Shown here in pieces: positions 1-64,000 of a stretch of 64,000 bases of DNA. The notes under the pieces were generated by a model. The model did not search any database. It was not told the origin of the DNA and saw only the letters and a program-made list of their open reading frames with translations. The stretch's first letter is position 1. Every line of letters starts with the position of its first letter. The stretch is from Halolamina salifodinae (GTDB lineage Archaea > Halobacteriota > Halobacteria > Halobacteriales > Haloferacaceae): assembly GCF_017874235.1 (NCBI RefSeq), contig NZ_JAGGLC010000001.1, forward strand, positions 248,001 to 312,000. The letters run 5' to 3'. The translations under genes and the position numbers were made by a program.

Positions 1-30
1 TACACGGTGACGGTCACGGAGTACCAGTAG
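1..30 (+). CDS. 3' end of an upstream gene (partial)
   Basis: The first ten codons read Y-T-V-T-V-T-E-Y-Q followed by TAG in frame 1. The alternating Thr/Val pattern looks like a beta-strand end of a protein whose body lies outside the window. A GC-rich hairpin follows the stop, which fits the end of a transcription unit. Nothing can be said about function, and the reading could be fortuitous because only nine residues are visible. Confidence 0.4.
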   Translation, partial: YTVTVTEYQ

Positions 31-53
31 ACAACGCAAGCAGCGCTCGGGCA

Positions 54-77
54 GGTCCCCGTACGGGTCCGGGGACC
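54..77 (+). terminator. GC-rich hairpin, possible terminator
   Basis: The perfect 8-bp arms GGTCCCCG and CGGGGACC enclose an 8-nt loop. The hairpin sits 24 nt after the stop of the partial upstream gene and before the rhomboid promoter. No T-tract follows, so termination is an inference from position. Confidence 0.35.
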
Positions 78-94
78 GTCCCAGAGCCCCAGAC

Positions 95-101
95 CTATTA
101 G
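95..101 (+). promoter_or_regulatory. TATA-like box of the rhomboid gene
   Basis: CTATTAG is an AT-rich island about 25 nt before the ATG at 125, the usual spacing of a haloarchaeal TATA box for a leaderless or nearly leaderless transcript. Confidence 0.4.
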
Positions 102-124
102 CCGGCGCGCGCTACCTGTCCCCA

Positions 125-1024
125 ATGGCGACTTGCGACGTGTGTGGGAACGAAGAGAACATGCCCTACGAGTGCCGGCGCTGTGGGGGGACGTTCTGCT
201 CGGAACACCGACTCCCGGAGAACCACGACTGTCCGGGGCTGGAGTGGAACGACCCGGTCGGCGTGTTCGAGGAGGGCGGGGGCGGCGGAACGACCCGACA
301 GAGCCGTGCCGGCCTCCGGACCCGCGCAAAGGGGCTCTGGCGAAGCTACATGCAGGGGAACGCAACGTTCGTGTTCCTGCTGGCGATGTGGGTGACGTTC
401 GTGATCCAGCTCGGCCTCCGCGCGTTCGCGCTGGGTGAGATCGAGAACACGCTGTTCGTCCTCCGCTCGACCCATCCTGAGTACGTCTGGACGTGGATCA
501 CCTCGGTGTTCGCCCACGGCGGTATCTTCCACATCGTGGCCAACAGCATCGGGATCTTCTTCTTCGGCCAGGTGGTCGAGCGCCGGATCGGCACCAAGCG
601 GTTCGTCGGCCTGTTCCTCGTCTCCGGCGCCGCGGCCGGCCTGGCCCAGATCGGCTCGACCCTCGCGCTGGTCGGCCCGGGCGCACAGATCGGCGTCCTC
701 GGCGCCAGCGGGGCGTTACTGGCGATCATGGGCGTGTTGACCATCCTGAACCCCGGGCTCAAGGTGTATCTCTACTTCATCCTCCCGGTGCCAATCTGGG
801 CGCTCACCATCGGCTTCGCCGCGCTGAGCCTGCTCGAAGGGTTCGGAGTCGCCGGTGGCGGCGGGAACGTCGCCCACTGGGCCCACCTCGCAGGGCTGGC
901 TATCGGTCTCGTGTACGGCACCTACATCCAGGGGAAAGTCGAGCCACCCAAGCGCCTCCAGTTCGGCGGTGGCGGCGGGCCGGGCGGCCCCGGTGGCCCG
1001 GGTCGGGGCGGAGGGCGGTTCTGA
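125..1024 (+). CDS. Rhomboid-family intramembrane serine protease with N-terminal AN1 zinc finger
   Basis: This 299-residue protein has two parts. Residues 1-40 carry the full AN1-type zinc pattern (C4, C7, C17, C20, C25, H28, H34, C36). After a Gly-rich linker come about six hydrophobic segments of a rhomboid protease, with the HxxxxH-xxx-N motif of the second helix, the catalytic serine in GASG (S195) and the catalytic histidine in AHLAG (H254). It should cleave transmembrane substrates inside the membrane, with the zinc finger on the cytoplasmic side. The tail is rich in Gly and Pro. The endonuclease V gene starts 2 nt after its stop, suggesting one transcript. Substrate unknown. Confidence 0.93.
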   Translation: MATCDVCGNEENMPYECRRCGGTFCSEHRLPENHDCPGLEWNDPVGVFEEGGGGGTTRQSRAGLRTRAKGLWRSYMQGNATFVFLLAMWVTFVIQLGLRAFALGEIENTLFVLRSTHPEYVWTWITSVFAHGGIFHIVANSIGIFFFGQVVERRIGTKRFVGLFLVSGAAAGLAQIGSTLALVGPGAQIGVLGASGALLAIMGVLTILNPGLKVYLYFILPVPIWALTIGFAALSLLEGFGVAGGGGNVAHWAHLAGLAIGLVYGTYIQGKVEPPKRLQFGGGGGPGGPGGPGRGGGRF

Positions 1025-1026
1025 GC

Positions 1027-1884
1027 GTGACCCTCGACCGCCCCGAGTTCCGGCCCGATCCCGACCTCTCCCACGAGGAGATGGAGGCCCTCCAGCGTGA
1101 CATCGCCGACGCCGCGGAGTTCGAGGACGATCTGCCGTTCGACCCCGAGGCCGTCGCCCTCAACAGCCCGGTCGAGGCTGACGCGAGCGGGAACGAGCGT
1201 CTCGGCGCGAGCAGCGACGCCCCCGTCGTCGTCGGCGTCGATCAGGCGTTCCTCGAGGAGCGCGCGGTGTCGGCCATCGTCGCGATTCAGGACGGCGCCG
1301 TCGTCGAGCGCGTTCACTCGGTGACGCCGCTATCGATCCCGTACATCCCGGGCCTGCTCGCGTTCCGCGAGGGCGGCCCGATCCTCGCCGCGTTCGAGGA
1401 ACTCTCGGTGGAGCCGGATCTCGCCATCTTCGACGGCTCCGGCCGGATCCACTTCCGGCAGGCCGGCATCGCGACCCACATCGGGGTCATGCTCGACCTG
1501 CCGAGCATCGGCGTCGCCAAACGCCTGCTCTGCGGGGAGCCTGCCGAACCGGTCGCGGACCGACCTGCGGGCTGGTCGACGCCCATCCTGGCCGATGCCA
1601 GCGTGGTCGACCGCCGGGAGACCACGGAGAAGCGAGCGGGGAGTGAAACGACCCGCGAGCAGGGCGTCGAAGCGCCCGAGGGAACCGTGATCGGTCACGC
1701 CTATCAGTCCCGGCAGTGGGACCGCGAGCAGTCGATCAATCCGCTATATATCTCACCGGGCCACCGCGTCTCGGCATCGACGACGGTGGATCTGGTCGAC
1801 TCGCTCTGTGCGGGCTACAAACTCCCCGAACCGACCCGGCTGGCGGACCGCCACGCCGACGACGCGAAAGCGCAGTACGAGTAG
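1027..1884 (+). CDS. nfi: Endonuclease V
   Basis: The 285-residue product matches endonuclease V, which nicks DNA near deoxyinosine and so repairs deaminated adenine. The RNase H-like fold is recognisable from GVDQAF (metal-binding D72), the PYIPGLLAFRE block (E115) and IFDGSGRIH (D136), followed by the family's IGVAKRLL segment. The GTG at 1027, 2 nt after the rhomboid stop, was chosen; an open frame extends further upstream only as a shadow of the rhomboid gene. About 45 residues precede the conserved core. A charged segment around residues 195-220 is longer than in bacterial enzymes. It is probably cotranscribed with the protease gene. Confidence 0.92.
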   Translation: MTLDRPEFRPDPDLSHEEMEALQRDIADAAEFEDDLPFDPEAVALNSPVEADASGNERLGASSDAPVVVGVDQAFLEERAVSAIVAIQDGAVVERVHSVTPLSIPYIPGLLAFREGGPILAAFEELSVEPDLAIFDGSGRIHFRQAGIATHIGVMLDLPSIGVAKRLLCGEPAEPVADRPAGWSTPILADASVVDRRETTEKRAGSETTREQGVEAPEGTVIGHAYQSRQWDREQSINPLYISPGHRVSASTTVDLVDSLCAGYKLPEPTRLADRHADDAKAQYE

Positions 1885-1971
1885 GGGATCGCTGGTCCGC
1901 CGCCGCTTCCAGCCGCCGCGTTTCGGCCGCCTTTGCGCACACTTAACCCGCATCCGGTCCAGCAGACAGCT

Positions 1972-2802
1972 ATGCGACCGGAGACGGTGCTCATCACTGG
2001 CTGCTCGTCCGGCATCGGCCGCGCCACCGCGGAGGCGTTCCTCGATGACGGTTGGACGGTGTACGCGACGGCGCGTGACACCGACGACATCGCCGACCTC
2101 GGCGAGCGTGAGGGGTGTAAGACTACCACGCTCGACGTGACCGACGACAGCGACGTGCGCAACGTTGTGAATCGGATGCTCAGACAGGACGGCCGGATCG
2201 ACTGTCTGGTCAACAACGCGGGCTACGCCCAGTTCGGGCCGACCGAGGAGGTCGACACCGAGGAGGTCCGGCAGCAGTTCGAGGTGAACGTCTACGGCCC
2301 CCACCGACTCATCAAGGCGGTGCTCCCGCACATGCGCGAGGCCGGCGAGGGGACAGTCGTGAACCTCTCCTCGGTGATCGGCCGGATCTCGATCCCCGGC
2401 GGCGGCGCCTACGCGGGGTCGAAGTTCGCCGTCGAGGCGATGACCGACGCGCTGCGCTGGGAGGTCGAGGGCCACGGCATCGACGCCGTGCTGATCGAAC
2501 CCGGCCCGGTGCAGACGAAGTTCGGCGACCGCGCGAGCGCCGAGGCCGACGAGGCCGAGCGCACGGGCGCATACGACTGGTTCTGGACGCTGTTCGAGGA
2601 TACCGAGGTGCTGGCCGGCGGCGGTCCGGGCGCCATCGAACCCGCTGAAGTCGCCGACCGCATCCTCGATGCCGCGAACCTCACGGACCCGCCCGCGCGG
2701 ATGTCCGTGGGCCCGTCCGCGGGGCTGCTCGTGAAGACGCGGCATCTGCCGGACTCGATCCGGGATCTGGCGATTCGGTTCGCTCGGAAGCGGTTGGCGT
2801 GA
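1972..2802 (+). CDS. Short-chain dehydrogenase/reductase
   Basis: The 276-residue protein has the classical SDR signature: nucleotide-binding TGCSSGIG near residues 8-15, NNAG near residue 81, a catalytic serine block (NLSSVIG) and the YxxxK pair in YAGSK. It should be an NAD(P)-dependent oxidoreductase; the C-terminal region resembles oxidoreductases acting on lipid-like or steroid-like alcohols, but substrate cannot be assigned. The ATG at 1972 was chosen over an upstream TTG because it directly precedes the Rossmann strand, and a TTAA element lies about 27 nt upstream. Its stop faces dispersed repeat E1. Confidence 0.9.
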   Translation: MRPETVLITGCSSGIGRATAEAFLDDGWTVYATARDTDDIADLGEREGCKTTTLDVTDDSDVRNVVNRMLRQDGRIDCLVNNAGYAQFGPTEEVDTEEVRQQFEVNVYGPHRLIKAVLPHMREAGEGTVVNLSSVIGRISIPGGGAYAGSKFAVEAMTDALRWEVEGHGIDAVLIEPGPVQTKFGDRASAEADEAERTGAYDWFWTLFEDTEVLAGGGPGAIEPAEVADRILDAANLTDPPARMSVGPSAGLLVKTRHLPDSIRDLAIRFARKRLA

Positions 2803-2866
2803 TTTTCGGCTGTTAAGTGGGGTTCCTTCTTTCGATTAGGACCGTTCTCAATACTCTGAGGTTGGG

Positions 2867-3178
2867 GTTACGACGACGACAGCGTCTCTGTCGTTGGCAA
2901 CTTGGACCGCACAGCGCCGCACCGCGGCCACAGCCTCCCCAGCCGACTCCCTCCCTCCGGCAGAGCAAAGCTCTGCCGTGCTCTCGTTCGCTTCGTCGCT
3001 GGCGGCGCCGCCGTCGGCGCGGGGAGGAGTGGGGACTCGGTGCTGTGCCGTTAACGGGAGCGAAGCTCTCGTTTGCCAATCAGAATCGGAGATTTCTGAT
3101 GACCGGGGCTCGTGCCCGGCGCTTTGCGGCCTCTCAGTTGCCAACGATCGAGCTGCTGTTGCGGTCGCTGGTGCTGTC
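2867..3178. repeat. Dispersed intergenic repeat E1 (about 312 bp, inverted ends)
   Basis: This fills most of the 448-bp spacer between the SDR gene and arsA, where I see no gene. It is homologous, in inverted orientation, to E2 at 31143-31459. Both ends carry a short hairpin plus a TCGTTGGCAACT-like core facing inward (left 2867-2905, right 3132-3178). The blocks next to the ends match E2 closely, for example the CGGCTGGGGAGG region of E2 matches the complement of 2930-2945. The interior holds several hairpins, including a perfect 9-bp stem at 2958-2978 with an AAA loop. The 52-nt segment 3051-3102 is absent from E2. It could be a non-autonomous mobile element (MITE-like) or a structured RNA locus. 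Confidence 0.75.
3051..3102 (+). mobile_element. Hairpin-pair mini-element inserted in repeat E1
   Basis: Two hairpins form this 52-nt unit. The first has the core GAGCGAAGCTC (GAA loop). A TTTGCCAAT spacer follows, then a second imperfect stem CAGAATC/GATTTCTG with a GGA loop. Sequence on both sides aligns continuously with repeat E2 (junction at 31214-31216), and a CCG triplet is found at both edges (3048-3050 and 3103-3105), as expected for a short target duplication. Related hairpin pairs occur inside arsA, polX, the M32 gene, nrdA and the M20 gene. That it moves is inferred from the filled/empty comparison. Confidence 0.6.
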
Positions 3179-3250
3179 TGATCAGTCGACGAAAGAGATC
3201 CTTCCACAGCAAGGACCGACGACCGAAACACCGCCCGACCCACACCTGAA

Positions 3251-4405
3251 TCAGTCCAAACAGGCCGCAACCACCCGCAGCGCCGCCTCGCCGCGCACGT
3301 CGTCGGCCAACAGCGGCACCCGCTTCACCTCCCGCCCGCGGTAGAGGTCCGTCGCACGGCTCAGCGCGTCCTGCTGGACCGACCAGCGACGCTGGCAGAA
3401 CTCACAATCCTCGAGGTTCGGCGTGACCACCCAGTCGTCGGCGATGCCGCCAGACTCCGTCTCACTGGCAGACGAGCTTCGCTCGTCGCTCCCCGCGAGG
3501 TCGGCCACGTCGGCGGGGTCCTCCATCACGCGGTTCACGACGAGCGTCCCCACGGGGATGTCGAACTCTTCCAGCCGACTCACGAGGCGTTCGGACTCGA
3601 CGACGCTCATCGTCTCGGGCACCATCACCACCCGGAAGTCCGTACGGTTCGGGTCCCGCAGGAGCGTTCGCAGGCGCTCGATGCGCTCCTTGAGTTCGTC
3701 GAGATCCTGACTGCCCGCGCCCTCCTCGTCGGCGCCGCCGCCGAACACGCCCTTGATGCCGTCCATCATCCCGGAGAACTGCTGGCGGAGTTTGACCATC
3801 CGGCCGACCATCGTGTCCAGCATCTCGGGCAGCTGGAGCAGGCGCAGCGTGTGGCCCGTCGGCGCCGTGTCGACGACGACGCGGTCGAAGCGCGGGTCGT
3901 CCATGTGCTCGATCAGCTTCTGCATCGCCGCCGCCTCGTCGGCACCGGGCATCGTGCCACCCAAGAGCGACTCCATCCCCGCGCCCTCGCCGCCGAGCAT
4001 CCCCGCGAGGTCGCCGACGGGGCCCTCCTCCTGCTGGGCGGCGAAAAAGCCCTCCTCCATCGCCGCGTCGGGGTCGATTTCGACGCCCCAGAGCGGCACG
4101 TCCTCGCGGAGGCGGCTGGGGTGGGCCGGGATGTCCACGCCGAGCGTGTCCGAGAGCGAGTGGGCCGGATCCGTCGAGACGACGAGCGTCCGCGTGCCGT
4201 CGGCCGCGGAGGCCAGCGCCGTCGCCGCGGCGCAGGTGGTCTTGCCGACGCCACCTTTGCCGCCGTAGAGCACGTACTCCGGGGCGTCGATATCGGTCGG
4301 GAGAGTCGTCTCCTCGTCCAGCGTCTCAGCGGGGGGCTCGTCACGAGAACCGTCGACAGCGTCGTCCTCGACGGAGTCGACCGGCTCCACGTCGATTTCG
4401 GTCAT
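3251..4405 (-). CDS. arsA: Get3/ArsA-family ATPase
   Basis: This single-domain 384-residue P-loop ATPase has the deviant Walker A GKGGVGKTT at residues 49-57, switch motifs STDPAHSLSD and VDTAPTGHTLRLL, and a CxxC pair (C334, C337) like the zinc-binding dimer contact of Get3. A role in tail-anchored membrane protein targeting (Get3) is more likely than arsenite export, since no arsB or arsR lies nearby and the ArsA duplication is absent. It lies 51 nt downstream of the tungstate-binding gene on the same strand. Residues about 306-319 are a Ser/Glu-rich insert encoded by a hairpin pair (3452-3487), just before the CxxC. Confidence 0.9.
   Translation of the reverse strand: MTEIDVEPVDSVEDDAVDGSRDEPPAETLDEETTLPTDIDAPEYVLYGGKGGVGKTTCAAATALASAADGTRTLVVSTDPAHSLSDTLGVDIPAHPSRLREDVPLWGVEIDPDAAMEEGFFAAQQEEGPVGDLAGMLGGEGAGMESLLGGTMPGADEAAAMQKLIEHMDDPRFDRVVVDTAPTGHTLRLLQLPEMLDTMVGRMVKLRQQFSGMMDGIKGVFGGGADEEGAGSQDLDELKERIERLRTLLRDPNRTDFRVVMVPETMSVVESERLVSRLEEFDIPVGTLVVNRVMEDPADVADLAGSDERSSSASETESGGIADDWVVTPNLEDCEFCQRRWSVQQDALSRATDLYRGREVKRVPLLADDVRGEAALRVVAACLD
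3452..3487 (-). mobile_element. In-frame hairpin-pair mini-element within arsA
   Basis: In coding orientation a perfect 7-bp stem GACGAGC/GCTCGTC with loop GAA is followed by a TGCCAGTG spacer and a 4-bp stem AGAC/GTCT with loop GGA. It encodes about 12 residues (DERSSSASETES). The 11-mer GAGCGAAGCTC is identical to the copies in E1 and in the M20 gene, and the peptide closely resembles ERSSADSQTQS of the M20 copy. Confidence 0.6.
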
Positions 4406-4456
4406 TGTGGGCGCTCGGGGGCGAGGGCTTGTGTGTCTCTCGGTCCGGTGGGCGGG

Positions 4457-5359
4457 TCAGGACTCCCAGTCGCTCGGGACGTACTGGCCGAAGTTGGGGT
4501 TCTCGCTCGCGCCGACGGGGCGGAACGCCCGCTCGCCATCGATACGGAACGACTCGATCTCCGAGCGGCCGGGGCCGGTCAGGTAGCCGACAAACGCCAT
4601 CGCCAGCGGGTAGGCAACGTCGTGGCGCGCCGGGTTGGTCGGGATGACCGCGTACTCGTTGCGCAGCAGCGCGGGCGGGTCGTCGATACCGCGGTCGACG
4701 TGGGGTGTCAGCGCCCCCTCGCGAACCGTGAGGAAGGTGCCGCGATCCGTGAGCGTGTAGGCGCCCATCTGTTCGGCCACGGTGAGCGTGTTGCCCATCC
4801 CCTGCCCGGTCTCGCGGTACCAGTCGCCGCCGGGGTCGACGCCCGCCGCGTCCCAGATGCGCTGCTCGCGGATGTGGGTGCCCGAGCGGTCGCCCCGGGA
4901 GACGAACTGCGCCGCCGCGTCGGCGATGGCGCGGAACGCCTCGGCCGGATCCTTTCCGGCGATTTCCGCGGGGTCGTCGGGTGGCCCGACGACGAGGAAG
5001 TCGTTGACCATCAGCGCCCGGCGGTTGACGCCGTGGCCCGCGCGCAGAAATTCGTCCTCCAGCGGCCGGGCGTGGACCACGACCACGTCGGCGTCGCCGT
5101 TCCGGGCAGTTTCGAGCGATCCGCCGGTGCCGCGGGGCAGCGTCCGAACCGATCCACCGAACGTCTCCTCGAACTCGGTGATCACCGCATCGAGCAGGCC
5201 GCTGTCGTAGGCCGTCGTCGCCGTCGCGAGGGTGAGCGTCCCCGTATCGGGGGGCTGGACGCCGGCCGCGCCGTCGTCGGCGCCGGCGTCGCTACCACAG
5301 CCAGCGAGCGCCAGTGTGCCGCCGACGCCGACCACCCGGAGATAGCCCCGCCTGTCCAT
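4457..5359 (-). CDS. tupA: Tungstate/molybdate-binding lipoprotein (TupA-like)
   Basis: This 300-residue solute-binding protein has an N-terminal signal ending in the lipobox LALAGC, so it is probably a lipid-anchored receptor outside the membrane. The mature part has the TupA/ModA-like features TTAYDSGLLD, GTGGSLE, RGDRSGTH and GNTLTVAEQMGAYTLTD. Members bind tungstate or related oxyanions and deliver them to an ABC permease and ATPase; neither is present beside it. The next gene downstream is the Get3-like ATPase and the divergent neighbour is a VTT membrane protein. An AT-rich, possibly dyad-containing promoter region lies at 5362-5400. Exact ligand uncertain. Confidence 0.85.
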   Translation of the reverse strand: MDRRGYLRVVGVGGTLALAGCGSDAGADDGAAGVQPPDTGTLTLATATTAYDSGLLDAVITEFEETFGGSVRTLPRGTGGSLETARNGDADVVVVHARPLEDEFLRAGHGVNRRALMVNDFLVVGPPDDPAEIAGKDPAEAFRAIADAAAQFVSRGDRSGTHIREQRIWDAAGVDPGGDWYRETGQGMGNTLTVAEQMGAYTLTDRGTFLTVREGALTPHVDRGIDDPPALLRNEYAVIPTNPARHDVAYPLAMAFVGYLTGPGRSEIESFRIDGERAFRPVGASENPNFGQYVPSDWES

Positions 5360-5361
5360 AC

Positions 5362-5400
5362 TGATACAACTATCTTCGGTTGCAAATAGCTATTGATGTA
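5362..5400. promoter_or_regulatory. AT-rich divergent promoter region of tupA and VTT gene
   Basis: A clearly AT-rich island in very GC-rich surroundings contains CTAT and ATAG half-sites 12 nt apart and ends in TAGCTATTG. It lies between tupA (minus) and the VTT gene (plus), so it probably holds TATA elements for one or both and possibly an oxyanion-responsive operator. The half-sites are weak. Confidence 0.4.
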
Positions 5401-5478
5401 GTCGAAAATGGTTTCTCCGACCCGCGGCGCGCCGCCGTCGACCACAAACCCCATCGCGTTCCGCCACGGACGGCGACT

Positions 5479-6123
5479 GTGCAGCGACGCTCCCGTGCGG
5501 CCCTCGGGGCCGCGATCCTCCTGCTCGTCGCCGTCGGCGCCGTGCTCACCTCGCCGCGGTGGCTGCTAGCCCGCCTCGACTGGCTGGCGGCCGACCCGGT
5601 TCGGTTCGTCGCGGCGCTGGTAGTGCTGGCGCTCGTCCGCCCGCTACTGGCCTGGCCCACCACGCTGATCGCCGTCGTCGTGGGCTACGGCTGGGGGTTC
5701 CGCGGGCTCCCGGTCGCGCTGGCGCTGATCGCACTCACCAGCGTCCCGCCGTTCCTGCTCGCGCGCCACTCCGCAGATGGCGGCCGATTCGCCACCGCGG
5801 GCGCGAAAGCCGTCGACGCCACCGGTGACCTGCGGGGCGTGATTGTGAGCCGCCTGCTCCCGGCGCCTTCAGACGTGGTCTCGGTCGGTATCGGACTCTC
5901 GGGCGTGCCGGTCCGGGCGTTCCTCGTCGGCACCGCAATCGGCGAACTCCCGTGGGCCGTCGCCGGCATCGTCGCCGGCCGGTCCATCGACCGCGTGCTG
6001 CGGGAGGGTCTCGGCTCAGTCGTCGAACCGGAGCTCATCGTCGCCGCCGCCGTTGCCGCCGTGCTCCTGCTTGCCGGGCCCGCGTACCGGCATTTCCGGG
6101 CGGAGTCGACCGACCTCACTTGA
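5479..6123 (+). CDS. VTT/TVP38-type membrane protein
   Basis: This 214-residue protein has five or six hydrophobic segments and the VTT (SNARE-associated, DedA/TMEM64-like) pattern, including the VGYGWGFRG block and the SRLLPAPSDVVSVGIGLSG block. Family members act in membrane homeostasis or lipid handling; in archaea the substrate is unknown. An open frame extends to 5380, but the region before the basic stretch QRRSRAA is not membrane-like, so the GTG at 5479 was preferred. It is divergent from tupA and converges with gpmI, which it overlaps by 8 nt. Confidence 0.72.
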   Translation: MQRRSRAALGAAILLLVAVGAVLTSPRWLLARLDWLAADPVRFVAALVVLALVRPLLAWPTTLIAVVVGYGWGFRGLPVALALIALTSVPPFLLARHSADGGRFATAGAKAVDATGDLRGVIVSRLLPAPSDVVSVGIGLSGVPVRAFLVGTAIGELPWAVAGIVAGRSIDRVLREGLGSVVEPELIVAAAVAAVLLLAGPAYRHFRAESTDLT

Positions 6124-7645
6124 ACAGCGACTCGCCGGTCATCCCGGCTGGCTGGTCCATCCCCAGCAGCGAGAGAATCGTCGGCGCCACGTCCGGCAGC
6201 GACCCGCCTTCGCGGATCGACCGCCCCGCCGAATCGCCATCAGGCGAGACGTAGATCAGCGGCACAGGGTTGAACGTGTGGGCGGTGTGGGGGGATTCCG
6301 ACATCCCCATGTCGTCGGCGTTCCCGTGGTCGGCAGTCACGAGTAGGTGCGCGCCCGCGTCGGCAACGGCGTCCGCGAGGCGCCCGAGTTCCCGGTCGGC
6401 GGCCTCGACAGCCTCGACGGCGGCGTCGAAATCGCCGGTGTGGCCCACCATGTCCGGGTTGGCGTAGTTAAGTACCAGCGCCTCGGGGTGGCGCCCCTCC
6501 TCCGCGATAGCGGCGATGGCGGCGTCAGTCACCTCCGGCGCGGACATCTCGGGCTGATGGTCGTAGGTCGGCACGTCCGGCGAGGCGACGATGCGGCGCT
6601 CCTCGCCGTCGAACGGCGGCTCCCGGCCGCCGCTGAAGAAGTAGGTGACGTGGGGCTCCTTCTCGCTTTCGGCGACCCGGAGTTGGCCCATCCCGGCGTC
6701 GGCCCAGATCTCTCCCAGCGTGTTCTCGGGGTCGTTGGGCGGGAACACGACCGGGAACGGGTAGGTCTCCTCGTAGCGGGTCATCGTCGCCAGCCGGATC
6801 TCGGGCCGGTCGAGGTCGAACGGCCACTCGTCAGTGCCGATCCCACCGAGCAGGCGACAGAGCTGTCGGGTACGGTCAGCCCGGAAGTTGAACGTGATCA
6901 GCGCATCGCCGTCTTCGAGCGCTGGGGCGCCCGAAATCAGCGTCGGCTCGACGAACTCGTCGGTCTCCCCGCGCTCGTAGCTCTCCTCGACTGCAGCCAC
7001 CGCTGAGTCGGTTTCGTATCGCGCCTTGCGGTTTACGATGGTGTCGTAGGTCTCTCTGGTGCGCTCCCAGTTGTGGTCGCGGTCCATCGCGTAGTACCGG
7101 CCCGTGACGGTGGCAACGTCGCCGGTTCCGTGCTCGTCGATGGTTTGCTGAAGTTCCGTGAGGTAGTCGGCGCCGCTCTTCGGTGGGGTGTCTCGGCCGT
7201 CGGTGAACGCGTGGGTGACGGCGTCGACGCCCTGCTCGGCCGCGAGTTCGATCAGCGCGTGGAGGTGGGCCTGATCCGAGTGGACCCCGCCGTCGCTCAC
7301 GAGGCCGGCGAAGTGGACCCGGCCGTCGTGCTCGGCGGCGTAGTCGAACGAGTCGCTGATAGCGTCGATGTCGCCCAGTTCGTCGGCGGCGATGGCGTCG
7401 TTGATGCGGGTGTAGGGCTGCTTGACCACGCGCCCGGCGCCCATGTGGATGTGGCCGACCTCGCTGTTGCCCATCTGGCCCTCGGGCAGGCCGATCCGGC
7501 GGCCGTGGGCGGTCATCGTGCCGAACGCGCCCGCGGCCCGGAGCGCGTCGAAGTTCGGCGTCGACGCCGCGCCGACCGCGTCCCGGCCCGCCTGGTCCGG
7601 GGGTGCGAGCCCCCAGCCGTCGAGAATGACGAGTGCTGCGTCCAT
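6116..7645 (-). CDS. gpmI: 2,3-bisphosphoglycerate-independent phosphoglycerate mutase
   Basis: The 509-residue length is typical of iPGM (alkaline-phosphatase superfamily), which interconverts 3- and 2-phosphoglycerate in glycolysis and gluconeogenesis. Visible motifs are LDGWG near the N-terminus (metal Asp), GQMGNSEVGH with the catalytic serine, THAFTDGRDTPP, GRYYAMDRD, the NFRADR block and the TADHGNAD metal site with a nearby HTAH. The start at 7645 places the first strand correctly. Its start is 86 nt from the divergent exported-protein gene; its 3' end overlaps the VTT gene tail-to-tail. Confidence 0.96.
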   Translation of the reverse strand: MDAALVILDGWGLAPPDQAGRDAVGAASTPNFDALRAAGAFGTMTAHGRRIGLPEGQMGNSEVGHIHMGAGRVVKQPYTRINDAIAADELGDIDAISDSFDYAAEHDGRVHFAGLVSDGGVHSDQAHLHALIELAAEQGVDAVTHAFTDGRDTPPKSGADYLTELQQTIDEHGTGDVATVTGRYYAMDRDHNWERTRETYDTIVNRKARYETDSAVAAVEESYERGETDEFVEPTLISGAPALEDGDALITFNFRADRTRQLCRLLGGIGTDEWPFDLDRPEIRLATMTRYEETYPFPVVFPPNDPENTLGEIWADAGMGQLRVAESEKEPHVTYFFSGGREPPFDGEERRIVASPDVPTYDHQPEMSAPEVTDAAIAAIAEEGRHPEALVLNYANPDMVGHTGDFDAAVEAVEAADRELGRLADAVADAGAHLLVTADHGNADDMGMSESPHTAHTFNPVPLIYVSPDGDSAGRSIREGGSLPDVAPTILSLLGMDQPAGMTGESLFK

Positions 7646-7731
7646 GCTTATGGGGTGGGCAGGCCCCCCGTATCACGGCTTCGGTGGGGCGACAGACACA
7701 TACCCACAGGTGCGGAACACTCGCTACCCGA

Positions 7732-10008
7732 ATGGACCTCGAGAGCCTGAACAGGCGCAGCCTGCTCGCCCTCCTCGCGGGCGGCGGCGCCACCGCGGGC
7801 GGGGCGTACTTGCTCACCGGCAGCCCGGCGCCGGCAGAGACCGCGCTCCTCAGCGACGAGGAGTCCCGACGCCTCGCAGAGGCCCACGCGCCGACGCTCT
7901 ACTTCGGCACCCGCGAGCGATGGTTCCCGGCCGACCCGCGCGAGTACGAGAGCGATCAGGACGGCCGAACGGTCGTCGACGGCTTCGACGCGCTGGACGG
8001 CTACACCGCCGACGCCCGCGAGACCGACTACCCGCATTCGACGGTGTTCTACCAGGCCATCGACTACCCCGACTCGCCGCTCTGCTGTGTGCAGTTCTGG
8101 ATCTACTCGGCGTTCGACCAGTTCTCGACGAACTTCCACTGGCACGACTGGGAGGTGCTGCACGTGTTCGTCGACCGCTCGGCGGGGGGGAGCGCGAACG
8201 CGACCGACACGTCGACGACCGCTGCCGACGCAACCGGAACGGGGCAGCCAGTGCTGTTCGTCGCCTCCGCCCACTCCCGAAAGGTGCCGAACAACGAGCA
8301 CCTCGACCCCGGCGTCGCCCGGGCGTCGATCATCAGCGAGGTCGGCTCCCACTCCAGCACGCTCGGGGTCAACGCCCGGCCGTCGTCGTTCCAGCGCACC
8401 GCCATCGAGGAGTTGGCCCCCGACATCAGCAACGATCCCGTGGAGGTCATCTCCGGGCAGGCGTCGCTGCCGCTCGCGTACGGCCTCCCACGGGATGAAG
8501 GGCTGACACTGCCCTACGCCGTCCCGGAGTACGACGGCACGCCGCTTCCCGACCACGAGCGCCTGCCGAACGTGCGTCCGGGGGACCTGCTCCCCGAGGA
8601 CATCACCGTCGACACGTACGACGAACTGGCGAACCCGCCCGAGTCGATCCCGAAACGCGAGGGCGAGATCACGTTCGTCCCCGATATCGACGCCGCGAGC
8701 GTCGACGCCGACGCACGCTACGACCTGGTCGACGTGAGCGAGATCCAGCACATCGAGGACTTCACCGGGCCGCAGTTGAGTTTCAGCTTCACCGTCCCGC
8801 AGTTCGTCGAAGACGCCATCGCGGGCCACATCACCACCACCGGCCCGCCGTGGGACCAGCCACGGTTCAGCGACCCCTCCCTGGACATCAGCGACCCGCA
8901 GCACCGCGCCGCGCTGGCAAACCGCTACGACCCCATCGAGGCCGGCGGCGACGTGAGCCGGATCATCGGCGCCGTCCGGGAGGCCACCGGCGCCGACGAC
9001 GCGCCGGGGAACAACGGTGTCGCGCTGCTGGCCCCCTCCATCGAGACGGTTGCGCTGCTGGAGAGCGACCCCGAAGCAGTCCCGTCGTTCTCGGGTGTTC
9101 TGACCCTCGAAGACACCCCGGAAGGCGAGCACCGACTCACCGTCAACGGTGCGGGGATGGCGCCCTACAGCGAGCAACTGACCCACGAGGGCGGCACCAC
9201 CCGCGCGGGCGTCGAGGGCGCCATCCCGATGAGCGCGAACGAGGACGCCGTGAAAGTCCGGGGCGAGACCGCCGAAGAGACGGCGCTCGACTCCGTCGCG
9301 CTCGACGACGACTTCGCCGGCACGGTGTACGACGGCCGACCACCGGGCGAGGGCGACCGGTTCGGCATCTACGCCCACCGCGACGGCGCCTACACCGCCG
9401 AGGTCCGGGACGAGTCGGGCCAGCAGGGCGCGCTCCGGGTCAACCCCAACCCCGACGACGAGGAGATCGACCTCTCGGGCATCGAGACCGGGAAGGTCGC
9501 GCTGACGGACTTCCTCTTGCGCTTCCTCGTGGAGACACGCCTGCAGGTCGCCGCGATTCGCGACGACGAGGGCATCGACAGCGTGCCGACGGGGCAGAAC
9601 ATCGACGACGAGACGGTCGTGACGGTGGTTTCTGACGCAGAAGCGAACGCCGGCGGACTAGTCGACGACGCCGTGAATACCGCGGCCGACGAACTGCTCG
9701 GCGAGGACAGCGACGACAACAACGGGAACGGAAACGGCAACCTCGGCGGCGGTGTCGCCGGCGTCGTTCGGGCCGTCGACGCCGCAGTGCTGGTCGCCGT
9801 CGCCGCCCGGGCGGCCGCCCGCGACGGGCGCGACGACGGCGCCAACCGCCGGCTGGAAGAACTCCACGAGCGGCTGTCGACCGTCGACGAGAGCGTCGAA
9901 GGGGAGGGGCTCCCCGGGGAACTAGCGTCGTTCGTGACCCGGCGGACGGAGCGGATCCGGCCCCGGATCGACGCCGCGACCGAGGCCGAACTGGACACCG
10001 ATTCGTAA
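7732..10008 (+). CDS. Large exported protein with Vps62-like region, function unknown
   Basis: The 758-residue product begins with a twin-arginine-like signal (NRRSLLALLAGGGATAGGAYLL), so export is likely. Residues about 35-170 (APTLYFGTRERWFPADP and FHWHDWEVLHVFVD) resemble the Vps62-type region of many secreted proteins of unknown role. The middle part is acidic with no recognised domain. Near residue 660 lies a Gly/Asn run, followed by an Ala/Val-rich possible membrane segment and a charged C-terminal tail. The ATG at 7732 was preferred over the upstream 7633 start, which lies within the divergent promoter. Enzymatic activity cannot be assigned. Confidence 0.75.
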   Translation: MDLESLNRRSLLALLAGGGATAGGAYLLTGSPAPAETALLSDEESRRLAEAHAPTLYFGTRERWFPADPREYESDQDGRTVVDGFDALDGYTADARETDYPHSTVFYQAIDYPDSPLCCVQFWIYSAFDQFSTNFHWHDWEVLHVFVDRSAGGSANATDTSTTAADATGTGQPVLFVASAHSRKVPNNEHLDPGVARASIISEVGSHSSTLGVNARPSSFQRTAIEELAPDISNDPVEVISGQASLPLAYGLPRDEGLTLPYAVPEYDGTPLPDHERLPNVRPGDLLPEDITVDTYDELANPPESIPKREGEITFVPDIDAASVDADARYDLVDVSEIQHIEDFTGPQLSFSFTVPQFVEDAIAGHITTTGPPWDQPRFSDPSLDISDPQHRAALANRYDPIEAGGDVSRIIGAVREATGADDAPGNNGVALLAPSIETVALLESDPEAVPSFSGVLTLEDTPEGEHRLTVNGAGMAPYSEQLTHEGGTTRAGVEGAIPMSANEDAVKVRGETAEETALDSVALDDDFAGTVYDGRPPGEGDRFGIYAHRDGAYTAEVRDESGQQGALRVNPNPDDEEIDLSGIETGKVALTDFLLRFLVETRLQVAAIRDDEGIDSVPTGQNIDDETVVTVVSDAEANAGGLVDDAVNTAADELLGEDSDDNNGNGNGNLGGGVAGVVRAVDAAVLVAVAARAAARDGRDDGANRRLEELHERLSTVDESVEGEGLPGELASFVTRRTERIRPRIDAATEAELDTDS

Positions 10009-10020
10009 CCGCCTGCGGGC

Positions 10021-11898
10021 CTACTCCTCGTCGGGCCGGTGGGGGCGGCTGCTCCCGTCGTCCGGGTCGATCTGGAGGTACTTCGCGAACAGGTCCGCGA
10101 CGCGGGTGTAGGCGTCGAGGACGTTTTCGCGCTGGCTGAAGCCGTGGGGCTCCTCCTCGTAGGTCTGGAGTTCGTGGCGCTTGCCGTGCTTTTCGAGTTC
10201 GTCACAGAGCTGTTCGGACTGGCTGAGCGGGACGCGGGTGTCCTCCTCGCCGTGGAGCACGAGGACTGGGTCCTCGATGTCCGGGACCGAGCGGATCGGA
10301 CTTGCCTCGCGATAGTTCTCGAGATCCGTCGACAGGTCGCCGAGTTCGCGCTTCATCAACTGCCAGCCGATGTCGTCGGTGTCGTCGACGAACGTCTCGT
10401 AGTCGTAGACGCCGTAGAACGCCGCACCCGCGTCGAAGGCGTCGGCGTTCCCGAGCGCGTTCACAGTCATCAGCCCGCCGCCGGAGCCACCGAAGACCCC
10501 CGCGCGGTCGGCGTCGACGGCCGGGAACGCCTCGGCGGTCGCGTCGGCGGCGTCGATCACGTCGTCGAGGTCGCCGCCGCCCCAGTCGCCGTCGTTGGCC
10601 ATGCGATGGGCGCGGCCGTAGCCGTCGGAGCCGCGGTAGTTCGGCATCGCGACGGCGTAGCCAAGCGCCGCGAAGTACTGCGAGCGGTAGTCCCAGCCGA
10701 AGTCGTCGAACGCCGTCGGGCCCCCGTGCGGGTGGACGAGCACGGGCACCGAGTCGGCCTCCTCGGGGAAGCCGCCCACGGGCGGGTAGACGACCGTGTG
10801 GATCTCGGTTCCGCCCGAGCGGAAGGTGAACTCGGTGGGTTCGGCGAGTCGGTCGTCGAAGCCGACCGCGCCGGTAGCGACGACGGCCGAGCCGACTTCC
10901 GCGTTCCAGACCTGCGGCGGCGTTGTCGGGTCGCCGCGGATCGTGTGGAGCGCGCCGTCGCGCCAGAACGGGCCCGTGTGTTTCTCGTCGCCCTCGCTCA
11001 GTCGCTTCGCGTCGCCATCGACATCCGCGACGCCGACGTGGGAGCGACCGTTCCGGGTCGCGGTGAACGCGAGGCGGTCGCCGTCGGAATGCCACGCGGG
11101 CGCGCCGACCTCTGTTTCCTCGGCGGCGTGGACGACCGTTGTTTCGACCGAGTCGCGCTTCTCCGCCGCCTCGGCGACCGATTCGGCGTCGGCGTAGTGA
11201 ATCCCGTCGAAGCCGCTGGCGTCGTGGACGAACGCGACGCCGTCGCCGTCGGGGTGTGGGCGCGGCGTCTGGACGCGAACGGCGTCCTGGGTGAACAGCA
11301 CTTCGGGCTCGTTGGCGACGTCGCCGTCCTCGATGGGGAAGCGGACCAGTTCGGCCTCGAAGTCGAACAGGCTCCGGTGGGGTGCGCGCACGGCGTAGAG
11401 GCCGTCCTTGCCCCAGCGCGGGTCGCCGTAGAGGTGGTCGTCGTCCGCGAGGACCTGCTGGCTCCCAGTGTCGGGGTCGACGAGAACGAGTGCGGCCCGG
11501 GAGACGGCGTCCGTGACGGCGGCGACGCCGTGCTCGCCCCACGCGAGGCCGAGATCCGGATCGTCGTGGTGGGTGAGTTCCTCGACGGTTCCCGTCTCGG
11601 TGTCGACCGTCGAGAGCGTGCCGGCGGCGTCGACGAACGCGAGGCGGTCGCCGTCTGGGCCCCACGCGAACCACTGCGTGTCGCCGCGGCCGCGGCGCAT
11701 CGCGAGGACCCCCTCGCTGGTGAGGCGGGCGTCGTGGCCGTCCGCGCGAAGCCAGAGGTCGGTCTGGTCCTCACGGTTCAGCGCGTAGGCGATCCGGCCG
11801 TCGTCGGGGGCGGACGCCGACTGAACAGCAGTGTCGGCGGTCGCCATGTCGGCCAGCAAGCCGTCGTGACTCGTGTCCCGTACGTCGCGTCGGTACAT
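10021..11898 (-). CDS. S9-family serine peptidase (acyl-peptidase/prolyl oligopeptidase type)
   Basis: An N-terminal seven-bladed propeller of WD/TolB-like repeats (residues about 25-360) precedes an alpha/beta-hydrolase domain. The catalytic triad is visible: nucleophile in FGGSGGG, Asp in LHGEEDTRVP and His in EEPHGFSQ. Such enzymes trim short peptides or acylated peptides in the cytoplasm; no signal peptide is seen. A second Met at codon 18 (11847, MATADTAVQ) may be the true start, since the first 17 residues do not resemble the family. It is divergent from the ArsR-type gene at 12019 and ends tail-to-tail with the preceding exported-protein gene. Confidence 0.93.
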   Translation of the reverse strand: MYRRDVRDTSHDGLLADMATADTAVQSASAPDDGRIAYALNREDQTDLWLRADGHDARLTSEGVLAMRRGRGDTQWFAWGPDGDRLAFVDAAGTLSTVDTETGTVEELTHHDDPDLGLAWGEHGVAAVTDAVSRAALVLVDPDTGSQQVLADDDHLYGDPRWGKDGLYAVRAPHRSLFDFEAELVRFPIEDGDVANEPEVLFTQDAVRVQTPRPHPDGDGVAFVHDASGFDGIHYADAESVAEAAEKRDSVETTVVHAAEETEVGAPAWHSDGDRLAFTATRNGRSHVGVADVDGDAKRLSEGDEKHTGPFWRDGALHTIRGDPTTPPQVWNAEVGSAVVATGAVGFDDRLAEPTEFTFRSGGTEIHTVVYPPVGGFPEEADSVPVLVHPHGGPTAFDDFGWDYRSQYFAALGYAVAMPNYRGSDGYGRAHRMANDGDWGGGDLDDVIDAADATAEAFPAVDADRAGVFGGSGGGLMTVNALGNADAFDAGAAFYGVYDYETFVDDTDDIGWQLMKRELGDLSTDLENYREASPIRSVPDIEDPVLVLHGEEDTRVPLSQSEQLCDELEKHGKRHELQTYEEEPHGFSQRENVLDAYTRVADLFAKYLQIDPDDGSSRPHRPDEE

Positions 11899-12018
11899 GC
11901 CCCGGGCTGGTGGCCGAGAGGGGTTAGCTGTTTGCCCCGCGGAAACGCGTGAGGGAAGCGGATTTGCCTGCCCCCCGCAGTGAGACAGCCTTTTTGCTCC
12001 CTGTCGCTAAGTCCGGCC

Positions 12019-12681
12019 ATGGACTCCGCGGTACTGCTGAACCTCCTGGGCAACGAGAACCGCCGGCGCATCCTCCGGTTGCTCTCGCATAAGTCCTGCT
12101 ACGTGACGGAGATCAGCGAGTACCTCGGGGTGAGCCCGAAGGCGGTCATCGACCACCTGCGCAAACTGGAGGAGGCCGGACTGGTCGAGAGCCACACCGA
12201 CGACCAACGCCGGAAGTACTTCCACATCGCCCGCTCGGTCAGGCTGGAGGTGAGCGTCTCGCCCCACAGTTTCGGCGCCAAGAGCGCCTATCCGGCGAGT
12301 CGCAGCCTCGACATGACCGGGCGCTGCTCGCACCTGAACATCGACATCGCGGATCAGCCCGGGGACGGCGAGGGGCTGGAGGGGCTGGCCGAGGAGTTCG
12401 ACCGCCTCCAGAGCCTCGAACGCGAGCTTTCGCTGGCCCAGCGCTGGGTCGACGGCCGGCTGAACGAGGTGCTCGACCGCCTCAACGGCCACATCGGCGC
12501 CGAGGCCGACTCCCGCTTCTACGCCGCCGTGCTCTCGGCGGTGGTCACCACCGACGGCACACTACGCGAAATCGCCGACGACGTGGATGCCGACGCGGCG
12601 ACCGTCGAGGACGCGCTCGAGCAGCTAACCGACCGAGGACTGCTCAGCCGCCGCGACGACGCCGGCTGGGAGTTGGCCTAG
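12019..12681 (+). CDS. ArsR-family winged-helix transcriptional regulator
   Basis: The first 80 residues form a winged helix of the ArsR type (LLGNENRRRILRLLSHKSCYVTEIS, then SPKAVIDHLRKLEEAGLV). The central part is probably a ligand or dimerisation region, and residues 170-220 form a second small helix-turn-helix-like unit (GTLREIADDVDADAATVEDALEQLTDRGLL). This two-headed layout recurs in haloarchaeal regulators. No Cys metal site of the arsenic type is seen. It is divergent from the peptidase gene and overlaps the end of the next, opposite gene by 4 nt. Target genes unknown. Confidence 0.85.
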   Translation: MDSAVLLNLLGNENRRRILRLLSHKSCYVTEISEYLGVSPKAVIDHLRKLEEAGLVESHTDDQRRKYFHIARSVRLEVSVSPHSFGAKSAYPASRSLDMTGRCSHLNIDIADQPGDGEGLEGLAEEFDRLQSLERELSLAQRWVDGRLNEVLDRLNGHIGAEADSRFYAAVLSAVVTTDGTLREIADDVDADAATVEDALEQLTDRGLLSRRDDAGWELA

Positions 12682-13193
12682 ATCGACTTCGTCAGGCCGT
12701 CCCGGAGATCCCTCCCGAAGTAGTAGCCGAGTAGCGCCGCCACCGCCCCGCTCCCGGCGCCGATGGCGCCCAGCGCGAGGCCGTACTGCTGGAGCCACTC
12801 GACGCCAATGGGGAGGAAAACGCCCTGGAACATCGACGTGACCGCGAGTACGGCTGCAAACGCTGCGCCCGCAGTCCCGACTTCGAGATACTGGCGGTGT
12901 GAGCGCACGAGACCCAGGACGAACGTCGCGGCGACGATGCCGACGATGCGGCCGACCGTGCCGAGGAACGGGAGCATCCCGCCGACTGCGCCGCCGGCGA
13001 CGACGCCGGCGACGACGGTGCCAAGCGCCAGCAGGAACCCCCGGATCGAGAACACGCGGCCGACGCGCCGGCGAAGGCCGGCGAGGCGGCCGTCTGCGGA
13101 CTCGGTCGCGTCGCTGGACTCGACCGTGTTCTCAGTTCCCACGGTGCCGAGATCCTCCTCGGTCTCGCCGTCCCGGTCGCGCGAGAGCTGCAT
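12678..13193 (-). CDS. Small multi-pass membrane protein, unknown function
   Basis: The 171-residue product has an acidic, Thr/Ser-rich cytoplasmic N-terminus (about 45 residues), then four hydrophobic segments with many Gly and Ala (FLLALGTVVAGVVAGGAVGG; IVGIVAATFVLGLV; AAFAAVLAVTSMF; LALGAIGAGSGAVAALLGYYFG). I recognise no family. The ATG at 13193 begins MQLSRDRDGE; a longer upstream frame is the shadow of gatD. It ends tail-to-tail with the regulator gene and is divergent from gatD. Confidence 0.7.
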   Translation of the reverse strand: MQLSRDRDGETEEDLGTVGTENTVESSDATESADGRLAGLRRRVGRVFSIRGFLLALGTVVAGVVAGGAVGGMLPFLGTVGRIVGIVAATFVLGLVRSHRQYLEVGTAGAAFAAVLAVTSMFQGVFLPIGVEWLQQYGLALGAIGAGSGAVAALLGYYFGRDLRDGLTKSI

Positions 13194-13292
13194 GACCCAG
13201 TATCGGGGAGCCGGCAGTATGGGTCTTGCGCCGATACGGTCGGAGCGGCCCAAGAAGGCAGTTTCAAGTCCGACCGACCGGAACCACGGCGT

Positions 13293-14564
13293 ATGAATCC
13301 CGGGGACCGCGTTCGCGTCGTCCACGACGACGTGACCGACGAAGGCGTCCTGATGCCCACGACAGACGAGGAGCACCTCGTGCTCAAACTCGAGGGTGGC
13401 TACAACGTCGGCATCGCCCGCGAGGGCGCCGACGTGGAACTGCTGGAGTCCGATGTCTACGACATCGAGGAGAGCGAGGCCGGCGGCAGTGAGGCCTCCG
13501 AAATCGAGTTCGACGAGGACCTGCCCACGGTGGCGCTGGTCTCGACCGGCGGCACCATCGCCTCCACCGTCGACTACCGCACCGGCGCCGTGACCGCGCG
13601 CTTCGACGCCGAAGACGTGCTGCGGGCCGTGCCGGAACTGGCCGGCCGCGCGAACTACCGCGGCCGCGTCGTCGCCGACATCCTCTCGGAGAACATGACG
13701 CCGGCCATCTGGCAGGACCTCGCCGAAGCCATCCGGGAAGAGATCGAGGCCGGCGCCGACGGCGTGGTCGTGATGCACGGCACCGACACGATGCAGTTCT
13801 CGGCGGCCGCGATGTCGTACATGCTCGACACGCCGGTCCCCATCGTCTTCACCGGGAGCCAGCGCTCCGCGGACCGCCCCTCCTCGGACAACGTGATGAA
13901 CGCCGTCTGTGCCGTCGAGGCCGCGACGGCCGACGCCGCCGAGGTGATGGTCTGCATGCACGGCACGCCGTCGGACGACTACTGCGTGCTCCACCGCGGC
14001 ACGCGCGTGCGGAAGAACCACACCTCCCGGCGCGACGCGTTCGAGACCGTCGGCGGCGAGCCGATGGGCACCGTCGACTACGACGCCGCGAAGGAGGGGC
14101 AGGGCGACGCGGCTGGCGTCGAGTTCTCCGACGAGTACACCCCCCGCGGCGAGGAAGATCTCGCGATCCGTTCCGACCTCGCGACCGACGTGGAACTGGT
14201 CAAGCCGACGCCCGGCATGGATCCGGCGGCGTGGGACTACCTCGACGGCAAGGACGGCGTCATCGTCGAGGGGACTGGTCTCGGCCACGTCCACACGGAC
14301 CTGATCCCGCGACTCGAGGAACTGATCGAGGACGGCACGACCGTCGCGATGACCTCCCAGTGTCTCGAGGGGCGGGTCTGTGACCGCGTCTACGACACCG
14401 GGCGGGACCTGCTCGACGCCGGCGTCGTCGAGTGTGGCGACACGCTCCCCGGGACGGCGAAGGTGAAGCTGATGTGGGCGCTCGCGAACACCGAAAACCC
14501 CGAGGACGCGATGGGTCGGGACCTCGCGGGCGAACTCACGGAGGAGTCCCAGCCGTGGACCTGA
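13293..14564 (+). CDS. gatD: Glu-tRNA(Gln) amidotransferase subunit D
   Basis: The 423-residue protein is GatD, the asparaginase-like subunit of the archaeal GatDE complex, which frees ammonia from Gln so that GatE can convert Glu-tRNA(Gln) to Gln-tRNA(Gln). An N-terminal SH3-like domain (GDRVRVVHDDVTDEGVLMP) precedes the asparaginase fold with LVSTGGTIAST (first Thr), VVMHGTDTM (Thr/Asp pair) and FTGSQRSADRPSSDN. gatE is not in this window. A tRNA-Gln gene lies 45 kb downstream. The start is well placed after an AT-poor promoter; the stop overlaps the next gene by 10 nt. Confidence 0.96.
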   Translation: MNPGDRVRVVHDDVTDEGVLMPTTDEEHLVLKLEGGYNVGIAREGADVELLESDVYDIEESEAGGSEASEIEFDEDLPTVALVSTGGTIASTVDYRTGAVTARFDAEDVLRAVPELAGRANYRGRVVADILSENMTPAIWQDLAEAIREEIEAGADGVVVMHGTDTMQFSAAAMSYMLDTPVPIVFTGSQRSADRPSSDNVMNAVCAVEAATADAAEVMVCMHGTPSDDYCVLHRGTRVRKNHTSRRDAFETVGGEPMGTVDYDAAKEGQGDAAGVEFSDEYTPRGEEDLAIRSDLATDVELVKPTPGMDPAAWDYLDGKDGVIVEGTGLGHVHTDLIPRLEELIEDGTTVAMTSQCLEGRVCDRVYDTGRDLLDAGVVECGDTLPGTAKVKLMWALANTENPEDAMGRDLAGELTEESQPWT

Positions 14565-15583
14565 GCGACACCCCCGCATTCGTCGACGACGAGGAGATCG
14601 CGATCCGGGCGGCCGTCCCGGGCGACCTCCCCACGCTTGCGGCCTTTACCGCCGACACGTGGGAGAACGGCGACTACATCGCCGACGCGTTCCCGCGCTG
14701 GATGGCGGCGGACGACCCGGACACGAAGACGGTCGTCGCCGTCGACCTGACCGCCGATCCGCTCTCGGCCGACGAGGTGGAGGGCGTCGATCCCACAGAC
14801 GTTGGCGATCTGCCGGATGACCGACCGGTCGGCATCTGTCAGGCCGTCGGCCTCAGCGAGCACGAGGGCTGGATGCAGGCGATGCGGGTCGACCCGGCCT
14901 ACCGCGGCCGTGGGCTCTCGGTCGCGATGAACGACGCCGGCTTCTACTGGCTCTACCAGACCGGCCGCCGCGTGGCGCGTAACATGGTGTTCTCGTGGAA
15001 CACCGGCGGCCTCGGCACCTCCCGGGCCGGCGGCTACGGCCCGGGGACGGAGTTCCGCTGGGTGAAGCCCGAGCCAGACGCCGACGCTCCCGAGACCGCG
15101 GGCGACGCCGGCTCCATCGCCCCCGACCCGGACACGGCGTGGAGCTTCTGGACCAGTTCCGACGCCCGTGACGACCTGCGAGGGCTGGCGCTGGACACCG
15201 GCGAGTCGTGGGCGCTCTCGGAGTTGACCCGGGAGCGACTCCGGGAGGCTGCCGAGGACGACCGCCTGCAAGTGGTTTCGGCCGCTGACGGCGGGATCGG
15301 GGGCTTCAGCTACCGAACCCGGACGAGTGAGCGCGAGGAGGACGACGAGTCCTTCACCCGCGCGGAGTACGGCGTCGCCGCGTGGCGTGATCCGGACGCC
15401 TGTGAGGCGCTGCTGGCGGCGATCAGCCGCGATGCAGCGGCCGTCGGCGCCGACCGGACGCGCGTGCTCGTGCCCGAAGACGTGCGCTGGGTCAGCGACA
15501 CCGCCGCCGCGGGCGTCGACATCGGCGACGAGCCTGATTTCGTGATGGCCGCCGACCTGACCCGGCGGCAGTGGGAGCGCTAG
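14555..15583 (+). CDS. GNAT-family N-acetyltransferase
   Basis: The 342-residue protein has an N-terminal GNAT domain: EIAIRAAVPGDLPTLAAF, then MRVDPAYRGRGLSVAM, the acetyl-CoA pyrophosphate-binding motif, and AGFYWLYQTGRRVARNMVFSWN. A second, weaker domain of about 150 residues follows and may help substrate binding or be a degenerate GNAT copy. Substrate unknown. The GTG at 14555 overlaps the gatD stop by 10 nt, suggesting translational coupling; this pairing with gatD may reflect a role in translation or amino-acid metabolism, which is only an inference. Confidence 0.87.
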   Translation: MDLSDTPAFVDDEEIAIRAAVPGDLPTLAAFTADTWENGDYIADAFPRWMAADDPDTKTVVAVDLTADPLSADEVEGVDPTDVGDLPDDRPVGICQAVGLSEHEGWMQAMRVDPAYRGRGLSVAMNDAGFYWLYQTGRRVARNMVFSWNTGGLGTSRAGGYGPGTEFRWVKPEPDADAPETAGDAGSIAPDPDTAWSFWTSSDARDDLRGLALDTGESWALSELTRERLREAAEDDRLQVVSAADGGIGGFSYRTRTSEREEDDESFTRAEYGVAAWRDPDACEALLAAISRDAAAVGADRTRVLVPEDVRWVSDTAAAGVDIGDEPDFVMAADLTRRQWER

Positions 15584-15620
15584 GTCGCGGTTTTACCTTT
15601 CTCGGCTGTGTCGGGCCGGT

Positions 15621-15995
15621 ATGCTTCCGACGCCGTCACCTGCACAGTTCGCGGCCGGCGCGGCGGTGTTGTTCTCGCTGTTCGCCGCGCTCCTGCTGGC
15701 GCTGTGGGTGGGCTACGACGCCGCCACGCGCAGCGAGCACCCGCTCGCGTGGGCAGGCGCGACGTTTCTCGCAGGGCTCAGTCCGCTGGCAGTCGGCGCC
15801 GTCGGCGTGACGCTGCTCTACCGGCGCAGTCGCCCGGAACTGGGGTCGATTCCGCCGCCCGCAGTGGGGAACGGAGCAGTTCCGCGCGGCGAGGTACTGG
15901 GCGAGGCGCAGGCCGAGGGAGAAGGAGAGATTGACGATTCTGGGAGCGACCTCGGCGGGTTCGAGATGGCCGATCCGGTCGACGCCGACGCCTAG
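15621..15995 (+). CDS. Small two-helix membrane protein, unknown function
   Basis: The 124-residue product has two hydrophobic helices (residues about 9-31 and 43-66), then a basic stop-transfer RRSRPE and an acidic, Gly/Glu-rich tail that is probably cytoplasmic. No family recognised. It follows the acetyltransferase gene by 37 nt on the same strand, and its end faces a convergent gene 4 nt away. Confidence 0.65.
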   Translation: MLPTPSPAQFAAGAAVLFSLFAALLLALWVGYDAATRSEHPLAWAGATFLAGLSPLAVGAVGVTLLYRRSRPELGSIPPPAVGNGAVPRGEVLGEAQAEGEGEIDDSGSDLGGFEMADPVDADA

Positions 15996-15999
15996 CCAC

Positions 16000-16425
16000 T
16001 CAGACCGCGACGACCCACGCCTTGTAGTCCTCCTCTCGCTCGTACACCTCGCGGAACACGCGGTCAGCGAAGTCAGCGAGGCGGTTGGCGTCCGAGCGCG
16101 CGGTGACCCGGGCGTTCGTCCCCTCCGCGGCCTCGGGTGATTCGAGTTCGTCGATGCGGAACTCCGGAAACTCGTCGACGAGGCTCTTGAGACGGTCGAG
16201 TTCCTCGTCGGTCGTGTCGAGGTTGAACGTCTTCTCGGCGAACTGGAGCCACGGCTGGGGTTCTTCCTCCTCGTCCTCGTCGTCGCCGTCAGGGTCGAAC
16301 GCGGGGCTCTCCGGCGGGGCGGCCTCGATAGTGAGGAACGCGCTCCCGCGGGTGCGGTGGGCGGTGACGGCGTCGGCGAACAGCTTTCTTCGCTCAGTAG
16401 GCGTCTCGGCGTCGAAGCGGGTCAT
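16000..16425 (-). CDS. Conserved haloarchaeal protein, unknown function
   Basis: This soluble, very acidic 141-residue protein contains a run of Asp/Glu (DGDDEDEEEEPQPW) followed by mixed alpha/beta sequence ending in YEREEDYKAWVVAV. Similar proteins are, to my knowledge, confined to haloarchaea; no motif hints at activity. It converges with the small membrane protein and is divergent from adk (88-nt spacer). Confidence 0.72.
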   Translation of the reverse strand: MTRFDAETPTERRKLFADAVTAHRTRGSAFLTIEAAPPESPAFDPDGDDEDEEEEPQPWLQFAEKTFNLDTTDEELDRLKSLVDEFPEFRIDELESPEAAEGTNARVTARSDANRLADFADRVFREVYEREEDYKAWVVAV

Positions 16426-16484
16426 ACCGGTGTTCAGGGGGCCGGCGACTAATCAGTCCCGGACCTCGGCCGCTTTCTTCAAGC

Positions 16485-16490
16485 CTTTAT
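16485..16490 (+). promoter_or_regulatory. TATA-like box of adk
   Basis: CTTTAT lies 23-28 nt before the adk ATG at 16514, consistent with a leaderless haloarchaeal transcript; the upstream CTTTCTTCAAG stretch could hold the BRE. Confidence 0.4.
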
Positions 16491-16513
16491 GCGCGGCCCC
16501 AGTCCGACTCGGT

Positions 16514-17140
16514 ATGGCCGACTACCACCTCCTGCTGCTGGGCCCGCCCGGCGCCGGGAAAGGCACGCAGGCGACGAAGCTCTGTGAGGAGTACGACCTC
16601 GACCACGTCTCGACGGGCGACGCCCTGCGAGCGAACAAGGACATGGAGACCGAGTACGGCACGCCGCGTAGCTTCATGGAGGCCGGCGAACTCGTGCCCG
16701 ACGAAGTCGTCAACAAGGTGCTCGAGGCCGCGCTGAACGACGCCGACGGCTACGTGCTCGACGGCTACCCGCGCAACCTCGACCAGGTGGCGTTCCTCGA
16801 CGACGCGACCGACCTCGACTACGTCTTCTTCCTCGACGTGGACCGCGACGTGCTGGTCGACCGACTGACCGGCCGCCGCGTCTGCACCGAATGCGGGGAG
16901 AACTACCACGTCGAGTTCGCGCCGCCCGAGGAGGCGGGTGTCTGTGACATCTGTGGCGGCGACCTCCACCAGCGCGACGACGACGAGGAGGACGTCGTCC
17001 GCGACCGACTCGAAGTGTACGAGGAGAACACCGAGCCGGTGATCGAACACTACCGAGAGACCGGCGATCTCGTCGAAGTCGACGGCGAGGGCTCGCCCGA
17101 CGACGTGTTCGACCGTATCGCCGACGCCATCGAGAACTGA
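16514..17140 (+). CDS. adk: Adenylate kinase (zinc-lid type)
   Basis: The 208-residue enzyme catalyses ATP + AMP to 2 ADP. It has the P-loop GPPGAGKGT near residues 9-17, the AMP-binding segment STGDALRANKD, the DGYPRNLDQ motif, and a long lid with four cysteines (CTECG and CDICGG) that bind a structural zinc, as in bacterial-type Adk. ATG at 16514. In many archaea adk is followed by the DUF106 gene, as here, but the cytidylate kinase gene often found next is absent. Confidence 0.96.
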   Translation: MADYHLLLLGPPGAGKGTQATKLCEEYDLDHVSTGDALRANKDMETEYGTPRSFMEAGELVPDEVVNKVLEAALNDADGYVLDGYPRNLDQVAFLDDATDLDYVFFLDVDRDVLVDRLTGRRVCTECGENYHVEFAPPEEAGVCDICGGDLHQRDDDEEDVVRDRLEVYEENTEPVIEHYRETGDLVEVDGEGSPDDVFDRIADAIEN

Positions 17141-17190
17141 GCGGCCGCGACGCCGGTTTTCTACGGTTCGGATCGGCACCGACAAGTAAA

Positions 17191-17200
17191 AGCTTCATAA
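17191..17200 (+). promoter_or_regulatory. TATA-like box of the DUF106 gene
   Basis: AGCTTCATAA lies about 25-34 nt upstream of the ATG at 17225 within an AT-rich stretch. GGGAGAGTCA just before the ATG contains a weak Shine-Dalgarno-like GGGAG. Confidence 0.35.
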
Positions 17201-17224
17201 CGCCCGGTAGCAAAGGGAGAGTCA

Positions 17225-18130
17225 ATGGTACGGACCGAGAAACGCGTCCGCGAACTCGTCTCGGAGGACCCCACCATGCGGGAGGTCGTCGAGACGGTAC
17301 TCGACCGCGCCGACGACGGCGAGGTCACCTGGGCGGACGTGAAAGGCGAGATCGAGAGCGGCCAGTGGGGCCGCCTGATCGAGAAGGAGGTGCTCGTCGA
17401 GGGCGAGGCGGGGTTCCGGATCGAGGACCCGGAAGCCGCCCGTGAGGGACTCAAGGGTGAGGACGGCGACCTCACGAGTTCCTCGGTCGACCTCGACGAG
17501 GTCGAGGGGACGACGTGGTCGAAGTGGGACAAGATGGCGGGGGCCGGCACCCTGCTCTTTTTCGTCGGCTACATGTACAACCCCATCCGGAACGCGGTGG
17601 GCACGACCATCGACGTCGTGCTCGGGCCGCTGCTCGAAGTGCTGCCGTTCTACGCGGTCGTGCTGCTGCTGGCGATGACGACCGGGCTCTACTCCACCGC
17701 GCTGCGTGGCGTCCTGATGGACATGGAGAAGATGAGCATGTATCAGGACCGGATGAAGGACATCCAGGAGCGCCGGAAGGAGGCCAAGGAGCGCGGCGAC
17801 GACGCCGCGATGCAGGAGATCCAGGAGGAGCAGATGGAGGCCATGGGCGACCAGCTCGGCATGTTCAAAGAGCAGTTCCGCCCGATGGCGTGGATCATGT
17901 TCCTCACCATCCCGGCGTTCCTCTGGATGTACTGGGCCATCGGCGCCCGCGGCGCCGAGAGCCACCACGTGCTCGGGGAGGTCGTGTTCCCCATCTGGGG
18001 TGCCATGGGGTGGACCGAGCCGATGCTCGGGCCGATCCAGCCGTGGATCTTCTGGTACTTCATCTGCTCGACGGCGTCGATCCAGATCATCCAGAAGGCC
18101 CTGGACATCGAGATGTCGCCGAGTTCGTAA
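17225..18130 (+). CDS. DUF106 membrane protein (archaeal Oxa1/YidC/EMC3-like insertase)
   Basis: The 301-residue protein has an N-terminal soluble domain (about 100 residues, with a helix-turn-helix-like segment typical of haloarchaeal members), then a membrane helix, an amphipathic coiled region rich in Met, Glu and Lys (MYQDRMKDIQERRKEAKERG) and two more C-terminal helices. This three-helix layout is the archaeal member of the Oxa1 superfamily, which inserts membrane proteins. Position directly after adk is the conserved neighbourhood for this family. The Met-rich coiled-coil is the expected ribosome-facing or substrate-facing element. Confidence 0.88.
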   Translation: MVRTEKRVRELVSEDPTMREVVETVLDRADDGEVTWADVKGEIESGQWGRLIEKEVLVEGEAGFRIEDPEAAREGLKGEDGDLTSSSVDLDEVEGTTWSKWDKMAGAGTLLFFVGYMYNPIRNAVGTTIDVVLGPLLEVLPFYAVVLLLAMTTGLYSTALRGVLMDMEKMSMYQDRMKDIQERRKEAKERGDDAAMQEIQEEQMEAMGDQLGMFKEQFRPMAWIMFLTIPAFLWMYWAIGARGAESHHVLGEVVFPIWGAMGWTEPMLGPIQPWIFWYFICSTASIQIIQKALDIEMSPSS

Positions 18131-18258
18131 GCGCGCTCGCCTTTTCACGGTTTTTCGTCGCGTCGACGTCGATTCGGCGGCCGGCGGCGTGATCGGCCGT
18201 CACTTTGGCCCCCTCCACCACCGCCGGGTTTTTCGACACTCCGGCCCATAGCCCGAGT

Positions 18259-18612
18259 ATGGAAACTGTTCGCCAGGCGCTCCGAGAGCTCCCGGACGCC
18301 GTGTTTGCCGACGTACTCGAGAGCGAGTCCGCCTATCGGCTCGTGATCGACCTCCCGGGAGCGACCGCCGACACCGTCGACCTCCGGACGGAGGGCGGCG
18401 GCCTCCACATCGAGGCCCGCCGGGAGAAGTCCACCCCGAGCGAGTTCGACTACGTCCGCGAGGACCGCCCGCTGTTCCTCGACGCCGAGATCCCGCTACC
18501 GTCGGACGCCGGCAGCGACGCCGAGGCGTCGATGAGTCGCGGCGTGCTCACCGTGACGGTCCCGAAGCGCTCGGCCGACCCGGCGGAGTCCATCGAGATC
18601 GACGAGGCCTGA
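18259..18612 (+). CDS. Hsp20/alpha-crystallin-like small chaperone
   Basis: The 117-residue product has an alpha-crystallin-like beta-sandwich: YRLVIDLPGATADTVDLRTEGGGLHIEARRE, then FLDAEIPLP and RGVLTVTVPK, where GVLTVTVP replaces the usual GxLxVxxP. It lacks a long N-terminal arm, so oligomer size may be small. Hsp20 proteins hold unfolded proteins without ATP. Its stop overlaps a 16-codon ATG frame that leads to the UbiB gene. Confidence 0.85.
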   Translation: METVRQALRELPDAVFADVLESESAYRLVIDLPGATADTVDLRTEGGGLHIEARREKSTPSEFDYVREDRPLFLDAEIPLPSDAGSDAEASMSRGVLTVTVPKRSADPAESIEIDEA

Positions 18613-18668
18613 TGGCCCGCCGAATCGCCGCCGCGACCGTACCGCCGCGACAGGAGGGGTGATCCAGG

Positions 18669-20336
18669 CTGGCGTCGCTCCGCGCGTACTGGCGCTTCCT
18701 CGTCGTCCTCAAAGGGTTCCTCCCGCTGCTGCTGGCGTGGGGCCGGGATCGGAACCGGTTCCTGCTGTTCGGCCGCAGCCGTAGCGTCGGCAGCGAGACA
18801 CGCGTCCGCCGGGCGGAATCGCTGCTCGAGACGCTGCTCACGCTCGGGCCGACGTTCATCAAACTCGGCCAACTGCTGTCGACCCGGCCCGACGTGGTCC
18901 CGCCCGAGTACATCGACGTGCTCGCGAGCCTGCAGGACGAGGTGCCGCCGGCCGACTGGCCCGAGGCAAAGGAGGTGCTCGAGGACGAACTCGGGCCCGT
19001 CGAGGAGACGTTCGAGGAGTTCGACACCGACGCCATCAGCGGCGCGAGTCTGGGGCAGGTCTACCGCGCCGTCCACGAGGGCGAGCAGGTGGCCGTGAAG
19101 GTGCGCCGACCCGGCATCGTGCCGCTGGTGAACGCCGACCTGCGGGTGATCCGCTGGTCGCTCCCGGTGATCGTCTTCCTCACCGACGAGTCGAGTTCGT
19201 TCTCGCTGTCGAACCTCGCCGAGGAGTTCTCGAAGACGATGCGCGAGGAGATGGACTACGGCCGCGAGCGTGCGATGCTCGAGGAGATCGACGAGAACTT
19301 CGCGGGTGACGAGGAGATCCGCATCCCCGACACCCACGCCGACGCGTCCGGGGATTCGGTGCTGACAATGGAGTACCTCCCGGGGACGAAGATCAACGAC
19401 ATCGAGGAACTCGACGCCAAGGGGATCGACCGGACCGAACTGGCGACCCGGCTTCAGCGCATCTACCTCCAGATGATCATCGAGGACGGCGTGTTCCACG
19501 CCGACCCCCACCCCGGCAACCTCGCCGTCGACGATGAGGGCGCGGTGATCTTCTACGACTTCGGGATGAGCGGCCGCGTCGACCCGTACGTTCAGGAGAA
19601 GATCGTCGAGTTCTACGTCGCCATCGCCGAGAAGGACACCGACGCCATCCTCGATGCCCTGGTCGACATGGGCACGCTCTCGCCGGAGGCCGACCGCGAG
19701 GTGATGGGCCGGGTGATGGAGTTAGCGATCCAGGACGCCCGGGGCGAGGAGATCGAACAGTACCGCGTCCAGCAGATCATCGAGCAGGTCGAGGGGACCA
19801 TCTACGAGTTCCCCCTCCGCCTGCCGCGGAACCTCGCGCTCGTGCTCCGGGTCGCGACGGTCGTCGAGGGGGTCTGTGTCACCCTCGACCCCGACTTCGA
19901 CTTCATCAGCGTCGCGACTGACTACCTCACCGAGCAGGGCTACCGGGAGCAGACCGCCCGGCGCATCGCCAGCGAGGCCGCCGATCAGGCACAGGAGACC
20001 GCCGGCGCGCTGGTGTCGGTGCCCCCGAAACTCGACCGGGTCCTCGACGGACTGGAGGACGAGTCGCTCACGGTCAACATCAACGTCGAGGACGACAACG
20101 ACGTGCTGCGGAACCTCGCGAAGCGGCTGATCCTCGGCATCTTCGTCGCCGCGGGGGTGCTTTCGGCGGCGCTGATCTACGCGTTCGGGCAGGACTGGCG
20201 GGTGTCGGCCGGGATCCTCGCGGTCACGGCGCCCATCGTCGTCACGCTCTGGCGCTCGTTCCGGCGCAAGCAGCGGTCGATCCGGGCGACGCCGCAGTTC
20301 ACGCGCCAGAGCATGCGCGAACGCGAGCAGGACTGA
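18669..20336 (+). CDS. ABC1/UbiB-family atypical kinase, CTG start proposed
   Basis: The protein has the UbiB hallmarks: the KxGQ motif in TFIKLGQLLSTRPD, the Ala-rich loop GASLGQVYRA, the VAVKVRRPG lysine, FHADPHPGN and the DFG motif in FYDFGMSG, with two C-terminal membrane helices. Members support isoprenoid quinone metabolism. Coding similarity (RAYWRFLVVLKGFLPLLLAW) extends well before the first GTG (18894), up to an in-frame TGA at 18660-18662. Between them no ATG, GTG or TTG exists; the CTG at 18669 sits 5-11 nt after a strong Shine-Dalgarno-like GGAGGGGTGATC, so CTG initiation is proposed. This gives 555 residues. Confidence 0.85.
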   Translation: MASLRAYWRFLVVLKGFLPLLLAWGRDRNRFLLFGRSRSVGSETRVRRAESLLETLLTLGPTFIKLGQLLSTRPDVVPPEYIDVLASLQDEVPPADWPEAKEVLEDELGPVEETFEEFDTDAISGASLGQVYRAVHEGEQVAVKVRRPGIVPLVNADLRVIRWSLPVIVFLTDESSSFSLSNLAEEFSKTMREEMDYGRERAMLEEIDENFAGDEEIRIPDTHADASGDSVLTMEYLPGTKINDIEELDAKGIDRTELATRLQRIYLQMIIEDGVFHADPHPGNLAVDDEGAVIFYDFGMSGRVDPYVQEKIVEFYVAIAEKDTDAILDALVDMGTLSPEADREVMGRVMELAIQDARGEEIEQYRVQQIIEQVEGTIYEFPLRLPRNLALVLRVATVVEGVCVTLDPDFDFISVATDYLTEQGYREQTARRIASEAADQAQETAGALVSVPPKLDRVLDGLEDESLTVNINVEDDNDVLRNLAKRLILGIFVAAGVLSAALIYAFGQDWRVSAGILAVTAPIVVTLWRSFRRKQRSIRATPQFTRQSMREREQD

Positions 20337-20387
20337 CCGGATCGCCGGCATCCAGTGGTTTTTGCGGGAGCCAGCCCCACAGCCCGC

Positions 20388-21464
20388 ATGGACGTATCGC
20401 CGTTCGGGCTGGAACGCTGGTTCGCGGAGTACGAACACGAGGCGGACATCATGCTCGCCGAGAGCGGGATCCGGTCGCTGCCCGCCGACCGCTTCGACCT
20501 GGACCCGGGAAAACTGGGGTACGTGATCCCGACTAACGGCGACCCGGAATTCCGCGCGGACGTGGGCGCCCGCTACGACCGAAGCGCCGACGAAGTGCTG
20601 TTCACGGTCGGCACGCAGGAGGCGAACTTCCTCACCTTCCTCTCGCTGTTGCACTCCGAACACGGCGACCACGCTGTCGTCGTGACGCCGACGTATCAGG
20701 CGTTGCACGCCGTGCCGGAGGCGTTCGGCGAGGTGACGCGGGTCCCGCTGAATCGCGGGGACTGGAGCGTCGACGTGGCGGGGGTCCGGAAGGCCATCCG
20801 CGACGATACGGCGGTCGTCGTGCTCAACAACCCGAACAACCCCACCGGCGTCTATCACGACGAGGAGACGGTCCAGGAGCTGTACGACCTCGCGGCCGAG
20901 AACGACACGTACCTGCTCTGTGACGAGGTGTATCGCCTGCTCGCCGACGAGCCGATCACCCCCGCTGCGGCGCTCGGAGAGTACGGCATCTCGACCACGA
21001 GCCTCACGAAGGCCTATGGCCTCGCCGGCCTGCGGTTCGGCTGGGTCGTCGGCGACGAGGACGTGGTCGAGCGGGCGTGGCGCTGGAAGGACTACACCAG
21101 CATCTCGCCGAGCCTGTTCGGCCAGCACGTCGCCAAGCAGGCGCTGGGCGAGCAGGAAGACGACATTCTCAGCGAGAACCGGGAACTAGCGCGCGAGCAC
21201 AAACGGATCGTCGCCGACTGGATCAACGACCACGGGCTGGACTGGGAGGTACCGACCGGCGTCAGCGGGTTCGTGACGGTTCCGGATGGCTTCGAGGACG
21301 CCGAGGAGTTCTGCCGCGTCGTCGCCGAGGAGGCGTCGGTGGTGCTGGCGCCGGGCCACCTGTTCGGGCCCTACGAGAACCGCTTCCGGATCGGCTTCGG
21401 CCTCAGAAAGGAGGAGCTACGCGACGGACTCCGGCGCGTCGGTGCCGTGATCGAGAACCGTTAA
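20388..21464 (+). CDS. PLP-dependent aminotransferase, class I/II
   Basis: The 358-residue protein is a fold-type I aminotransferase. Visible are the NNPNNPTG motif, the CDEVYR aspartate-tyrosine pair, and STTSLTKAYGLAGLRFGW with the PLP-binding Lys and the following Arg/Gly-rich loop. C-terminal FRIGFG supplies the substrate-carboxylate Arg. The sequence resembles aspartate/other amino-acid transaminases of haloarchaea; exact substrates unknown. ATG at 20388 follows the UbiB stop by 51 nt. The stop overlaps the stop of a small opposite gene. Confidence 0.9.
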   Translation: MDVSPFGLERWFAEYEHEADIMLAESGIRSLPADRFDLDPGKLGYVIPTNGDPEFRADVGARYDRSADEVLFTVGTQEANFLTFLSLLHSEHGDHAVVVTPTYQALHAVPEAFGEVTRVPLNRGDWSVDVAGVRKAIRDDTAVVVLNNPNNPTGVYHDEETVQELYDLAAENDTYLLCDEVYRLLADEPITPAAALGEYGISTTSLTKAYGLAGLRFGWVVGDEDVVERAWRWKDYTSISPSLFGQHVAKQALGEQEDDILSENRELAREHKRIVADWINDHGLDWEVPTGVSGFVTVPDGFEDAEEFCRVVAEEASVVLAPGHLFGPYENRFRIGFGLRKEELRDGLRRVGAVIENR

Positions 21465-21577
21465 TCGTCAGCGCCGTCGGCGTCTTCGGCCCGCGGATCG
21501 TCGGCGCCGGACGGCGCCGCCGGCTCGGGGACGACGGTCACGTGGTCGATACCGACGGCGTGGTTCTTCGTGGCCAT
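21461..21577 (-). CDS. Small conserved-looking protein of 38 residues
   Basis: The frame starts at an ATG at 21577 and reads MATKNHAVGIDHVTVVPE, then an acidic Ala/Pro/Asp-rich tail to TAA at 21463. The ordered first half followed by an acidic tail looks like a real haloarchaeal micro-protein rather than a chance frame. An AT-rich promoter region with a dyad lies upstream (21600-21690). I do not recognise a function. Its stop codon overlaps that of the aminotransferase gene head-on. Confidence 0.55.
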   Translation of the reverse strand: MATKNHAVGIDHVTVVPEPAAPSGADDPRAEDADGADD

Positions 21578-21599
21578 GTTTCACGGAAGGGCCTCGCCC

Positions 21600-21690
21600 C
21601 TCAAGAGATTACCCATACGCATAACGTATCGCCGGGCGGCGGCTGATACCTGCGGGGTATACCCATGTCTGGTGGGTATCGGCGGTCGGT
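21600..21690 (-). promoter_or_regulatory. AT-rich promoter region with dyads upstream of the 38-residue gene
   Basis: This region contains ATACG-CATAA-CGTAT (21615-21629), the perfect 10-bp palindrome GGGTATACCC (21655-21664), and a further GGGTAT 9 nt later that forms an ATACCC/GGGTAT inverted pair. These lie 38-100 nt upstream of the small gene on the minus strand and are far more AT-rich than the flanks. They look like operator and TATA elements; the binding factor is unknown. Confidence 0.45.
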
Positions 21691-21803
21691 CACGGGACAA
21701 CTGGGGCGCATCGGCGGCGACGATGGTGGCGGCTGTGGAGGGGGTAGTGACGCGTGTCGTCGACGGGGTCGCAAACGTTCAGAAACCCGCGACCGGTCAC
21801 ACA

Positions 21804-21935
21804 CGATGACGGCATCGGCTCCGACACCGTGACACGGAGGTCACGGTCGTCGCGTGCCGTCATCGGCGTCGAGCCGTGACGTAGAAGTTCAAACTCACGG
21901 CGTAGGTTCCGTAGCTCCGGCACGGAGGCCGGAGC
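21804..21935. ncRNA. Structured spacer with three hairpins downstream of ppa
   Basis: Three consecutive hairpins are visible. H1 (21804-21865) has an 11-bp outer stem (CGATGACGGCA with its complement) and an 8-bp inner stem ACCGTGAC/GTCACGGT with loop ACGGAG. H2 (21873-21901) has a 7-bp stem GCCGTGA/TCACGGC. H3 (21914-21935) has an 8-bp stem GCTCCGGC/GCCGGAGC with the same loop ACGGAG. No gene is seen in the 375-bp spacer 21578-21952. It lies in the 3' region of ppa (minus strand) and could be its 3' UTR or terminator, or an independent RNA; strand unknown. Confidence 0.4.
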
Positions 21936-21952
21936 GGGTCACGGGCCGTAAG

Positions 21953-22483
21953 TTAGAAGTTCTCGTCGTAGAGGTCCTGTGCGTGCTCGATAGCGTCGAG
22001 GGCGGCCTGCTTGTCCTCCCACCCGAGCGTGGTGACCTCCTTGCCGGCCTCGAGGTTCTTGTAGGTCTCGAAGAACTCGTCGATCTCGTCGAGGGTCTGC
22101 TGGGGGATGTCGTCGAGGTCCTCGATGTGGTCGAAGCGGGGGTCCTCGCTGGGGACGGCGATGACTTTGTCGTCCTGCTCGCCGTCGTCGTCCATCTTCA
22201 TCAGCGCGACCGGCCGGGCCTCGACGATGCAGCCGGGGAACGTCGCGTCCTCGACCATCACCATCACGTCGAAGGGGTCCTCGTCGTCGTAGTAGGTCTG
22301 CGGGATGAACCCGTAGTCGTAGGGGTAGTGGACGTTCGAGTGCAGCACGCGGTCGAGCACGACCCCCGGCACGTCCTTGTCGTACTCGTACTTGTTGCGC
22401 TCACCTTTGAGACATTCAACGACAGCGTAGATCTCCTCGGGCGCGTCCGGCCCGGTTTCGAGCTCTTCCCAGAGGTTCGTCAT
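21953..22483 (-). CDS. ppa: Inorganic pyrophosphatase
   Basis: The 176-residue protein is a family I soluble pyrophosphatase, splitting PPi from nucleotide and tRNA metabolism. Active-site elements are visible: ERNKYEYD near residue 30, HSNVHYPYDYGFIP, DEDPFDVMVM and the DDKVIAV metal-binding stretch. Length and order are typical of the hexameric type. ATG at 22483. A divergent PadR-type regulator begins 200 nt away; a three-hairpin structure lies just after the stop. Confidence 0.96.
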   Translation of the reverse strand: MTNLWEELETGPDAPEEIYAVVECLKGERNKYEYDKDVPGVVLDRVLHSNVHYPYDYGFIPQTYYDDEDPFDVMVMVEDATFPGCIVEARPVALMKMDDDGEQDDKVIAVPSEDPRFDHIEDLDDIPQQTLDEIDEFFETYKNLEAGKEVTTLGWEDKQAALDAIEHAQDLYDENF

Positions 22484-22682
22484 GCCTGGGAACCTTCCGT
22501 CAAGTCGGGCAAATGCCTTTCGGGATGTTCCTGTCCGGGCGAAAACGCTTTTACGTTGGGACGAGTACCTTTCGACGCGAGCACTGGACGAACGCCTCGT
22601 ACCGGTTAGTCGCCGACGGCGCCCCGGGAAGGAGGGCGCAGTCGAACCGCGGGCGGGGGACGGACGGTGCCACGATCCAACA

Positions 22683-23045
22683 ATGTCAGAGGCAGAAGCA
22701 GTCAACGACGAAGAGCCAGGTATCGCACGCGACCTCACCGCGTTCCAGCAGAACATCCTGATCATCCTCTCCGAGGAGCCGATGTACGGGCTCGCCATCA
22801 AGCGCGAGCTCGAGAGCTACTACGGGGACGAGGTCAACCACGGCCGACTCTACCCCAACCTCGACGATCTGGTCGAACTCGACCTCGTCGAGAAGAGCGA
22901 ACTGGACAAGCGGACGAACCAGTACGCGCTCACCGAGACCGGCCGCGAAGCCGTGCTCGACGGGATCCAGTGGACGCTCTCCCGGTACGTCACCGACGAG
23001 GAGCGCGCCGACGAGGTTCGCGAGATCCTCGACGAGCAGGCCTAA
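22683..23045 (+). CDS. PadR-family transcriptional regulator
   Basis: The 120-residue protein is a single PadR winged helix: TAFQQNILIILSEEPMYGLAIKRELESYYGDEVNHGRLYPNLDDLVELDLVEK, followed by LTETGREAV and a C-terminal dimerisation helix. The MYGLAIKREL and GRLYPNL segments are diagnostic of the family. The ATG at 22683 follows an open leader. Its stop overlaps the opposite gene by 4 nt. Target unknown. Confidence 0.9.
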   Translation: MSEAEAVNDEEPGIARDLTAFQQNILIILSEEPMYGLAIKRELESYYGDEVNHGRLYPNLDDLVELDLVEKSELDKRTNQYALTETGREAVLDGIQWTLSRYVTDEERADEVREILDEQA

Positions 23046-23668
23046 GAGTCGATAACCGCCGGCGGCTCGCTGTCAGCCGCGTCGAACAGTTTTCGCACGG
23101 ATTCCTCGACCAGCGACGCGTCCGCTTCGTCGGGCCAGACGTTCCGCGGGTAGTACTCCTCGAAGAACTCACGAACCTCCTCGCTAGTCAGGTCCTCGGC
23201 GGGCTTTGCGTAGTGGTTGCTCGCAAAGGCCGCGAACGCGCGTGCGTTCTCCTCGTGGGTCGGCGCCGACTCGGCGACGGCGTCGACGAGCGCGTCGTTG
23301 TGGTCGGCAACTTCCTGCCACTGCTCGGGGTCGCCCGGACCCGAGAGGCTCACCTCGACGGCGCGCTCGGTCTCCTCGATCCGGTCGAACTGGACGGTTC
23401 CGTCCGCCAGCCACTCCTCGGGGTAGAGCACGAGCGTGTCGTCCTCGTCGCGGATGCGGTCCTCGTAGTCGTGTTTGGCCGCGAGATCCGCCCGGCGCTC
23501 CCGGTAGAGTTCGGCCTCCGCCTCGGCGTCGTTGTCCTCGTCCGCGCGGCGCTCGGCCGCCCGCGCGAGGCGCGTGAGTCGTTCGGCCTCGTCGACGGCC
23601 TCAGCCGGGATGTCCGGGACGCGCTCCTCCTCGTCAGTGGGTGCAGTGTCACTATCGGGCGTCATCAA
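23042..23668 (-). CDS. Haloarchaeal rnhA-operon protein, unknown function
   Basis: The 208-residue acidic protein overlaps the 3' end of rnhA by 17 nt on the same strand and belongs to a haloarchaeal family usually found beside rnhA. The first half is a charged helical region (EAERLTRLARAAERRADEDND) and the second half has the pattern LTSEEVREFFEEYYPRNVWPDE. The tight overlap suggests coupled translation and a shared process, possibly removal of RNA from DNA. No catalytic motif is visible. Confidence 0.8.
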   Translation of the reverse strand: MMTPDSDTAPTDEEERVPDIPAEAVDEAERLTRLARAAERRADEDNDAEAEAELYRERRADLAAKHDYEDRIRDEDDTLVLYPEEWLADGTVQFDRIEETERAVEVSLSGPGDPEQWQEVADHNDALVDAVAESAPTHEENARAFAAFASNHYAKPAEDLTSEEVREFFEEYYPRNVWPDEADASLVEESVRKLFDAADSEPPAVIDS

Positions 23669-24248
23669 GTGCCTCGTTCGCCAGATCGTCGGCGCGGTCG
23701 TTTATCTCCCGCGGAACGTGCTCGATGTCCCAGCGCTCGAACGCCCGCAGTAGCTCTCGGGCGGTCACGCGTTTCTCCTTGAGTTCGGGGTCGTTGGTGT
23801 TCCACTCGCCCCGGAGCTGTTTGACCACCAACTGCGAGTCGCCCCGGATGTCGAGTTCGTCGAGGCCGAAGTCCCGCGCCGCCCGGAGCGCCCGCAGCAG
23901 CGCCTCGTACTCGGCCTGGTTGTTCGTGAGGCGGCCGAGGCGTTCCCCGCCCTCGGCGACGACGCCGTCGCTGGAGACGATAGCCCAGCCAGCGGCCGCC
24001 GGGCCGGGGTTGCCGCGACTGGCGCCGTCGAAGTAGACGTGGGCGCGCCCGCCGCCCTCCTCCAGCAGAAGCGTGAGGTCGGTGGGGCTGGCGCCCTGTA
24101 CCACGATCTTGTCGTCGTAAGCGACGGCGACGGCGTCGCCGTGTTCGGCCCGCCAGCGTTCGTGGTCGGTGTTGCCGTCCCGGATCTCGACGCCGGCCTC
24201 GCGCAGGCGCCGGCGTGCGGTCTCGGGATCGACGGAGACGGTGGGCAT
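23652..24248 (-). CDS. rnhA: Ribonuclease HI
   Basis: The 198-residue enzyme cuts the RNA strand of RNA-DNA hybrids. An N-terminal haloarchaeal extension of about 65 residues precedes the RNase H fold with [14 protein letters not shown] (first Asp), [13 protein letters not shown] (catalytic Glu), [17 protein letters not shown] (Asp) and the final [11 protein letters not shown] Asp. All four catalytic acids are present. ATG at 24248, divergent from the TFB gene; it is followed by the overlapping rnhA-operon gene. Confidence 0.95.
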
Positions 24249-24333
24249 GGGCCCGCTACCCGCCGGGCGAGTAAAGGCGGTTCGCTCGACGCCGCCGACC
24301 GCCGGCTAGCGCTTGTACAACTGGGTTGTGGCC

Positions 24334-24341
24334 AACTTTTA
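24334..24341 (+). promoter_or_regulatory. TATA-like box of the TFB gene
   Basis: AACTTTTA lies about 31-38 nt before the TFB ATG at 24372 in the 123-nt spacer shared with divergent rnhA. The spacing allows a short 5' leader. Confidence 0.35.
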
Positions 24342-24371
24342 CCCGAGTTGCTTTCGACACTAACTACCACG

Positions 24372-25379
24372 ATGACGCGGCCAACTCGACGGCGGGAGTC
24401 CGAGCGGGGACGGGGGAACGCCGAGACGGTGGGAGACGAGGATGTCGACGCCGACGAGGTTGACCCGGGGAAAACCGACCCCGAAGAGATCGACCCGGAG
24501 GAGGTCGACTCGGCGGATCTGCGTCGTACATCCGACGGTGAACTGATCCACGAGCCCACAGGGCTGATCCTCGAGGAGGACAACGTCGATCCCGGTCCGG
24601 AGTGGCGCGCGTTCAACCACAACGAGCGCCAGAGCAAGTCCCGGGTGGGTGCGCCGATCACGGAGACGATGCACGACAAGGGGCTCACCACGACCATCGA
24701 CTGGAAGGATCAGGACGCCTACGGCCGCTCGCTCTCCTCGAAAAAGCGCAGCCAGATGCATCGCCTGCGCAAGTGGCAGGAGCGCATCCGGACGAAAGAC
24801 GCCGGCGAGCGAAACCTCCAGTTCGCGCTCTCGGAAGTCGACCGCATGGCCTCGGCGCTCGGCGTCCCCCGATCCGTTCGAGAGGTCGCGTCGGTGATCT
24901 ACCGCCGTGCGCTCGACGACGACCTGATCCGCGGGCGCTCCATCGAGGGCGTCGCCACGTCGGCGCTGTACGCCGCCTGTCGGAAAGAGGGTATCCCCCG
25001 CAGCCTCGAGGAGATCACCGAGGTCTCCCGCATCGAGCGAAAGGAGATCGGCCGCACGTACCGCTACATCTCCCAGGAACTCGGACTGGAGATGCGCCCC
25101 GTCGACCCGAAGAAGTACGTCCCGCGGTTCTGCTCGGAACTGGAACTCAGCGAGGAGGTGCAGGCGAAAGCCGTCGAGATCATCGAGTCCACTGCCGAAC
25201 AGGGGTTGCTCTCCGGGAAGTCGCCGACGGGCTACGCCGCCGCCGCCATCTACGCCTCGTCGCTGCTCTGCAACGAGAAGAAGACCCAGCGCGAAGTCGC
25301 CGACGTGGCCCAGGTCACGGAGGTGACCATCCGCAATCGGTATCAAGAGCAGATCGAGGCGATGGGGATTCACGGGTAG
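24372..25379 (+). CDS. tfb: Transcription initiation factor B (TFB) lacking zinc-ribbon cysteines
   Basis: The 335-residue protein has the conserved B-reader segment (DPGPEWRAF, residues 74-81) and two cyclin folds (about 130-225 and 230-330) that bind TBP and the BRE, with the recognition helix [25 protein letters not shown]. The region aligned with the N-terminal zinc ribbon (residues 46-70) reads [25 protein letters not shown]: both CxxC knuckles are lost, the second becoming HEPT. An acidic segment ([21 protein letters not shown]) takes its place. Since the ribbon contacts RNA polymerase, recruitment may differ from a standard TFB. Confidence 0.94.
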
Positions 25380-25440
25380 CGAGCCCTGGGGACTGCCGGG
25401 CACAGAACTTTCAAGCCGGTGTAGCGCCGATTCGGTACTG

Positions 25441-26700
25441 ATGCGACTCGACGAGTATCTCGAGTACGAGGCGGACGAGGCCGCCCAGCGGCGGCGCCTC
25501 GCCGAGGAGAAGAACTACGAGATACTCGACCATCTGGAGGAGTTCGAGAGCCGGTTCGACGAACACGTCAGCGGCGACTCGCTGGTCGGCAGCGTCTCGC
25601 CTTCCATCTTCGTCGGCCGGACCGACTACCCGAAAGTGTCGACGGGCATCCTCTCACCAGTGGGGCACGAGGACGACGCCGGGCGCTTCGAGACCAGCGG
25701 CGAGTGGTACGACGAAGGCGTCGGCATCGCCGACGTGTTCGAGCGCCGGACCAGCCTGCTGAACTCCAACCGCACGGGCGTGGGCGTCGACGTGCACGAC
25801 GCGTGGGACGGGTTCACCGGCGTCCAGCGCGAAATCGCCATCGCCGACCGCCCCGTCGGCGTCGAAGTCGGCCTCGACGGCCGGCCGGATGTGGATTATG
25901 ACGTCTCCCGCGACGACGTGGCGACGCCCGTAGGGCCGCGCGCGACCGCCCAGTCAGCCGACCTCACCGAGAACCCGTACGTCCCGCGGCCTGTTGAGAA
26001 GACCCTTGAGGACGACGATTGGCAGGCCCAGGGCGCGATCAACTACCTCTACCGCCGGGGGTTCGACGTGTACGAGATCAACACGATCCTCTCGGCGGGC
26101 GCGCTGGGGCAGGCCGAGAACCGAAAGCTGGTCCCCACGCGCTGGTCGATCACGGCCGTCGACGACACGGTCGGCCAGTACCTCCGCGGGACGCTCCGCG
26201 GATCTCAGAGCGTCGACACGGTGCAGGTCCACCACAACGAGTATCTGGGCAACAGCTTCTGGGTCATCCTCGCGCCCGGGAAGTGGGAGTACGAACTGGT
26301 CGAGATGAAGGCCCCCGGGAGCATCTGGAACCCCGACCCCCAGGCGGGCACGTATCTCGCCAGCGCCCACGAAGGGTTCGAAGGCCGGACCGGCTACGTC
26401 GACGAGACCGCCGGCGCGTACTACGCCGCCCGCCTCGGCGTGCTGGAACACCTCTCGGACATCGGCCGGCAGGCGAAGGCACTGGTCCTGCGGCACGTCT
26501 CGGACGACTACTGGGGCCCGGTTGGTGTCTGGCAGGTCCGCGAAGCGATCCGCCACGCGTTCGAGGGCGAACACGGCACCGCCGAGAACCTCTCGGCCGC
26601 AGTCGGCGAGATCGGCTGTCACCTGCCGGTCGGGCAGGGACGGCTCCGGAGAAAGTCGACGATGGCGGCGGGGATCCAGTCCAGCCTGCTGGAGTTCTAG
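25441..26700 (+). CDS. nreA: DNA repair protein NreA
   Basis: The 419-residue protein matches archaeal NreA, which works with PCNA in DNA damage tolerance. Typical blocks are SPSIFVGRTDYPKVSTGILSP, NPYVPRPVEKTLEDDDWQAQGAINYLYRRGFDVYEI and GQAENRKLVPTRWSITAVDD. The last residues QSSLLEF form a terminal PCNA-interacting peptide. The N-terminal zinc knuckle found in some members is not seen; here the protein starts with the coil MRLDEYLEYEADEAAQRRRL. It starts 61 nt after the TFB stop on the same strand. Confidence 0.93.
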   Translation: MRLDEYLEYEADEAAQRRRLAEEKNYEILDHLEEFESRFDEHVSGDSLVGSVSPSIFVGRTDYPKVSTGILSPVGHEDDAGRFETSGEWYDEGVGIADVFERRTSLLNSNRTGVGVDVHDAWDGFTGVQREIAIADRPVGVEVGLDGRPDVDYDVSRDDVATPVGPRATAQSADLTENPYVPRPVEKTLEDDDWQAQGAINYLYRRGFDVYEINTILSAGALGQAENRKLVPTRWSITAVDDTVGQYLRGTLRGSQSVDTVQVHHNEYLGNSFWVILAPGKWEYELVEMKAPGSIWNPDPQAGTYLASAHEGFEGRTGYVDETAGAYYAARLGVLEHLSDIGRQAKALVLRHVSDDYWGPVGVWQVREAIRHAFEGEHGTAENLSAAVGEIGCHLPVGQGRLRRKSTMAAGIQSSLLEF

Positions 26701-26985
26701 CTACTCGGTCTGGACCGGGCCGCGGCCGACGACGCCCTCGACGGCGTCGACGAACGTCTGTCGGGAGTCGAAGTACGTCGTGTCGGTCTGTTCCAGCACG
26801 TCGCTGAGGGTTTTCGGCCCCCCGGGCGTGCGGATGGTGGCGTCGCCCTCCTTCTCGACGATGCGGCTCCGCTCCTGGGGCCAGGTGAGGCGCGCGGCGA
26901 CGCGGGCCAGCGGCGCCCCCTCGACGGCGGTTGCCTCGCCGAGTTCGACGGACGGCTCCTCGTCTTCGGTCTCCTCTTCGCTCAT
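26701..26985 (-). CDS. DUF5789-type haloarchaeal protein
   Basis: The 94-residue protein begins with an acidic tract and contains VELGEATAVEGAPLARVAARLTWPQERSRIVEKEGDATIRTPGGPKTLSDVL, characteristic of the small haloarchaeal DUF5789 family. No catalytic motif is visible; function unknown. ATG at 26985. It is divergent from the DUF7139-type gene and ends immediately after the nreA stop (tail-to-tail). Confidence 0.82.
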   Translation of the reverse strand: MSEEETEDEEPSVELGEATAVEGAPLARVAARLTWPQERSRIVEKEGDATIRTPGGPKTLSDVLEQTDTTYFDSRQTFVDAVEGVVGRGPVQTE

Positions 26986-27103
26986 AGCGGGCGTATCGCC
27001 CGTCCGAACGGTAACGCTTTCGATGCAACCCACTGCGAGACAAGACATAACTCCTACATATGTCTGACGTACGGTTTTGTCCGTGGAGCCAGTTGCACAC
27101 GAT

Positions 27104-28267
27104 ATGACCAGTCTCTCGGAGGTGTACAAGCCCGACGCGGAGTTCCAGACCAGCCTCCGGCGACTGTACGCGGGGCTGGGCCTGTTCGCGCTGGGGGGGC
27201 TCCTCGTCATCGTCGCGATCTTCGTCGCCGCGACCGGCGTCGTGGGGCCACAGAGCGTCGCTCGCGAGTGGGCCGGCATCCTCGGCGGCCTCGGTGTTCC
27301 GGCCGCCGTGCTCGGCGTCTTCGCCGTCCTGCCCTCCGGAAAACGAACCCGTGTCGCGGCAGTCATCGGCGCCGCGCTCTCACTGCTCGGGGTCGCGCTG
27401 TTCGTCCACGCCTACCCCTGCCAGTGGGTCGGATCGAACTGCCTCGGCGACAAGACGCTGCTGACCCTCCCCGTCGCGCTGCTCTACTCGGCGGGCGTGA
27501 TCACGACGCTCTGGTGTCTGTTCACCGGGATCGTCAACTTCGAGTCCCGGAACAACCCCGGCGGCACCGCCCGCGTCGAGGTGACCACGCAGGGCGAAAC
27601 GAAGGTGATCGAGGTGCCCACCTCCGAGCTCTCGAAGTTCTCGGGCAGCATGGGCGTGCTCGGCGGCACCCCCGAGGTCGAGGCGCCGGACCGACCGGGT
27701 GCTGGCGGCGGCAGTGACGCTGGCGTCGCCAGCGACGGCGGCGCGTCGGCGAGCTCCATCACCGACGTGAACACGGGCGGCGCGTTCGTCGACGAGGACG
27801 ACATCGCCGACGCCGGCCCGGGTCCGGCCGGCCCCGCCGGTCCGAGTACTGGAAGCGCCACGACCAGTCAGTCGTCAGGCTCCGAGACCACGAGCGACCT
27901 CGACTCGGCCGGCTCCAAGCCGCCGCGCCGCGAGAACCGCGACTCGGCGGCCGGCCAGTCCGGAAGCAGCGTCAGTGATCCGGGCACCACCGGCCACGCC
28001 GCGGGCGACACCCAGACCGGATCCTCCGGCGAGGTGAAGGGCCTCCGCTCGGGAGGTAACTCCGCCCGCCGCGACGACGACTGGGAGCCGACCGGATCGA
28101 CCCCGGAGACGGCCGCAAGCGGCCCGGACCGGGATAGCTACTGTGGCTCCTGTACGCATTTCGAGTACGTCCAGACCGAACACGGGATGCAGCCCTACTG
28201 TGGCGCCCACGAGGAGCTGATGGACGACATGGACGCCTGCGACGACTACACGCCGCGGAACGAGTAG
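27104..28267 (+). CDS. DUF7139-type membrane protein with C-terminal cysteine motif
   Basis: The 387-residue protein has four hydrophobic helices in the first 140 residues (FALGGLLVIVAIFVAATGVV; GILGGLGVPAAVLGVFAVL; AVIGAALSLLGVALFVHAY; LLTLPVALLYSAGVITTLWCLF). A long Ser/Gly/Thr/Asp-rich cytoplasmic linker follows (about 165-345), then a compact C-terminal unit with CGSC..HFEYVQ and YCGAHEELMDDMDACDDY, probably a small metal-binding domain. The ATG at 27104 was preferred to an upstream TTG. Function unknown. Confidence 0.75.
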   Translation: MTSLSEVYKPDAEFQTSLRRLYAGLGLFALGGLLVIVAIFVAATGVVGPQSVAREWAGILGGLGVPAAVLGVFAVLPSGKRTRVAAVIGAALSLLGVALFVHAYPCQWVGSNCLGDKTLLTLPVALLYSAGVITTLWCLFTGIVNFESRNNPGGTARVEVTTQGETKVIEVPTSELSKFSGSMGVLGGTPEVEAPDRPGAGGGSDAGVASDGGASASSITDVNTGGAFVDEDDIADAGPGPAGPAGPSTGSATTSQSSGSETTSDLDSAGSKPPRRENRDSAAGQSGSSVSDPGTTGHAAGDTQTGSSGEVKGLRSGGNSARRDDDWEPTGSTPETAASGPDRDSYCGSCTHFEYVQTEHGMQPYCGAHEELMDDMDACDDYTPRNE

Positions 28268-28774
28268 TCAGAGCGCCGCGAGCGTCTCCCGCACGTCGTC
28301 CCAGTGTGACCCTTTCCAGAACCACTGTCCACAGTCCCGACAGCGGTAGGGCTCCGCGTCGTCGGGGACGTGTTCGGGCACGTCGGCGTCGATATCGCCG
28401 TCGATGTCGACTTCGGCGCCGTCGCTCAGTTCGCCCAGTTCGACCTCGCCGGCCGAGACAACTTCGCCGTTACAGGCGCTACAGCGCTGGGGCTTGTCGG
28501 GTAAGGAGAGGTCGACGCCTGCGGCTCGGAGTTCCCGTAGCTGATCCTCGATATCCCGTTCCGTGAGCAGCAGCGAGTCGTCGGCCTGCTCGGCCAACTG
28601 CGCGTCCCGGGTGAGCAGCGTGCGGTCCTCGTTCTCGGTGAGCGCGCGGATGGCGTCGTCGTCCTCGATCCCGCGGTCCAGCGCGTAGGCGGCGTCGTAG
28701 CCACACATCCGGAGATACGTCGCCAGCTTTCCGAGCATCACGTCCAGCAGAAAGCGGCGGTCGTCCCTCGCCAC
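28268..28774 (-). CDS. Mut7-C RNase domain protein (PIN-like, DUF82)
   Basis: The 168-residue protein has the PIN-like Mut7-C fold: RRFLLDVMLGKLATYLRMCGYDAAY with the first catalytic Asp, ALTENEDRTLLTRDAQLAEQ with another Asp, then a zinc ribbon (CSACNG and CRDCGQWFWKGSHW). Such proteins are predicted ribonucleases. The start codon is 2 nt after the polX stop on the same strand, so translation is likely coupled with the repair polymerase. Biological substrate unknown. Confidence 0.9.
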   Translation of the reverse strand: MARDDRRFLLDVMLGKLATYLRMCGYDAAYALDRGIEDDDAIRALTENEDRTLLTRDAQLAEQADDSLLLTERDIEDQLRELRAAGVDLSLPDKPQRCSACNGEVVSAGEVELGELSDGAEVDIDGDIDADVPEHVPDDAEPYRCRDCGQWFWKGSHWDDVRETLAAL

Positions 28775-28776
28775 TC

Positions 28777-30597
28777 TCAGTCCTCCAGAAATGCCCGCAC
28801 ACCGTCGAGGTCCCGGGCTGTGAGCACGTCCTCGGTCTCTGCCCAGCCGCGGCGGGCGGTGTGGACGCCGAACCGCATCTCGTCAAGCGCACCGGGTCGA
28901 TGGGCGTCGGTGCCGATAGCGATGGTGGCGTCGGCCTCGACGGCGACCCGGACCGCCTCAGCGGGCAGGTCGAGTCGGTTCGGGTTCGCGTTGAGTTCGA
29001 GCGCAGTGCCGGCGTCGGCGGCGGCCGCGGCGAGTCGCTCGAAGTCCGGCGAGAGCCCCGGCCGCTGATTGATCAGGCGACCAGTCGGGTGGCCGAGGAT
29101 GTCGGTCTCGGGGTGCTCGATGGCGTCGACTAGCCGTTCGGTGGCTTCCTCGCGGTCCTGTCCCAGCGCGGCGTGGGGGGAGGCGATAACGATATCGAGA
29201 TCGGCGAGCAGATCGTCGGGCGTCGAGAGCCCGCCGTCGGTCGTGATGTTCGTCTCCACGCCGTGGAGCAGTTCGAGGTCGTGGCCCGCCTCCTCGAGTG
29301 TCTCGCGGACCGCCTCGACGGTCTCCATCTGCTCGCGGAGTTCCTCGTTCGAGAGTCCGGTGTTGCCGAACACGCCCGGGCCCTCGCCGTGATCGGTGAG
29401 CGCGAGGTAGTCGTAATCGCGCTCGGCGGCGCCCAGCGCCATCTCCTCGATGGTGGTGTCGCCGTCGGACCACTCCGAGTGGGCGTGGAGGTCGCCGCGG
29501 ATCTCCTCCTCCTCGACCAGGTCCGGGAGGTTCCCCGCCGCCGCGGCCTCGACCTCGCCGTTGTTCTCGCGGAGTTCCGGGGGGATCAGCGGGAGGTCCA
29601 GTGCGGCGTACATCCCCTCCTCTGTCTCGCCGGCGATGCGCTCGCCGACTCGTTGGCTTCCGTCGGTCGAATCCGACGACGTTCGGGACCCGTCGGGTCC
29701 CTCACCGGGGTCGTCGACGTCCGAGACGTCGAAGCAGCCGTACTCGTTGAGTTTGAGGTCGCGGTCGATAGCGAGGTTGCGCAGGCGGATGTTGTGGTCG
29801 GCGCTGCCGGTGAAATACTGGAGCGCCGCGCCGAACTCGTGGGGGTCGACGACCCGGAGGTCGACGCGGACGCCGTCGCCGGTTCGGAGGCTCGCTTTCG
29901 TCGGCCCGGCCTCGATGGTGTCCGTGGAGTTCTCCCACTCGAGGAAGGCGTCGACGACGGCCTCGCCGTCGTCGCTGGCTGCGAGCACGTCCACGTCGCC
30001 GATGGTCTCCTTCCACCGGCGGTTCGAGCCCGCGAGCGCGGCCTCCTCGACGGCGTCGATGCTCGCGAGGAACGCCTCCGCGGACTCGCCCAGCGGACGG
30101 CCCTTCCCGAGCAGGGTGCGCTCGTGGGCCTGCTTGGCGAAGTCGATCCCGTCGAGGATGTTCTGCTCGGTCTTCGCGCCGAACCCCGAGACTTCGCGGA
30201 TCTCCTCGTTCCGCGCGGCCTCCGCGAGGTCGTCGAGGTCGGTGATACCGAGTTCTTCGTAGAGCGTGCCGACGGTTTTGGGGCCGACGCCCTCGACGCT
30301 CGTGAGCGCCGCCATGTCGACGGGGAGCTCCTCGCGGAGCTGTTCAAGCTCCTCGATTTCGCCGGTCTCGACGTACTCGACCAGTTTGGCGGCGATAGCG
30401 TCGCCGACGCGGTTGATCTCCGCGACGGCGTCCTCCGGGTCGTCGGGCTTCGTGGCCAACTCCTCGACCGGTTCGGGGTACTCCCGGACGTTCTCGGCGG
30501 CGCGACGGTAGGCGCTCGGTTTGTACTCAACGTCCGTGGCCTCCAGTAGGTCGGCCATCTCTTCGAGTAGCGTCGCGAGTTCGTCGTTCGTGGGCAT
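28777..30597 (-). CDS. polX: DNA polymerase/3'-5' exonuclease PolX
   Basis: The 606-residue protein has a helix-hairpin-helix 8-kDa domain (VEGVGPKTVGTLYEELG), a family X polymerase core with the GDVDVLA metal-binding Asp pair near residue 200, and a C-terminal PHP domain from about residue 365 (GDLHAHSEWSDGDTT, LTDHGEG, NPNRLDLP, GTDAHRPG) that supplies exonuclease or phosphoesterase activity. It probably fills gaps in base-excision repair. Residues about 300-316 (GPDGSRTSSDSTDGSQR) are an insert encoded by a hairpin pair. The gene precedes the Mut7-C RNase gene. Confidence 0.95.
   Translation of the reverse strand: MPTNDELATLLEEMADLLEATDVEYKPSAYRRAAENVREYPEPVEELATKPDDPEDAVAEINRVGDAIAAKLVEYVETGEIEELEQLREELPVDMAALTSVEGVGPKTVGTLYEELGITDLDDLAEAARNEEIREVSGFGAKTEQNILDGIDFAKQAHERTLLGKGRPLGESAEAFLASIDAVEEAALAGSNRRWKETIGDVDVLAASDDGEAVVDAFLEWENSTDTIEAGPTKASLRTGDGVRVDLRVVDPHEFGAALQYFTGSADHNIRLRNLAIDRDLKLNEYGCFDVSDVDDPGEGPDGSRTSSDSTDGSQRVGERIAGETEEGMYAALDLPLIPPELRENNGEVEAAAAGNLPDLVEEEEIRGDLHAHSEWSDGDTTIEEMALGAAERDYDYLALTDHGEGPGVFGNTGLSNEELREQMETVEAVRETLEEAGHDLELLHGVETNITTDGGLSTPDDLLADLDIVIASPHAALGQDREEATERLVDAIEHPETDILGHPTGRLINQRPGLSPDFERLAAAAADAGTALELNANPNRLDLPAEAVRVAVEADATIAIGTDAHRPGALDEMRFGVHTARRGWAETEDVLTARDLDGVRAFLED
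29652..29701 (-). mobile_element. In-frame hairpin-pair mini-element within polX
   Basis: A perfect 7-bp stem GGGACCC/GGGTCCC with a 3-nt loop (29685-29701) is paired with a 6-bp stem CGTCGG/CCGACG with a 6-nt loop (29661-29678); CGTTGGCTTC flanks the second stem. The encoded peptide (about residues 300-316) resembles that of the nrdA copy, sharing DG-x-R-T-S and a following S-D/T-D-G pattern. It lies between the polymerase core and the PHP domain. Confidence 0.5.
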
Positions 30598-30627
30598 GGG
30601 TTGGAAAGTGGTGTCCGGGAGCCGCAG

Positions 30628-31068
30628 TTAGAGCGAGCCGCGTCGCGCACCGCCCTCGTCCTTGCCGAGTGCCTGTTTGAGGAAGTTCATCCAGCGCTTC
30701 TGGTCGACTGCTTCCTTGCGGGCGGCTTCCTGTTCGATGTCGGCGGGTCCGAGCTGTTCCAGCGCGTCGAGCGCGCGGTCGATGCCGATGATGCTGTTGG
30801 CGAGTGCGTCGCCCTCCTCGTAGCTGATCTCGCCGTCCTCGATGCGTTCGAGGCGGTCGTTGCGCTCCCGCCGGAGATTCTTCTTGGCCTCGTCGACGCG
30901 TTCGCGCTCGCCTGCGGGGACCGTGTCGCGGCGCTTGATCTCGAAGACGAACTGCTGGAGTTCGAGGGTCTCGCCCTGCACCTCGATCTGCTCGGGGATG
31001 GTGGCGCCGATGGTGGCGGCCTCGCGACCGACCCGTTCGAGTAGCTGCTTGCGCTCGTACTCCTTCAC
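30628..31068 (-). CDS. DUF5788-type haloarchaeal protein
   Basis: The 146-residue protein is mostly helical and charged (EYERKQLLERVGREAATIGATIPEQIEVQGETLELQQFVFEIKRRDTVP, then ERVDEAKKNLRRERNDRLERIEDGEISYEEG). It matches a small haloarchaeal family (DUF5788) with no known function. ATG at 31068; polX follows 30 nt downstream on the same strand, so the two may be cotranscribed. Repeat E2 lies upstream of its start. Confidence 0.8.
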   Translation of the reverse strand: MKEYERKQLLERVGREAATIGATIPEQIEVQGETLELQQFVFEIKRRDTVPAGERERVDEAKKNLRRERNDRLERIEDGEISYEEGDALANSIIGIDRALDALEQLGPADIEQEAARKEAVDQKRWMNFLKQALGKDEGGARRGSL

Positions 31069-31142
31069 ACAGGGGGTTGGGCGGGGCGACTCTTTGCTTC
31101 TTCGCCCATTAGTGGGCTACCGGGTTATTGATGGTCGCGTCG

Positions 31143-31459
31143 TCAACGACAGCAACCGCAACAGCATCTCGTTCGTTGGCAAATTGTGACCGCCGGGTAC
31201 CGGGCACAAGGCCCGGCACAGCGCCGATTCCCCACCCCTCCCCCCGCGGGCGCCGACCATGGGCGCCCGCGAGGCGTCCACCGCTCAGCTGCCGGTGGTG
31301 GCGCGAAGCGGGCGCGACCTCGTGTCGCGCCTGAGCGCGAGGGGTGAGCGAGGGTTAATCCCGAGCGAACCGGCTGGGGAGGCGTGAGGCCGCGGGGTGG
31401 TCAGCGGTGCGGTCGCAAGTAGTCAAGCATCGAGATGCTGTTGCTGTCGCCGTTGGAGC
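31143..31459. repeat. Dispersed intergenic repeat E2 (about 317 bp, inverted ends)
   Basis: This is homologous to E1 (2867-3178) in inverted orientation and fills most of the 464-bp spacer 31069-31532, where I see no gene. End arms at 31143-31187 and 31415-31459 are mutually inverted, sharing the CAACAGCATCTCG core. The interior holds a 10-bp stem CGCGGGCGCC/GGCGCCCGCG (31236-31263 region) and an 8-bp stem GGCGCGAC/GTCGCGCC (31311-31331). The stretch ACCGGGCACAAGGCCCGG (31199-31216) runs directly into the block where E1 carries its 52-nt insertion, making E2 the uninterrupted form. Confidence 0.75.
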
Positions 31460-31532
31460 AACCACTCTCAAAGCCACAACACACAACCGAAGCACACCAA
31501 AAGAAAACGTTGTAAACTCGAAATCGACCGAC

Positions 31533-33110
31533 TTACAGCCCGTACAGATCCGTGAACTTCTCCTCCACGTAGTCGAGGAAGTAGTCCGCCGTCAGCGGCT
31601 CACCCGTCGCCTCCTCGATCAGGTCCTCGGACTTGTACGCCCGCCCGTGGCTGTGGACGTTCTCGTTCATCCACTCGCGCATCGGGTCGAAGTTCCCGTT
31701 CCGAATCTTCCCGTCGACGTCCGAGATGTCGTCGCGCATCGCCGCGTCCAGCTGAGCCGCGAGCACGCTCCCGATGGTGTAGCCCTGGAACCCCGCGAAG
31801 CGGGAGGACCAGTGGATGTCCTGCAGGCAGCCCTCACCCACGCCGTCGGGCGTGACGCCGAGGTACTCCTCCATCTTCTCGTTCCAGAGTTCCGGGATCT
31901 CGTCGACCTCGATCTCGCCGGCGACGAACGCGCTGTCGATCTCACACCGGAGGATGATGTGCAGGTGGTAGGTGAGTTCGTCCGCCTCCACCCGGATGCG
32001 GTTGTTGGGGTAGATGCGGTTGACCGCCTCGTAGGCCTCCTGCACCGTCAGGTCGTCGACGTCGCCAGAAGTCTTCGACTTCTGGCTGGCTAACGAATCG
32101 CTCCGCGATTCGTGATCCTCGTCGAGGTGCTCCTTGACCTCGGAGAGGAAAAAGTCCCAGAACGGCTTCGTGCGGCCGACGTGGTTCTCCCAGAAGCGGC
32201 TCTGGGACTCGTGGACGCCCGAGGAGAGCGATTCGCCCAGCGGCGTGCCGTAGTGTTCCTGGGGCAGGCCGAGCATGTAGCTCGCGTGCCCGTACTCGTG
32301 GATCGTCGCCGTCAGCGCGTCCATCGGGTTCTCGGGCTTGTACCGCGTCGTCACGCGGGCGTCGAACTGATTGCCCGAGGTGAAGGGGTGTGCCGAGATG
32401 TCGAGTCGGCCGTGGTCGCGGTCGTAGCCGATAGCGTCCAGTGCAGCCTCAGAAAGCGCGCGCTGGTCCTCCTCGGGGTACTCCTGCCCTTCGTAGGGCG
32501 AGGCGAGGTCGTCGCCGTGCTCCTTGATTTCCTCGATCAGCGGGACCAGTTCCTCCTTCAGGCGGTCGAAAATCTCCTGCGTGCGCTCCCGGGAGATGTA
32601 CGGCAGGCCGTCCTCGTACAGCACGTCGTAGGGCGACTGGTCCGGGCTGATGTGGTTCGCGCGCTCGATGGAGAGGTCACGGAGCTTCTCCAGTCGGGGG
32701 GCGAACAGTTCGAAGTCGTCCTCGGCTTTGGCCTGCTGCCAGATCTCCTGGTTCTCCGTGGTGGTCTCGGAGAGTTCCTGCACCAGATCGCCGGGCACGT
32801 CGGCGGTCCGGTCGTAGTTGCGCCGGATCTCGCGGACGTTGGCCTGCTGGCGCCAGTCGAGGTCGTCGACGACGTCCTCGGTTGCGGTGAGTGCTGCCTC
32901 GTACTCGTCGTCGGTCAGCAGGTCGTGGCTGACCGCCGAGAGCGCCGAGAGCTGTTTGGCGCGGGCCGGCGTGGCGCCCTCGGGCATGGTCACCTGCTGG
33001 TCCCAGCCGAGCACGCCGCTGGCGTCACCGATGTAGGAGATGCGTCGCGTCTGTTCGATGAGGTCCCGGTACGGCTCCGGGGCGTCCTCTGGAGGTTCTT
33101 CGATAGACAC
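31533..33110 (-). CDS. M32-family carboxypeptidase (Taq type)
   Basis: The 525-residue zinc metallocarboxypeptidase removes C-terminal residues from peptides. HEYGHA (H271, E272, H275) is the HEXXH zinc site, and the family blocks ISYIGDASGVLGWDQQVTMPEGA, DISAHPFTSG, GVHESQSRFWEN and YHLHIILRCEID are present. The length is close to typical (about 500), with residues 333-349 (ESRSDSLASQKSKTSG) forming an extra, poorly conserved loop encoded by a hairpin pair. Cytoplasmic, no signal peptide. Repeat E2 lies just downstream of the stop. Confidence 0.94.
   Translation of the reverse strand: MSIEEPPEDAPEPYRDLIEQTRRISYIGDASGVLGWDQQVTMPEGATPARAKQLSALSAVSHDLLTDDEYEAALTATEDVVDDLDWRQQANVREIRRNYDRTADVPGDLVQELSETTTENQEIWQQAKAEDDFELFAPRLEKLRDLSIERANHISPDQSPYDVLYEDGLPYISRERTQEIFDRLKEELVPLIEEIKEHGDDLASPYEGQEYPEEDQRALSEAALDAIGYDRDHGRLDISAHPFTSGNQFDARVTTRYKPENPMDALTATIHEYGHASYMLGLPQEHYGTPLGESLSSGVHESQSRFWENHVGRTKPFWDFFLSEVKEHLDEDHESRSDSLASQKSKTSGDVDDLTVQEAYEAVNRIYPNNRIRVEADELTYHLHIILRCEIDSAFVAGEIEVDEIPELWNEKMEEYLGVTPDGVGEGCLQDIHWSSRFAGFQGYTIGSVLAAQLDAAMRDDISDVDGKIRNGNFDPMREWMNENVHSHGRAYKSEDLIEEATGEPLTADYFLDYVEEKFTDLYGL
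32064..32113 (-). mobile_element. In-frame hairpin-pair mini-element within the M32 gene
   Basis: Two perfect stems are visible: GCCAGAAGTC/GACTTCTGGC (10 bp, 3-nt loop, 32064-32086) and ACGAATCGC/GCGATTCGT (9 bp, 3-nt loop, 32093-32113), separated by only 6 nt. In coding orientation the loops are GGA then GAA, with a TTAGCCAGC junction similar to TTTGCCAAT of the E1 copy. It encodes the extra loop ESRSDSLASQKSKTSG. Confidence 0.6.
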
Positions 33111-33167
33111 ACACGGGCATGGCCCGGCGAGCCTATCAATCCCTTGGACCCGGCAGTCTGCGGGTCG

Positions 33168-33881
33168 CTACTCCTCGTCCTCGTCGGCAGCGAGGTCGTC
33201 CTCGTCCATCGCCTGCTCGTAGCGCTCCATCGCCGCCTGGAACCCCTCGTCGGCGAGCTGGTAGGTCTCGCGTAGGTCCTGGATCGGCGTCTCGGTGGCG
33301 TCGACGCGCAGGTCGTTGTAGTACGGGTCATCCTCCTCCTCGGTCGAGCGCACCTTCACCGCCGCACTCTGGACGTGGAGCTCTTCACGCTTGTCACCGC
33401 CCTCAGCGTAGCCAGCCCCGAGCGCGTCGATGAGGCGCTGGGCGAGGGGGGCGTCGCGGCCCGACTCCGCGTACGTCTCGGCGACGTTCTCGACGACCGA
33501 CTCGCCGGTGAGGAGGTTCCCCGCGACGGTGTAGTTCTCGCCCTCGGTGTGGCCGTACCAGCCGTGGCACTCCTCGCCCGAGAACGTGAAACCGCCGTCG
33601 GCGTCAACCCCGTGGAGTTGGCGCTGCTCGGCGCCCTCGTCGGCGTTCAGCAGGGACTGGAGCGCGTCCTCGACGGCGAGGCCGTCGTCGATGTACGCGA
33701 TCCCCTTCCGGCCGAGTTCGACGTTCACCAGACTCTGTGTCGCCACAGCGCCGTTCTCGGAGACGAACGGGCAGAGCGTCCCCACGGCTGGCAGGCGAGT
33801 GGTGACGGCGACGCCGAACCGGAGTTGGTCGGCGCCCTCGTCGTCCTCGTACGCCTCGCGGACGCAGATGCTGAAGGTCAT
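33168..33881 (-). CDS. DUF1028 family protein (Ntn-hydrolase-like)
   Basis: The 237-residue protein matches the DUF1028 family: MTFSICVREA at the N-terminus, RFGVAVTTRLPAVGTLCPFV, GAVATQSLVNVELGRKGI, and YTVAGNLLTGESVVENVAETYAES. The fold is thought to be of the Ntn-hydrolase type, suggesting an amidase or peptidase, but no activity is established to my knowledge. The ATG at 33881 was preferred over a longer frame that reads through the divergent spacer with sepF. It follows no obvious operon partner. Confidence 0.85.
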   Translation of the reverse strand: MTFSICVREAYEDDEGADQLRFGVAVTTRLPAVGTLCPFVSENGAVATQSLVNVELGRKGIAYIDDGLAVEDALQSLLNADEGAEQRQLHGVDADGGFTFSGEECHGWYGHTEGENYTVAGNLLTGESVVENVAETYAESGRDAPLAQRLIDALGAGYAEGGDKREELHVQSAAVKVRSTEEEDDPYYNDLRVDATETPIQDLRETYQLADEGFQAAMERYEQAMDEDDLAADEDEE

Positions 33882-33986
33882 AGACGTGGGTGGGTCGGGA
33901 GGGGCAAAAGTGGTCGTCTCGCGGCAGTCGGCGGGTTTGCAGCCCACGGCGCAAGAACTAATGCCGCAGCCCCGGTTTTCGAGCAC

Positions 33987-34343
33987 ATGGGAATCATGAG
34001 CAAAATCCTCGGCGGCGGCGGCAACCGCAGCACCGAGGACTACGTCACGCTCGACTTAGAGGAGGACTTCGAGAGTCCGGGCGGCGCCAACAGCATGAGC
34101 GTGCAGTTCGCCGAGATCGCCGGCCAGCAGGACGTGATCGCGATCAAGGACGCCGTCTACGACGGCGACCTCGTGATCGCCGACATCACCCGCCACTCGA
34201 CGACCGACAACGCCAGCGACCGCATCATCGACGAACTCCGGCAGGTCGCCCAGGAGGTCGACGGCGACATCGTCCAGAAGGGCGACGACCAGATCATCAT
34301 CACCCCCACGGGCGTCGGCATCTCCCGCGAGAAGCTGAACTGA
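33987..34343 (+). CDS. sepF: Cell division protein SepF
   Basis: The 118-residue protein is archaeal SepF, the membrane anchor of FtsZ in Euryarchaeota. The N-terminal MGIMSKILGGG is a membrane-targeting amphipathic peptide, followed by an acidic linker and the SepF core (SMSVQFAEIAGQQDVIAIKDAVYDGDLVIADITRHSTTDNASDRIIDELRQVAQEVDGDIVQKGDDQIIITPTGVGIS). Length and layout are typical. No ftsZ is in this window. It is divergent from the DUF1028 gene (105-nt spacer). Confidence 0.94.
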   Translation: MGIMSKILGGGGNRSTEDYVTLDLEEDFESPGGANSMSVQFAEIAGQQDVIAIKDAVYDGDLVIADITRHSTTDNASDRIIDELRQVAQEVDGDIVQKGDDQIIITPTGVGISREKLN

Positions 34344-34505
34344 GCGCCGACTCTTCTACGGCCCCGGTCTCCCGACGGATCTCCGAGCACGGTATCAGCG
34401 ACGGCGTCGGTTTCGCTCTCCACACTGACTGAGCCCAGCTGAGCGCCGCGGCTGAACTCGTACCGAACCGTCACCTACCTGTTCCCCCCGACCGCAGGGA
34501 CGGAC

Positions 34506-35936
34506 ATGACCGAGGATTCGGCCGACGCCGCGAACGTCCGGGTCCGGGGCATCTACGCCACCGCCCTCACCCGGACGCTGCTCGACGCCGGCCACCGTGT
34601 GGTACAGGCCTCGCCGCCGATCCAGCGGCGCTTCGACGCCGACCTCCCGGCGGCCGATCACGACGCCGCCATCGAGACCGGGCCGGACCGGCAGGGAATC
34701 AACGTCGCCGGCGATCCTGCCGCTGTCACGCGTATCCACGGCCTGCTGGCCGACACCGGGATCGACACGCTCACCTGGGCCGACCCGGCCCCAGTCGGCG
34801 CGGTGTTCGACGGCCGCGTGACCGAGACGCTGGGTACCGGCGCCGTCGTCGAACTGGGCGAGACGGAGGGCTATCTCCCGTTCCGGAACGTCGACGGCAC
34901 CATCGACGAGGGCGACGCAGTCCGGGTGCAGGTCACCGAGGCGGCGGCGCCGTGGGACAGCGACCGACACCTGCTCGACACGGCGTTCCGTGTCGAGGCG
35001 GGGCTGGCGACGCTCACCCGGGGCCACGAGGGGATCCGCGTTGCCGGCCGGGACGACGCCGCCGGCCGCGAACTGGCGGGGATCACCGACCTGCTCGGTT
35101 CTGACCCGCCGGCGGGCTGGGGGCTGGAGTGGGCCCACGACGCCCGCGACGCCGAGATGGAGACGCTGGGCGACGCGCTGGCGCAGGCCAGCGAACACGC
35201 GACCGATCTGGCGGACGCCATCGACGACGCCGGCGAGCCCGAGCCAGTCCGGGAGATTGCCAGCCCGGCCGCCGGCGCGTGGGTCTGGTTCGGCCGCGAG
35301 TCGCGATTCGCGCTGGACGAGGCACGCCGGACGGTGACGACGACGATGCCCGGCCACCACCGGACCAAGGCCGGCACCAACGCCGCCAGCGCGGGCGTCG
35401 ACTTCGCGGAGGCACTCTGTGGTGGCGACATGGGCGAGGAGTTCCCGTTCGCAGTTGTCGCCGACCAGTTCGGCCCGCACGTCGGCGACCGCGTGCGGAT
35501 CGACCACGGGAAGCCCGCCGGCCGCCGGATCGTCCTCGGGGAAGGCGAGGTGAAAGAGTGCGACGACGACGGCACGCTGGCAGTCGAACGCGAAATCGCC
35601 GGCAGCGGAAGCTACGACGCGCTGGGGACCCCCCGGGCGCCGGGCGACACCGCGCTCACGAAGTTCCGCGAGGGGCGCTGGTGGTATCCGACGACCTACC
35701 GCGGCGCCGACGGCGAGCACAAGGGGACGTACGTCAACATCTGCACGCCCGTCGAACTGTTCCCCGACGTGGTGCGCTACGTCGACCTCCACGTGGACGT
35801 GATCAAGTACCCCGACGGCGAGGTGGAGCGTGTCGACGACGACGAACTCGACGCGGCCGTCGAGGACGGTGACCTCTCGGAGGAACTGGCAGAGAAGGCC
35901 CGACAGGTCGCGAGCAGCATCGAACGCGCGCTCTGA
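34506..35936 (+). CDS. FAU-1-type ribonuclease/RNA-binding protein
   Basis: The 476-residue protein fits archaeal FAU-1, an RNase E/G-like protein that binds AU-rich RNA and matures rRNA precursors. The N-terminal half has an S1-like element (VGAVFDGRVTETLGTGAVVELGETEGYLPFRNVDGTIDEGDAVRVQV) and the PGHHRTKAG block; the C-terminal 150 residues are a DUF402 domain (GRWWYPTTYRGADGEHKGTYVNICTPVELFPDVVRYVDLHVDVIKYPDGEVERVD). It lies 162 nt after sepF on the same strand. Confidence 0.9.
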   Translation: MTEDSADAANVRVRGIYATALTRTLLDAGHRVVQASPPIQRRFDADLPAADHDAAIETGPDRQGINVAGDPAAVTRIHGLLADTGIDTLTWADPAPVGAVFDGRVTETLGTGAVVELGETEGYLPFRNVDGTIDEGDAVRVQVTEAAAPWDSDRHLLDTAFRVEAGLATLTRGHEGIRVAGRDDAAGRELAGITDLLGSDPPAGWGLEWAHDARDAEMETLGDALAQASEHATDLADAIDDAGEPEPVREIASPAAGAWVWFGRESRFALDEARRTVTTTMPGHHRTKAGTNAASAGVDFAEALCGGDMGEEFPFAVVADQFGPHVGDRVRIDHGKPAGRRIVLGEGEVKECDDDGTLAVEREIAGSGSYDALGTPRAPGDTALTKFREGRWWYPTTYRGADGEHKGTYVNICTPVELFPDVVRYVDLHVDVIKYPDGEVERVDDDELDAAVEDGDLSEELAEKARQVASSIERAL

Positions 35937-36114
35937 TCAGGCGCGGCGCGTGAGTCGGCTCATGCTGCCCCCCACCTCGTCGGTACAGGTGCTCGCAAGA
36001 CGGATCGCCCGGAGGCTCAGCGCGGAGCGATGCTGTCAACGGCGCATAGCCGCCCCTCACAGCGAGTCGGTGAGAAGTCAGCGGGAGGCGTGATAGCCGG
36101 GGATAGCCGGCCGT

Positions 36115-36441
36115 TCAGAAGTGGTTGGGGTGCTCGGTCGCGTGCTGCAGTTCGCCGCCGCGGCCGCCCTCGACGGTCGCGTCGCCCTGCTCGCCGGTCG
36201 AGGGGACGATCACGTGGACCTCGTCGACGTCGTCGAACTCCAGGATCAGGTCGCGTTTGATGTTCTGGGCGGTGAGGTCGCTGATCCCACAGCCAGCACA
36301 GGAGCCGCCGAGTTCGACGGAGACGGTGCCGGTGTCGGGGTTGGCCTCGCGGACCACGCTGCGGCCCCCGTGCATCTGGATGATGGGCATCTGCCCGACC
36401 ATCCAGTTCTCGACGCGCTCCTTGAGGCTCTCGTCGCTCAT
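36115..36441 (-). CDS. NifU C-terminal domain (Nfu-like) iron-sulfur scaffold
   Basis: The 108-residue protein is a single Nfu domain with the CxxC cluster-binding motif in GSCAGCG (near residues 48-51) and the following [17 protein letters not shown] helix. Nfu proteins carry and deliver Fe-S clusters. A C-terminal His-containing acidic tail (HATEHPNHF) follows the fold. ATG at 36441. The 178-nt spacer downstream to the FAU-1 stop holds nothing I can identify. Confidence 0.88.
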
Positions 36442-36514
36442 TAGCTCCCTTTGGCGACCCGGACACTGGTAGCTTGCGGTTTCCCTGCAGGCCGACGGCC
36501 GTGAAAAAACTCCC

Positions 36515-37930
36515 TCACGGTCGTTCACACAGCCACGCGAGCGCGCCGACACCGACGCCCGCGAGCGCCGCGAGGGGGCCGAATCCGGGGCCTTCAGCCG
36601 CTGTCTCCGTCGGCGTAGGCGTCTCGGCGCTCGTCGGCGAGGGCGTCGCGAGGTCGGGGTCGTTTCCGAACCCCCAGGTCGTCTCCCCGTCGCCGTCCGG
36701 GAACACGTACAGCGCGGCGGGCGAGTCGACGGTGGCCCGCGAGGAGGCGACGAACGTCGACCCGGGGACGCCGACCCGCGCGGTCCAGAACTCCGCGTGC
36801 GGGCGGTCGGCCCACCAGGTGAGTTCTGTCGGCTCCACGGGGTCCGACACGTCGTGGCGCTTCACCCCGCCGCGGTACCACGAACTGTAGAGGATGCCGT
36901 CGCGGAACTCGAAGTTGTGGGCGGTAGTCCACGACCCGTCATGCGTGGCGTCGGGGGTCGGCGGCGGGTCAATGGTGGCGAGCGACTGGGGCTCGGTTGG
37001 CGTCGAGATGTCGTAGAGGTCGATACCGCCCGGGCCGCCTTCGGGGAGTTCCTCGGTCGCCCATGCCTCGCTACCGACGGCGAGCAGGTCGCCCGCCTCG
37101 TCGACGGCGGCGTAGTGGGCGTTCCCGGGGAGGGCGTCGTAGCTGTCCGCGCCGGACTCGAACTCGTCGGCAACCGTCTCCGCGTCGCGGCCGATGTGGG
37201 AGATGACCGCGGGCGCGGCAGTATCGCTCACGTCGAGCAGCCACGTGCCGGCGTCCCAGTGGGCGAGGTAGGCGACGTCGTCCTGCACGTACACGTCGTG
37301 GATCACCCGCGGGAACGGGGGTACGTCGGTCCACGCGTCGTCGTACTCGGTTAGCTCCCACTCCCCGATTTTGGTTGGCTCGTCGGCCACGTCGACGATG
37401 GCGAGCCGTCGTCGCTCGCCACCGTTGGCGGTGAGGTAGGCGGTGTCGCCGTCAAGGTAGGCGTTGTGGATCGGGTAGTCGGTCTCGTAGAACGCCCGCT
37501 GGCGTGGCTTTTCCGGGTTCGAAACGTCGACGACCAGCGCCCCAGCGAGTTCGCTCTGACCGGGGTTGGCGGGACCGACTACCAGCAACGTGTCGCCAGC
37601 ATGTTTCACGTCATAGATCCCGCCGAGCGGGCCGTTCTCGCGGTCAGCCAAGAGGTCACGGCGCTCGGCGACGACGGTCGGGTCAGAAGGAGAAGAGAGG
37701 TCGACGACGGCGTAACCGTCGGTGGCGGCGACGAACGCGGTGGCACCGTCGGGGGTGACGACCGTCTCAGTCGCTCCGTCGACTTCGACGCGGCCGACCG
37801 GGCCGTAGGTGTCTTCCCGGGTTCGCGGCGTGCCGTCGCCGGGCGTGCCGACCGGTGTCGGGTGGCCGACGACGGGGCGAGAGAGGAGGGCGCTCCCGGC
37901 CAGCAGGGAGAGTGCCTCGCGCCTGCGCAT
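36515..37930 (-). CDS. Exported LVIVD-repeat (beta-propeller) surface protein
   Basis: The 471-residue protein has a signal sequence with RRR ([22 protein letters not shown]), then LVIVD-type propeller repeats ([70 protein letters not shown]). A Thr/Pro/Ser-rich stalk precedes a C-terminal [20 protein letters not shown], which resembles the PGF-CTERM sorting signal processed by archaeosortase A. It is therefore probably exported and lipid-anchored at the cell surface. Ligand or partner unknown. Confidence 0.85.
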
Positions 37931-38012
37931 GGTCCGTGAGAGCAGTCGGTGACGGATAAGCGGTCGGATCGGGGGCGAAACGGGCTTGGGTCGGGCGCTC
38001 GACCGGCGAGCC

Positions 38013-38750
38013 ATGGAGGACGCAGATCTCGCCGGACGGGTCGCGCTGGTGACCGGGAGCGCCTCGGGGCTGGGCCGGGGGCTGGCGCTCGCGCTGGCCG
38101 ACGCCGGCGCCGACGTGGCGATCCACTACTACAGCAGCGACGAGGCGGCCGCGGCGACGGCCGCCGACGCCGAAGCGTTCGGTGCGTCGGCGACGACCGT
38201 ACAGGGCGACGTGACCGACCCCGAGAGCGTCGACGCGATGTTCGAGTCCGTCGAGGCCGATCTGGGGAGCGTCGACGTGCTGGTGAACAACGTCGGCGAC
38301 TTCGACCCGCGCCACTGGGAGGAGATCGACCTCGACGCCTGGAACCGCGTGCTCTCGACCAACCTCACGGGGACGATGCTCTGTGCGCGGCGCGCGCTGT
38401 CGGGGATGCGGGATCAGGAGTGGGGCCGGATCGTCAACGTCGGCTACGCGGGCAGCGAGAAGGCGCTCACGGGGCCGACGAACTTCCCCTATTTCGTCGC
38501 GAAGACGGGCGTGCTGATGTTCACGCGGATGCTCGCGGCCGATACGCAACACGACGGGATCACCGTCAACGCGGTGTCGCCGTACGTGATCGAGACCAGC
38601 GACGAGTTCCCCGAGGCCGCCCCGCGCGGGCGCTGGGCGACCGTCGAGGACGTGGCGAACGCGGCGCTCTTTTTCTGCCGGTCGGACAGCGACTACGTCT
38701 CGGGTGAGAACATCGAAATCGACGGCGGCTACCTGCCCGAGTCGATCTAG
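38013..38750 (+). CDS. Short-chain dehydrogenase/reductase (FabG-like)
   Basis: The 245-residue protein is a classical SDR: GSASGLGRG in the first 25 residues, VNNVGDF, and the YxxxK equivalent in PTNFPYFVAKTG (YFVAK), with the C-terminal IEIDGGY motif typical of FabG-like members. It is an NAD(P)-dependent oxidoreductase of unknown substrate. Serine replacement at the catalytic Ser position (VGYAGSEKAL) is unclear. The ATG at 38013 was chosen over an upstream TTG. The stop overlaps the convergent DUF5611 gene by 4 nt. Confidence 0.88.
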   Translation: MEDADLAGRVALVTGSASGLGRGLALALADAGADVAIHYYSSDEAAAATAADAEAFGASATTVQGDVTDPESVDAMFESVEADLGSVDVLVNNVGDFDPRHWEEIDLDAWNRVLSTNLTGTMLCARRALSGMRDQEWGRIVNVGYAGSEKALTGPTNFPYFVAKTGVLMFTRMLAADTQHDGITVNAVSPYVIETSDEFPEAAPRGRWATVEDVANAALFFCRSDSDYVSGENIEIDGGYLPESI

Positions 38751-39127
38751 TAGTCCGGCGCCTCGTCCTCGACTTCGCGCTTCAGCGACTCGCGGCGGGA
38801 TTTGGCGTCGCGGCCGGTCGCCTCCAGCAGGAAGTCGTTTTTCGTGTCGACGGCCTCGCCGGCGGCCTCGAGTTCGTCGGGGTCGAGTTCGGTCGGGTCG
38901 CGCTCCTCGAACTCCACGCCCAGCCAGTCTTTCTTGCCCGAGTACTCGATTGCGCCCGCGACGATCCGCTCGAACACGGGGTTGTCGGGGTCGCCGACGA
39001 CGTAGAGGTCGTTCCCTCTGTACTCCTCAGTCCCGGTGATCTCACCGAAGTAGTCCTCGACCGTCGCCTCCATGTCGGGGATCCGCTCCTCGAGTGTCTT
39101 CCCCCGTCGCATCTTGTACTCCTTCAT
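38747..39127 (-). CDS. DUF5611-type haloarchaeal protein
   Basis: The 126-residue protein begins MKEYKMRRGKTLEERIPDMEATVEDYFG and ends NDFLLEATGRDAKSRRESLKREVEDEAPDY, matching the haloarchaeal DUF5611 family. It is a small alpha/beta protein with no catalytic signature, highly conserved among haloarchaea to my knowledge, suggesting a core role. Convergent with the SDR gene; 46 nt downstream of the zinc-ribbon gene on the same strand. Confidence 0.83.
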   Translation of the reverse strand: MKEYKMRRGKTLEERIPDMEATVEDYFGEITGTEEYRGNDLYVVGDPDNPVFERIVAGAIEYSGKKDWLGVEFEERDPTELDPDELEAAGEAVDTKNDFLLEATGRDAKSRRESLKREVEDEAPDY

Positions 39128-39172
39128 GCGAGCCGTTTCGCGAGGGGTCGGTTTACCAGTTGTGGACCGTCG

Positions 39173-40663
39173 CTACTCGGCCTTCTGCTGCTCGGTGATG
39201 TAGCCTTTCCGGCACTCCGGGCAGATGTCGCCGGCGCGCATCGAGGAGTTGCCCACGTCGCGGGTCAGCCCGCACTCGGGACAGAGGTACTCCATGTCCG
39301 CGTCGCGGCTCGAGCGCTCCAGATCGACGTTGGCCGTCGGCGTCGCCGAGGCATCGCCGGCTTCGCCGTCCTCGGTCCGATGGCCGTTGGACCGGTCCGG
39401 CGTGGACTCAGTGATTTCTGTCTGCATCGGCTCCGGCTCCGATTCCGGCTCCGGTTCAGCGGGCTCCGGTTCAGCGGGCTCCGATTCAGCGGGCTCCGGT
39501 TCAGCGGGCTCCGGTTCAGCGGGCTCCGATTCAGCGGGCTCCGGTTCAGCGGGCTCCGGTTCAGCGGGCTCCGATTCGGGTTCCTCGCTCTCCGGACCGC
39601 TCGGCGTGAGGCCGCCGCCGAAGTCGACATCGGCTGGCTCGCCGTCCGGCACCGAGGCGTCGTGGCCCTCGTCCTCGCCGGGCGCGTCGGGCCACGGCAT
39701 GTGGCCCTCGTCGGTCTCCTCGCGCTCGGGCTCGGTCGACTGGTCGGCCGGTTCAGGCTCTGAATTCTCCGTGACCTCAGGCCCGGCGTCCATGATCTCG
39801 GCGTCCTCGTCCTCGACGGCGGAGGAGCTCTCGGTGGGCCGCTGGGGTTCGGACGCGGGCTGCTCGGTCGTCTCCGGTTCCGGCTCGGGTTCGGGCGCCG
39901 CCGTCGTGCCCTCCGCATCGGCGTCGATGATCTCGGCGTCCTCGCCGTCGGGCGCCGACGGCTCGCTGACGCTCAGGTCTTGGCCGGGGACCTCCTCGGG
40001 GCTGGCTTCCTCCTCCCACTGCTTGCGGGCCTCCTCGGCGCGGGGCGCCTCCTCCTCGTCGAGGATGACGCCGTCGTCGCTCTCGGCGTCAGGTGTCTCC
40101 TCGTCGTCCTCGTCCGTGCCGCGCTGGCCGGGGTGGACCGGCACGTCCTCTTCCTCCTCGGACTCGTCCTCGGCTGCGTCGGATTCAGGCTCGGACTCGG
40201 GGGCCTCGCGCTCGAGCATGTCGTCGTCCTTCTCGGCCTGTTGGATGATGTCGGCGACGCCGCGGTCGATCGGATCCTCAGTCTCTTCCGAGACGGACTC
40301 GGCCTGTTCGGGCGTCGACGACGGCGCTGCGGGTTCCGGCTCCGACTCGGCGGACACACCGGCGTCGTCGGTTCCCGTCGAGAGTTCGTCAGTGCTCCAG
40401 TCCGTTCCGGCGCTCTCGGCCGTGTCGGTCTCGGTGGGTTCAGCACCCGGGGTCATCGCCCCAGTCGGCTCGGCGCCGGCCGACTCCCGAAGCTGATCGA
40501 TGGAGGTGATCTCCTTGTTCTCGCTGACGACCTGTTTCTCCCCGCAGCGCTCGCACGTTTTGACCTCCCGGACGGTAACGACGACCTCGTTACCCTCCTC
40601 GTTTCGTTCGCGCTCGGTTTCCGGCTCGCCGAAGTCGTGTCCGAGCAGACACCTGAGTCCCAT
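39173..40663 (-). CDS. Acidic repeat protein with terminal zinc ribbons (OapC-like)
   Basis: The 496-residue protein starts with a small zinc-binding unit (MGLRCLLGHDFG and CERCGEKQVVSENKEI) and ends with another (YLCPECGLTRDV and CPECRKGYITEQQ). Between them lies a 400-residue disordered acidic linker ending in EPAEPEPAESEPAEP repeats (see separate repeat). Haloarchaeal proteins of this layout have been named OapC/ArvC or DUF7093; the assignment is tentative. Function unknown, possibly nucleic-acid binding. ATG at 40663. Confidence 0.8.
   Translation of the reverse strand: MGLRCLLGHDFGEPETERERNEEGNEVVVTVREVKTCERCGEKQVVSENKEITSIDQLRESAGAEPTGAMTPGAEPTETDTAESAGTDWSTDELSTGTDDAGVSAESEPEPAAPSSTPEQAESVSEETEDPIDRGVADIIQQAEKDDDMLEREAPESEPESDAAEDESEEEEDVPVHPGQRGTDEDDEETPDAESDDGVILDEEEAPRAEEARKQWEEEASPEEVPGQDLSVSEPSAPDGEDAEIIDADAEGTTAAPEPEPEPETTEQPASEPQRPTESSSAVEDEDAEIMDAGPEVTENSEPEPADQSTEPEREETDEGHMPWPDAPGEDEGHDASVPDGEPADVDFGGGLTPSGPESEEPESEPAEPEPAEPEPAESEPAEPEPAEPEPAESEPAEPEPAEPEPESEPEPMQTEITESTPDRSNGHRTEDGEAGDASATPTANVDLERSSRDADMEYLCPECGLTRDVGNSSMRAGDICPECRKGYITEQQKAE
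39449..39583 (-). repeat. 15-bp tandem repeat with 45-bp higher-order period
   Basis: About nine copies of a 15-bp unit (TCCGGTTCAGCGGGC) lie in frame within the zinc-ribbon gene. Every third copy carries GAT instead of GGT (Ser instead of Pro), giving a 45-bp higher-order unit repeated three times. It encodes EPAEPEPAESEPAEP-type linker and is likely to vary in copy number. Confidence 0.8.
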
Positions 40664-40767
40664 TACCGGAGATAGACGGCCGGAAGGCTAAAAATACCCC
40701 GCCACTGCCCGCCGGTCCCGGCCGTGCCCGCCGGTAAGGATATGCCGCTCCCCGCCCGAGGGCCGGT

Positions 40768-41064
40768 ATGGCCGTCAGTCCGGAGCATCGCGACCGCGAC
40801 GAGGTGGAGTTCGAGGTGCTCGCGGCGCTGGCCGACCGCGCCGACGAGGGGATGAGCGTCCTCGAACTCCGCGCGGCGGTCGACGCCGATATCGATACGC
40901 TCGAGCCCGCACTCGCCGATCTGAAGGATGCCGACCTGATCGATGTGGAGCGCGAGGACGAGCGAGTGACAATCTACCCCGCGGCGGGCGTCGTCGCCGA
41001 CTCAGAGGAGTTCGACGACGAGCCGAGCGTGCTGGAGATCATCCGGAACCGGTTTGGCTTCTGA
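40768..41064 (+). CDS. DUF6432-type winged-helix protein
   Basis: The 98-residue protein has a single winged helix (VEFEVLAALADRADEGMSVLELRAAVDADIDTLEPALADLKDADLIDVEREDERVTIYPA), then a short tail ending IIRNRFGF. It matches a small haloarchaeal family (DUF6432). It may be a regulator, but the DNA-binding helix is acidic, so a protein-binding role is possible. It is followed 47 nt later by the GcvT-like gene on the same strand. Confidence 0.8.
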   Translation: MAVSPEHRDRDEVEFEVLAALADRADEGMSVLELRAAVDADIDTLEPALADLKDADLIDVEREDERVTIYPAAGVVADSEEFDDEPSVLEIIRNRFGF

Positions 41065-41111
41065 GTCGGCGAACCGGCGGAGTTTTTCCCCGCGGCGCCG
41101 AACCGCAGCCA

Positions 41112-42143
41112 ATGACGCTCGTCGGGGGCAGCCACGACGATCACGGGGCAACGTTCGGCCAGCGCGGCGGGCGCGAAATCGTCGAGGAGTACGGCCGCGC
41201 CGACCGGGCGGTCCGGGCGGTCCGCAACGCCGTCGGCGTGATCGAGATGGGCTACGGCGTCGTCGTCGTCACCGGTAGCGACCGCCACGCCGCCGTCGAC
41301 GCCGCCATCACCAATGACGTGCCCGAGGGCGACGGCGCCGGCTGCTACGCACTGGTGCTCGACGACGAGGGTACCGCCGCGGCGGAGCTGTTCGTCTACG
41401 CCGCAGGCGAACGCCTGCTGCTGTTCTCCCCACCGGGCCGGGCGCCCACGGTGATCAACCGACTCGAGACGGGCGAACGCTCGGCGACCGCCCGAGAAGC
41501 CACCGAGGGGTTCGGCGTGTTCGGCGTCCACGGGCCGATGGCGACTGAGAAGATCGCTTCTGTCCTCCACAAGGCCGGCGCGCCGACAGGCGCGTACTCG
41601 TTCGTCCGCGGGTCGATGGGCGACGCCGGCGTCTCGGTGGTCGCCGGCGACGCGCCGGGCGGCGAGGAGAGCTACGAGGTGATCTGTGCCGCCGAGGACG
41701 CCGACGAGGTGTGGATGACGCTGCTCTCCCGCGGGAACGGCGCCGCACCCTTTGGCTACCGGACCTACGAGACGCTCACCCTCGAAGCCGGGACGCCGCT
41801 GTTCGACACCGAGATCGACGGCAAGCGACCAGCGACGGTCGGCCTCAGTGGTGCTGCCGGACTTCCGGCGGCCGAGACCGACCAACGGCTCGTTGGGGTC
41901 CGAATCGACGCCGAAGAGCCGCCAGCGGGAGGTACGACGGTACTCGACGACGACGGCCCGGTCGGGCGCGTGACGCGAGCGCGCTGGAGCCCCTCGCTCT
42001 CGGCCACCATCGGGTTCGCCATCGTCGACGCCGATGCGACGGTCGAGGGAGTTAGAGCTGCTGACGACCGATTCGGTGCCGAAATCGAGTCGCTCCCGTT
42101 CGTCGAGGGGAGCGACCAGTCGCGTCGGCTCCCCTCCTACTGA
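41112..42143 (+). CDS. GcvT/YgfZ-like folate-binding protein
   Basis: The 343-residue protein resembles the aminomethyltransferase (T-protein)/YgfZ superfamily: an N-terminal GRREIVE-like segment (GGREIVEEYGRADRAVRAVRNAVGVIEMGYGVVVVTG), a tripartite fold with FGVFGVHGPMATEKI, and C-terminal GRVTRARWSPSLSATIGFAIVDAD. Members bind tetrahydrofolate; YgfZ-type proteins help Fe-S cluster enzymes. True GcvT would normally sit with gcvH and gcvP, which are not seen here, so a YgfZ-like role is more probable. Confidence 0.85.
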   Translation: MTLVGGSHDDHGATFGQRGGREIVEEYGRADRAVRAVRNAVGVIEMGYGVVVVTGSDRHAAVDAAITNDVPEGDGAGCYALVLDDEGTAAAELFVYAAGERLLLFSPPGRAPTVINRLETGERSATAREATEGFGVFGVHGPMATEKIASVLHKAGAPTGAYSFVRGSMGDAGVSVVAGDAPGGEESYEVICAAEDADEVWMTLLSRGNGAAPFGYRTYETLTLEAGTPLFDTEIDGKRPATVGLSGAAGLPAAETDQRLVGVRIDAEEPPAGGTTVLDDDGPVGRVTRARWSPSLSATIGFAIVDADATVEGVRAADDRFGAEIESLPFVEGSDQSRRLPSY

Positions 42144-42156
42144 CCGATTCTGGGGG

Positions 42157-43245
42157 CTATGGCAGGTAGCTCCGCAGGTGCTCGCGGGAGAACAGCGTGC
42201 TCGGCTGGTCCATGTGAACGCCGATTTCGCCCGATGTCGCCCGCAGACCCAGCCGCTGGATCGGCTCCGGGAGCGAGTACGCCCGGCGTAGCCAGTGGCC
42301 GAGTCGGATCTCCGTTCCCAGTTCGTCGCGCCACGCGGCCTCGTAGGCTGACAGCGTCGCCGGGTCGTCGGGATCGATCTCTCGAACCGCGTTATCCGCC
42401 GAGCGCATGCCGTAGAGAATGCCACCGCCGGTGAACGGCTTCGTCTGGGCAGCGGCGTCGCCGACGAGGAACACGCGGTGGGAGGCCACCGAGTCCGGCG
42501 GGCCGACGGGGATGGCGCCCGAGCAGAACCGGTCGATCTCGGCGCCGTAGGCGTCGACGAGCGCATCGAAGCGGGAGCGGGCGTCCTCGTCCGTGTCCGG
42601 GCGGACTGCCAGCCCGTACTCGACGCCGGCCTCGCCGCGCGGGATGCGCCACGCGAAGAAACTCGGAACCGTGAGGTGGACGTCGACGAAGTCACCGTGA
42701 TCCGGCTCCGGGTCGAACCCCAAGACGCCGTGGAGTTTCTCGTCGGGTTCGGGCAGACCGACGGCTCGTCGGACCCGCGAGACGGGGCCGTCACAGCCGG
42801 CGACCATCTTCGCCTCGACGGTGAACGGCTCGCCGTCGTCTGGCGAGACGGTGAGTTCGACGCCGTCGAGGCGCTCGTCGACGCCCGTGACGGTGTGGCC
42901 GTCGCGTACCTCGGCGCCGGCGTCCTGGGCCGCCTCGGCTAGCGTGCGGTCGAGTCCCTCGCGGTCGATGACGTTCGAGACCGGTTCGTCCTTGTAGAAG
43001 GGGTAGGCACGGCTCTCGGGCCCGCCGACGTGGAAGTCGGCGCCGTACACCTCGTTCTGGAGCAGTTCCTCCCGGGCGCCGTCGGGGGTGTACTCCCAGA
43101 TGTCCCGCGAGACGTGTCCCGAGCAGGCGAGCGGCGTGCCGATCTCGCCCTGCTCGAAGGCGATCACGTCGTGGCCCGCCTCGGCCGCGCGGCGGGCGAC
43201 GCGTGCGCCGGCGGGGCCGACGCCGACGACGGCGAAGTCGTACAT
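42157..43245 (-). CDS. Geranylgeranyl reductase family flavoprotein
   Basis: The 362-residue protein has the FAD-binding GxGxxG motif (MYDFAVVGVGPAGARVARRAAEAGHDVIAFEQ), the CSGHVS segment that places a cysteine near the flavin, and DAAAQTKPFTGGGILYGM. These are features of geranylgeranyl reductases that saturate isoprenoid chains of archaeal lipids or quinones. The chain length fits. The ATG at 43245 is preferred. It is convergent with the GcvT-like gene (13-nt spacer). Confidence 0.92.
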   Translation of the reverse strand: MYDFAVVGVGPAGARVARRAAEAGHDVIAFEQGEIGTPLACSGHVSRDIWEYTPDGAREELLQNEVYGADFHVGGPESRAYPFYKDEPVSNVIDREGLDRTLAEAAQDAGAEVRDGHTVTGVDERLDGVELTVSPDDGEPFTVEAKMVAGCDGPVSRVRRAVGLPEPDEKLHGVLGFDPEPDHGDFVDVHLTVPSFFAWRIPRGEAGVEYGLAVRPDTDEDARSRFDALVDAYGAEIDRFCSGAIPVGPPDSVASHRVFLVGDAAAQTKPFTGGGILYGMRSADNAVREIDPDDPATLSAYEAAWRDELGTEIRLGHWLRRAYSLPEPIQRLGLRATSGEIGVHMDQPSTLFSREHLRSYLP

Positions 43246-43409
43246 ACCCCCGACTATCCGGGCTCCGGACATATGTCTCGTGGTTGTAGCTGGCAGTCGA
43301 CGCGCTTCCTGTCGCGGACCGGTACGTCGAGCACCCGCCTGAGCCGGCCCGCGTCGGAGGGTCAGAGCATCGACGGTACTGGTCTCGCTCCCCTACTTGA
43401 GTGTCGGGG

Positions 43410-44405
43410 TCAGTCGACGACCACGAGGCCGCGACAGCACTGGTCGTGGACACGGTCGGGCAGCGTGACGCCGACCCGGTCCCAGGAGTCGCCGCCGTCC
43501 CTCGTCCGATAGAGTCCGTGGTTGTTCGCGGCCCAGAACGTCGATTCGCCGGCGCCGCGTTCGAGAACGGCGCGATAAGTGCCCTCGCCAGTCGGAATCC
43601 CGCGGTCGTCGAGGCGCTCCCACACGTTCCCCTCGCGTCGGTAGAGGTACGCCTTCCCCCGGCGGTGGGCAGCGTTGGCCCCGGATGCGGCCGTGAGGAG
43701 GACTTGGGGACTGTCAGTCGATTCTGGGAGACCGACCGCGACGCTCCAGCAGTAGGTGTGCTCGAGTCCTGCGTCTGGATGCTGCCACGAGTTGCCGCCG
43801 TCGGTTGTCTCGGCGTAGCCGTCGCCGGCGGCGACCCACGCGCGATTCTGGGCTTCCGGGTGGGTCGCGATGCTGTGGACGTCCAGTCGAGACCCCGGAA
43901 CACGGTCCTCCCAGCGCACACCGCCGTCGGAGAGGTGGCCACGAACCTGCGCCCCGGCTTCGACGGCGACGTGGAGTAGATTCGGGTCGTTCGGATCGGG
44001 TTCGATCCAACGGACGTGATGGGTGTCAGGTCGCGGCGGGAACGACCACTCACTCGACGAGGGCAGGTCGGTGAGACCGTCCAGTCGCTCGAACGTCCGG
44101 CCGCCGTCAGTGCTGCGGTAGACGCGACTGGGTTCGGTGCCGGCATAGACCGTGTTCGGGTCGTTGGGAGCGACCGCGAGCGCGGTGACGGCGTCCTGCT
44201 CGATACCGTCGGCGCGGGTCCACGATTTTCCGGCGTCGCTCGAGCGCCGGAGACCGTGCTCGAACGTGCCGACGAGGACGGCGCCGCCGGCGACGGCGAC
44301 CGATTCGGGTCGGGAGTCGAAGCGGTGGGACCGGAGCGTCGGATCGCCGTCCGCATCGGCCACGACGAACAGCGAGTCCTCGTAGGCAGCGTAGAGCGTG
44401 GACAT
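43410..44405 (-). CDS. BNR/sialidase-like beta-propeller protein
   Basis: The 331-residue protein is built of BNR/Asp-box repeats (SSDAGKSWTR, STDGGRTFERL, TTDGGNSWQHP, TRDGGDSWDRVG) and belongs to the propeller group resembling VPS10/YCF48/sialidase folds. No signal peptide is seen, so it may be cytoplasmic. No catalytic Tyr/Glu of sialidases is evident. ATG at 44405; it lies 42 nt downstream of the lipoprotein gene on the same strand. Confidence 0.85.
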   Translation of the reverse strand: MSTLYAAYEDSLFVVADADGDPTLRSHRFDSRPESVAVAGGAVLVGTFEHGLRRSSDAGKSWTRADGIEQDAVTALAVAPNDPNTVYAGTEPSRVYRSTDGGRTFERLDGLTDLPSSSEWSFPPRPDTHHVRWIEPDPNDPNLLHVAVEAGAQVRGHLSDGGVRWEDRVPGSRLDVHSIATHPEAQNRAWVAAGDGYAETTDGGNSWQHPDAGLEHTYCWSVAVGLPESTDSPQVLLTAASGANAAHRRGKAYLYRREGNVWERLDDRGIPTGEGTYRAVLERGAGESTFWAANNHGLYRTRDGGDSWDRVGVTLPDRVHDQCCRGLVVVD

Positions 44406-44447
44406 GCCCGCTTGGTGGAGCGCGGGCGTCGAAAAGGTAGCGCCGTG

Positions 44448-44915
44448 TCAGTTCGGCGTCTCGGTCTCGGTGTCGTCGTCGGTCTCGTTGCCGGCGAGAT
44501 CCTCGTGGTGGTCCTGGTGGTCGGCCTGGTCGCGGTAGGTCAGCCCGATCAGGTACGCGGCGCCGTCGTAGCGGTAGATCCCGCCGATGTCGCCGTCGCA
44601 CTGGCGGGTGAACAGGTTCGAGATCTCGCGGCCGGTCGGGATCGAGAGGCCGCGCTGGGCGCGTTCGCCGTCCGTAGCGTCGTTGAGTTCGTCGAGCGGG
44701 TTCCGGAGTTCGGGTATCTCCGCGACGGCGTCGGTGGGCAAACTGCAGCGTGTCCCGGACTCGTCGCCGCTGGCCCGGATCACCGTCATGGAGACGGGCG
44801 GCTCGGCGAAGGGGTTGAGGCGCGCGCGCTCGGCGGCCGTACAGCCGGCGAGCCCCGTCGCGGTGGCGGTGCCGACGGCGGCGAGCAGTTTCCGACGGGT
44901 AGGTGTGTCGGCCAT
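44448..44915 (-). CDS. Small exported lipoprotein, unknown function
   Basis: The 155-residue protein starts with a twin-arginine-like signal (PTRRKLLAAVGTATATGLAGC) ending in a lipobox, so it is probably a secreted lipoprotein. The mature part contains RCSLPTDAVAEIPELRNPLDELNDA and IYRYDGAAYLIGLTYRDQ, and ends in a disordered acidic tail. No family recognised. Its start codon overlaps the uvrA stop (coordinate 44915). Confidence 0.78.
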   Translation of the reverse strand: MADTPTRRKLLAAVGTATATGLAGCTAAERARLNPFAEPPVSMTVIRASGDESGTRCSLPTDAVAEIPELRNPLDELNDATDGERAQRGLSIPTGREISNLFTRQCDGDIGGIYRYDGAAYLIGLTYRDQADHQDHHEDLAGNETDDDTETETPN

Positions 44916-47900
44916 CAGTCGTCGTTGGCTGCGGGCGCTGCCTCCTCACTGGCGGCGTCGCCGTCCTCCTTCGCGGGCTTGCGTCGGTCCGCACGCGGGC
45001 CCTCGATATCCACGTCCGGGAGGTAGTCCCGGAGGTACGTCCCGGTGTAGGACTCGTCGACGCGCGCGACCTCCTCGGGTGTCCCGCTGGCGACGACGTG
45101 GCCGCCTTCTTCGCCGCCTTCCGGCCCGAGGTCGACGACGTTGTCGGCGTTCTTCACGAGGTCGAGTTCGTGCTCGACGATGACGACGGTGTTCCCGTTG
45201 TCGGTGAGGCGCTGGAGCACCTCGATCAGCTTGCGCTCGTCCTCCTTGTGGAGGCCGGTGGTCGGTTCGTCGAGCAGGTAGAGCGTCTCACCCGTCTGTT
45301 TCTTGCCGAGCTCCTCGGCCAACTTCACGCGCTGGGCCTCACCGCCCGAGAGCGTCGTGGAGGGCTGACCGAGCTTCATGTAGTCCAGCCCCACGTCCTT
45401 CAGCAGTTTGAGCCGGCGGCGAAGCTGGCTGTTGGCCTCGAAGAAGTCGTAGGCCTCCTCGATGTCCATATCGAGCACGTCGGCGATGGTCTTGCCTTTG
45501 AACTCCACGTCGAGCGTCTCGTCGTTGTAGCGCGCGCCGCCACACTCCTCGCAGGGGACGTGGACGTCAGAGAGGAAGTTCATCTCGATCTTGACGGTAC
45601 CCTGCCCGCCACACTCCTCACAGCGGCCGCCCTTGACGTTGAACGAGAAGCGACCCTTGTCGTAGCCGCGCTGTTGGGCGAGTTTGGTCTGGGCGAACGC
45701 TTCGCGGATGTGATCGAACACGCCGGTGTACGTCGCCGGGTTCGATCTGGGGGTGCGGCCGATTGGCGACTGGTCGATGAGGCGCACCGTCTCGATATGC
45801 TCGGTGCCCTCGATGGCGTCGTGCTCGCCCGGGTCGACGCTCGTGTTGTCGTTCATGTTCCGTGCCAGGCCCTTGTACAGCACGTCGTGCATCAGCGTGG
45901 ACTTCCCGGAGCCGGAGACACCCGTAATCGCGGTGAACTGGCCGATCGGGAGATCGACGTCGAGGTCCTTGAGGTTGTGCTGGCGGGCGCCGACGACCGT
46001 GAGCGCGTGTTCGGAGCTCCGGCGCTCAGCGGGCACGGGCACCTCCTCCCGGCCGGCGAGGTAGTCGCCGGTGACGGACTCCTCGCTGGCGACGATGTCG
46101 TCGAACTCTCCCTGCGCGACGATTTCGCCGCCGCGCTTGCCCGGACCGGGCCCCATGTCGATCACGTGGTCCGCGCGGCGCATCGTCTCCTCGTCGTGTT
46201 CGACGACGAGCAGCGTGTTGCCGAGGTCTCGGAGGCCTTCCAGCGTGTTCAGTAGGCGGTCGTTGTCGCGCTGGTGGAGGCCGATAGAGGGCTCGTCGAG
46301 CACGTAGAGCACGCCGACGAGGCCGGAGCCGACCTGCGTGGCGAGGCGGATCCGCTGGCTCTCGCCGCCCGAGAGCGTCGACGCCTCGCGGTCGAGCGTG
46401 ATGTAGTCGAGACCGACCTCCTCCATGAAGCCCAGACGGGCGCGGATCTCCTTCAGGATCTCCTCGGCGATCACGAGGTCGCGCTCCGAGAGGTTCCCCT
46501 CCATCCCCTCGAAGTGGCGGCGGGCGTCGCCGATGCTGAGTTGGCTGACCGCCGTGATGGAGGTGCCGTCGACGAGCACCGACCGGGAGTGCGGTTTGAG
46601 GCGCGTCCCCTCACAGGCCGGGCAGGTGGTGACGGCCATGTACTCCTCGATGTGCTCGCGGGTGGAGTCGCTGTCAGTCTCGACGTGCCGGCGCTCGAGG
46701 TTGGGGATGACGCCCTCGAAGCGCTTCTCCTTACGCCGGGTGCCGTTCTTGGTCTGGCGCTGGAACACGACCTGCTCGTCGGTGCCGTAGAGGAACTGCT
46801 CCTGCTCGGAACTCGTAAGCGCCGAGAACGGGGTGCTCGGGTCGACGCCGAAGTGCGCGGCGACGCTGTCGATTCGGGTGCGGTAGTACGAGCGGTTGTA
46901 GCTCCAGGCCTCGAACACGTCCTTGATCGGCTTCGAGGGGTCGACGACGACGAGGTCCTCGTCGACCTCCTTCGTCTCGCCGATCCCCTCACACTCGGGG
47001 CAGGCGCCGTGGGGAGAGTTGAACGAGAACGAACGGGTCTCGATCTCCGAGAAGTCGATGCCGCAGTGGGTGCAGGCCAGTTCCTCCGAGAACTCGACGA
47101 CGAGGCGGTCGTCCGCCTCACTCTCGGCGTCGGAATCGTCGTCGGCGAGGTCGCCCGTGCTCCGGGAGACGTTCCCGCCGAACGACTCGGGCAGGTCCTC
47201 GGGCGGCGACGGGAGGATCACCTTCAGCACGCCGTTGCCCTCCTCCAGTGCGGTCTCGACGGAGTCGGTGATGCGCGAGCGGTCGCTCTCGGTGACTTTC
47301 ACGCGGTCGACGATGATGTCGATGGTGTGGTCGTAGTTCTCGTCCAGATCGGGGTCGTCGGTGGTGAGGTCGTAGCGCTCGCCGTCGACCTCGACGCGGG
47401 CGTACCCCTCGGTGACGAGTTCCTCGAACAGGTCCTCGAAGGCGCCCTTCTGGTCGCGCACGACGGGCGCGGCGATCATCGCGCGGGTGCCCTCGGGCAG
47501 TTCGAACAGGCGCTGAACCATCTGTTGGGCGCTCTGGGTCCCGACTTCCCGACCACACTCCGGGCAGTGGGGGGTGCCGACGCGGGCGTACAGCAGGCGG
47601 AGGTAGTCGTGGAGTTCGGTGACGGTCCCGACGGTCGACCGGGGGTTGTTCGCGGCGTTCTTCTGGTCGATGGAGATGGCCGGGGAGAGCCCTTCGACGG
47701 ACTCGACCTGCGGCTTGTCCATCTGGCCCAGGAAGTTCCGGGCGTAGGCAGACAGGCTCTCGATGTATCGGCGCTGGCCCTCAGCGTAGACGGTGTCGAA
47801 CGCGAGCGAGGACTTCCCCGACCCGGAGAGGCCGGTGACGACGCTGAACGCTTCGCGTGGGATCTCCACGTCGAGGTCCGCGAGGTTGTTCTCCTCGGCG

Positions 47901-47929
47901 CCGCGGACCTCGATGAACTCCTTGCTCAT
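44915..47929 (-). CDS. uvrA: Excinuclease ABC subunit A
   Basis: The 1004-residue protein is the damage sensor of UvrABC nucleotide excision repair. Two ABC ATPase modules are visible, with P-loops [14 protein letters not shown] (near residue 33) and [18 protein letters not shown] signatures [12 protein letters not shown] and [14 protein letters not shown], and zinc modules ([14 protein letters not shown]...CPECEG, CEECGG). A Ser/Asp-rich acidic insert ([20 protein letters not shown]) lies near residue 270. uvrB and uvrC are not adjacent. ATG at 47929. Confidence 0.97.
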
Positions 47930-48025
47930 TCGGTCTATCGTAGCGAGTCGGGAGGGTTGAACCCGTCGGTCGCGCGTGCGCGCCCGAACCACGGAAGAAA
48001 GGGGGAACCGAGCAGCCCGCGGCCG

Positions 48026-49891
48026 TTAGGCCGGAACGACCGTGATCTGCTGCTTGCGGTCGATGGCGTCCTCGAGCTGTTCGGCGATTGCCGAACCCCG
48101 AGAGACCTGCACGTCGCCGCCGCGGCCGACGGTGGCGGTGAACAGGTAGTCGCCGTCGGCGCGGACTTCGACGGTGTCGCCGACGTGCTCGTCGAGGCGG
48201 AGCACGACGTGGCGGGACGTGATCTCCGGCTGGACGACCTCACCCTGCGGGGAGCCGACGGACGTCTCCTCGTCGCTACTGGTGCTCGGCGAGGGGTTCT
48301 CGTCGTGGGTCCGGACGTCGATGTCGATGCCGAGGCGGTCCTCGATCTCGCTGATCCGGCCGCCGCCCTTGCCGATCACGTAGGAGATGTCGTCCTCCTC
48401 GACGTAGACCACGGCGCGGTCCTGGCCCTGCAGTTCCACGTCGACGTGCCCGCGGGCGACCGAGTGGATCTCCCGTTCGATCTCCTGTTTGGCGATGCGG
48501 CTGACGCCGCTCTCCTCCTCGCCCTCCTCGTCGAGGGGGACGGTGACGACCTGGCGGTTGAACGTGTAGATCTCGTACTTGGGTTTGCCCGTCTCGGTGT
48601 CCGAGATGAGGATGACCGGCCGCGCGAGGTCCTCGGCGGTGAGCCCCGCGGGGACCTTCACCTCCGTCTCCACGTCGTAGACCGTGTGGATCTGGCCGGC
48701 CTCGATGTAGACGACCGTGTCGACGACCTGCGGGATCATCCCGAGTTCGACCCGGCCGACCAGACGCTGGAGCGCGTCGATGGCGCGGGTGGCGTGGACG
48801 ACGCCGATCATCCCGACGCCGGCGAGGCGCATGTCCGCGAACGTCTCGAAGTCGCTGGACTTGCGCACCTCGTCGTAGATGGTGTAGTCGGGCCGGACCA
48901 TCAGCAGCGAGTCGGCGGTGTTCTCCATCGAGCCGCCGAGTTCGGTGTACTGCGTGATCTCGTCGCCGACCTGCAGGTCCCGTGGCTTCTCCATCGTCTT
49001 CACCGCGAAGTCGTTGTCGTTGAGGAACTCCGCGACGGCTTGGGCGAACGTTGACTTCCCGGCCCCCGGCGATCCGGAGATGAGGACGCCGCGCTGGCGC
49101 TCGGTGAAGCGCTGCTTGAGTTCGTCGGCCATCGCGTAGTCCTCGAGGACGGTCTTGGCGACCGGTCGGACGGCGGTGATCTCGACGGCGTCGGCGAAGG
49201 GGGGGCGCGCGACCGCGACCCGGTAGTCGCGGTACTGGACGATGTCCATCCCCTCGTCGCTGAGTTCGATGAACCCGTCCGAGGAGGCGCGAGCGGTCTC
49301 GATGACGTCGGCGGCCCACTCCGCCATCTGCTCGTCGGAGGTGGGTTCGTCGGCGATCTGCTCGTAGCGCATCTCGCCGAGGTCGCCGCGCTTGGCTTTG
49401 GGTCGGGTGCCCGAGCGGAGGTGGAGGCTCATCGTGTCGTCGGTGAAGAACTCCTCGATAGCGAGCGTGTCCTCCTCGGGTTCGGCGGCTTCGGTGTCGA
49501 CAACGGGTTCGACGTAGTCGACGTCGATGCCCTTCGCGCGGGCGACTTCGGCCTGCACGCCGTCGCTGGTCAGCAGCGTGGCGGCGTGTTCGGCCGCTAT
49601 CTCGCGAATCAAGGCGTCGATGTCGCCCTCGGCGGCGCCCTCGACCTCGCCGGTGCTCGGGCGGCTGCCGACGTACTCGACGCTGATCTCGCCGGCGTCG
49701 GCGTGATCGGCGAGGCGCTGGAGCTCCTCCAACCCCTCCCAGCCGGGGTCGTAGCCCGCGTTGGCCTGTGCTTCGAGTTCGCCAACGACGGCTTCGGGGA
49801 CGTAGACGGTGACACCTTCGTAGCGCCCGTCGGCGACGCGCTCGGAGACGCGGCCGTCGACGACGACGCTGGTGTCGGGAACGACGTTCAC
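48026..49891 (-). CDS. PIN domain-ATPase-KH domain protein (PINc/VapC-like)
   Basis: The 621-residue protein has an N-terminal PIN nuclease (VVPDTSVVVDGR, VYVPEAVVGELEAQ, LLTSDGVQAEVARAKGI), a central P-loop ATPase of the VirB11/PilT type (ISGSPGAGKSTFAQAV, TIYDEVRKSSDF), and a C-terminal KH-like RNA-binding domain (YVIGKGGGRISEIEDRLGIDI). This architecture is common in archaea and predicts an RNA-processing ATPase. The GTG at 49891 gives VNVVPDTSV, the expected N-terminus; an in-frame ATG at 50104 with a T-rich upstream box would add 71 basic residues (see findings). Confidence 0.9.
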   Translation of the reverse strand: MNVVPDTSVVVDGRVSERVADGRYEGVTVYVPEAVVGELEAQANAGYDPGWEGLEELQRLADHADAGEISVEYVGSRPSTGEVEGAAEGDIDALIREIAAEHAATLLTSDGVQAEVARAKGIDVDYVEPVVDTEAAEPEEDTLAIEEFFTDDTMSLHLRSGTRPKAKRGDLGEMRYEQIADEPTSDEQMAEWAADVIETARASSDGFIELSDEGMDIVQYRDYRVAVARPPFADAVEITAVRPVAKTVLEDYAMADELKQRFTERQRGVLISGSPGAGKSTFAQAVAEFLNDNDFAVKTMEKPRDLQVGDEITQYTELGGSMENTADSLLMVRPDYTIYDEVRKSSDFETFADMRLAGVGMIGVVHATRAIDALQRLVGRVELGMIPQVVDTVVYIEAGQIHTVYDVETEVKVPAGLTAEDLARPVILISDTETGKPKYEIYTFNRQVVTVPLDEEGEEESGVSRIAKQEIEREIHSVARGHVDVELQGQDRAVVYVEEDDISYVIGKGGGRISEIEDRLGIDIDVRTHDENPSPSTSSDEETSVGSPQGEVVQPEITSRHVVLRLDEHVGDTVEVRADGDYLFTATVGRGGDVQVSRGSAIAEQLEDAIDRKQQITVVPA

Positions 49892-49957
49892 ACGTATGAT
49901 AGGTGGTGGAGGCTCAAAAGGGTGTATATGCCCCACCTGGCCCGGGCGAATACGACG

Positions 49958-49985
49958 ACCGGACGGCCAACGTCGGCCGTCCGGT
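49958..49985. other. Strong 11-bp hairpin upstream of the PIN-ATPase-KH gene
   Basis: A perfect 11-bp stem ACCGGACGGCC/GGCCGTCCGGT encloses a 6-nt AACGTC loop, lying 67 nt upstream of the proposed GTG start. In a transcript beginning near 50104 it would be a stable 5' leader hairpin. Confidence 0.6.
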
Positions 49986-50064
49986 GGGGCGTCCCGCACT
50001 CGACGTTTCGGTTTCGGGTCTGTCGTGTCGCGTTTTCGGCGATCGGTGCGCCCGTCTACCGCTA

Positions 50065-50102
50065 CGACGGTGGTTCCCGTCGGAACCCCCTCTTCGGGGT
50101 TC
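50065..50102. other. Adjacent hairpins in the spacer downstream of aIF1A
   Basis: Two stems abut: CGACGG/CCGTCG (50065-50082) and GAACCCC/GGGGTTC with a CTCTTC loop (50083-50102). They lie between a T-rich stretch (minus strand, 50113-50134) and the 11-bp hairpin. The 308-nt spacer 49892-50199 contains no other gene that I can support. Confidence 0.5.
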
Positions 50103-50199
50103 ATGTGTGTGTTAGTTAGTGACAAACAAAAATCTGACGGCCGAACCCGTCGCTACCCGGGTTGCGTTGTCTCGGGCCAAAGACGGCCCTGACGAGAAA

Positions 50200-50487
50200 T
50201 CAGTCGATGTGGCCTTCGCGGCGGAGCTGCTCTGCGTCCTGGTCCTCGTAGCGCCACTCGATGTTGCCCTTCTCGTCCTGCCAGTCCCACGGTTCGAGGA
50301 TGACGACGTCGTCCTCGTTGATCCAGGTGCGGTACTTCATGCGGCCGGGGATGCGGCCGAGTCGCGTCTCGCCGTCTGCACAGCGAACCCGGACGTGGTT
50401 CCCGCCCAGATGTTCGGTGACGACGCCGAACACCTGGTCGTCGTCAGGCATCCGAAGGTTCTTTCGTCCTGATGAATCGTCGCTCAT
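50200..50487 (-). CDS. eif1A: Translation initiation factor aIF1A
   Basis: The 95-residue protein is archaeal IF1A, which helps assemble the initiation complex on the small ribosomal subunit. The S1/OB fold is evident ([77 protein letters not shown]). A short N-terminal [16 protein letters not shown] tail precedes it; an internal Met at 50451 could be used alternatively. ATG at 50487. It is divergent from the aspartate kinase gene. Confidence 0.96.
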
Positions 50488-50635
50488 AGAGGGAGTACGG
50501 CGCACCGACGGATAAGCCGTGGGATCCGTAGTTGACAGACGGTACCACAACCCGCGTTCGGGAGAGACACAGTTAACCCACGGCTTCCATAAGGGGCGGT
50601 ATGAACGGAACGCAAGCTGCCGGAGGTGTCCGGCG

Positions 50636-51814
50636 ATGCGCGTAGTCGCGAAGTTCGGCGGGACGTCGCTGGGTTCGGGCGACCGGATCGAGCGGGCAGC
50701 CAACTCCGTCGCCGACGCCGTCGAGGCGGGCCACGAGATCGCCGTCGTCGCCAGCGCGATGGGCTCACAGACCGACGACCTGCTCGAGGAGATCTCCTTC
50801 GACGCCGATCCCGCCGACCGCGCGGAGATCGTCTCGATGGGCGAACGAACCTCGATCCGGATGCTGAAAGCCGCGCTCGCGGCCCGCGGCGTCGACGCCA
50901 CCTTCGTCGAGCCGGGGGGCGACGACTGGCCGGTCATCACCAACGAACGCGGCGAGATCGACGCCGAGGCGACCCAGCGCCGCGTCGACGCACTCGCCGA
51001 GAAACTGGGCGACACCGTCCCCGTCATCACGGGCTTCCTCGCGGAAGGCCCCGAGGGCGACGTGACGACGCTCGGCCGCGGTGGCTCCGATACCACGGCG
51101 ATGATGCTGGGCAACTACCTCGACGCCGACGAGGTGGTCATCGTCACCGACGTGGAGGGCGTGATGACCGGCGACCCCCGCGTGGTCGAGGGCGCGCGCA
51201 ACGTCGGCTCCATCACCGTCGACGAACTCCGGAGCCTCTCGTTCCGGGGCGCCGAAGTCGTCGCTCCCTCCGCGCTGGTCTACAAGGACGAGGACCTCGG
51301 CGTCCGGGTGGTCCACTACCAGCACGGGGACCTGCTCGCCGGCGGCACCGAGATCGAGGGGAGTTTCGAGCACCTGATCGACATGGAGGAGGCGCCGCTC
51401 TCCTGTCTGACCGTCGCGGGCCGAGCGATCCGGAACCGGCCCGGAATCCTCTCTGAGGTGTCCGAGACGCTCGCCGAGGCCGACATCAACGTCGACGCCG
51501 TCGCCAGCGGGATGGACTCGCTGACCTACTACGTCGAGAAGGCCGTCGCCGAGGACGCCGAGGCGACGCTGCACGACGCCGTCGTCGCCGACGATTCGCT
51601 CTCCTCGGTCACCGTCGAGGACGACATCGCCGTGATCCGAGTCACCGGCGGCGAACTCCCGAACCGTCCGGGCGTGATCCGCTCGCTGGTCGATCCGCTG
51701 GCGGAGGCGGGGATCAACATCCACGACCTGATCACCTCCGCGACCTCCGTGGCCATCTTCGTGGCGTGGGCGGACCGCGAGGACACCCTCGACATCGTCC
51801 ACGAACAGTTCTGA
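50636..51814 (+). CDS. lysC: Aspartate kinase
   Basis: The 392-residue enzyme phosphorylates aspartate, the first step to Lys, Thr and Met. It has the KFGGTSLG N-terminus, [37 protein letters not shown], and two C-terminal ACT domains ([22 protein letters not shown] and [22 protein letters not shown]) for feedback control. ATG at 50636; frames further upstream are not conserved-looking. The promoter region is in the 148-nt spacer shared with aIF1A. Confidence 0.95.
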
Positions 51815-51851
51815 AGCGGCGAAAAAGCCGCTCTCTGCGGATTTTGGCGCG

Positions 51852-52301
51852 CTACTGCGTCGGCGCCGTCGGCTCCCCGTTGAGCGCGGCGTCCCGCAGT
51901 CGGCGTTCCTCGGCCGTCTCGACCGTGAGATCCGGGACCGTCGTGACGTTCTCCTCGTCATCGATGGCGACGAACGTCAGATGCGAGGAGGCCGTCTCGC
52001 GTTCGACACCCTCGCTGGGGCGCTCGGCGGTTACGTCCACGCGCACCTGCATGCTCGTCTCGCCCACGTCGTAGACGTAGGCCGTGAGCACCGCGATATC
52101 ACCCAGATCGATCGGCGCGTGGAAGTCCACGCGCTCGATGCTCGCGGTGACGACCTGTGAGCGGGCGAACCGCCGGGCGGCGACGACGCCGCCGAGGTCC
52201 ATCCGGTGGAGCACCCAGCCACCGAGCGCGCGCCCGAGGTTGTTGGTCGCGTCGGGCATCACCACCTCGCTGGTCTCGGTGAAGGAGTCGATCAGTCTCA
52301 C
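51852..52301 (-). CDS. Acyl-CoA thioesterase, hotdog fold
   Basis: The 149-residue protein is a hotdog thioesterase: DSFTETSEVVMPDATNNLGRALGGWVLHRMDLGG, then SIERVDFHAPIDLGDIAVLTAYVYDVGETSMQVRVDVTAE. The N and DG-type active-site residues typical of the YciA/acyl-CoA thioesterase group are present. The GTG at 52301 overlaps the nrdB TGA (GTGA), so it is translationally coupled to ribonucleotide reductase, which is an unexpected partner. It probably hydrolyses medium-chain acyl-CoAs. Confidence 0.88.
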   Translation of the reverse strand: MRLIDSFTETSEVVMPDATNNLGRALGGWVLHRMDLGGVVAARRFARSQVVTASIERVDFHAPIDLGDIAVLTAYVYDVGETSMQVRVDVTAERPSEGVERETASSHLTFVAIDDEENVTTVPDLTVETAEERRLRDAALNGEPTAPTQ

Positions 52302-53293
52302 CAGTCCAGCGACCCCCCGGAGCGGTACTCCGTCACCTGCGTCTCGAAGAAGTTCTTCTCGCGGTTGAGGTCGGCCGCCTCCGAGAGCCACGGGAACGGG
52401 TTCTCGGTGCCGTACTCCTCCGCCATGTCGAGTTGGGTCAGGCGGCGGTCCGCGACGTACTCGACGTACTCCGAGAACTGTTCGGGCCCCATCCCGAGAA
52501 TCTCGTCGGGGCAGGCCTCCCGGGCGTAGCGCTGCTCGAGACCCACGGCGTCGAGGATGAGGTTCCGGATCTCCCACTCGAACTCGTCGGTCCAGGCGTC
52601 GGTCTCCTGCCGGATGGCGTCGATGAGTTCGATACCGAAGCCCAGATGCAGCGACTCGTCGCGCATGATGTACTCGAACTGCTCGCCGATCCCGGTGAGT
52701 TTGTCCTGCCGTTTCAGGCCGAGCATCATCGCGAACCCGGCGTAGAAGAAGATCCCCTCCATGATGACGTAGAACCCCACGAGGTCACGGAGGAACGCGC
52801 GCACGTCGTCCTCGTCCTCGATGGTGAACTCGGGGTCGTCGACGACCCGCGTGAGGTCCACGACGAACTCGTCTTTGGCCTCGATGGCGGGGATCCGGTC
52901 GTACATCCCGTAGAGATACTCCGGATCGAACCCCAGCGAGTCACAGCAGTAGATGAACGTGTCCGTGTGGACGGCCTCCTCGTAGGCCTGCCGGAGCAGG
53001 TACTGGCGGCACTCCGGCGCCGTCACGTGGTCGTACACCGCGAGCACGATGTTGTTCGCGGTGAGGGACTCGGCCGTCGAGAAGAACCCGAGGTTCCACT
53101 CGACCAACTGTCGCTCCGCGTCGGTGAGTTCGTCGCCGTTCCACTGGGTGATGTCGTTGCCCATCGGGATCTCCTCGGGCACCCAGTTGTTGTCGACGCC
53201 CGCCTCGTAGTACTCGCGGGCCCACTCGTAGTCGAACGGGAGGATCTTGTTCGGGTCGTGCGTGTCGCTGTCGATGAGGTAGTCGATCGGCAT
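52298..53293 (-). CDS. nrdB: Ribonucleotide reductase beta subunit (class Ic pattern)
   Basis: The 331-residue R2 protein carries the metal ligands E75, E106 and H109, then VIMEG and RDESLHLG for the remaining Glu, Glu and His. The residue four after H109, where class Ia enzymes have the radical tyrosine, is F113, and the first ligand is Glu rather than Asp. Both the E75-E106 spacing (31) and the EAVHTDTF pattern match Mn/Fe class Ic proteins such as Chlamydia R2. nrdA lies directly upstream (TAATG overlap); the thioesterase gene overlaps its stop. Confidence 0.95.
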   Translation of the reverse strand: MPIDYLIDSDTHDPNKILPFDYEWAREYYEAGVDNNWVPEEIPMGNDITQWNGDELTDAERQLVEWNLGFFSTAESLTANNIVLAVYDHVTAPECRQYLLRQAYEEAVHTDTFIYCCDSLGFDPEYLYGMYDRIPAIEAKDEFVVDLTRVVDDPEFTIEDEDDVRAFLRDLVGFYVIMEGIFFYAGFAMMLGLKRQDKLTGIGEQFEYIMRDESLHLGFGIELIDAIRQETDAWTDEFEWEIRNLILDAVGLEQRYAREACPDEILGMGPEQFSEYVEYVADRRLTQLDMAEEYGTENPFPWLSEAADLNREKNFFETQVTEYRSGGSLDW

Positions 53294-55773
53294 TACTGAC
53301 AGGCCTCGCAGGTCGGATCTTCGACGCTCGGGAGGTCCGAGCCGTCGTCGATATCGCAGGCCTCGCCGCCGTCGGCTCCATCGGACGGCGGCGACGTCCG
53401 GCCGCCGTCGGCGGCCGCCTCTCCCTGTTCTTCGTCACCGTCCGCATCACGGCGCTGGGTCCGGCCGTACTCGTCCATGTCCAGCGTCGACTTCTCGAAC
53501 TGGCTGGCGCCGAGCGTGCGGAGGTAGTAGGTCGTCTTCAGGCCGAGTTCCCACGCGCGCTGGTAAACGTCGTCCAGCAGCGTGCCGTCCGTCGACGGGA
53601 AGAACACGTTGTGGCTCTGGGACTGGTCGATCCAGATGGCCCGGCGCGCCGAGAGTTCGAGTTGGTGGCGCGGGTCGATCTCGAAGGCGCCGCGGTGCCG
53701 CTCCTGAATCGCCGGCGGGATCTCGTCGATCTCCTGAATCGCGCCGTCGTGGTACTTGATCCGGTCGAGCATCTCGTCGGTCCAGAGGCCGAGATCGTCG
53801 AGTTCCGCGACGAGCTGTTCGTTCACGACGGTGAAGTCGCCGCTCATGTTCGACTTCACGTAGAGGTTCGAGTACCGCGGTTCGATGGAGGGGGTGGTGC
53901 CCGCGATGGTCGAAATCGTCGCCGTCGGCGCCACTGCCGTCGTGTTGGAGTTGCGCATCCCGTGTTCCGCGACGTGGTCGCGGACGGTGCGCCAGTCGAG
54001 GGTTTCCTCGGCGTCGACGTCGACTGGCTCGCCGCGCTCCTCCTCCAGCAGTGAAACGGTGTCCTGCGGCAGCATCCCGCGGTCCCACTTCGACCCCTCG
54101 TAGGAGTCGTAGGTGCCGCGCTCTTTCGCGAGTCGCGAGGAGTTGAGGATGGCGTGGTAGGCGACGCGCTCCATCGTCTCGTCGGCGAGGTCGAGCGCCT
54201 CCTCGCCGGCCATCGCGACATCGCGCTGGCCGAGCATCTCGTGGAAGCCCATGACGCCGAGGCCGACCGGTCGGTGGCGCGTGTTTGCGCGCTCCGCGCG
54301 GTCGGTCGGATAGAAGTTCAGGTCGACGACGTTGTCGAGCATCCGCATCGCCGTCTCGACGGTGTCGGATAGCTGCTCGCGGTCGACGTCGTCGCCGTCG
54401 ACGTGCTGTGCGAGGTTGACGGAGCCGAGGTTACAGACCGCGGTCTCGTCCTGCGAGGTGTTGAGCGTGATCTCCGTACAGAGGTTCGAACTGTTGATCG
54501 TGCCGTAGTGGTCCTGCGGCGAGCGGATGTTACAGGGATCCTTGAAGGTGATCCACGGGTGGCCCGTCTCGAACAGGCGGGTAAGCATCGTGCGCCAGAG
54601 CTCCGACGCCTCGACGCGCTCGAACTGCCGGAGGTCGCCGTCATCGGCTGCCTGCTCGTACGCCTCGTACAGTTCCTCGAACTCCTGTCCGGTCGCCTCG
54701 TGGAGGCCGGGCGTCTCGTCGGGCGAGAACAGCGTCCACTGCTCGTCGGCCCGGACGCGCTTCATGAACAGGTCCGGCACCCACGCGGCGGTGTTCATGT
54801 CGTGGGTGCGCCGGCGCTCGTCGCCGGTGTTGCGCTTCAGGTCGAGAAAGGCCGGGAAGTCCATGTGCCACGCCGCGAGGTAGGCACAGGCGGCGCCGCG
54901 GCGCTTGCCCGAGCGGTTGATGGCGCCAGTCACGTCGTCGGAGATGTTGAGGAACGGCACCACGCCCGTCGACTCGACGCCGGTGGACTCGATCAGCGAG
55001 CCCTCGGCGCGGACGTTGGTCCAGTCGTTGCCAAGCCCGCCGGACCACTTCGAGAGCTTCGCGTGGGCCTTGTAGGAGTCGAAGATGTCCTCCAGATCGT
55101 CCTGTACCGTCGTGAGATAGCAGGAGGAGAGCTGTGGGTGGGTGGTGCCGGCGTGGAACAGCGTCGGCGTGGAGTGAATGAAGCGCAGCGTCGACAGCGC
55201 CTCGTAGAACTCGATGGCGCGCGCCTCGCGGTCCGCGGGGTCCTCGGCGAGGGCGACACCCATCGCGACCCGCATCCAGAACGACTGCGGGAGTTCGATG
55301 GGTTGGTTGTCCTCGACGGTTCGGAGGAAGTAGCGCTGCACGAGCGTCGAGACGGCCATATAGCCGAACTCGTCGTCGCGCTCGGGGTCGATGGCTTCCG
55401 AGAGCGACTCGAGGTCGTAGTCGGCCATGCGCTCGTCGAGCAGGTCGTGCTCGACGCCGGTCTCGATGGACTCCACGAACGACGCGCGGTACGTCTCCTC
55501 GGGGAGGGGGCCGTCGGTGCCGGTGACGTTGCGGGCGTGGCGCCAGCGCGCGACACGCGCGGCCGCGTCGTCGTGCGTGGGGTCGCGCTCGGTGCGCGCG
55601 GTCAGGACGCCGATCAGTGCCTCGTCCACCTCGTCAGGGTCGGCGCCGTCGTAGCTGTCGCGTTCGGCGGCGCGGATCAGCGCCTCGTGGTCGCTCGCGA
55701 GGTCGAAATCCGCGGTCGCGGCCGCGAGTCGGTCCTCGATTCGGTCGGTCGTCGATGGGTTCGCTTGGGTCAT
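53293..55773 (-). CDS. nrdA: Ribonucleoside-diphosphate reductase alpha subunit
   Basis: The 826-residue R1 subunit reduces ribonucleotides to deoxyribonucleotides. Active-site blocks are SSCYLTTVQDDLEDI, NLCTEITLNTS (thiyl cysteine), TAVCNLGSVNLAQH, NSNTTAVAPTATISTIAGTTPSIEP and a C-terminal CEAC redox pair (residues 822 and 825). A full ATP cone is not obvious at the N-terminus. Residues about 785-800, in the flexible linker before the redox tail, are encoded by a hairpin pair. A hairpin also occurs in the leader (55841-55860). ATG at 55773. Confidence 0.96.
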   Translation of the reverse strand: MTQANPSTTDRIEDRLAAATADFDLASDHEALIRAAERDSYDGADPDEVDEALIGVLTARTERDPTHDDAAARVARWRHARNVTGTDGPLPEETYRASFVESIETGVEHDLLDERMADYDLESLSEAIDPERDDEFGYMAVSTLVQRYFLRTVEDNQPIELPQSFWMRVAMGVALAEDPADREARAIEFYEALSTLRFIHSTPTLFHAGTTHPQLSSCYLTTVQDDLEDIFDSYKAHAKLSKWSGGLGNDWTNVRAEGSLIESTGVESTGVVPFLNISDDVTGAINRSGKRRGAACAYLAAWHMDFPAFLDLKRNTGDERRRTHDMNTAAWVPDLFMKRVRADEQWTLFSPDETPGLHEATGQEFEELYEAYEQAADDGDLRQFERVEASELWRTMLTRLFETGHPWITFKDPCNIRSPQDHYGTINSSNLCTEITLNTSQDETAVCNLGSVNLAQHVDGDDVDREQLSDTVETAMRMLDNVVDLNFYPTDRAERANTRHRPVGLGVMGFHEMLGQRDVAMAGEEALDLADETMERVAYHAILNSSRLAKERGTYDSYEGSKWDRGMLPQDTVSLLEEERGEPVDVDAEETLDWRTVRDHVAEHGMRNSNTTAVAPTATISTIAGTTPSIEPRYSNLYVKSNMSGDFTVVNEQLVAELDDLGLWTDEMLDRIKYHDGAIQEIDEIPPAIQERHRGAFEIDPRHQLELSARRAIWIDQSQSHNVFFPSTDGTLLDDVYQRAWELGLKTTYYLRTLGASQFEKSTLDMDEYGRTQRRDADGDEEQGEAAADGGRTSPPSDGADGGEACDIDDGSDLPSVEDPTCEACQ
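53374..53420 (-). mobile_element. In-frame hairpin-pair mini-element within nrdA
   Basis: A perfect 8-bp stem CGGCCGCC/GGCGGCCG with loop GTC (53399-53417) is paired with a 7-bp stem CGCCGTC/GACGGCG enclosing GGCTCCATCG. In coding sense it gives DGGRTSPPSDGADGGE, alignable with DGSRTSSDSTDGSQ of the polX copy. It lies in the linker before the redox-active C-terminus. Confidence 0.5.
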
Positions 55774-55840
55774 GTCCACGGCGGGCCCGCCGGGAGCAAC
55801 CGCGAGCGTCGCCACTCATGGCGCCGCTATCGGTCGTTTT

Positions 55841-55860
55841 CGGCTCGCTCCCGCGAGCCG
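55841..55860. other. Hairpin in the nrdA leader
   Basis: A perfect 8-bp stem CGGCTCGC/GCGAGCCG with loop TCCC lies 68-87 nt upstream of the nrdA ATG. It may be part of a regulatory leader, but no NrdR-type box is evident. The rest of the 251-nt spacer 55774-56024 shows only an AT-richer patch near 55890-55940. Confidence 0.4.
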
Positions 55861-56024
55861 GGCCCTACCGTTTGCTCGGTTTTCGGCGACGGGGTTAAGA
55901 CTTTCCCAGCGAGGTTGCAGTAGTTCAATCTGAGTTGTTTGACGGCGTCGAGAGCGGCCGACGCGCGGCTCTATCGGGGTCTCGGTGAACGGAGAACGAG
56001 CCGGCGGTTCGCGGGGGTTCGGCG

Positions 56025-56693
56025 CTAGCGGCCCTCTCGGAGCCGTTCCCCGATCCGGCGCGGGAGGTCGGCCTCCTCGACGGCCGCGACGACGGCGTCG
56101 ACGTCGTAGCTCACGCGATGCTCCTCGACGCTCCGGTCGTCGAGGTCGACCACCGCGTAGGCTGCGTCGGGGTCGCCATCGCGTGGCTGGCCGACGCTCC
56201 CGGGGTTCAGGACGATCCCGTCGGAGAACACCGCATGATGTTGGACGTGCGTGTGGCCCAGCACCAGCAGTTCTTCGTCGCCGAGCAGGCCGGGAGCAAA
56301 ATCCCGCGGGTAGGTGTATCGGTCGGGGTCGTCGGGGTGGCCGTGAACGATCTTCGCCCGGCCGCCGGCGACCGTCCGTTCGGTCGGGAGCGCCCCCAGC
56401 CAGCCGATGGCGCCGGAGCCGAGTCGCCGATGGGCGAGGTCGACGCCGACCTTGGCCATTCCGTTGAAACCGGCGGCGTCGCCGCTCGCGACTGCACGGT
56501 CGTGGTTGCCCTGGACGGTGGAGATGCCCCGGTCACGGATCGCGTCGACGCAGTCGGCGGGCCAGGGGTTGTAGCCGACCACGTCGCCGGCACAGACGAC
56601 CGCATCGACCGACGGCATGTCGTCGAACACTGCCAGTAGCGCGGGGAGGTTGGCGTGAACGTCGGAGATGACGCCGAGGCGCACGCCCGTCAC
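56025..56693 (-). CDS. Metallophosphoesterase (YfcE/MJ0936-like)
   Basis: The 222-residue protein has the calcineurin-like motifs GVISDVHANLPALLAVF, CAGDVVGYNP, VQGNHDRAVA, IVHGHPDD and LGHTHVQHH, which bind the two metals. The substrate is unknown; relatives hydrolyse phosphodiesters. The order is typical and the length is close to YfcE-like proteins. ATG at 56693; purO lies 27 nt upstream on the same strand. Confidence 0.93.
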   Translation of the reverse strand: MTGVRLGVISDVHANLPALLAVFDDMPSVDAVVCAGDVVGYNPWPADCVDAIRDRGISTVQGNHDRAVASGDAAGFNGMAKVGVDLAHRRLGSGAIGWLGALPTERTVAGGRAKIVHGHPDDPDRYTYPRDFAPGLLGDEELLVLGHTHVQHHAVFSDGIVLNPGSVGQPRDGDPDAAYAVVDLDDRSVEEHRVSYDVDAVVAAVEEADLPRRIGERLREGR

Positions 56694-56720
56694 ATGCGGG
56701 GCGAAGGGGAAAAAACGCGG

Positions 56721-57317
56721 CTACTCGCCGTTGTGGATCGCCGTTTCGACGCCGCCACCGTCGACGGCGACGCCGGCGGCAGAGATCGCGTGCTCGAAGG
56801 CGTGGTCGTACAGCTCTCGGGCCGCCGTATCGGCGGTCCCAGCCTCGAGCGCGAACGGCTCGGGGTCGTCCTTCCCGTAGGTCGCCACCAGCGTCGGCTC
56901 GTCGACCTCGCGCACCACCAGCGCGTCCTTCCGGACGGTACCGATAAACGCCGTGTCGGCGGCGACGACGGCCGCGATCCGGGGGGTGTCGTAGTCGTCC
57001 TTCTCGTAATCAAGCGCAAGCAGCGCCGACGCGAGCGCGTCGCGGGCGGGGTAGCCCATCCCGACTTTCTCGGCGACTGGGTCGACGTGGGAGCCGTTGC
57101 CGATCACGGCCACTTGCTCGTCGCCCTCGTCGGCACGCGCGACGCCCCGGACGCAGTTGTAGGAGACGTAGGGGTTGTCAGTCGGTTCGGCGTCGCCGGT
57201 GGGAACGACGGTGAGACTGCCGTCGCGCTCGATGACCTTCCGGTTGGGGAACGAACGGGAGGAGACGCGGTAGGCTGCCAGTCCCGGCGCGGCGACGAGG
57301 AAGCGGCCGACGTACAT
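56721..57317 (-). CDS. purO: Archaeal IMP cyclohydrolase
   Basis: The 198-residue protein is PurO, which closes the purine ring in the last step of archaeal IMP synthesis. The N-terminus [29 protein letters not shown] and the blocks [25 protein letters not shown] and [27 protein letters not shown] are characteristic. ATG at 57317. It is divergent from doxX across a spacer with GTTCCC/GGGAAC repeats. Confidence 0.95.
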
Positions 57318-57349
57318 ACTGGTGCTGGGGCCGAGACCGGCAAGTAGGT

Positions 57350-57403
57350 AGTGGTTCCCAGCGAGTGAAAACCGGGGCGAAAGTGGTTCCCACTGGTCGG
57401 GAA
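57350..57403. promoter_or_regulatory. Repeat-bearing operator region between purO and doxX
   Basis: AGTGGTTCCCA occurs twice (57350-57360 and 57382-57392), 32 nt apart, and the second forms the perfect inverted pair GTTCCC-ACTGGTC-GGGAAC (57385-57403). The elements lie in the divergent spacer and look like binding sites for a dimeric regulator. Confidence 0.5.
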
Positions 57404-57444
57404 CTGTCTCTAGAGTAATAGAGAGGGGGAACAAATGAACAGAT

Positions 57445-57999
57445 ATGGCAACACAAGAAGTCCAACTCCGAAGCACAATCGGCGGATTCACCGCGGAGGG
57501 GAAACTCCACACGCTGAGCGTCTGGTTCATCCTGGCGCTGCGGCTGATGATGGGACTGGCGTTCCTCCAGAGCGGCGCCGACAAGCTTCTCTCCGGGAGT
57601 TTCTCGGCTGCAGGCTACCTGCAGAACGCACCGCCGGCCAACGGCAGCCCAGCCGCCGACCTGTTCGTCGCGATGGGGAACACCCCCTGGTTCGTCGACT
57701 TCGTGAACGTCGCCGTGCCCTGGGGAGAGTTCCTCATCGGCCTCGGCCTGATCGTGGGCGGGTTCACGCGTCTCGCGGCGTTCTTCGGGGCGTTCTTGAT
57801 GCTCCTGTTCTACCTGGGGAACTGGGAGGTCGCCCACGGCTACATCAACGGCGACTTCGCGTACATGCTGACGTTCCTCGCCGTCGCAGCGTTCGGCGCC
57901 GGCCGGATTCTGGGCCTCGATCAGTACATCGAGGCCTTCGAGATAAACGGCCAGCCACTGATCGAACGCTACCCCTGGGCGGCGTACCTGCTGGGCTGA
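57445..57999 (+). CDS. DoxX-family membrane protein
   Basis: The 184-residue protein has four hydrophobic helices and the DoxX/TQO small-subunit pattern: [60 protein letters not shown] and [10 protein letters not shown]. Members take part in thiosulfate-quinone or other redox reactions at the membrane. The ATG at 57445 was preferred over an out-of-frame ATG at 57435; GGGGGAAC lies upstream. It is followed by the HNH gene. Confidence 0.86.
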
Positions 58000-58041
58000 G
58001 CGGCGCCGCTTTCTTTTAGCGGAGCGCGCGGGAGTGTAAGC

Positions 58042-58932
58042 ATGGCCAGCGAGCAGGCATGCATCGACGCACTCCGCGAAGCCGCGCGAGAGCTCGGGAC
58101 GTCGCCGTCGAAAGCCGCGTACGAGGATCTCGGCCTGACGCCCGCCTCGGCGACGATCATCCGAACGCTCGGCGGCTGGAACGACGCGAAGGAGGCAGCC
58201 GGGCTGTCGACGAACGCCTCGACCGGGAGCCGGGTCGGCCCGCCGCCGGAAAGGATCGACGACGACGTTCGGGACCGCTGGGCGTCGCTTTCAGTCGACC
58301 AGCGCTGGCACTACCGGAACCGGGAGTGGAACACCGAGCGGACGCGCCGTCGGCGCAAAGAGCGTCGTGAATGGGTAGCCAAACAGAAATCGGCGAAGAG
58401 GTGTGAGCAGTGTGGGGAGTCCGACCCCGACGTGCTCGACTTCCACCACCGCGACTCGGTGGAGAAAACCGAGACGGTCAGTCGGTTGGTCATCGAGGAA
58501 GCGTCGGAGGAACGGCTCCGGCAGGAGATCGCGAAATGCGACGTGCTCTGTGCGAACTGCCACCGGAACGAGCACGTCTCCCCGCCGGAACTGGCGGTGA
58601 CTATCGAACTCCGCGAGGATCCGCCTCGACTTATCGCCGAACGGCCGAACGGCGAGACGTTCGAGGTGACTACACCACGGCGACGCCGCGCGTGGGTGAA
58701 CAGCTACAAAGAGTCGAGCGGCTGTGAGAGCTGCGGCCACGACAACCCAGTTGCGCTCGATCTGCACCATATCGACGGAGAGTCGAAGGAATTCAGCGTG
58801 AGTCGCCTCGTCGCCGAAGGGTACAGTATAGACCGGGTGCTCCGAGAGATACAGCGCTGTCGAGTGCTCTGTGCTAACTGTCACCGAAACCATCACCGAA
58901 GCGATGACGCCGTACCGACGGCCGGCGATTGA
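58042..58932 (+). CDS. HNH endonuclease-like protein with two tandem HNH units
   Basis: The 296-residue protein begins with a homing-endonuclease-associated repeat (residues about 8-56, ending FLGGWNDAKEAAGL-like) and carries two HNH-type zinc units: unit 1 residues 121-178 (CEQC...DFHHRD...CANCHRNEH) and unit 2 residues 228-285 (CESC...DLHHIDG...CANCHRNHH). Between them is a basic stretch. Both units keep the four Cys and the HH pair. The role could be homing, restriction or genome defence; a tRNA-Gln gene begins 88 nt after the stop. Confidence 0.85.
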   Translation: MASEQACIDALREAARELGTSPSKAAYEDLGLTPASATIIRTLGGWNDAKEAAGLSTNASTGSRVGPPPERIDDDVRDRWASLSVDQRWHYRNREWNTERTRRRRKERREWVAKQKSAKRCEQCGESDPDVLDFHHRDSVEKTETVSRLVIEEASEERLRQEIAKCDVLCANCHRNEHVSPPELAVTIELREDPPRLIAERPNGETFEVTTPRRRRAWVNSYKESSGCESCGHDNPVALDLHHIDGESKEFSVSRLVAEGYSIDRVLREIQRCRVLCANCHRNHHRSDDAVPTAGD

Positions 58933-59019
58933 CTCCGAAACACTCATACTTCCGAACGGGCTAGCAATGATTGCGAAGGACGCCACCCGTCGGCGATACG
59001 GTGGCAGAAGTGTCAGATA

Positions 59020-59092
59020 AGTTCCATGGGGTAGCGGCCAATCCTGAAGCCTTCTGGGGGCTTCGACCCAGGTTCGAATCCTGGTGGAACTA
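59020..59092 (+). tRNA. tRNA-Gln (CTG anticodon)
   Basis: Seven acceptor pairs (AGTTCCA with TGGAACT), a T arm CCAGG-TTCGAAT-CCTGG, and a 5-bp anticodon stem AAGCC/GGCTT with loop TTCTGGG give anticodon CTG, reading CAG. Discriminator A at 59092; CCA is not encoded. The sequence resembles other haloarchaeal tRNA-Gln. In this organism Gln-tRNA should be made by GatDE (gatD at 13293). Confidence 0.93.
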
Positions 59093-59125
59093 CTCAACTC
59101 CTTTCGAAACTACTCTCGCTAGCAG

Positions 59126-59287
59126 TCACTCCACCGTTACGAGACTCTTCAGCCGTGACCAGTGGCCCTTCTCACAGCGCCATTCGCCCTCCTGATCGTG
59201 GGCCTCGGCCTCGACGAAGTCGATCTGGTCGCCACAGACGGGACATTTCGGGTCGGCAGCCTCGATAATCACGGTTTCTTCGTCCAT
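59126..59287 (-). CDS. Small zinc-ribbon protein
   Basis: The 53-residue protein has CPVCG near residue 14 and CEKGHW near residue 38, the pattern of a minimal zinc ribbon (C-x2-C...C-x3-H). Such micro-proteins are common in haloarchaea, often of unknown function. ATG at 59287; it is 34 nt after the tRNA on the opposite strand. Confidence 0.7.
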   Translation of the reverse strand: MDEETVIIEAADPKCPVCGDQIDFVEAEAHDQEGEWRCEKGHWSRLKSLVTVE

Positions 59288-59345
59288 GTCCGACAGTTCG
59301 AACGGGAGCACAAAAGTGGTTGTGGCGGGATCGGTTGAGAGAGCG

Positions 59346-59849
59346 CTACTTCTCCACGTCCAACAGCGCCACGCGCTCCAGCACCAGATCCACGAGGTCG
59401 CCCTCGACGGCCTCGAGTTCGGCGTCGCCGATGTCGAAGAACTCGCGGACGGCTGTCTCGTCGTACTCACCGAGCACTGGCGCCTCGTCGACGTGCTCGC
59501 GGAGCGCCTCGACCGCCTCGGCCTCAGCGGCCTCGTCGCCGGCCGGCGAGTCGACTAACAGGACGACGCGGTTCTCGCCCGCAGCAACGCCCATTGCCAG
59601 CGCACGGTTGATCTGTCGACGGCCGGCGGCGTAGCAGAGCACCTCGACGGCGCGTTCGCGGGCGACGTTCTCCCCGCGAGCGATGGCGCGGTCGGCACGG
59701 GCGAGCGCGCGTTCGAGATGTTCCTCGGAGACCACGTAGTCGGCGTCGAACGCCTGCACGGTCGTCACCGTCTCCTCGGCGACGTCGTTCAGCGTCGCCA
59801 GCAGGTCGTCGAGGTCCTCGACCGTCACGTGGCCGGCGAGTAGCCACAT
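59346..59849 (-). CDS. cgi121: KEOPS complex subunit Cgi121
   Basis: The 167-residue protein matches Cgi121, the KEOPS subunit that binds the tRNA 3' end during t6A37 synthesis. Blocks FDADYVVSEEHLERALARADRAI, RAVEVLCYAAGRRQINRALAMG and the C-terminal ELEAVEGDLVDLVLERVALLDVEK fit. It starts within the Hel308 stop (TGATG), indicating coupled translation with the helicase. Other KEOPS subunits are not in the window. Confidence 0.92.
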   Translation of the reverse strand: MWLLAGHVTVEDLDDLLATLNDVAEETVTTVQAFDADYVVSEEHLERALARADRAIARGENVARERAVEVLCYAAGRRQINRALAMGVAAGENRVVLLVDSPAGDEAAEAEAVEALREHVDEAPVLGEYDETAVREFFDIGDAELEAVEGDLVDLVLERVALLDVEK

Positions 59850-62275
59850 CAGAAATCACCCAGCGAGGCCTGCCCACCCGCCTCCTCCCGGCCGGCGCGC
59901 TTGGCGTCGCTGTCGGCGACGACCCCCTCCATCGACGGGTCCTCGCGGCCGACGTTCTCCAGTACGGTCTCGGCGGTCTTCTGCCCGCGGAGCGCCCCCA
60001 GCACGACCGGTTTGTCGGCCTCGCGGAGATCCGCGCGGGACTCGATCCCGGCCTCGAACAGCCGTCGTGCGCGCTTGCGCCCGACCCCGCGGACGCTCGT
60101 GAGGTCCAGTAGCTCCTCCCGGACCCCGTCCTCGACGCGCTTCTTGGCCTCGCGGACCGAGACCACGTTCGGGAGGTCGAGTTCGCCCGCCAGCCGTTCG
60201 GCGGCGTTGAGCAGCCATTCGGCGGTGTCGACCTTCCCGCGGATGTCGCCGGGGCCGACCTCGTAGCGCTCGGCGATGCGGTCCTCGTCGACCTCGCTGG
60301 CCCAGTCCTCCAGCATCCGGGCGGTCTTGAGCGCGGAGAGCCACTCCTCGAACGCCACGTCGTCGTACTCCAATGGGGTGCGCCCGAGCAGTTCGGTCTC
60401 GCGCTCGAACAGCACCTCCTCGTACTCGTCGCGGTCGCCGGACTTCAGGTAGAGTTGGTACATGTCCGGCGTCCGGGAGACGAGGTGGTAGAGCCCCAGC
60501 GCGGAGACGTCGTCGGTGCCGTCGGCGTCTGCGTCCGCTTCCTCCGCCTCTGCCGACTGCTCGTCTTTCTCCTCCCCATCCCCATTCTCCAGCGCGCCCT
60601 CGTCCAGCAGGTCGTTCGCAGTGGTGAACCCCGCCGACTCGTCGGCATCGGCGTCAGCGTCGCGGTCCAGCCCCCCGCGGGAGCCGTACTGTCGGTCCCG
60701 GCCGGTCTCGCCCGCCGCGTCGCGCAGGCCGTCGATGATCTCGGCCGCGCTCATGGGGTCGAGGTAGAGCCGCGAGACGGTGTGCCCGATCTCGGTCGCG
60801 GTGATCGTGTCGCCCTCGCGCTCCACGAACTCGTTGGCTTCGAGGTAGTCGAGGACGGTATCGGTCACCGTCTCCAGTTGCGCGTTGCCGGCGCTCTGGA
60901 CGGCGTAGAGGGTGTTGTCGAGGAACTCAAGCAGGTCCTCGCGGGTGTTGGCGAAGCCCGAGGCGACCGTCGCGAGCAGGTGGGTCCGCAGGGCAGGTTC
61001 GGCGGCCAGTTTCGAGCGCACCGGTTCGGGTTCGCCGTTGACGTAGCGCTCGAACAGTTCCTCCTTCGTGTCGTTGTTCGACGCCAGCAGGACCGCCTCG
61101 CCGTAGGGGTCCAGCCCCGGACGGCCCGCCCGACCCATCATCTGGTGGACCTCCAGCGTGTCCAGCGGCTTCATGCCGCCAAACTCCGGGTCGTAGCGCC
61201 GCCAGTCCCGGACGATCACCCGCCGGGAGGGGGTGTTCACGCCGGCGGCGAGCGTCGGCGTCGCGGCGATGACCTTGATCAGACGGTCGCGGAACGCCCC
61301 CTCGACGAGATCCCGGTGCTCGCTGGAGAGGCCGGCGTGGTGGAACGCTGCGCCCTTCGCGACACACTCCGCGAGGTCGTCGCTGGTGGCGGTGTCGGAC
61401 ACATCCCGGATCGCCGTCGCGAGTTCGCGGAGTTCGCCGCGTTCTTCGTCGGTCAGGTGCTCGCTCGTGACGCCGCCGAGTCGGCTGGCGGCGGATTCGG
61501 CGTTCCGGCGCGAGTTGACGAAGACGAGGCTAGAGCCGCCTTCGTCCAGCGTGTCGTCGACGAGTGCGGGCGTCTGTTTGCCGCCGCTGTCGACGGAAAC
61601 CTCGCGCTGGGAGCCGTCGGCGAAGTTGATGGCGTTCCCGAAGTGGACGCCCGTCTTCAGGTCGATGGGGCGCCAGTCCGAATCGACCAGTTCGGCGTCG
61701 AGCCAGTCGGCGATTTCCGGCGCGTTGCCGACCGTCGCCGAGAGCGCGACTGTCTGGAGGTCGTGGTTGAGTCGCCGGAGTTTCGCGAGCGTGACTTCGA
61801 GCGTGGGCCCGCGGTTCCGGTCGTCGACGAGGTGGACCTCGTCGCTCACGACACAGGAGAGGTCGTCGATCCACGACGCGCCGTTGCGCACCAGCGAGTC
61901 GACTTTCTCGCTGGTGGCGACGACGATGTCCCGCGAGCCGAGCCACTCGCCGTCGGACTCGTAGTTCCCCGTCGAGACGCCGACGGTGACGCCATACTCC
62001 TCCCAGCGCTCGAACTCGGTCTTCTTCTCGCTGGCGAGAGCTCTAAGCGGGACGATGTAGAGGGCGGTCCCGCCGCGCTCGACGGCCGACAGCATCGCGA
62101 GTTCGGCGATCAGCGTCTTCCCGGAGGCGGTGGGGACCGCGGCGACGACGTTCTCGCCGTCGGTCACGCCCGCCTCGACGGCCTCGGCCTGCGGGGGGTA
62201 GAGCGCCTCGACCCCCTCGCCTTCGAGGTGCTCCCCGACGCCGGCCGGGAGGCCCGTCAGCTCCGTCGGCTTCAT
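59849..62275 (-). CDS. hel308: ATP-dependent DNA helicase Hel308
   Basis: The 808-residue superfamily 2 helicase has Walker [18 protein letters not shown] (residues about 46-60), the DEVH box in [26 protein letters not shown] and [17 protein letters not shown] of the later motifs, plus a winged helix and helix-hairpin-helix C-terminus ([20 protein letters not shown]). It acts at stalled forks. An acidic, Asp/Glu-rich insert (about residues 545-610) is an elaboration. The stop overlaps cgi121. Confidence 0.96.
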
Positions 62276-62365
62276 TGGGTGAAGATTGCCCGCTCTCGGG
62301 TTTAAGTTGACGGGTCCGGGGGCGACGTCAGGCGTCGACGCAGCGGACGAAAGGTGACCCGCGAC

Positions 62366-63859
62366 TCAGCGGTCGGTCAGTTCGTACGGATCGGCGTCGT
62401 CGGGCAGCGGCGAGTCGTACTCGCGGTCCCCCTTCCGCTCCTCGAACTCCGCGGTCGCGTCCGCCAACAGTTCTTCGTCGGAAAGCAGGTCGTAGAGCGA
62501 CCCGGCGACGACTTTCCCCGCGAAGAGCATCCCCGCGGTGCCGAGGTCCTTCCCGCCGGCGACGGCCTGCCACGAGTGCAGCGGCGTCCCCGCGGGCCAG
62601 TTCGCGACTCGGAACCGCCCCAGCGGGACGTTCCACGACACGTCGCCCGAGTCCGTGGAGTAGGAACCAGTCTGGCCCTCGTCGGGGGCGTCGTCAGACT
62701 GCGTCTGACTGTCCGCCGAGCTTCGCTCGGCGACATCGACCGGGTCGGTGAACATCGCCGACTCGGCAGCCTCGTCGCGACGTTCGGGTGGGGCGGCCGC
62801 GTAGGAGGGATCGTCGAGGGTCGCCTTCAGGTCCGCCGCGAACGCCTCCTGTTCGTCGGTCAGCGGGAACTCCGCAGCGTCCATGTTCGCCCGGATTGAG
62901 TCCGCCAGCGCGTGGTTTGGGAGGACGCTGTACATTCCGGTGGTCTGGGTCACGTCCACGTCGGTGCCGGACATCAGCGCCGCCCCCTCGGCGGCGTCGC
63001 GCACGCGCTCGGAGACGGCCTCGACCGCGTCGCGGTCGGGCGCGCGGACCATCACCTCCATCGCCGCCTCCTCGGGGACGACGTTGGCGGCCTGCCCGCC
63101 CTCGGTGACGACGTAGTGGATCCGGACTGGGTCGGGGACGTGTTCGCGCATGTACTCGAGTCCGGTACCGAGCAGTTGCACGCCGTCGAGCGCCGAGCGG
63201 CCGGCTTCCGGCGCCGCCGCAGCGTGGGCGCTCTCACCCGAGAACGCAACGTCGAAGGAGTCCACTGCGAGACAGGAGCCCTTATTGGGGGCGTTGAGCC
63301 AGTCGGGGTGCCACGAGACGAGGGCGTCGACAGCGCGGGACTCCGTCCCGTTGGCTCCTGCCTCGTCGGAGGTGGGAACGTCCTCGAACACGCCCTCCTG
63401 GATCATGTACACCTTGCCCGCGCCGACTTCCTCGGCGGGCGTGCCGAAGTAGACGACCGATCCCTCCACATCACCGCGCTCGATGGCGCGCTTGACCGCG
63501 ACGGCGCCCGCGAGGCTGCCGACGCCGAACAGATTGTGGCCACAGCCGTGCCCCGGCGCGCCCTCCTCGACGGGTTCGCGCTCGGCTTTCGCGGCCTGAC
63601 TCATCCCCGGCAGCGCGTCGAACTCCCCCATGGTTCCGACGACAGGGTCCTCGTCGCCGTAGCGTGCGACGAACGCGGTGTCGATGCCGGCGACGCCGGA
63701 CTCTACTTCGAACCCTTCCTCGCGGAGCGCCTCCTGTAGCAGCGCCGCGGAGTCGTGTTCCTGTAGCGCGACCTCCGGGTCCTCCCAGATCTGCGTCGAG
63801 AGGTCGGTGAACCAGTCGCGGTCGGCCTCGATGTCATCGAACAGCGCCTGTTTGGTCAC
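62366..63859 (-). CDS. M20-family amidohydrolase/peptidase
   Basis: The 497-residue protein resembles AbgB-type M20 amidohydrolases: GTMGEFDALPGMSQAAKAER, APGHGCGHNLFGVGSLAGAVAVKRAIE (metal-binding His), GTPAEEVGAGKVYMIQEGVF (Glu-Glu), SGESAHAAAAPEAGRSALDGVQLL. It probably hydrolyses N-acyl or p-aminobenzoyl-type amides. Two inserts are encoded by hairpin pairs: one near residues 164-175 and one near residues 377-389. Upstream of the start is a 36-bp tandem repeat. Confidence 0.9.
   Translation of the reverse strand: MTKQALFDDIEADRDWFTDLSTQIWEDPEVALQEHDSAALLQEALREEGFEVESGVAGIDTAFVARYGDEDPVVGTMGEFDALPGMSQAAKAEREPVEEGAPGHGCGHNLFGVGSLAGAVAVKRAIERGDVEGSVVYFGTPAEEVGAGKVYMIQEGVFEDVPTSDEAGANGTESRAVDALVSWHPDWLNAPNKGSCLAVDSFDVAFSGESAHAAAAPEAGRSALDGVQLLGTGLEYMREHVPDPVRIHYVVTEGGQAANVVPEEAAMEVMVRAPDRDAVEAVSERVRDAAEGAALMSGTDVDVTQTTGMYSVLPNHALADSIRANMDAAEFPLTDEQEAFAADLKATLDDPSYAAAPPERRDEAAESAMFTDPVDVAERSSADSQTQSDDAPDEGQTGSYSTDSGDVSWNVPLGRFRVANWPAGTPLHSWQAVAGGKDLGTAGMLFAGKVVAGSLYDLLSDEELLADATAEFEERKGDREYDSPLPDDADPYELTDR
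62694..62732 (-). mobile_element. In-frame hairpin-pair mini-element (copy a) in the M20 gene
   Basis: In coding orientation an 8-bp stem CGCCGAGC/GCTCGGCG with loop GAA (62714-62732) is followed by a short spacer and a 6-bp stem TCAGAC/GTCTGA with loop GCA (62694-62708). The encoded ERSSADSQTQS resembles the arsA insert, and GAGCGAAGCTC is identical in both genes and in repeat E1. Confidence 0.6.
63336..63370 (-). mobile_element. Degenerate in-frame hairpin-pair element (copy b) in the M20 gene
   Basis: One 6-bp stem CGGGAC/GTCCCG with loop TCC (plus strand, 63336-63350) remains intact. It is followed by TTGGCTCCTG, matching the GTTGGCT-type spacer of other copies, and by a second arm region that no longer forms a clear stem. 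The encoded SDEAGANGTESR resembles SDERSSSASETESG of the arsA insert. It appears to be an older, decayed copy. Confidence 0.45.
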
Positions 63860-63904
63860 GGCCGACCCGTGTTACCGCGTGGCGAAAAGCGTTCCTGCGG
63901 GGGC

Positions 63905-64000
63905 AAATCTATAAGGCGGCGACGGTCAGCCGCCGACGGAAAATCTGCAAGGCGGCGACGGTCAGCCGCCAACGGAAAATCTGCAAGGCGGCGACGGTCA
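63905..64000. repeat. 36-bp tandem repeat at the window end
   Basis: The 36-bp unit is seen 2.7 times (63905-63940, 63941-63976, 63977-64000) and continues past the window. Each full unit includes a 6-bp hairpin GGCGGC/GCCGCC with an 8-nt loop, followed by an A/T-rich AACGGAAAATCTGCAA-like part. Units differ at only two or three positions. It lies upstream of the M20 gene. No spacers separate the units, so it is not a CRISPR array. Confidence 0.85.

What the first reader, a model, noticed from the sequence alone, without database searches (positions are those of the whole stretch)
3051..3102. Filled and empty sites of a 52-nt hairpin-pair element in two homologous intergenic repeats
Repeat E1 (2867-3178) and its inverted homologue E2 (31143-31459) align on both sides of 3051-3102, but E2 lacks this segment: E2 runs straight through at 31214-31216. 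The extra segment is two adjacent hairpins (loops GAA and GGA) separated by TTTGCCAAT and flanked by CCG on both sides. This is what a recent insertion of a miniature palindromic element with a 3-bp duplication should look like. Alternatively E2 lost the segment by deletion.
Basis: seen in the sequence. Interest (0 to 1): 0.85.

Follow-up and report, generated by a model that had tools for sequence, protein, structure and literature searches.

The report
Haloarchaeal palindromic element inserted in genes
The 54-letter segment is one of about 110 copies of a tiny mobile double-hairpin DNA element in this salt-loving archaeon (genus Halolamina), which also lands inside ordinary genes in frame, adding 15-19 amino acids to enzymes whose close relatives lack them.

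Summary
E1 carries a 54-nt double hairpin (3050-3103) that E2 lacks, but the pair is only a fragment of the story. A covariance model finds about 110 copies in this Halolamina genome and copies across haloarchaea. The unit is GTY-hairpin-YGCCA-hairpin-GAC, 45-57 nt, with strongly covarying stems. At the E1 position, at least 13 host repeats are empty and 13 hold one, two or three whole modules. At least 26 copies, including two more in this window (32061-32117, 62690-62734), lie inside genes, all in sense orientation and between codons. At 15 gene sites congeneric orthologues are exactly empty (0 nt against 45, 51, 57 or 108 nt). So the module inserts. The target is a palindrome, CGRC^GYCG. 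No 3-bp duplication occurs; the CCG...CCG at E1 is particular to that site. The mobilising enzyme is unknown: Y1 transposase does not track copy number and IS110 was not found. It works like Rickettsia palindromic elements and bacterial CGTC-tagged REP dimers, and resembles the SMR-A repeats of Haloquadratum; I found no report of such inserts in haloarchaeal genes. Verdict: real, new variant of a known kind. The insertion is supported; the 3-bp duplication is not.

The parts
3050..3103 (+). Double-hairpin module of the finding (GTTAACGGGAGCGAAGCTCTCGTTTGCCAATCAGAATCGGAGATTTCTGATGAC)
   Evidence: 62.5 bits with model R1; sequence read; fold z -3.1
2867..3178 (+). Host intergenic repeat E1 (long, imperfectly palindromic), occupied by one module
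   Evidence: about 45 clusters of copies in the genome; found in all 6 congeners
31143..31459 (-). Host intergenic repeat E2, empty at the module position (junction about 31214-31216)
   Evidence: 12 further empty copies
32061..32117 (-). Second module, 57 nt, in frame in an M32 carboxypeptidase gene (DHESRSDSLASQKSKTSGD); empty in all 6 congeners
   Evidence: 67.4 bits; empty sites; low-confidence loop, residues 333-348, in the predicted structure
31533..33110 (-). M32 carboxypeptidase gene that carries the second module
   Evidence: PF02074 E 2.5e-151
62690..62734 (-). Third, compact module, 45 nt, in frame (VAERSSADSQTQSDD); empty in all 6 congeners
   Evidence: 33.4 bits; exact 45-nt insert against 0 nt
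62366..63859 (-). M20-type peptidase gene carrying the third module
   Evidence: PF07687 E 8e-9

Best explanation
The segment is a non-autonomous mobile element of 45-57 nt that is widespread in haloarchaea. It is made of two unlike hairpins joined by YGCCA and ending in GTY...GAC. Shown: it inserts precisely at palindromic sites close to CGRC^GYCG, without a target duplication longer than the shared C|G. Its ends fit the target, so tandem modules meet as GAC|GTY, which would explain the arrays of two or three. Shown: in the genes of this genome it sits between codons, in sense orientation, and is read through as a hydrophilic peptide, in the longer copies of the type V(D/A/P)ES..LSSANQNAERSGD. 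Inferred: the phase follows mostly from the target, since 82% of GRC^GYC in these genes lie between codons. Inferred: the orientation follows from selection, because the antisense reading is basic and hydrophobic. Inferred: an enzyme supplied in trans moves it, probably as a folded single strand or a circle with joined GAC|GTY ends. A Y1/HUH transposase of IS200 type is my first candidate (about 30%), an unidentified recombinase the second. The host repeats E1 and E2 are one of several repeat families it has entered.
For: Family of about 110 copies, with 54 of 79 genomes positive and named hits in many haloarchaeal genera. Covarying stems. Exactly empty congeneric sites at 15 genes, with inserts of 45, 51, 57 or 108 nt. 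The 25 gene sites are all sense (P 3e-8) and between codons; one search adds one more. GRC^GYC at 12 of 25 sites against 1.9% of 6884 codon boundaries, P 1e-14; C at -4 in 24 of 25. Independent in-frame sense copies in congeners and other genera. The M32 insert is a low-confidence loop in the predicted structure. Tandem arrays meet at GAC|GTY.
Against: No enzyme is identified. Y1 transposase is broken in the 47-copy congener G003 and not found in G001. IS110 (PF02371) was not found in the genus. No transposition was observed. Two shared sites conflict: DapA is filled in G000 and G003, FtsJ in G000 and G006, which implies reuse of sites, gene exchange or loss. In other genera some copies lie antisense in tnpB genes. 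The occupied E1-type host repeats carry one extra C that the gene sites do not.
Confidence: 0.85

Rival explanations
1. E1 and E2 differ because an ancestral tandem hairpin array in the host repeat shrank or grew by slippage or deletion. The module is part of the repeat, not a mobile element.
For: Host repeats show 0, 1, 2 or 3 whole modules in a fixed order, so copy number within the host can change without new insertions.
Against: The same module stands alone in at least 26 genes, at 15 of which congeners are exactly empty, and in other repeat families. Slippage cannot put it there.
Confidence: 0.1
2. The module is a relative of the SMR-A small mobile repeats of Haloquadratum, which insert into IS605-type transposons and PATEs, and it is moved by the IS605 machinery. 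This would be a refinement of the best explanation rather than its opposite.
For: SMR-A have inverted ends, no target duplication and unknown mobilisation, and they target near-terminal palindromes of IS605 elements (PMC3119063). The module sits about 110 bp upstream of the tnpA gene of an IS200/IS605 element in Halomicrobium urmianum and inside or at the end of tnpB genes elsewhere.
Against: SMR-A are about 110 bp, and the three SMR-A families lack sequence similarity to each other. In-frame coding inserts are not described in the passages read. Y1 transposase does not track copy number.
Confidence: 0.3
3. The hairpins are a selected functional element (regulatory RNA, terminator or protein tag) that spread by copying between repeats, for example by gene conversion or template switching, without transposition.
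For: Stem pairs are kept by compensatory change. Many copies are intergenic.
Against: No Rfam match. The copies sit in unrelated enzymes whose congeneric orthologues lack them. The target motif is sharp. Copy number varies from 6 to more than 70 between congeners.
Confidence: 0.08

Closest known systems
CGTC-tagged REPs and their dimers (Di Nocera et al. 2013, PMC3733652)
   Same: Short hairpins with a CGTC-like unpaired end, paired in opposite orientation, often as unlike partners, mostly intergenic with some inside genes, a CCA-like tail, no dedicated transposase.
   Different: Reported in five bacterial phyla only. Here the pair is the usual unit with a fixed 5-nt spacer, loops of 3-4 nt, no A-T in the first two stem positions as a rule, a defined palindromic target, and a distribution across haloarchaea.
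Rickettsia palindromic elements, RPE (RPE-4 and RPE-6 are CGTC REPs according to PMC3733652)
   Same: Palindromic elements inserted in frame in many unrelated genes and read as extra peptide.
   Different: Archaeal host; no sequence relation tested. Here every confident gene copy of this genome is sense and between codons, and exact empty sites define the target.
SMR-A small mobile repeats of Haloquadratum walsbyi (PMC3119063)
   Same: Haloarchaeal, transposase-less, no target duplication, found inside other mobile repeats and IS605 elements.
   Different: About 110 bp rather than 45-57. In-frame gene insertion is not described in the passages read. Sequences not compared.
REPINs mobilised by RAYT (Y1) transposases
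   Same: Two inverted hairpins as one non-autonomous unit.
   Different: No GTAG tag. No Y1 transposase found to track copy number.

Membership tests
CGTC-tagged REP dimers | Unpaired CGTC at the outer end of the hairpin | tested here: met
   C precedes GTY at 21 of 25 gene sites and G follows GAC at 23 of 25, giving CGTY and, on the other strand, CGTC. The outer C or G is already present in the empty target. The tag is often CGTT.
[quoted passage not shown]
   Stems of 9-10 bp in the long form, first pairs R-Y then A-T (helix 2) or A-T then C-G (helix 3), loops of 3 nt in the folds.
CGTC-tagged REP dimers | 3-nt tail fitting CCA | tested here: met
   Spacer YGCCA with invariant GCCA in the alignment (some coding copies have GGCA).
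CGTC-tagged REP dimers | No associated transposase gene | tested here: inconclusive
   Y1 does not track copy number but one copy lies beside a tnpA.
Rickettsia palindromic elements | In-frame insertion into genes, absent from orthologues of relatives | tested here: met
   15 gene sites.
Rickettsia palindromic elements | Sequence homology to an RPE family | not tested
   RPE sequences were not fetched.
SMR-A | About 110 bp unit | tested here: not met
   Unit is 45-57 nt; two in tandem would be about 110.
SMR-A | Inserts in near-terminal palindromes of IS605 elements or PATEs without duplication | tested here: inconclusive
   Seen beside a tnpA gene and in tnpB genes, but most copies here lie in genes and in other repeats.
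MITE with target duplication | Direct duplication of the target longer than 2 bp | tested here: not met
   Net difference equals the module at all gene sites with empty orthologues; no 3-bp duplication. A 2-bp CG duplication cannot be excluded.

The most novel reading that the evidence does not exclude
A distinct, haloarchaea-wide class of transposase-less mobile element whose joined ends (GAC|GTY) mirror its palindromic target (CGRC^GYCG), so that it integrates by an undescribed recombination route, and whose target preference places most gene hits between codons, feeding new loop peptides into proteins.
Probability: 0.3. Interest if true: 0.85.

Novelty: new variant of a known kind. Interest (0 to 1): 0.68.

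Why it matters
In-frame palindromic inserts in genes are known mainly from Rickettsia, and CGTC REPs from bacteria; how the CGTC kind moves is unsolved. Here the element is haloarchaeal, has many sites with exactly empty orthologues, a sharp palindromic target and large copy-number differences between congeners, in organisms that can be grown. That makes the open question of how such elements move, and what the inserted peptides do, directly testable.

Tried and rejected
Rfam gave no match in the window, even at permissive threshold near E1. A Y1 transposase as obligate partner: copy numbers do not follow it. IS110-type transposase (PF02371): none found in the genus. Viral spread: a single hit in 2.9 million viral contigs. 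A 3-bp target duplication: rejected at gene sites. My first orientation of fetched loci was wrong and was corrected. My gene caller missed the short VapB gene and gives weak calls for short or intergenic frames; those were not counted.

Full report
Observation. E1 and E2 are copies of an intergenic repeat of about 300 nt, and E1 holds a double hairpin that E2 lacks. The repeat has about 45 clusters of matches in the genome and occurs in all six congeners, with far more pieces in three of the seven genomes.

The unit. A structural scan found 58 double hairpins in the first 222 kb held. Thirty-two aligned copies give GTY-[9-10 bp hairpin]-YGCCA-[10 bp hairpin]-GAC. Stems covary: 98.2% of cells paired against 86.5% in shuffles, 81 cells with double changes against 19, no shuffle as high. 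GTY and GAC can also pair, closing a three-way junction. The model R1 finds about 110 distinct places in the genome, three of them in this window: 3050-3103, 32061-32117 and 62690-62734. Single strands of these fold better than shuffles.

Host repeats. At the E1 position at least 13 repeats are empty, with the terminal hairpin directly after ctgygc; 4 hold one module, 7 two and 2 three (the output was cut, so some multi-module copies rest). The order of modules in arrays is constant and the occupied copies carry one extra C (GCC[GTY...GAC]CGGG). The simplest reading is a few insertions followed by spread of subfamilies. Modules also sit elsewhere in host repeats, in either orientation.

Genes. 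In this genome 25 gene insertions were examined, counting two tandem pairs once each. All are sense and between codons. Genes include shikimate dehydrogenase, a dihydrodipicolinate synthase relative, NIF3, phosphoglucomutase, a universal stress protein, GNAT, FtsJ and M32 carboxypeptidase (Pfam); others are named from sequence only. Fifteen sites, counting the third window copy, have exactly empty orthologues in one to six congeners, with own inserts of 57, 51, 45 or 108 nt. M32 and AroE also lack the module in the other haloarchaea searched, apart from short unrelated length variation. Insertion, not loss, is the parsimonious reading. In the M32 model the insert (residues about 332-350) is the low-confidence segment 333-348 between two helices, as expected for a tolerated surface loop.

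Target. Over 25 sites: C at -4 in 24, G at -3 in 22, never T at -2, C at -1 in 21; G at +1 in 23, Y at +2 in 22, C at +3 in 23, G at +4 in 22. GRC^GYC occurs at 12 of 25 sites against 1.9% of codon boundaries in the same genes (P 1e-14). In those genes 82% of GRC^GYC lie between codons, so phase mostly follows from target choice. A palindromic target cannot set orientation, so 25 of 25 sense (P 3e-8) points to selection against the antisense peptide, or to a polarity of insertion. These probabilities treat sites as independent, and the sites were chosen by a coding score that favours clear genes.

Spread. In other genera the copies are mostly intergenic; some lie in IS605 tnpB genes, at the VapB C-terminus and beside a tnpA. 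Independent sense, in-frame copies occur in congeners and other genera; a few weak calls in other frames there were not resolved. DapA is shared with G003 and FtsJ with G006, each empty in the other: reuse of sites, gene exchange or loss.

Mechanism. Shown: precise insertion at palindromic targets with no duplication beyond C|G, and tandem modules that meet at GAC|GTY. Inferred: mobilisation in trans. Y1 transposase is absent or broken in some module-rich genomes, and IS110 was not found in the genus. I keep a Y1/HUH route at about 30% and leave the enzyme open.

Known relatives. It works like RPEs and CGTC-tagged REP dimers (PMC3733652) and behaves like SMR-A (PMC3119063). It meets some and fails other defining features, so I file it as a new variant. 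Ten searches of the open literature found no report of in-frame palindromic inserts in haloarchaeal genes; subscription papers are not covered.

Noticed in passing
L302, L306, L272, L314, L249, L310, L309, L279, L247, L294, L275, L312, L288: Modules inside or at the 3' end of what read as IS605/IS1341-type tnpB genes in several genera, some antisense yet open.
   Followed up: partly
L318 4584-4640, L254 1565-1621, L305 1119-1175: Module at the C-terminus of a VapB-like antitoxin, overlapping the vapC start, in Halolamina and Halobellus.
   Followed up: partly
L337 1501-1557 (Halomicrobium urmianum plasmid): Module about 110 bp upstream of an IS200/IS605 tnpA, in what looks like its left end.
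   Followed up: partly
L280, L274, L277, L287, L256, L385: Another repeat family ('GGGTGGGACTGAAAGGGGC ... GACGCAAGCACCGCAG') that often carries the module, in several genera.
   Followed up: no
G000:C1:3-54, C1:660388-660439, C1:831979-832030, C6:180295-180346: A different double hairpin (GTGCGGGCGACC...GGCCAGCGAGAGC...) with a GGCCA spacer in host repeats.
   Followed up: no
window 3446-3489: Weak match to the module (21 bits) in a gene next to E1, perhaps a shorter relative.
   Followed up: no
G000, G003, G005 against G001, G002, G006: Numbers of host-repeat pieces and of modules are both high in the same three of seven Halolamina genomes.
   Followed up: partly
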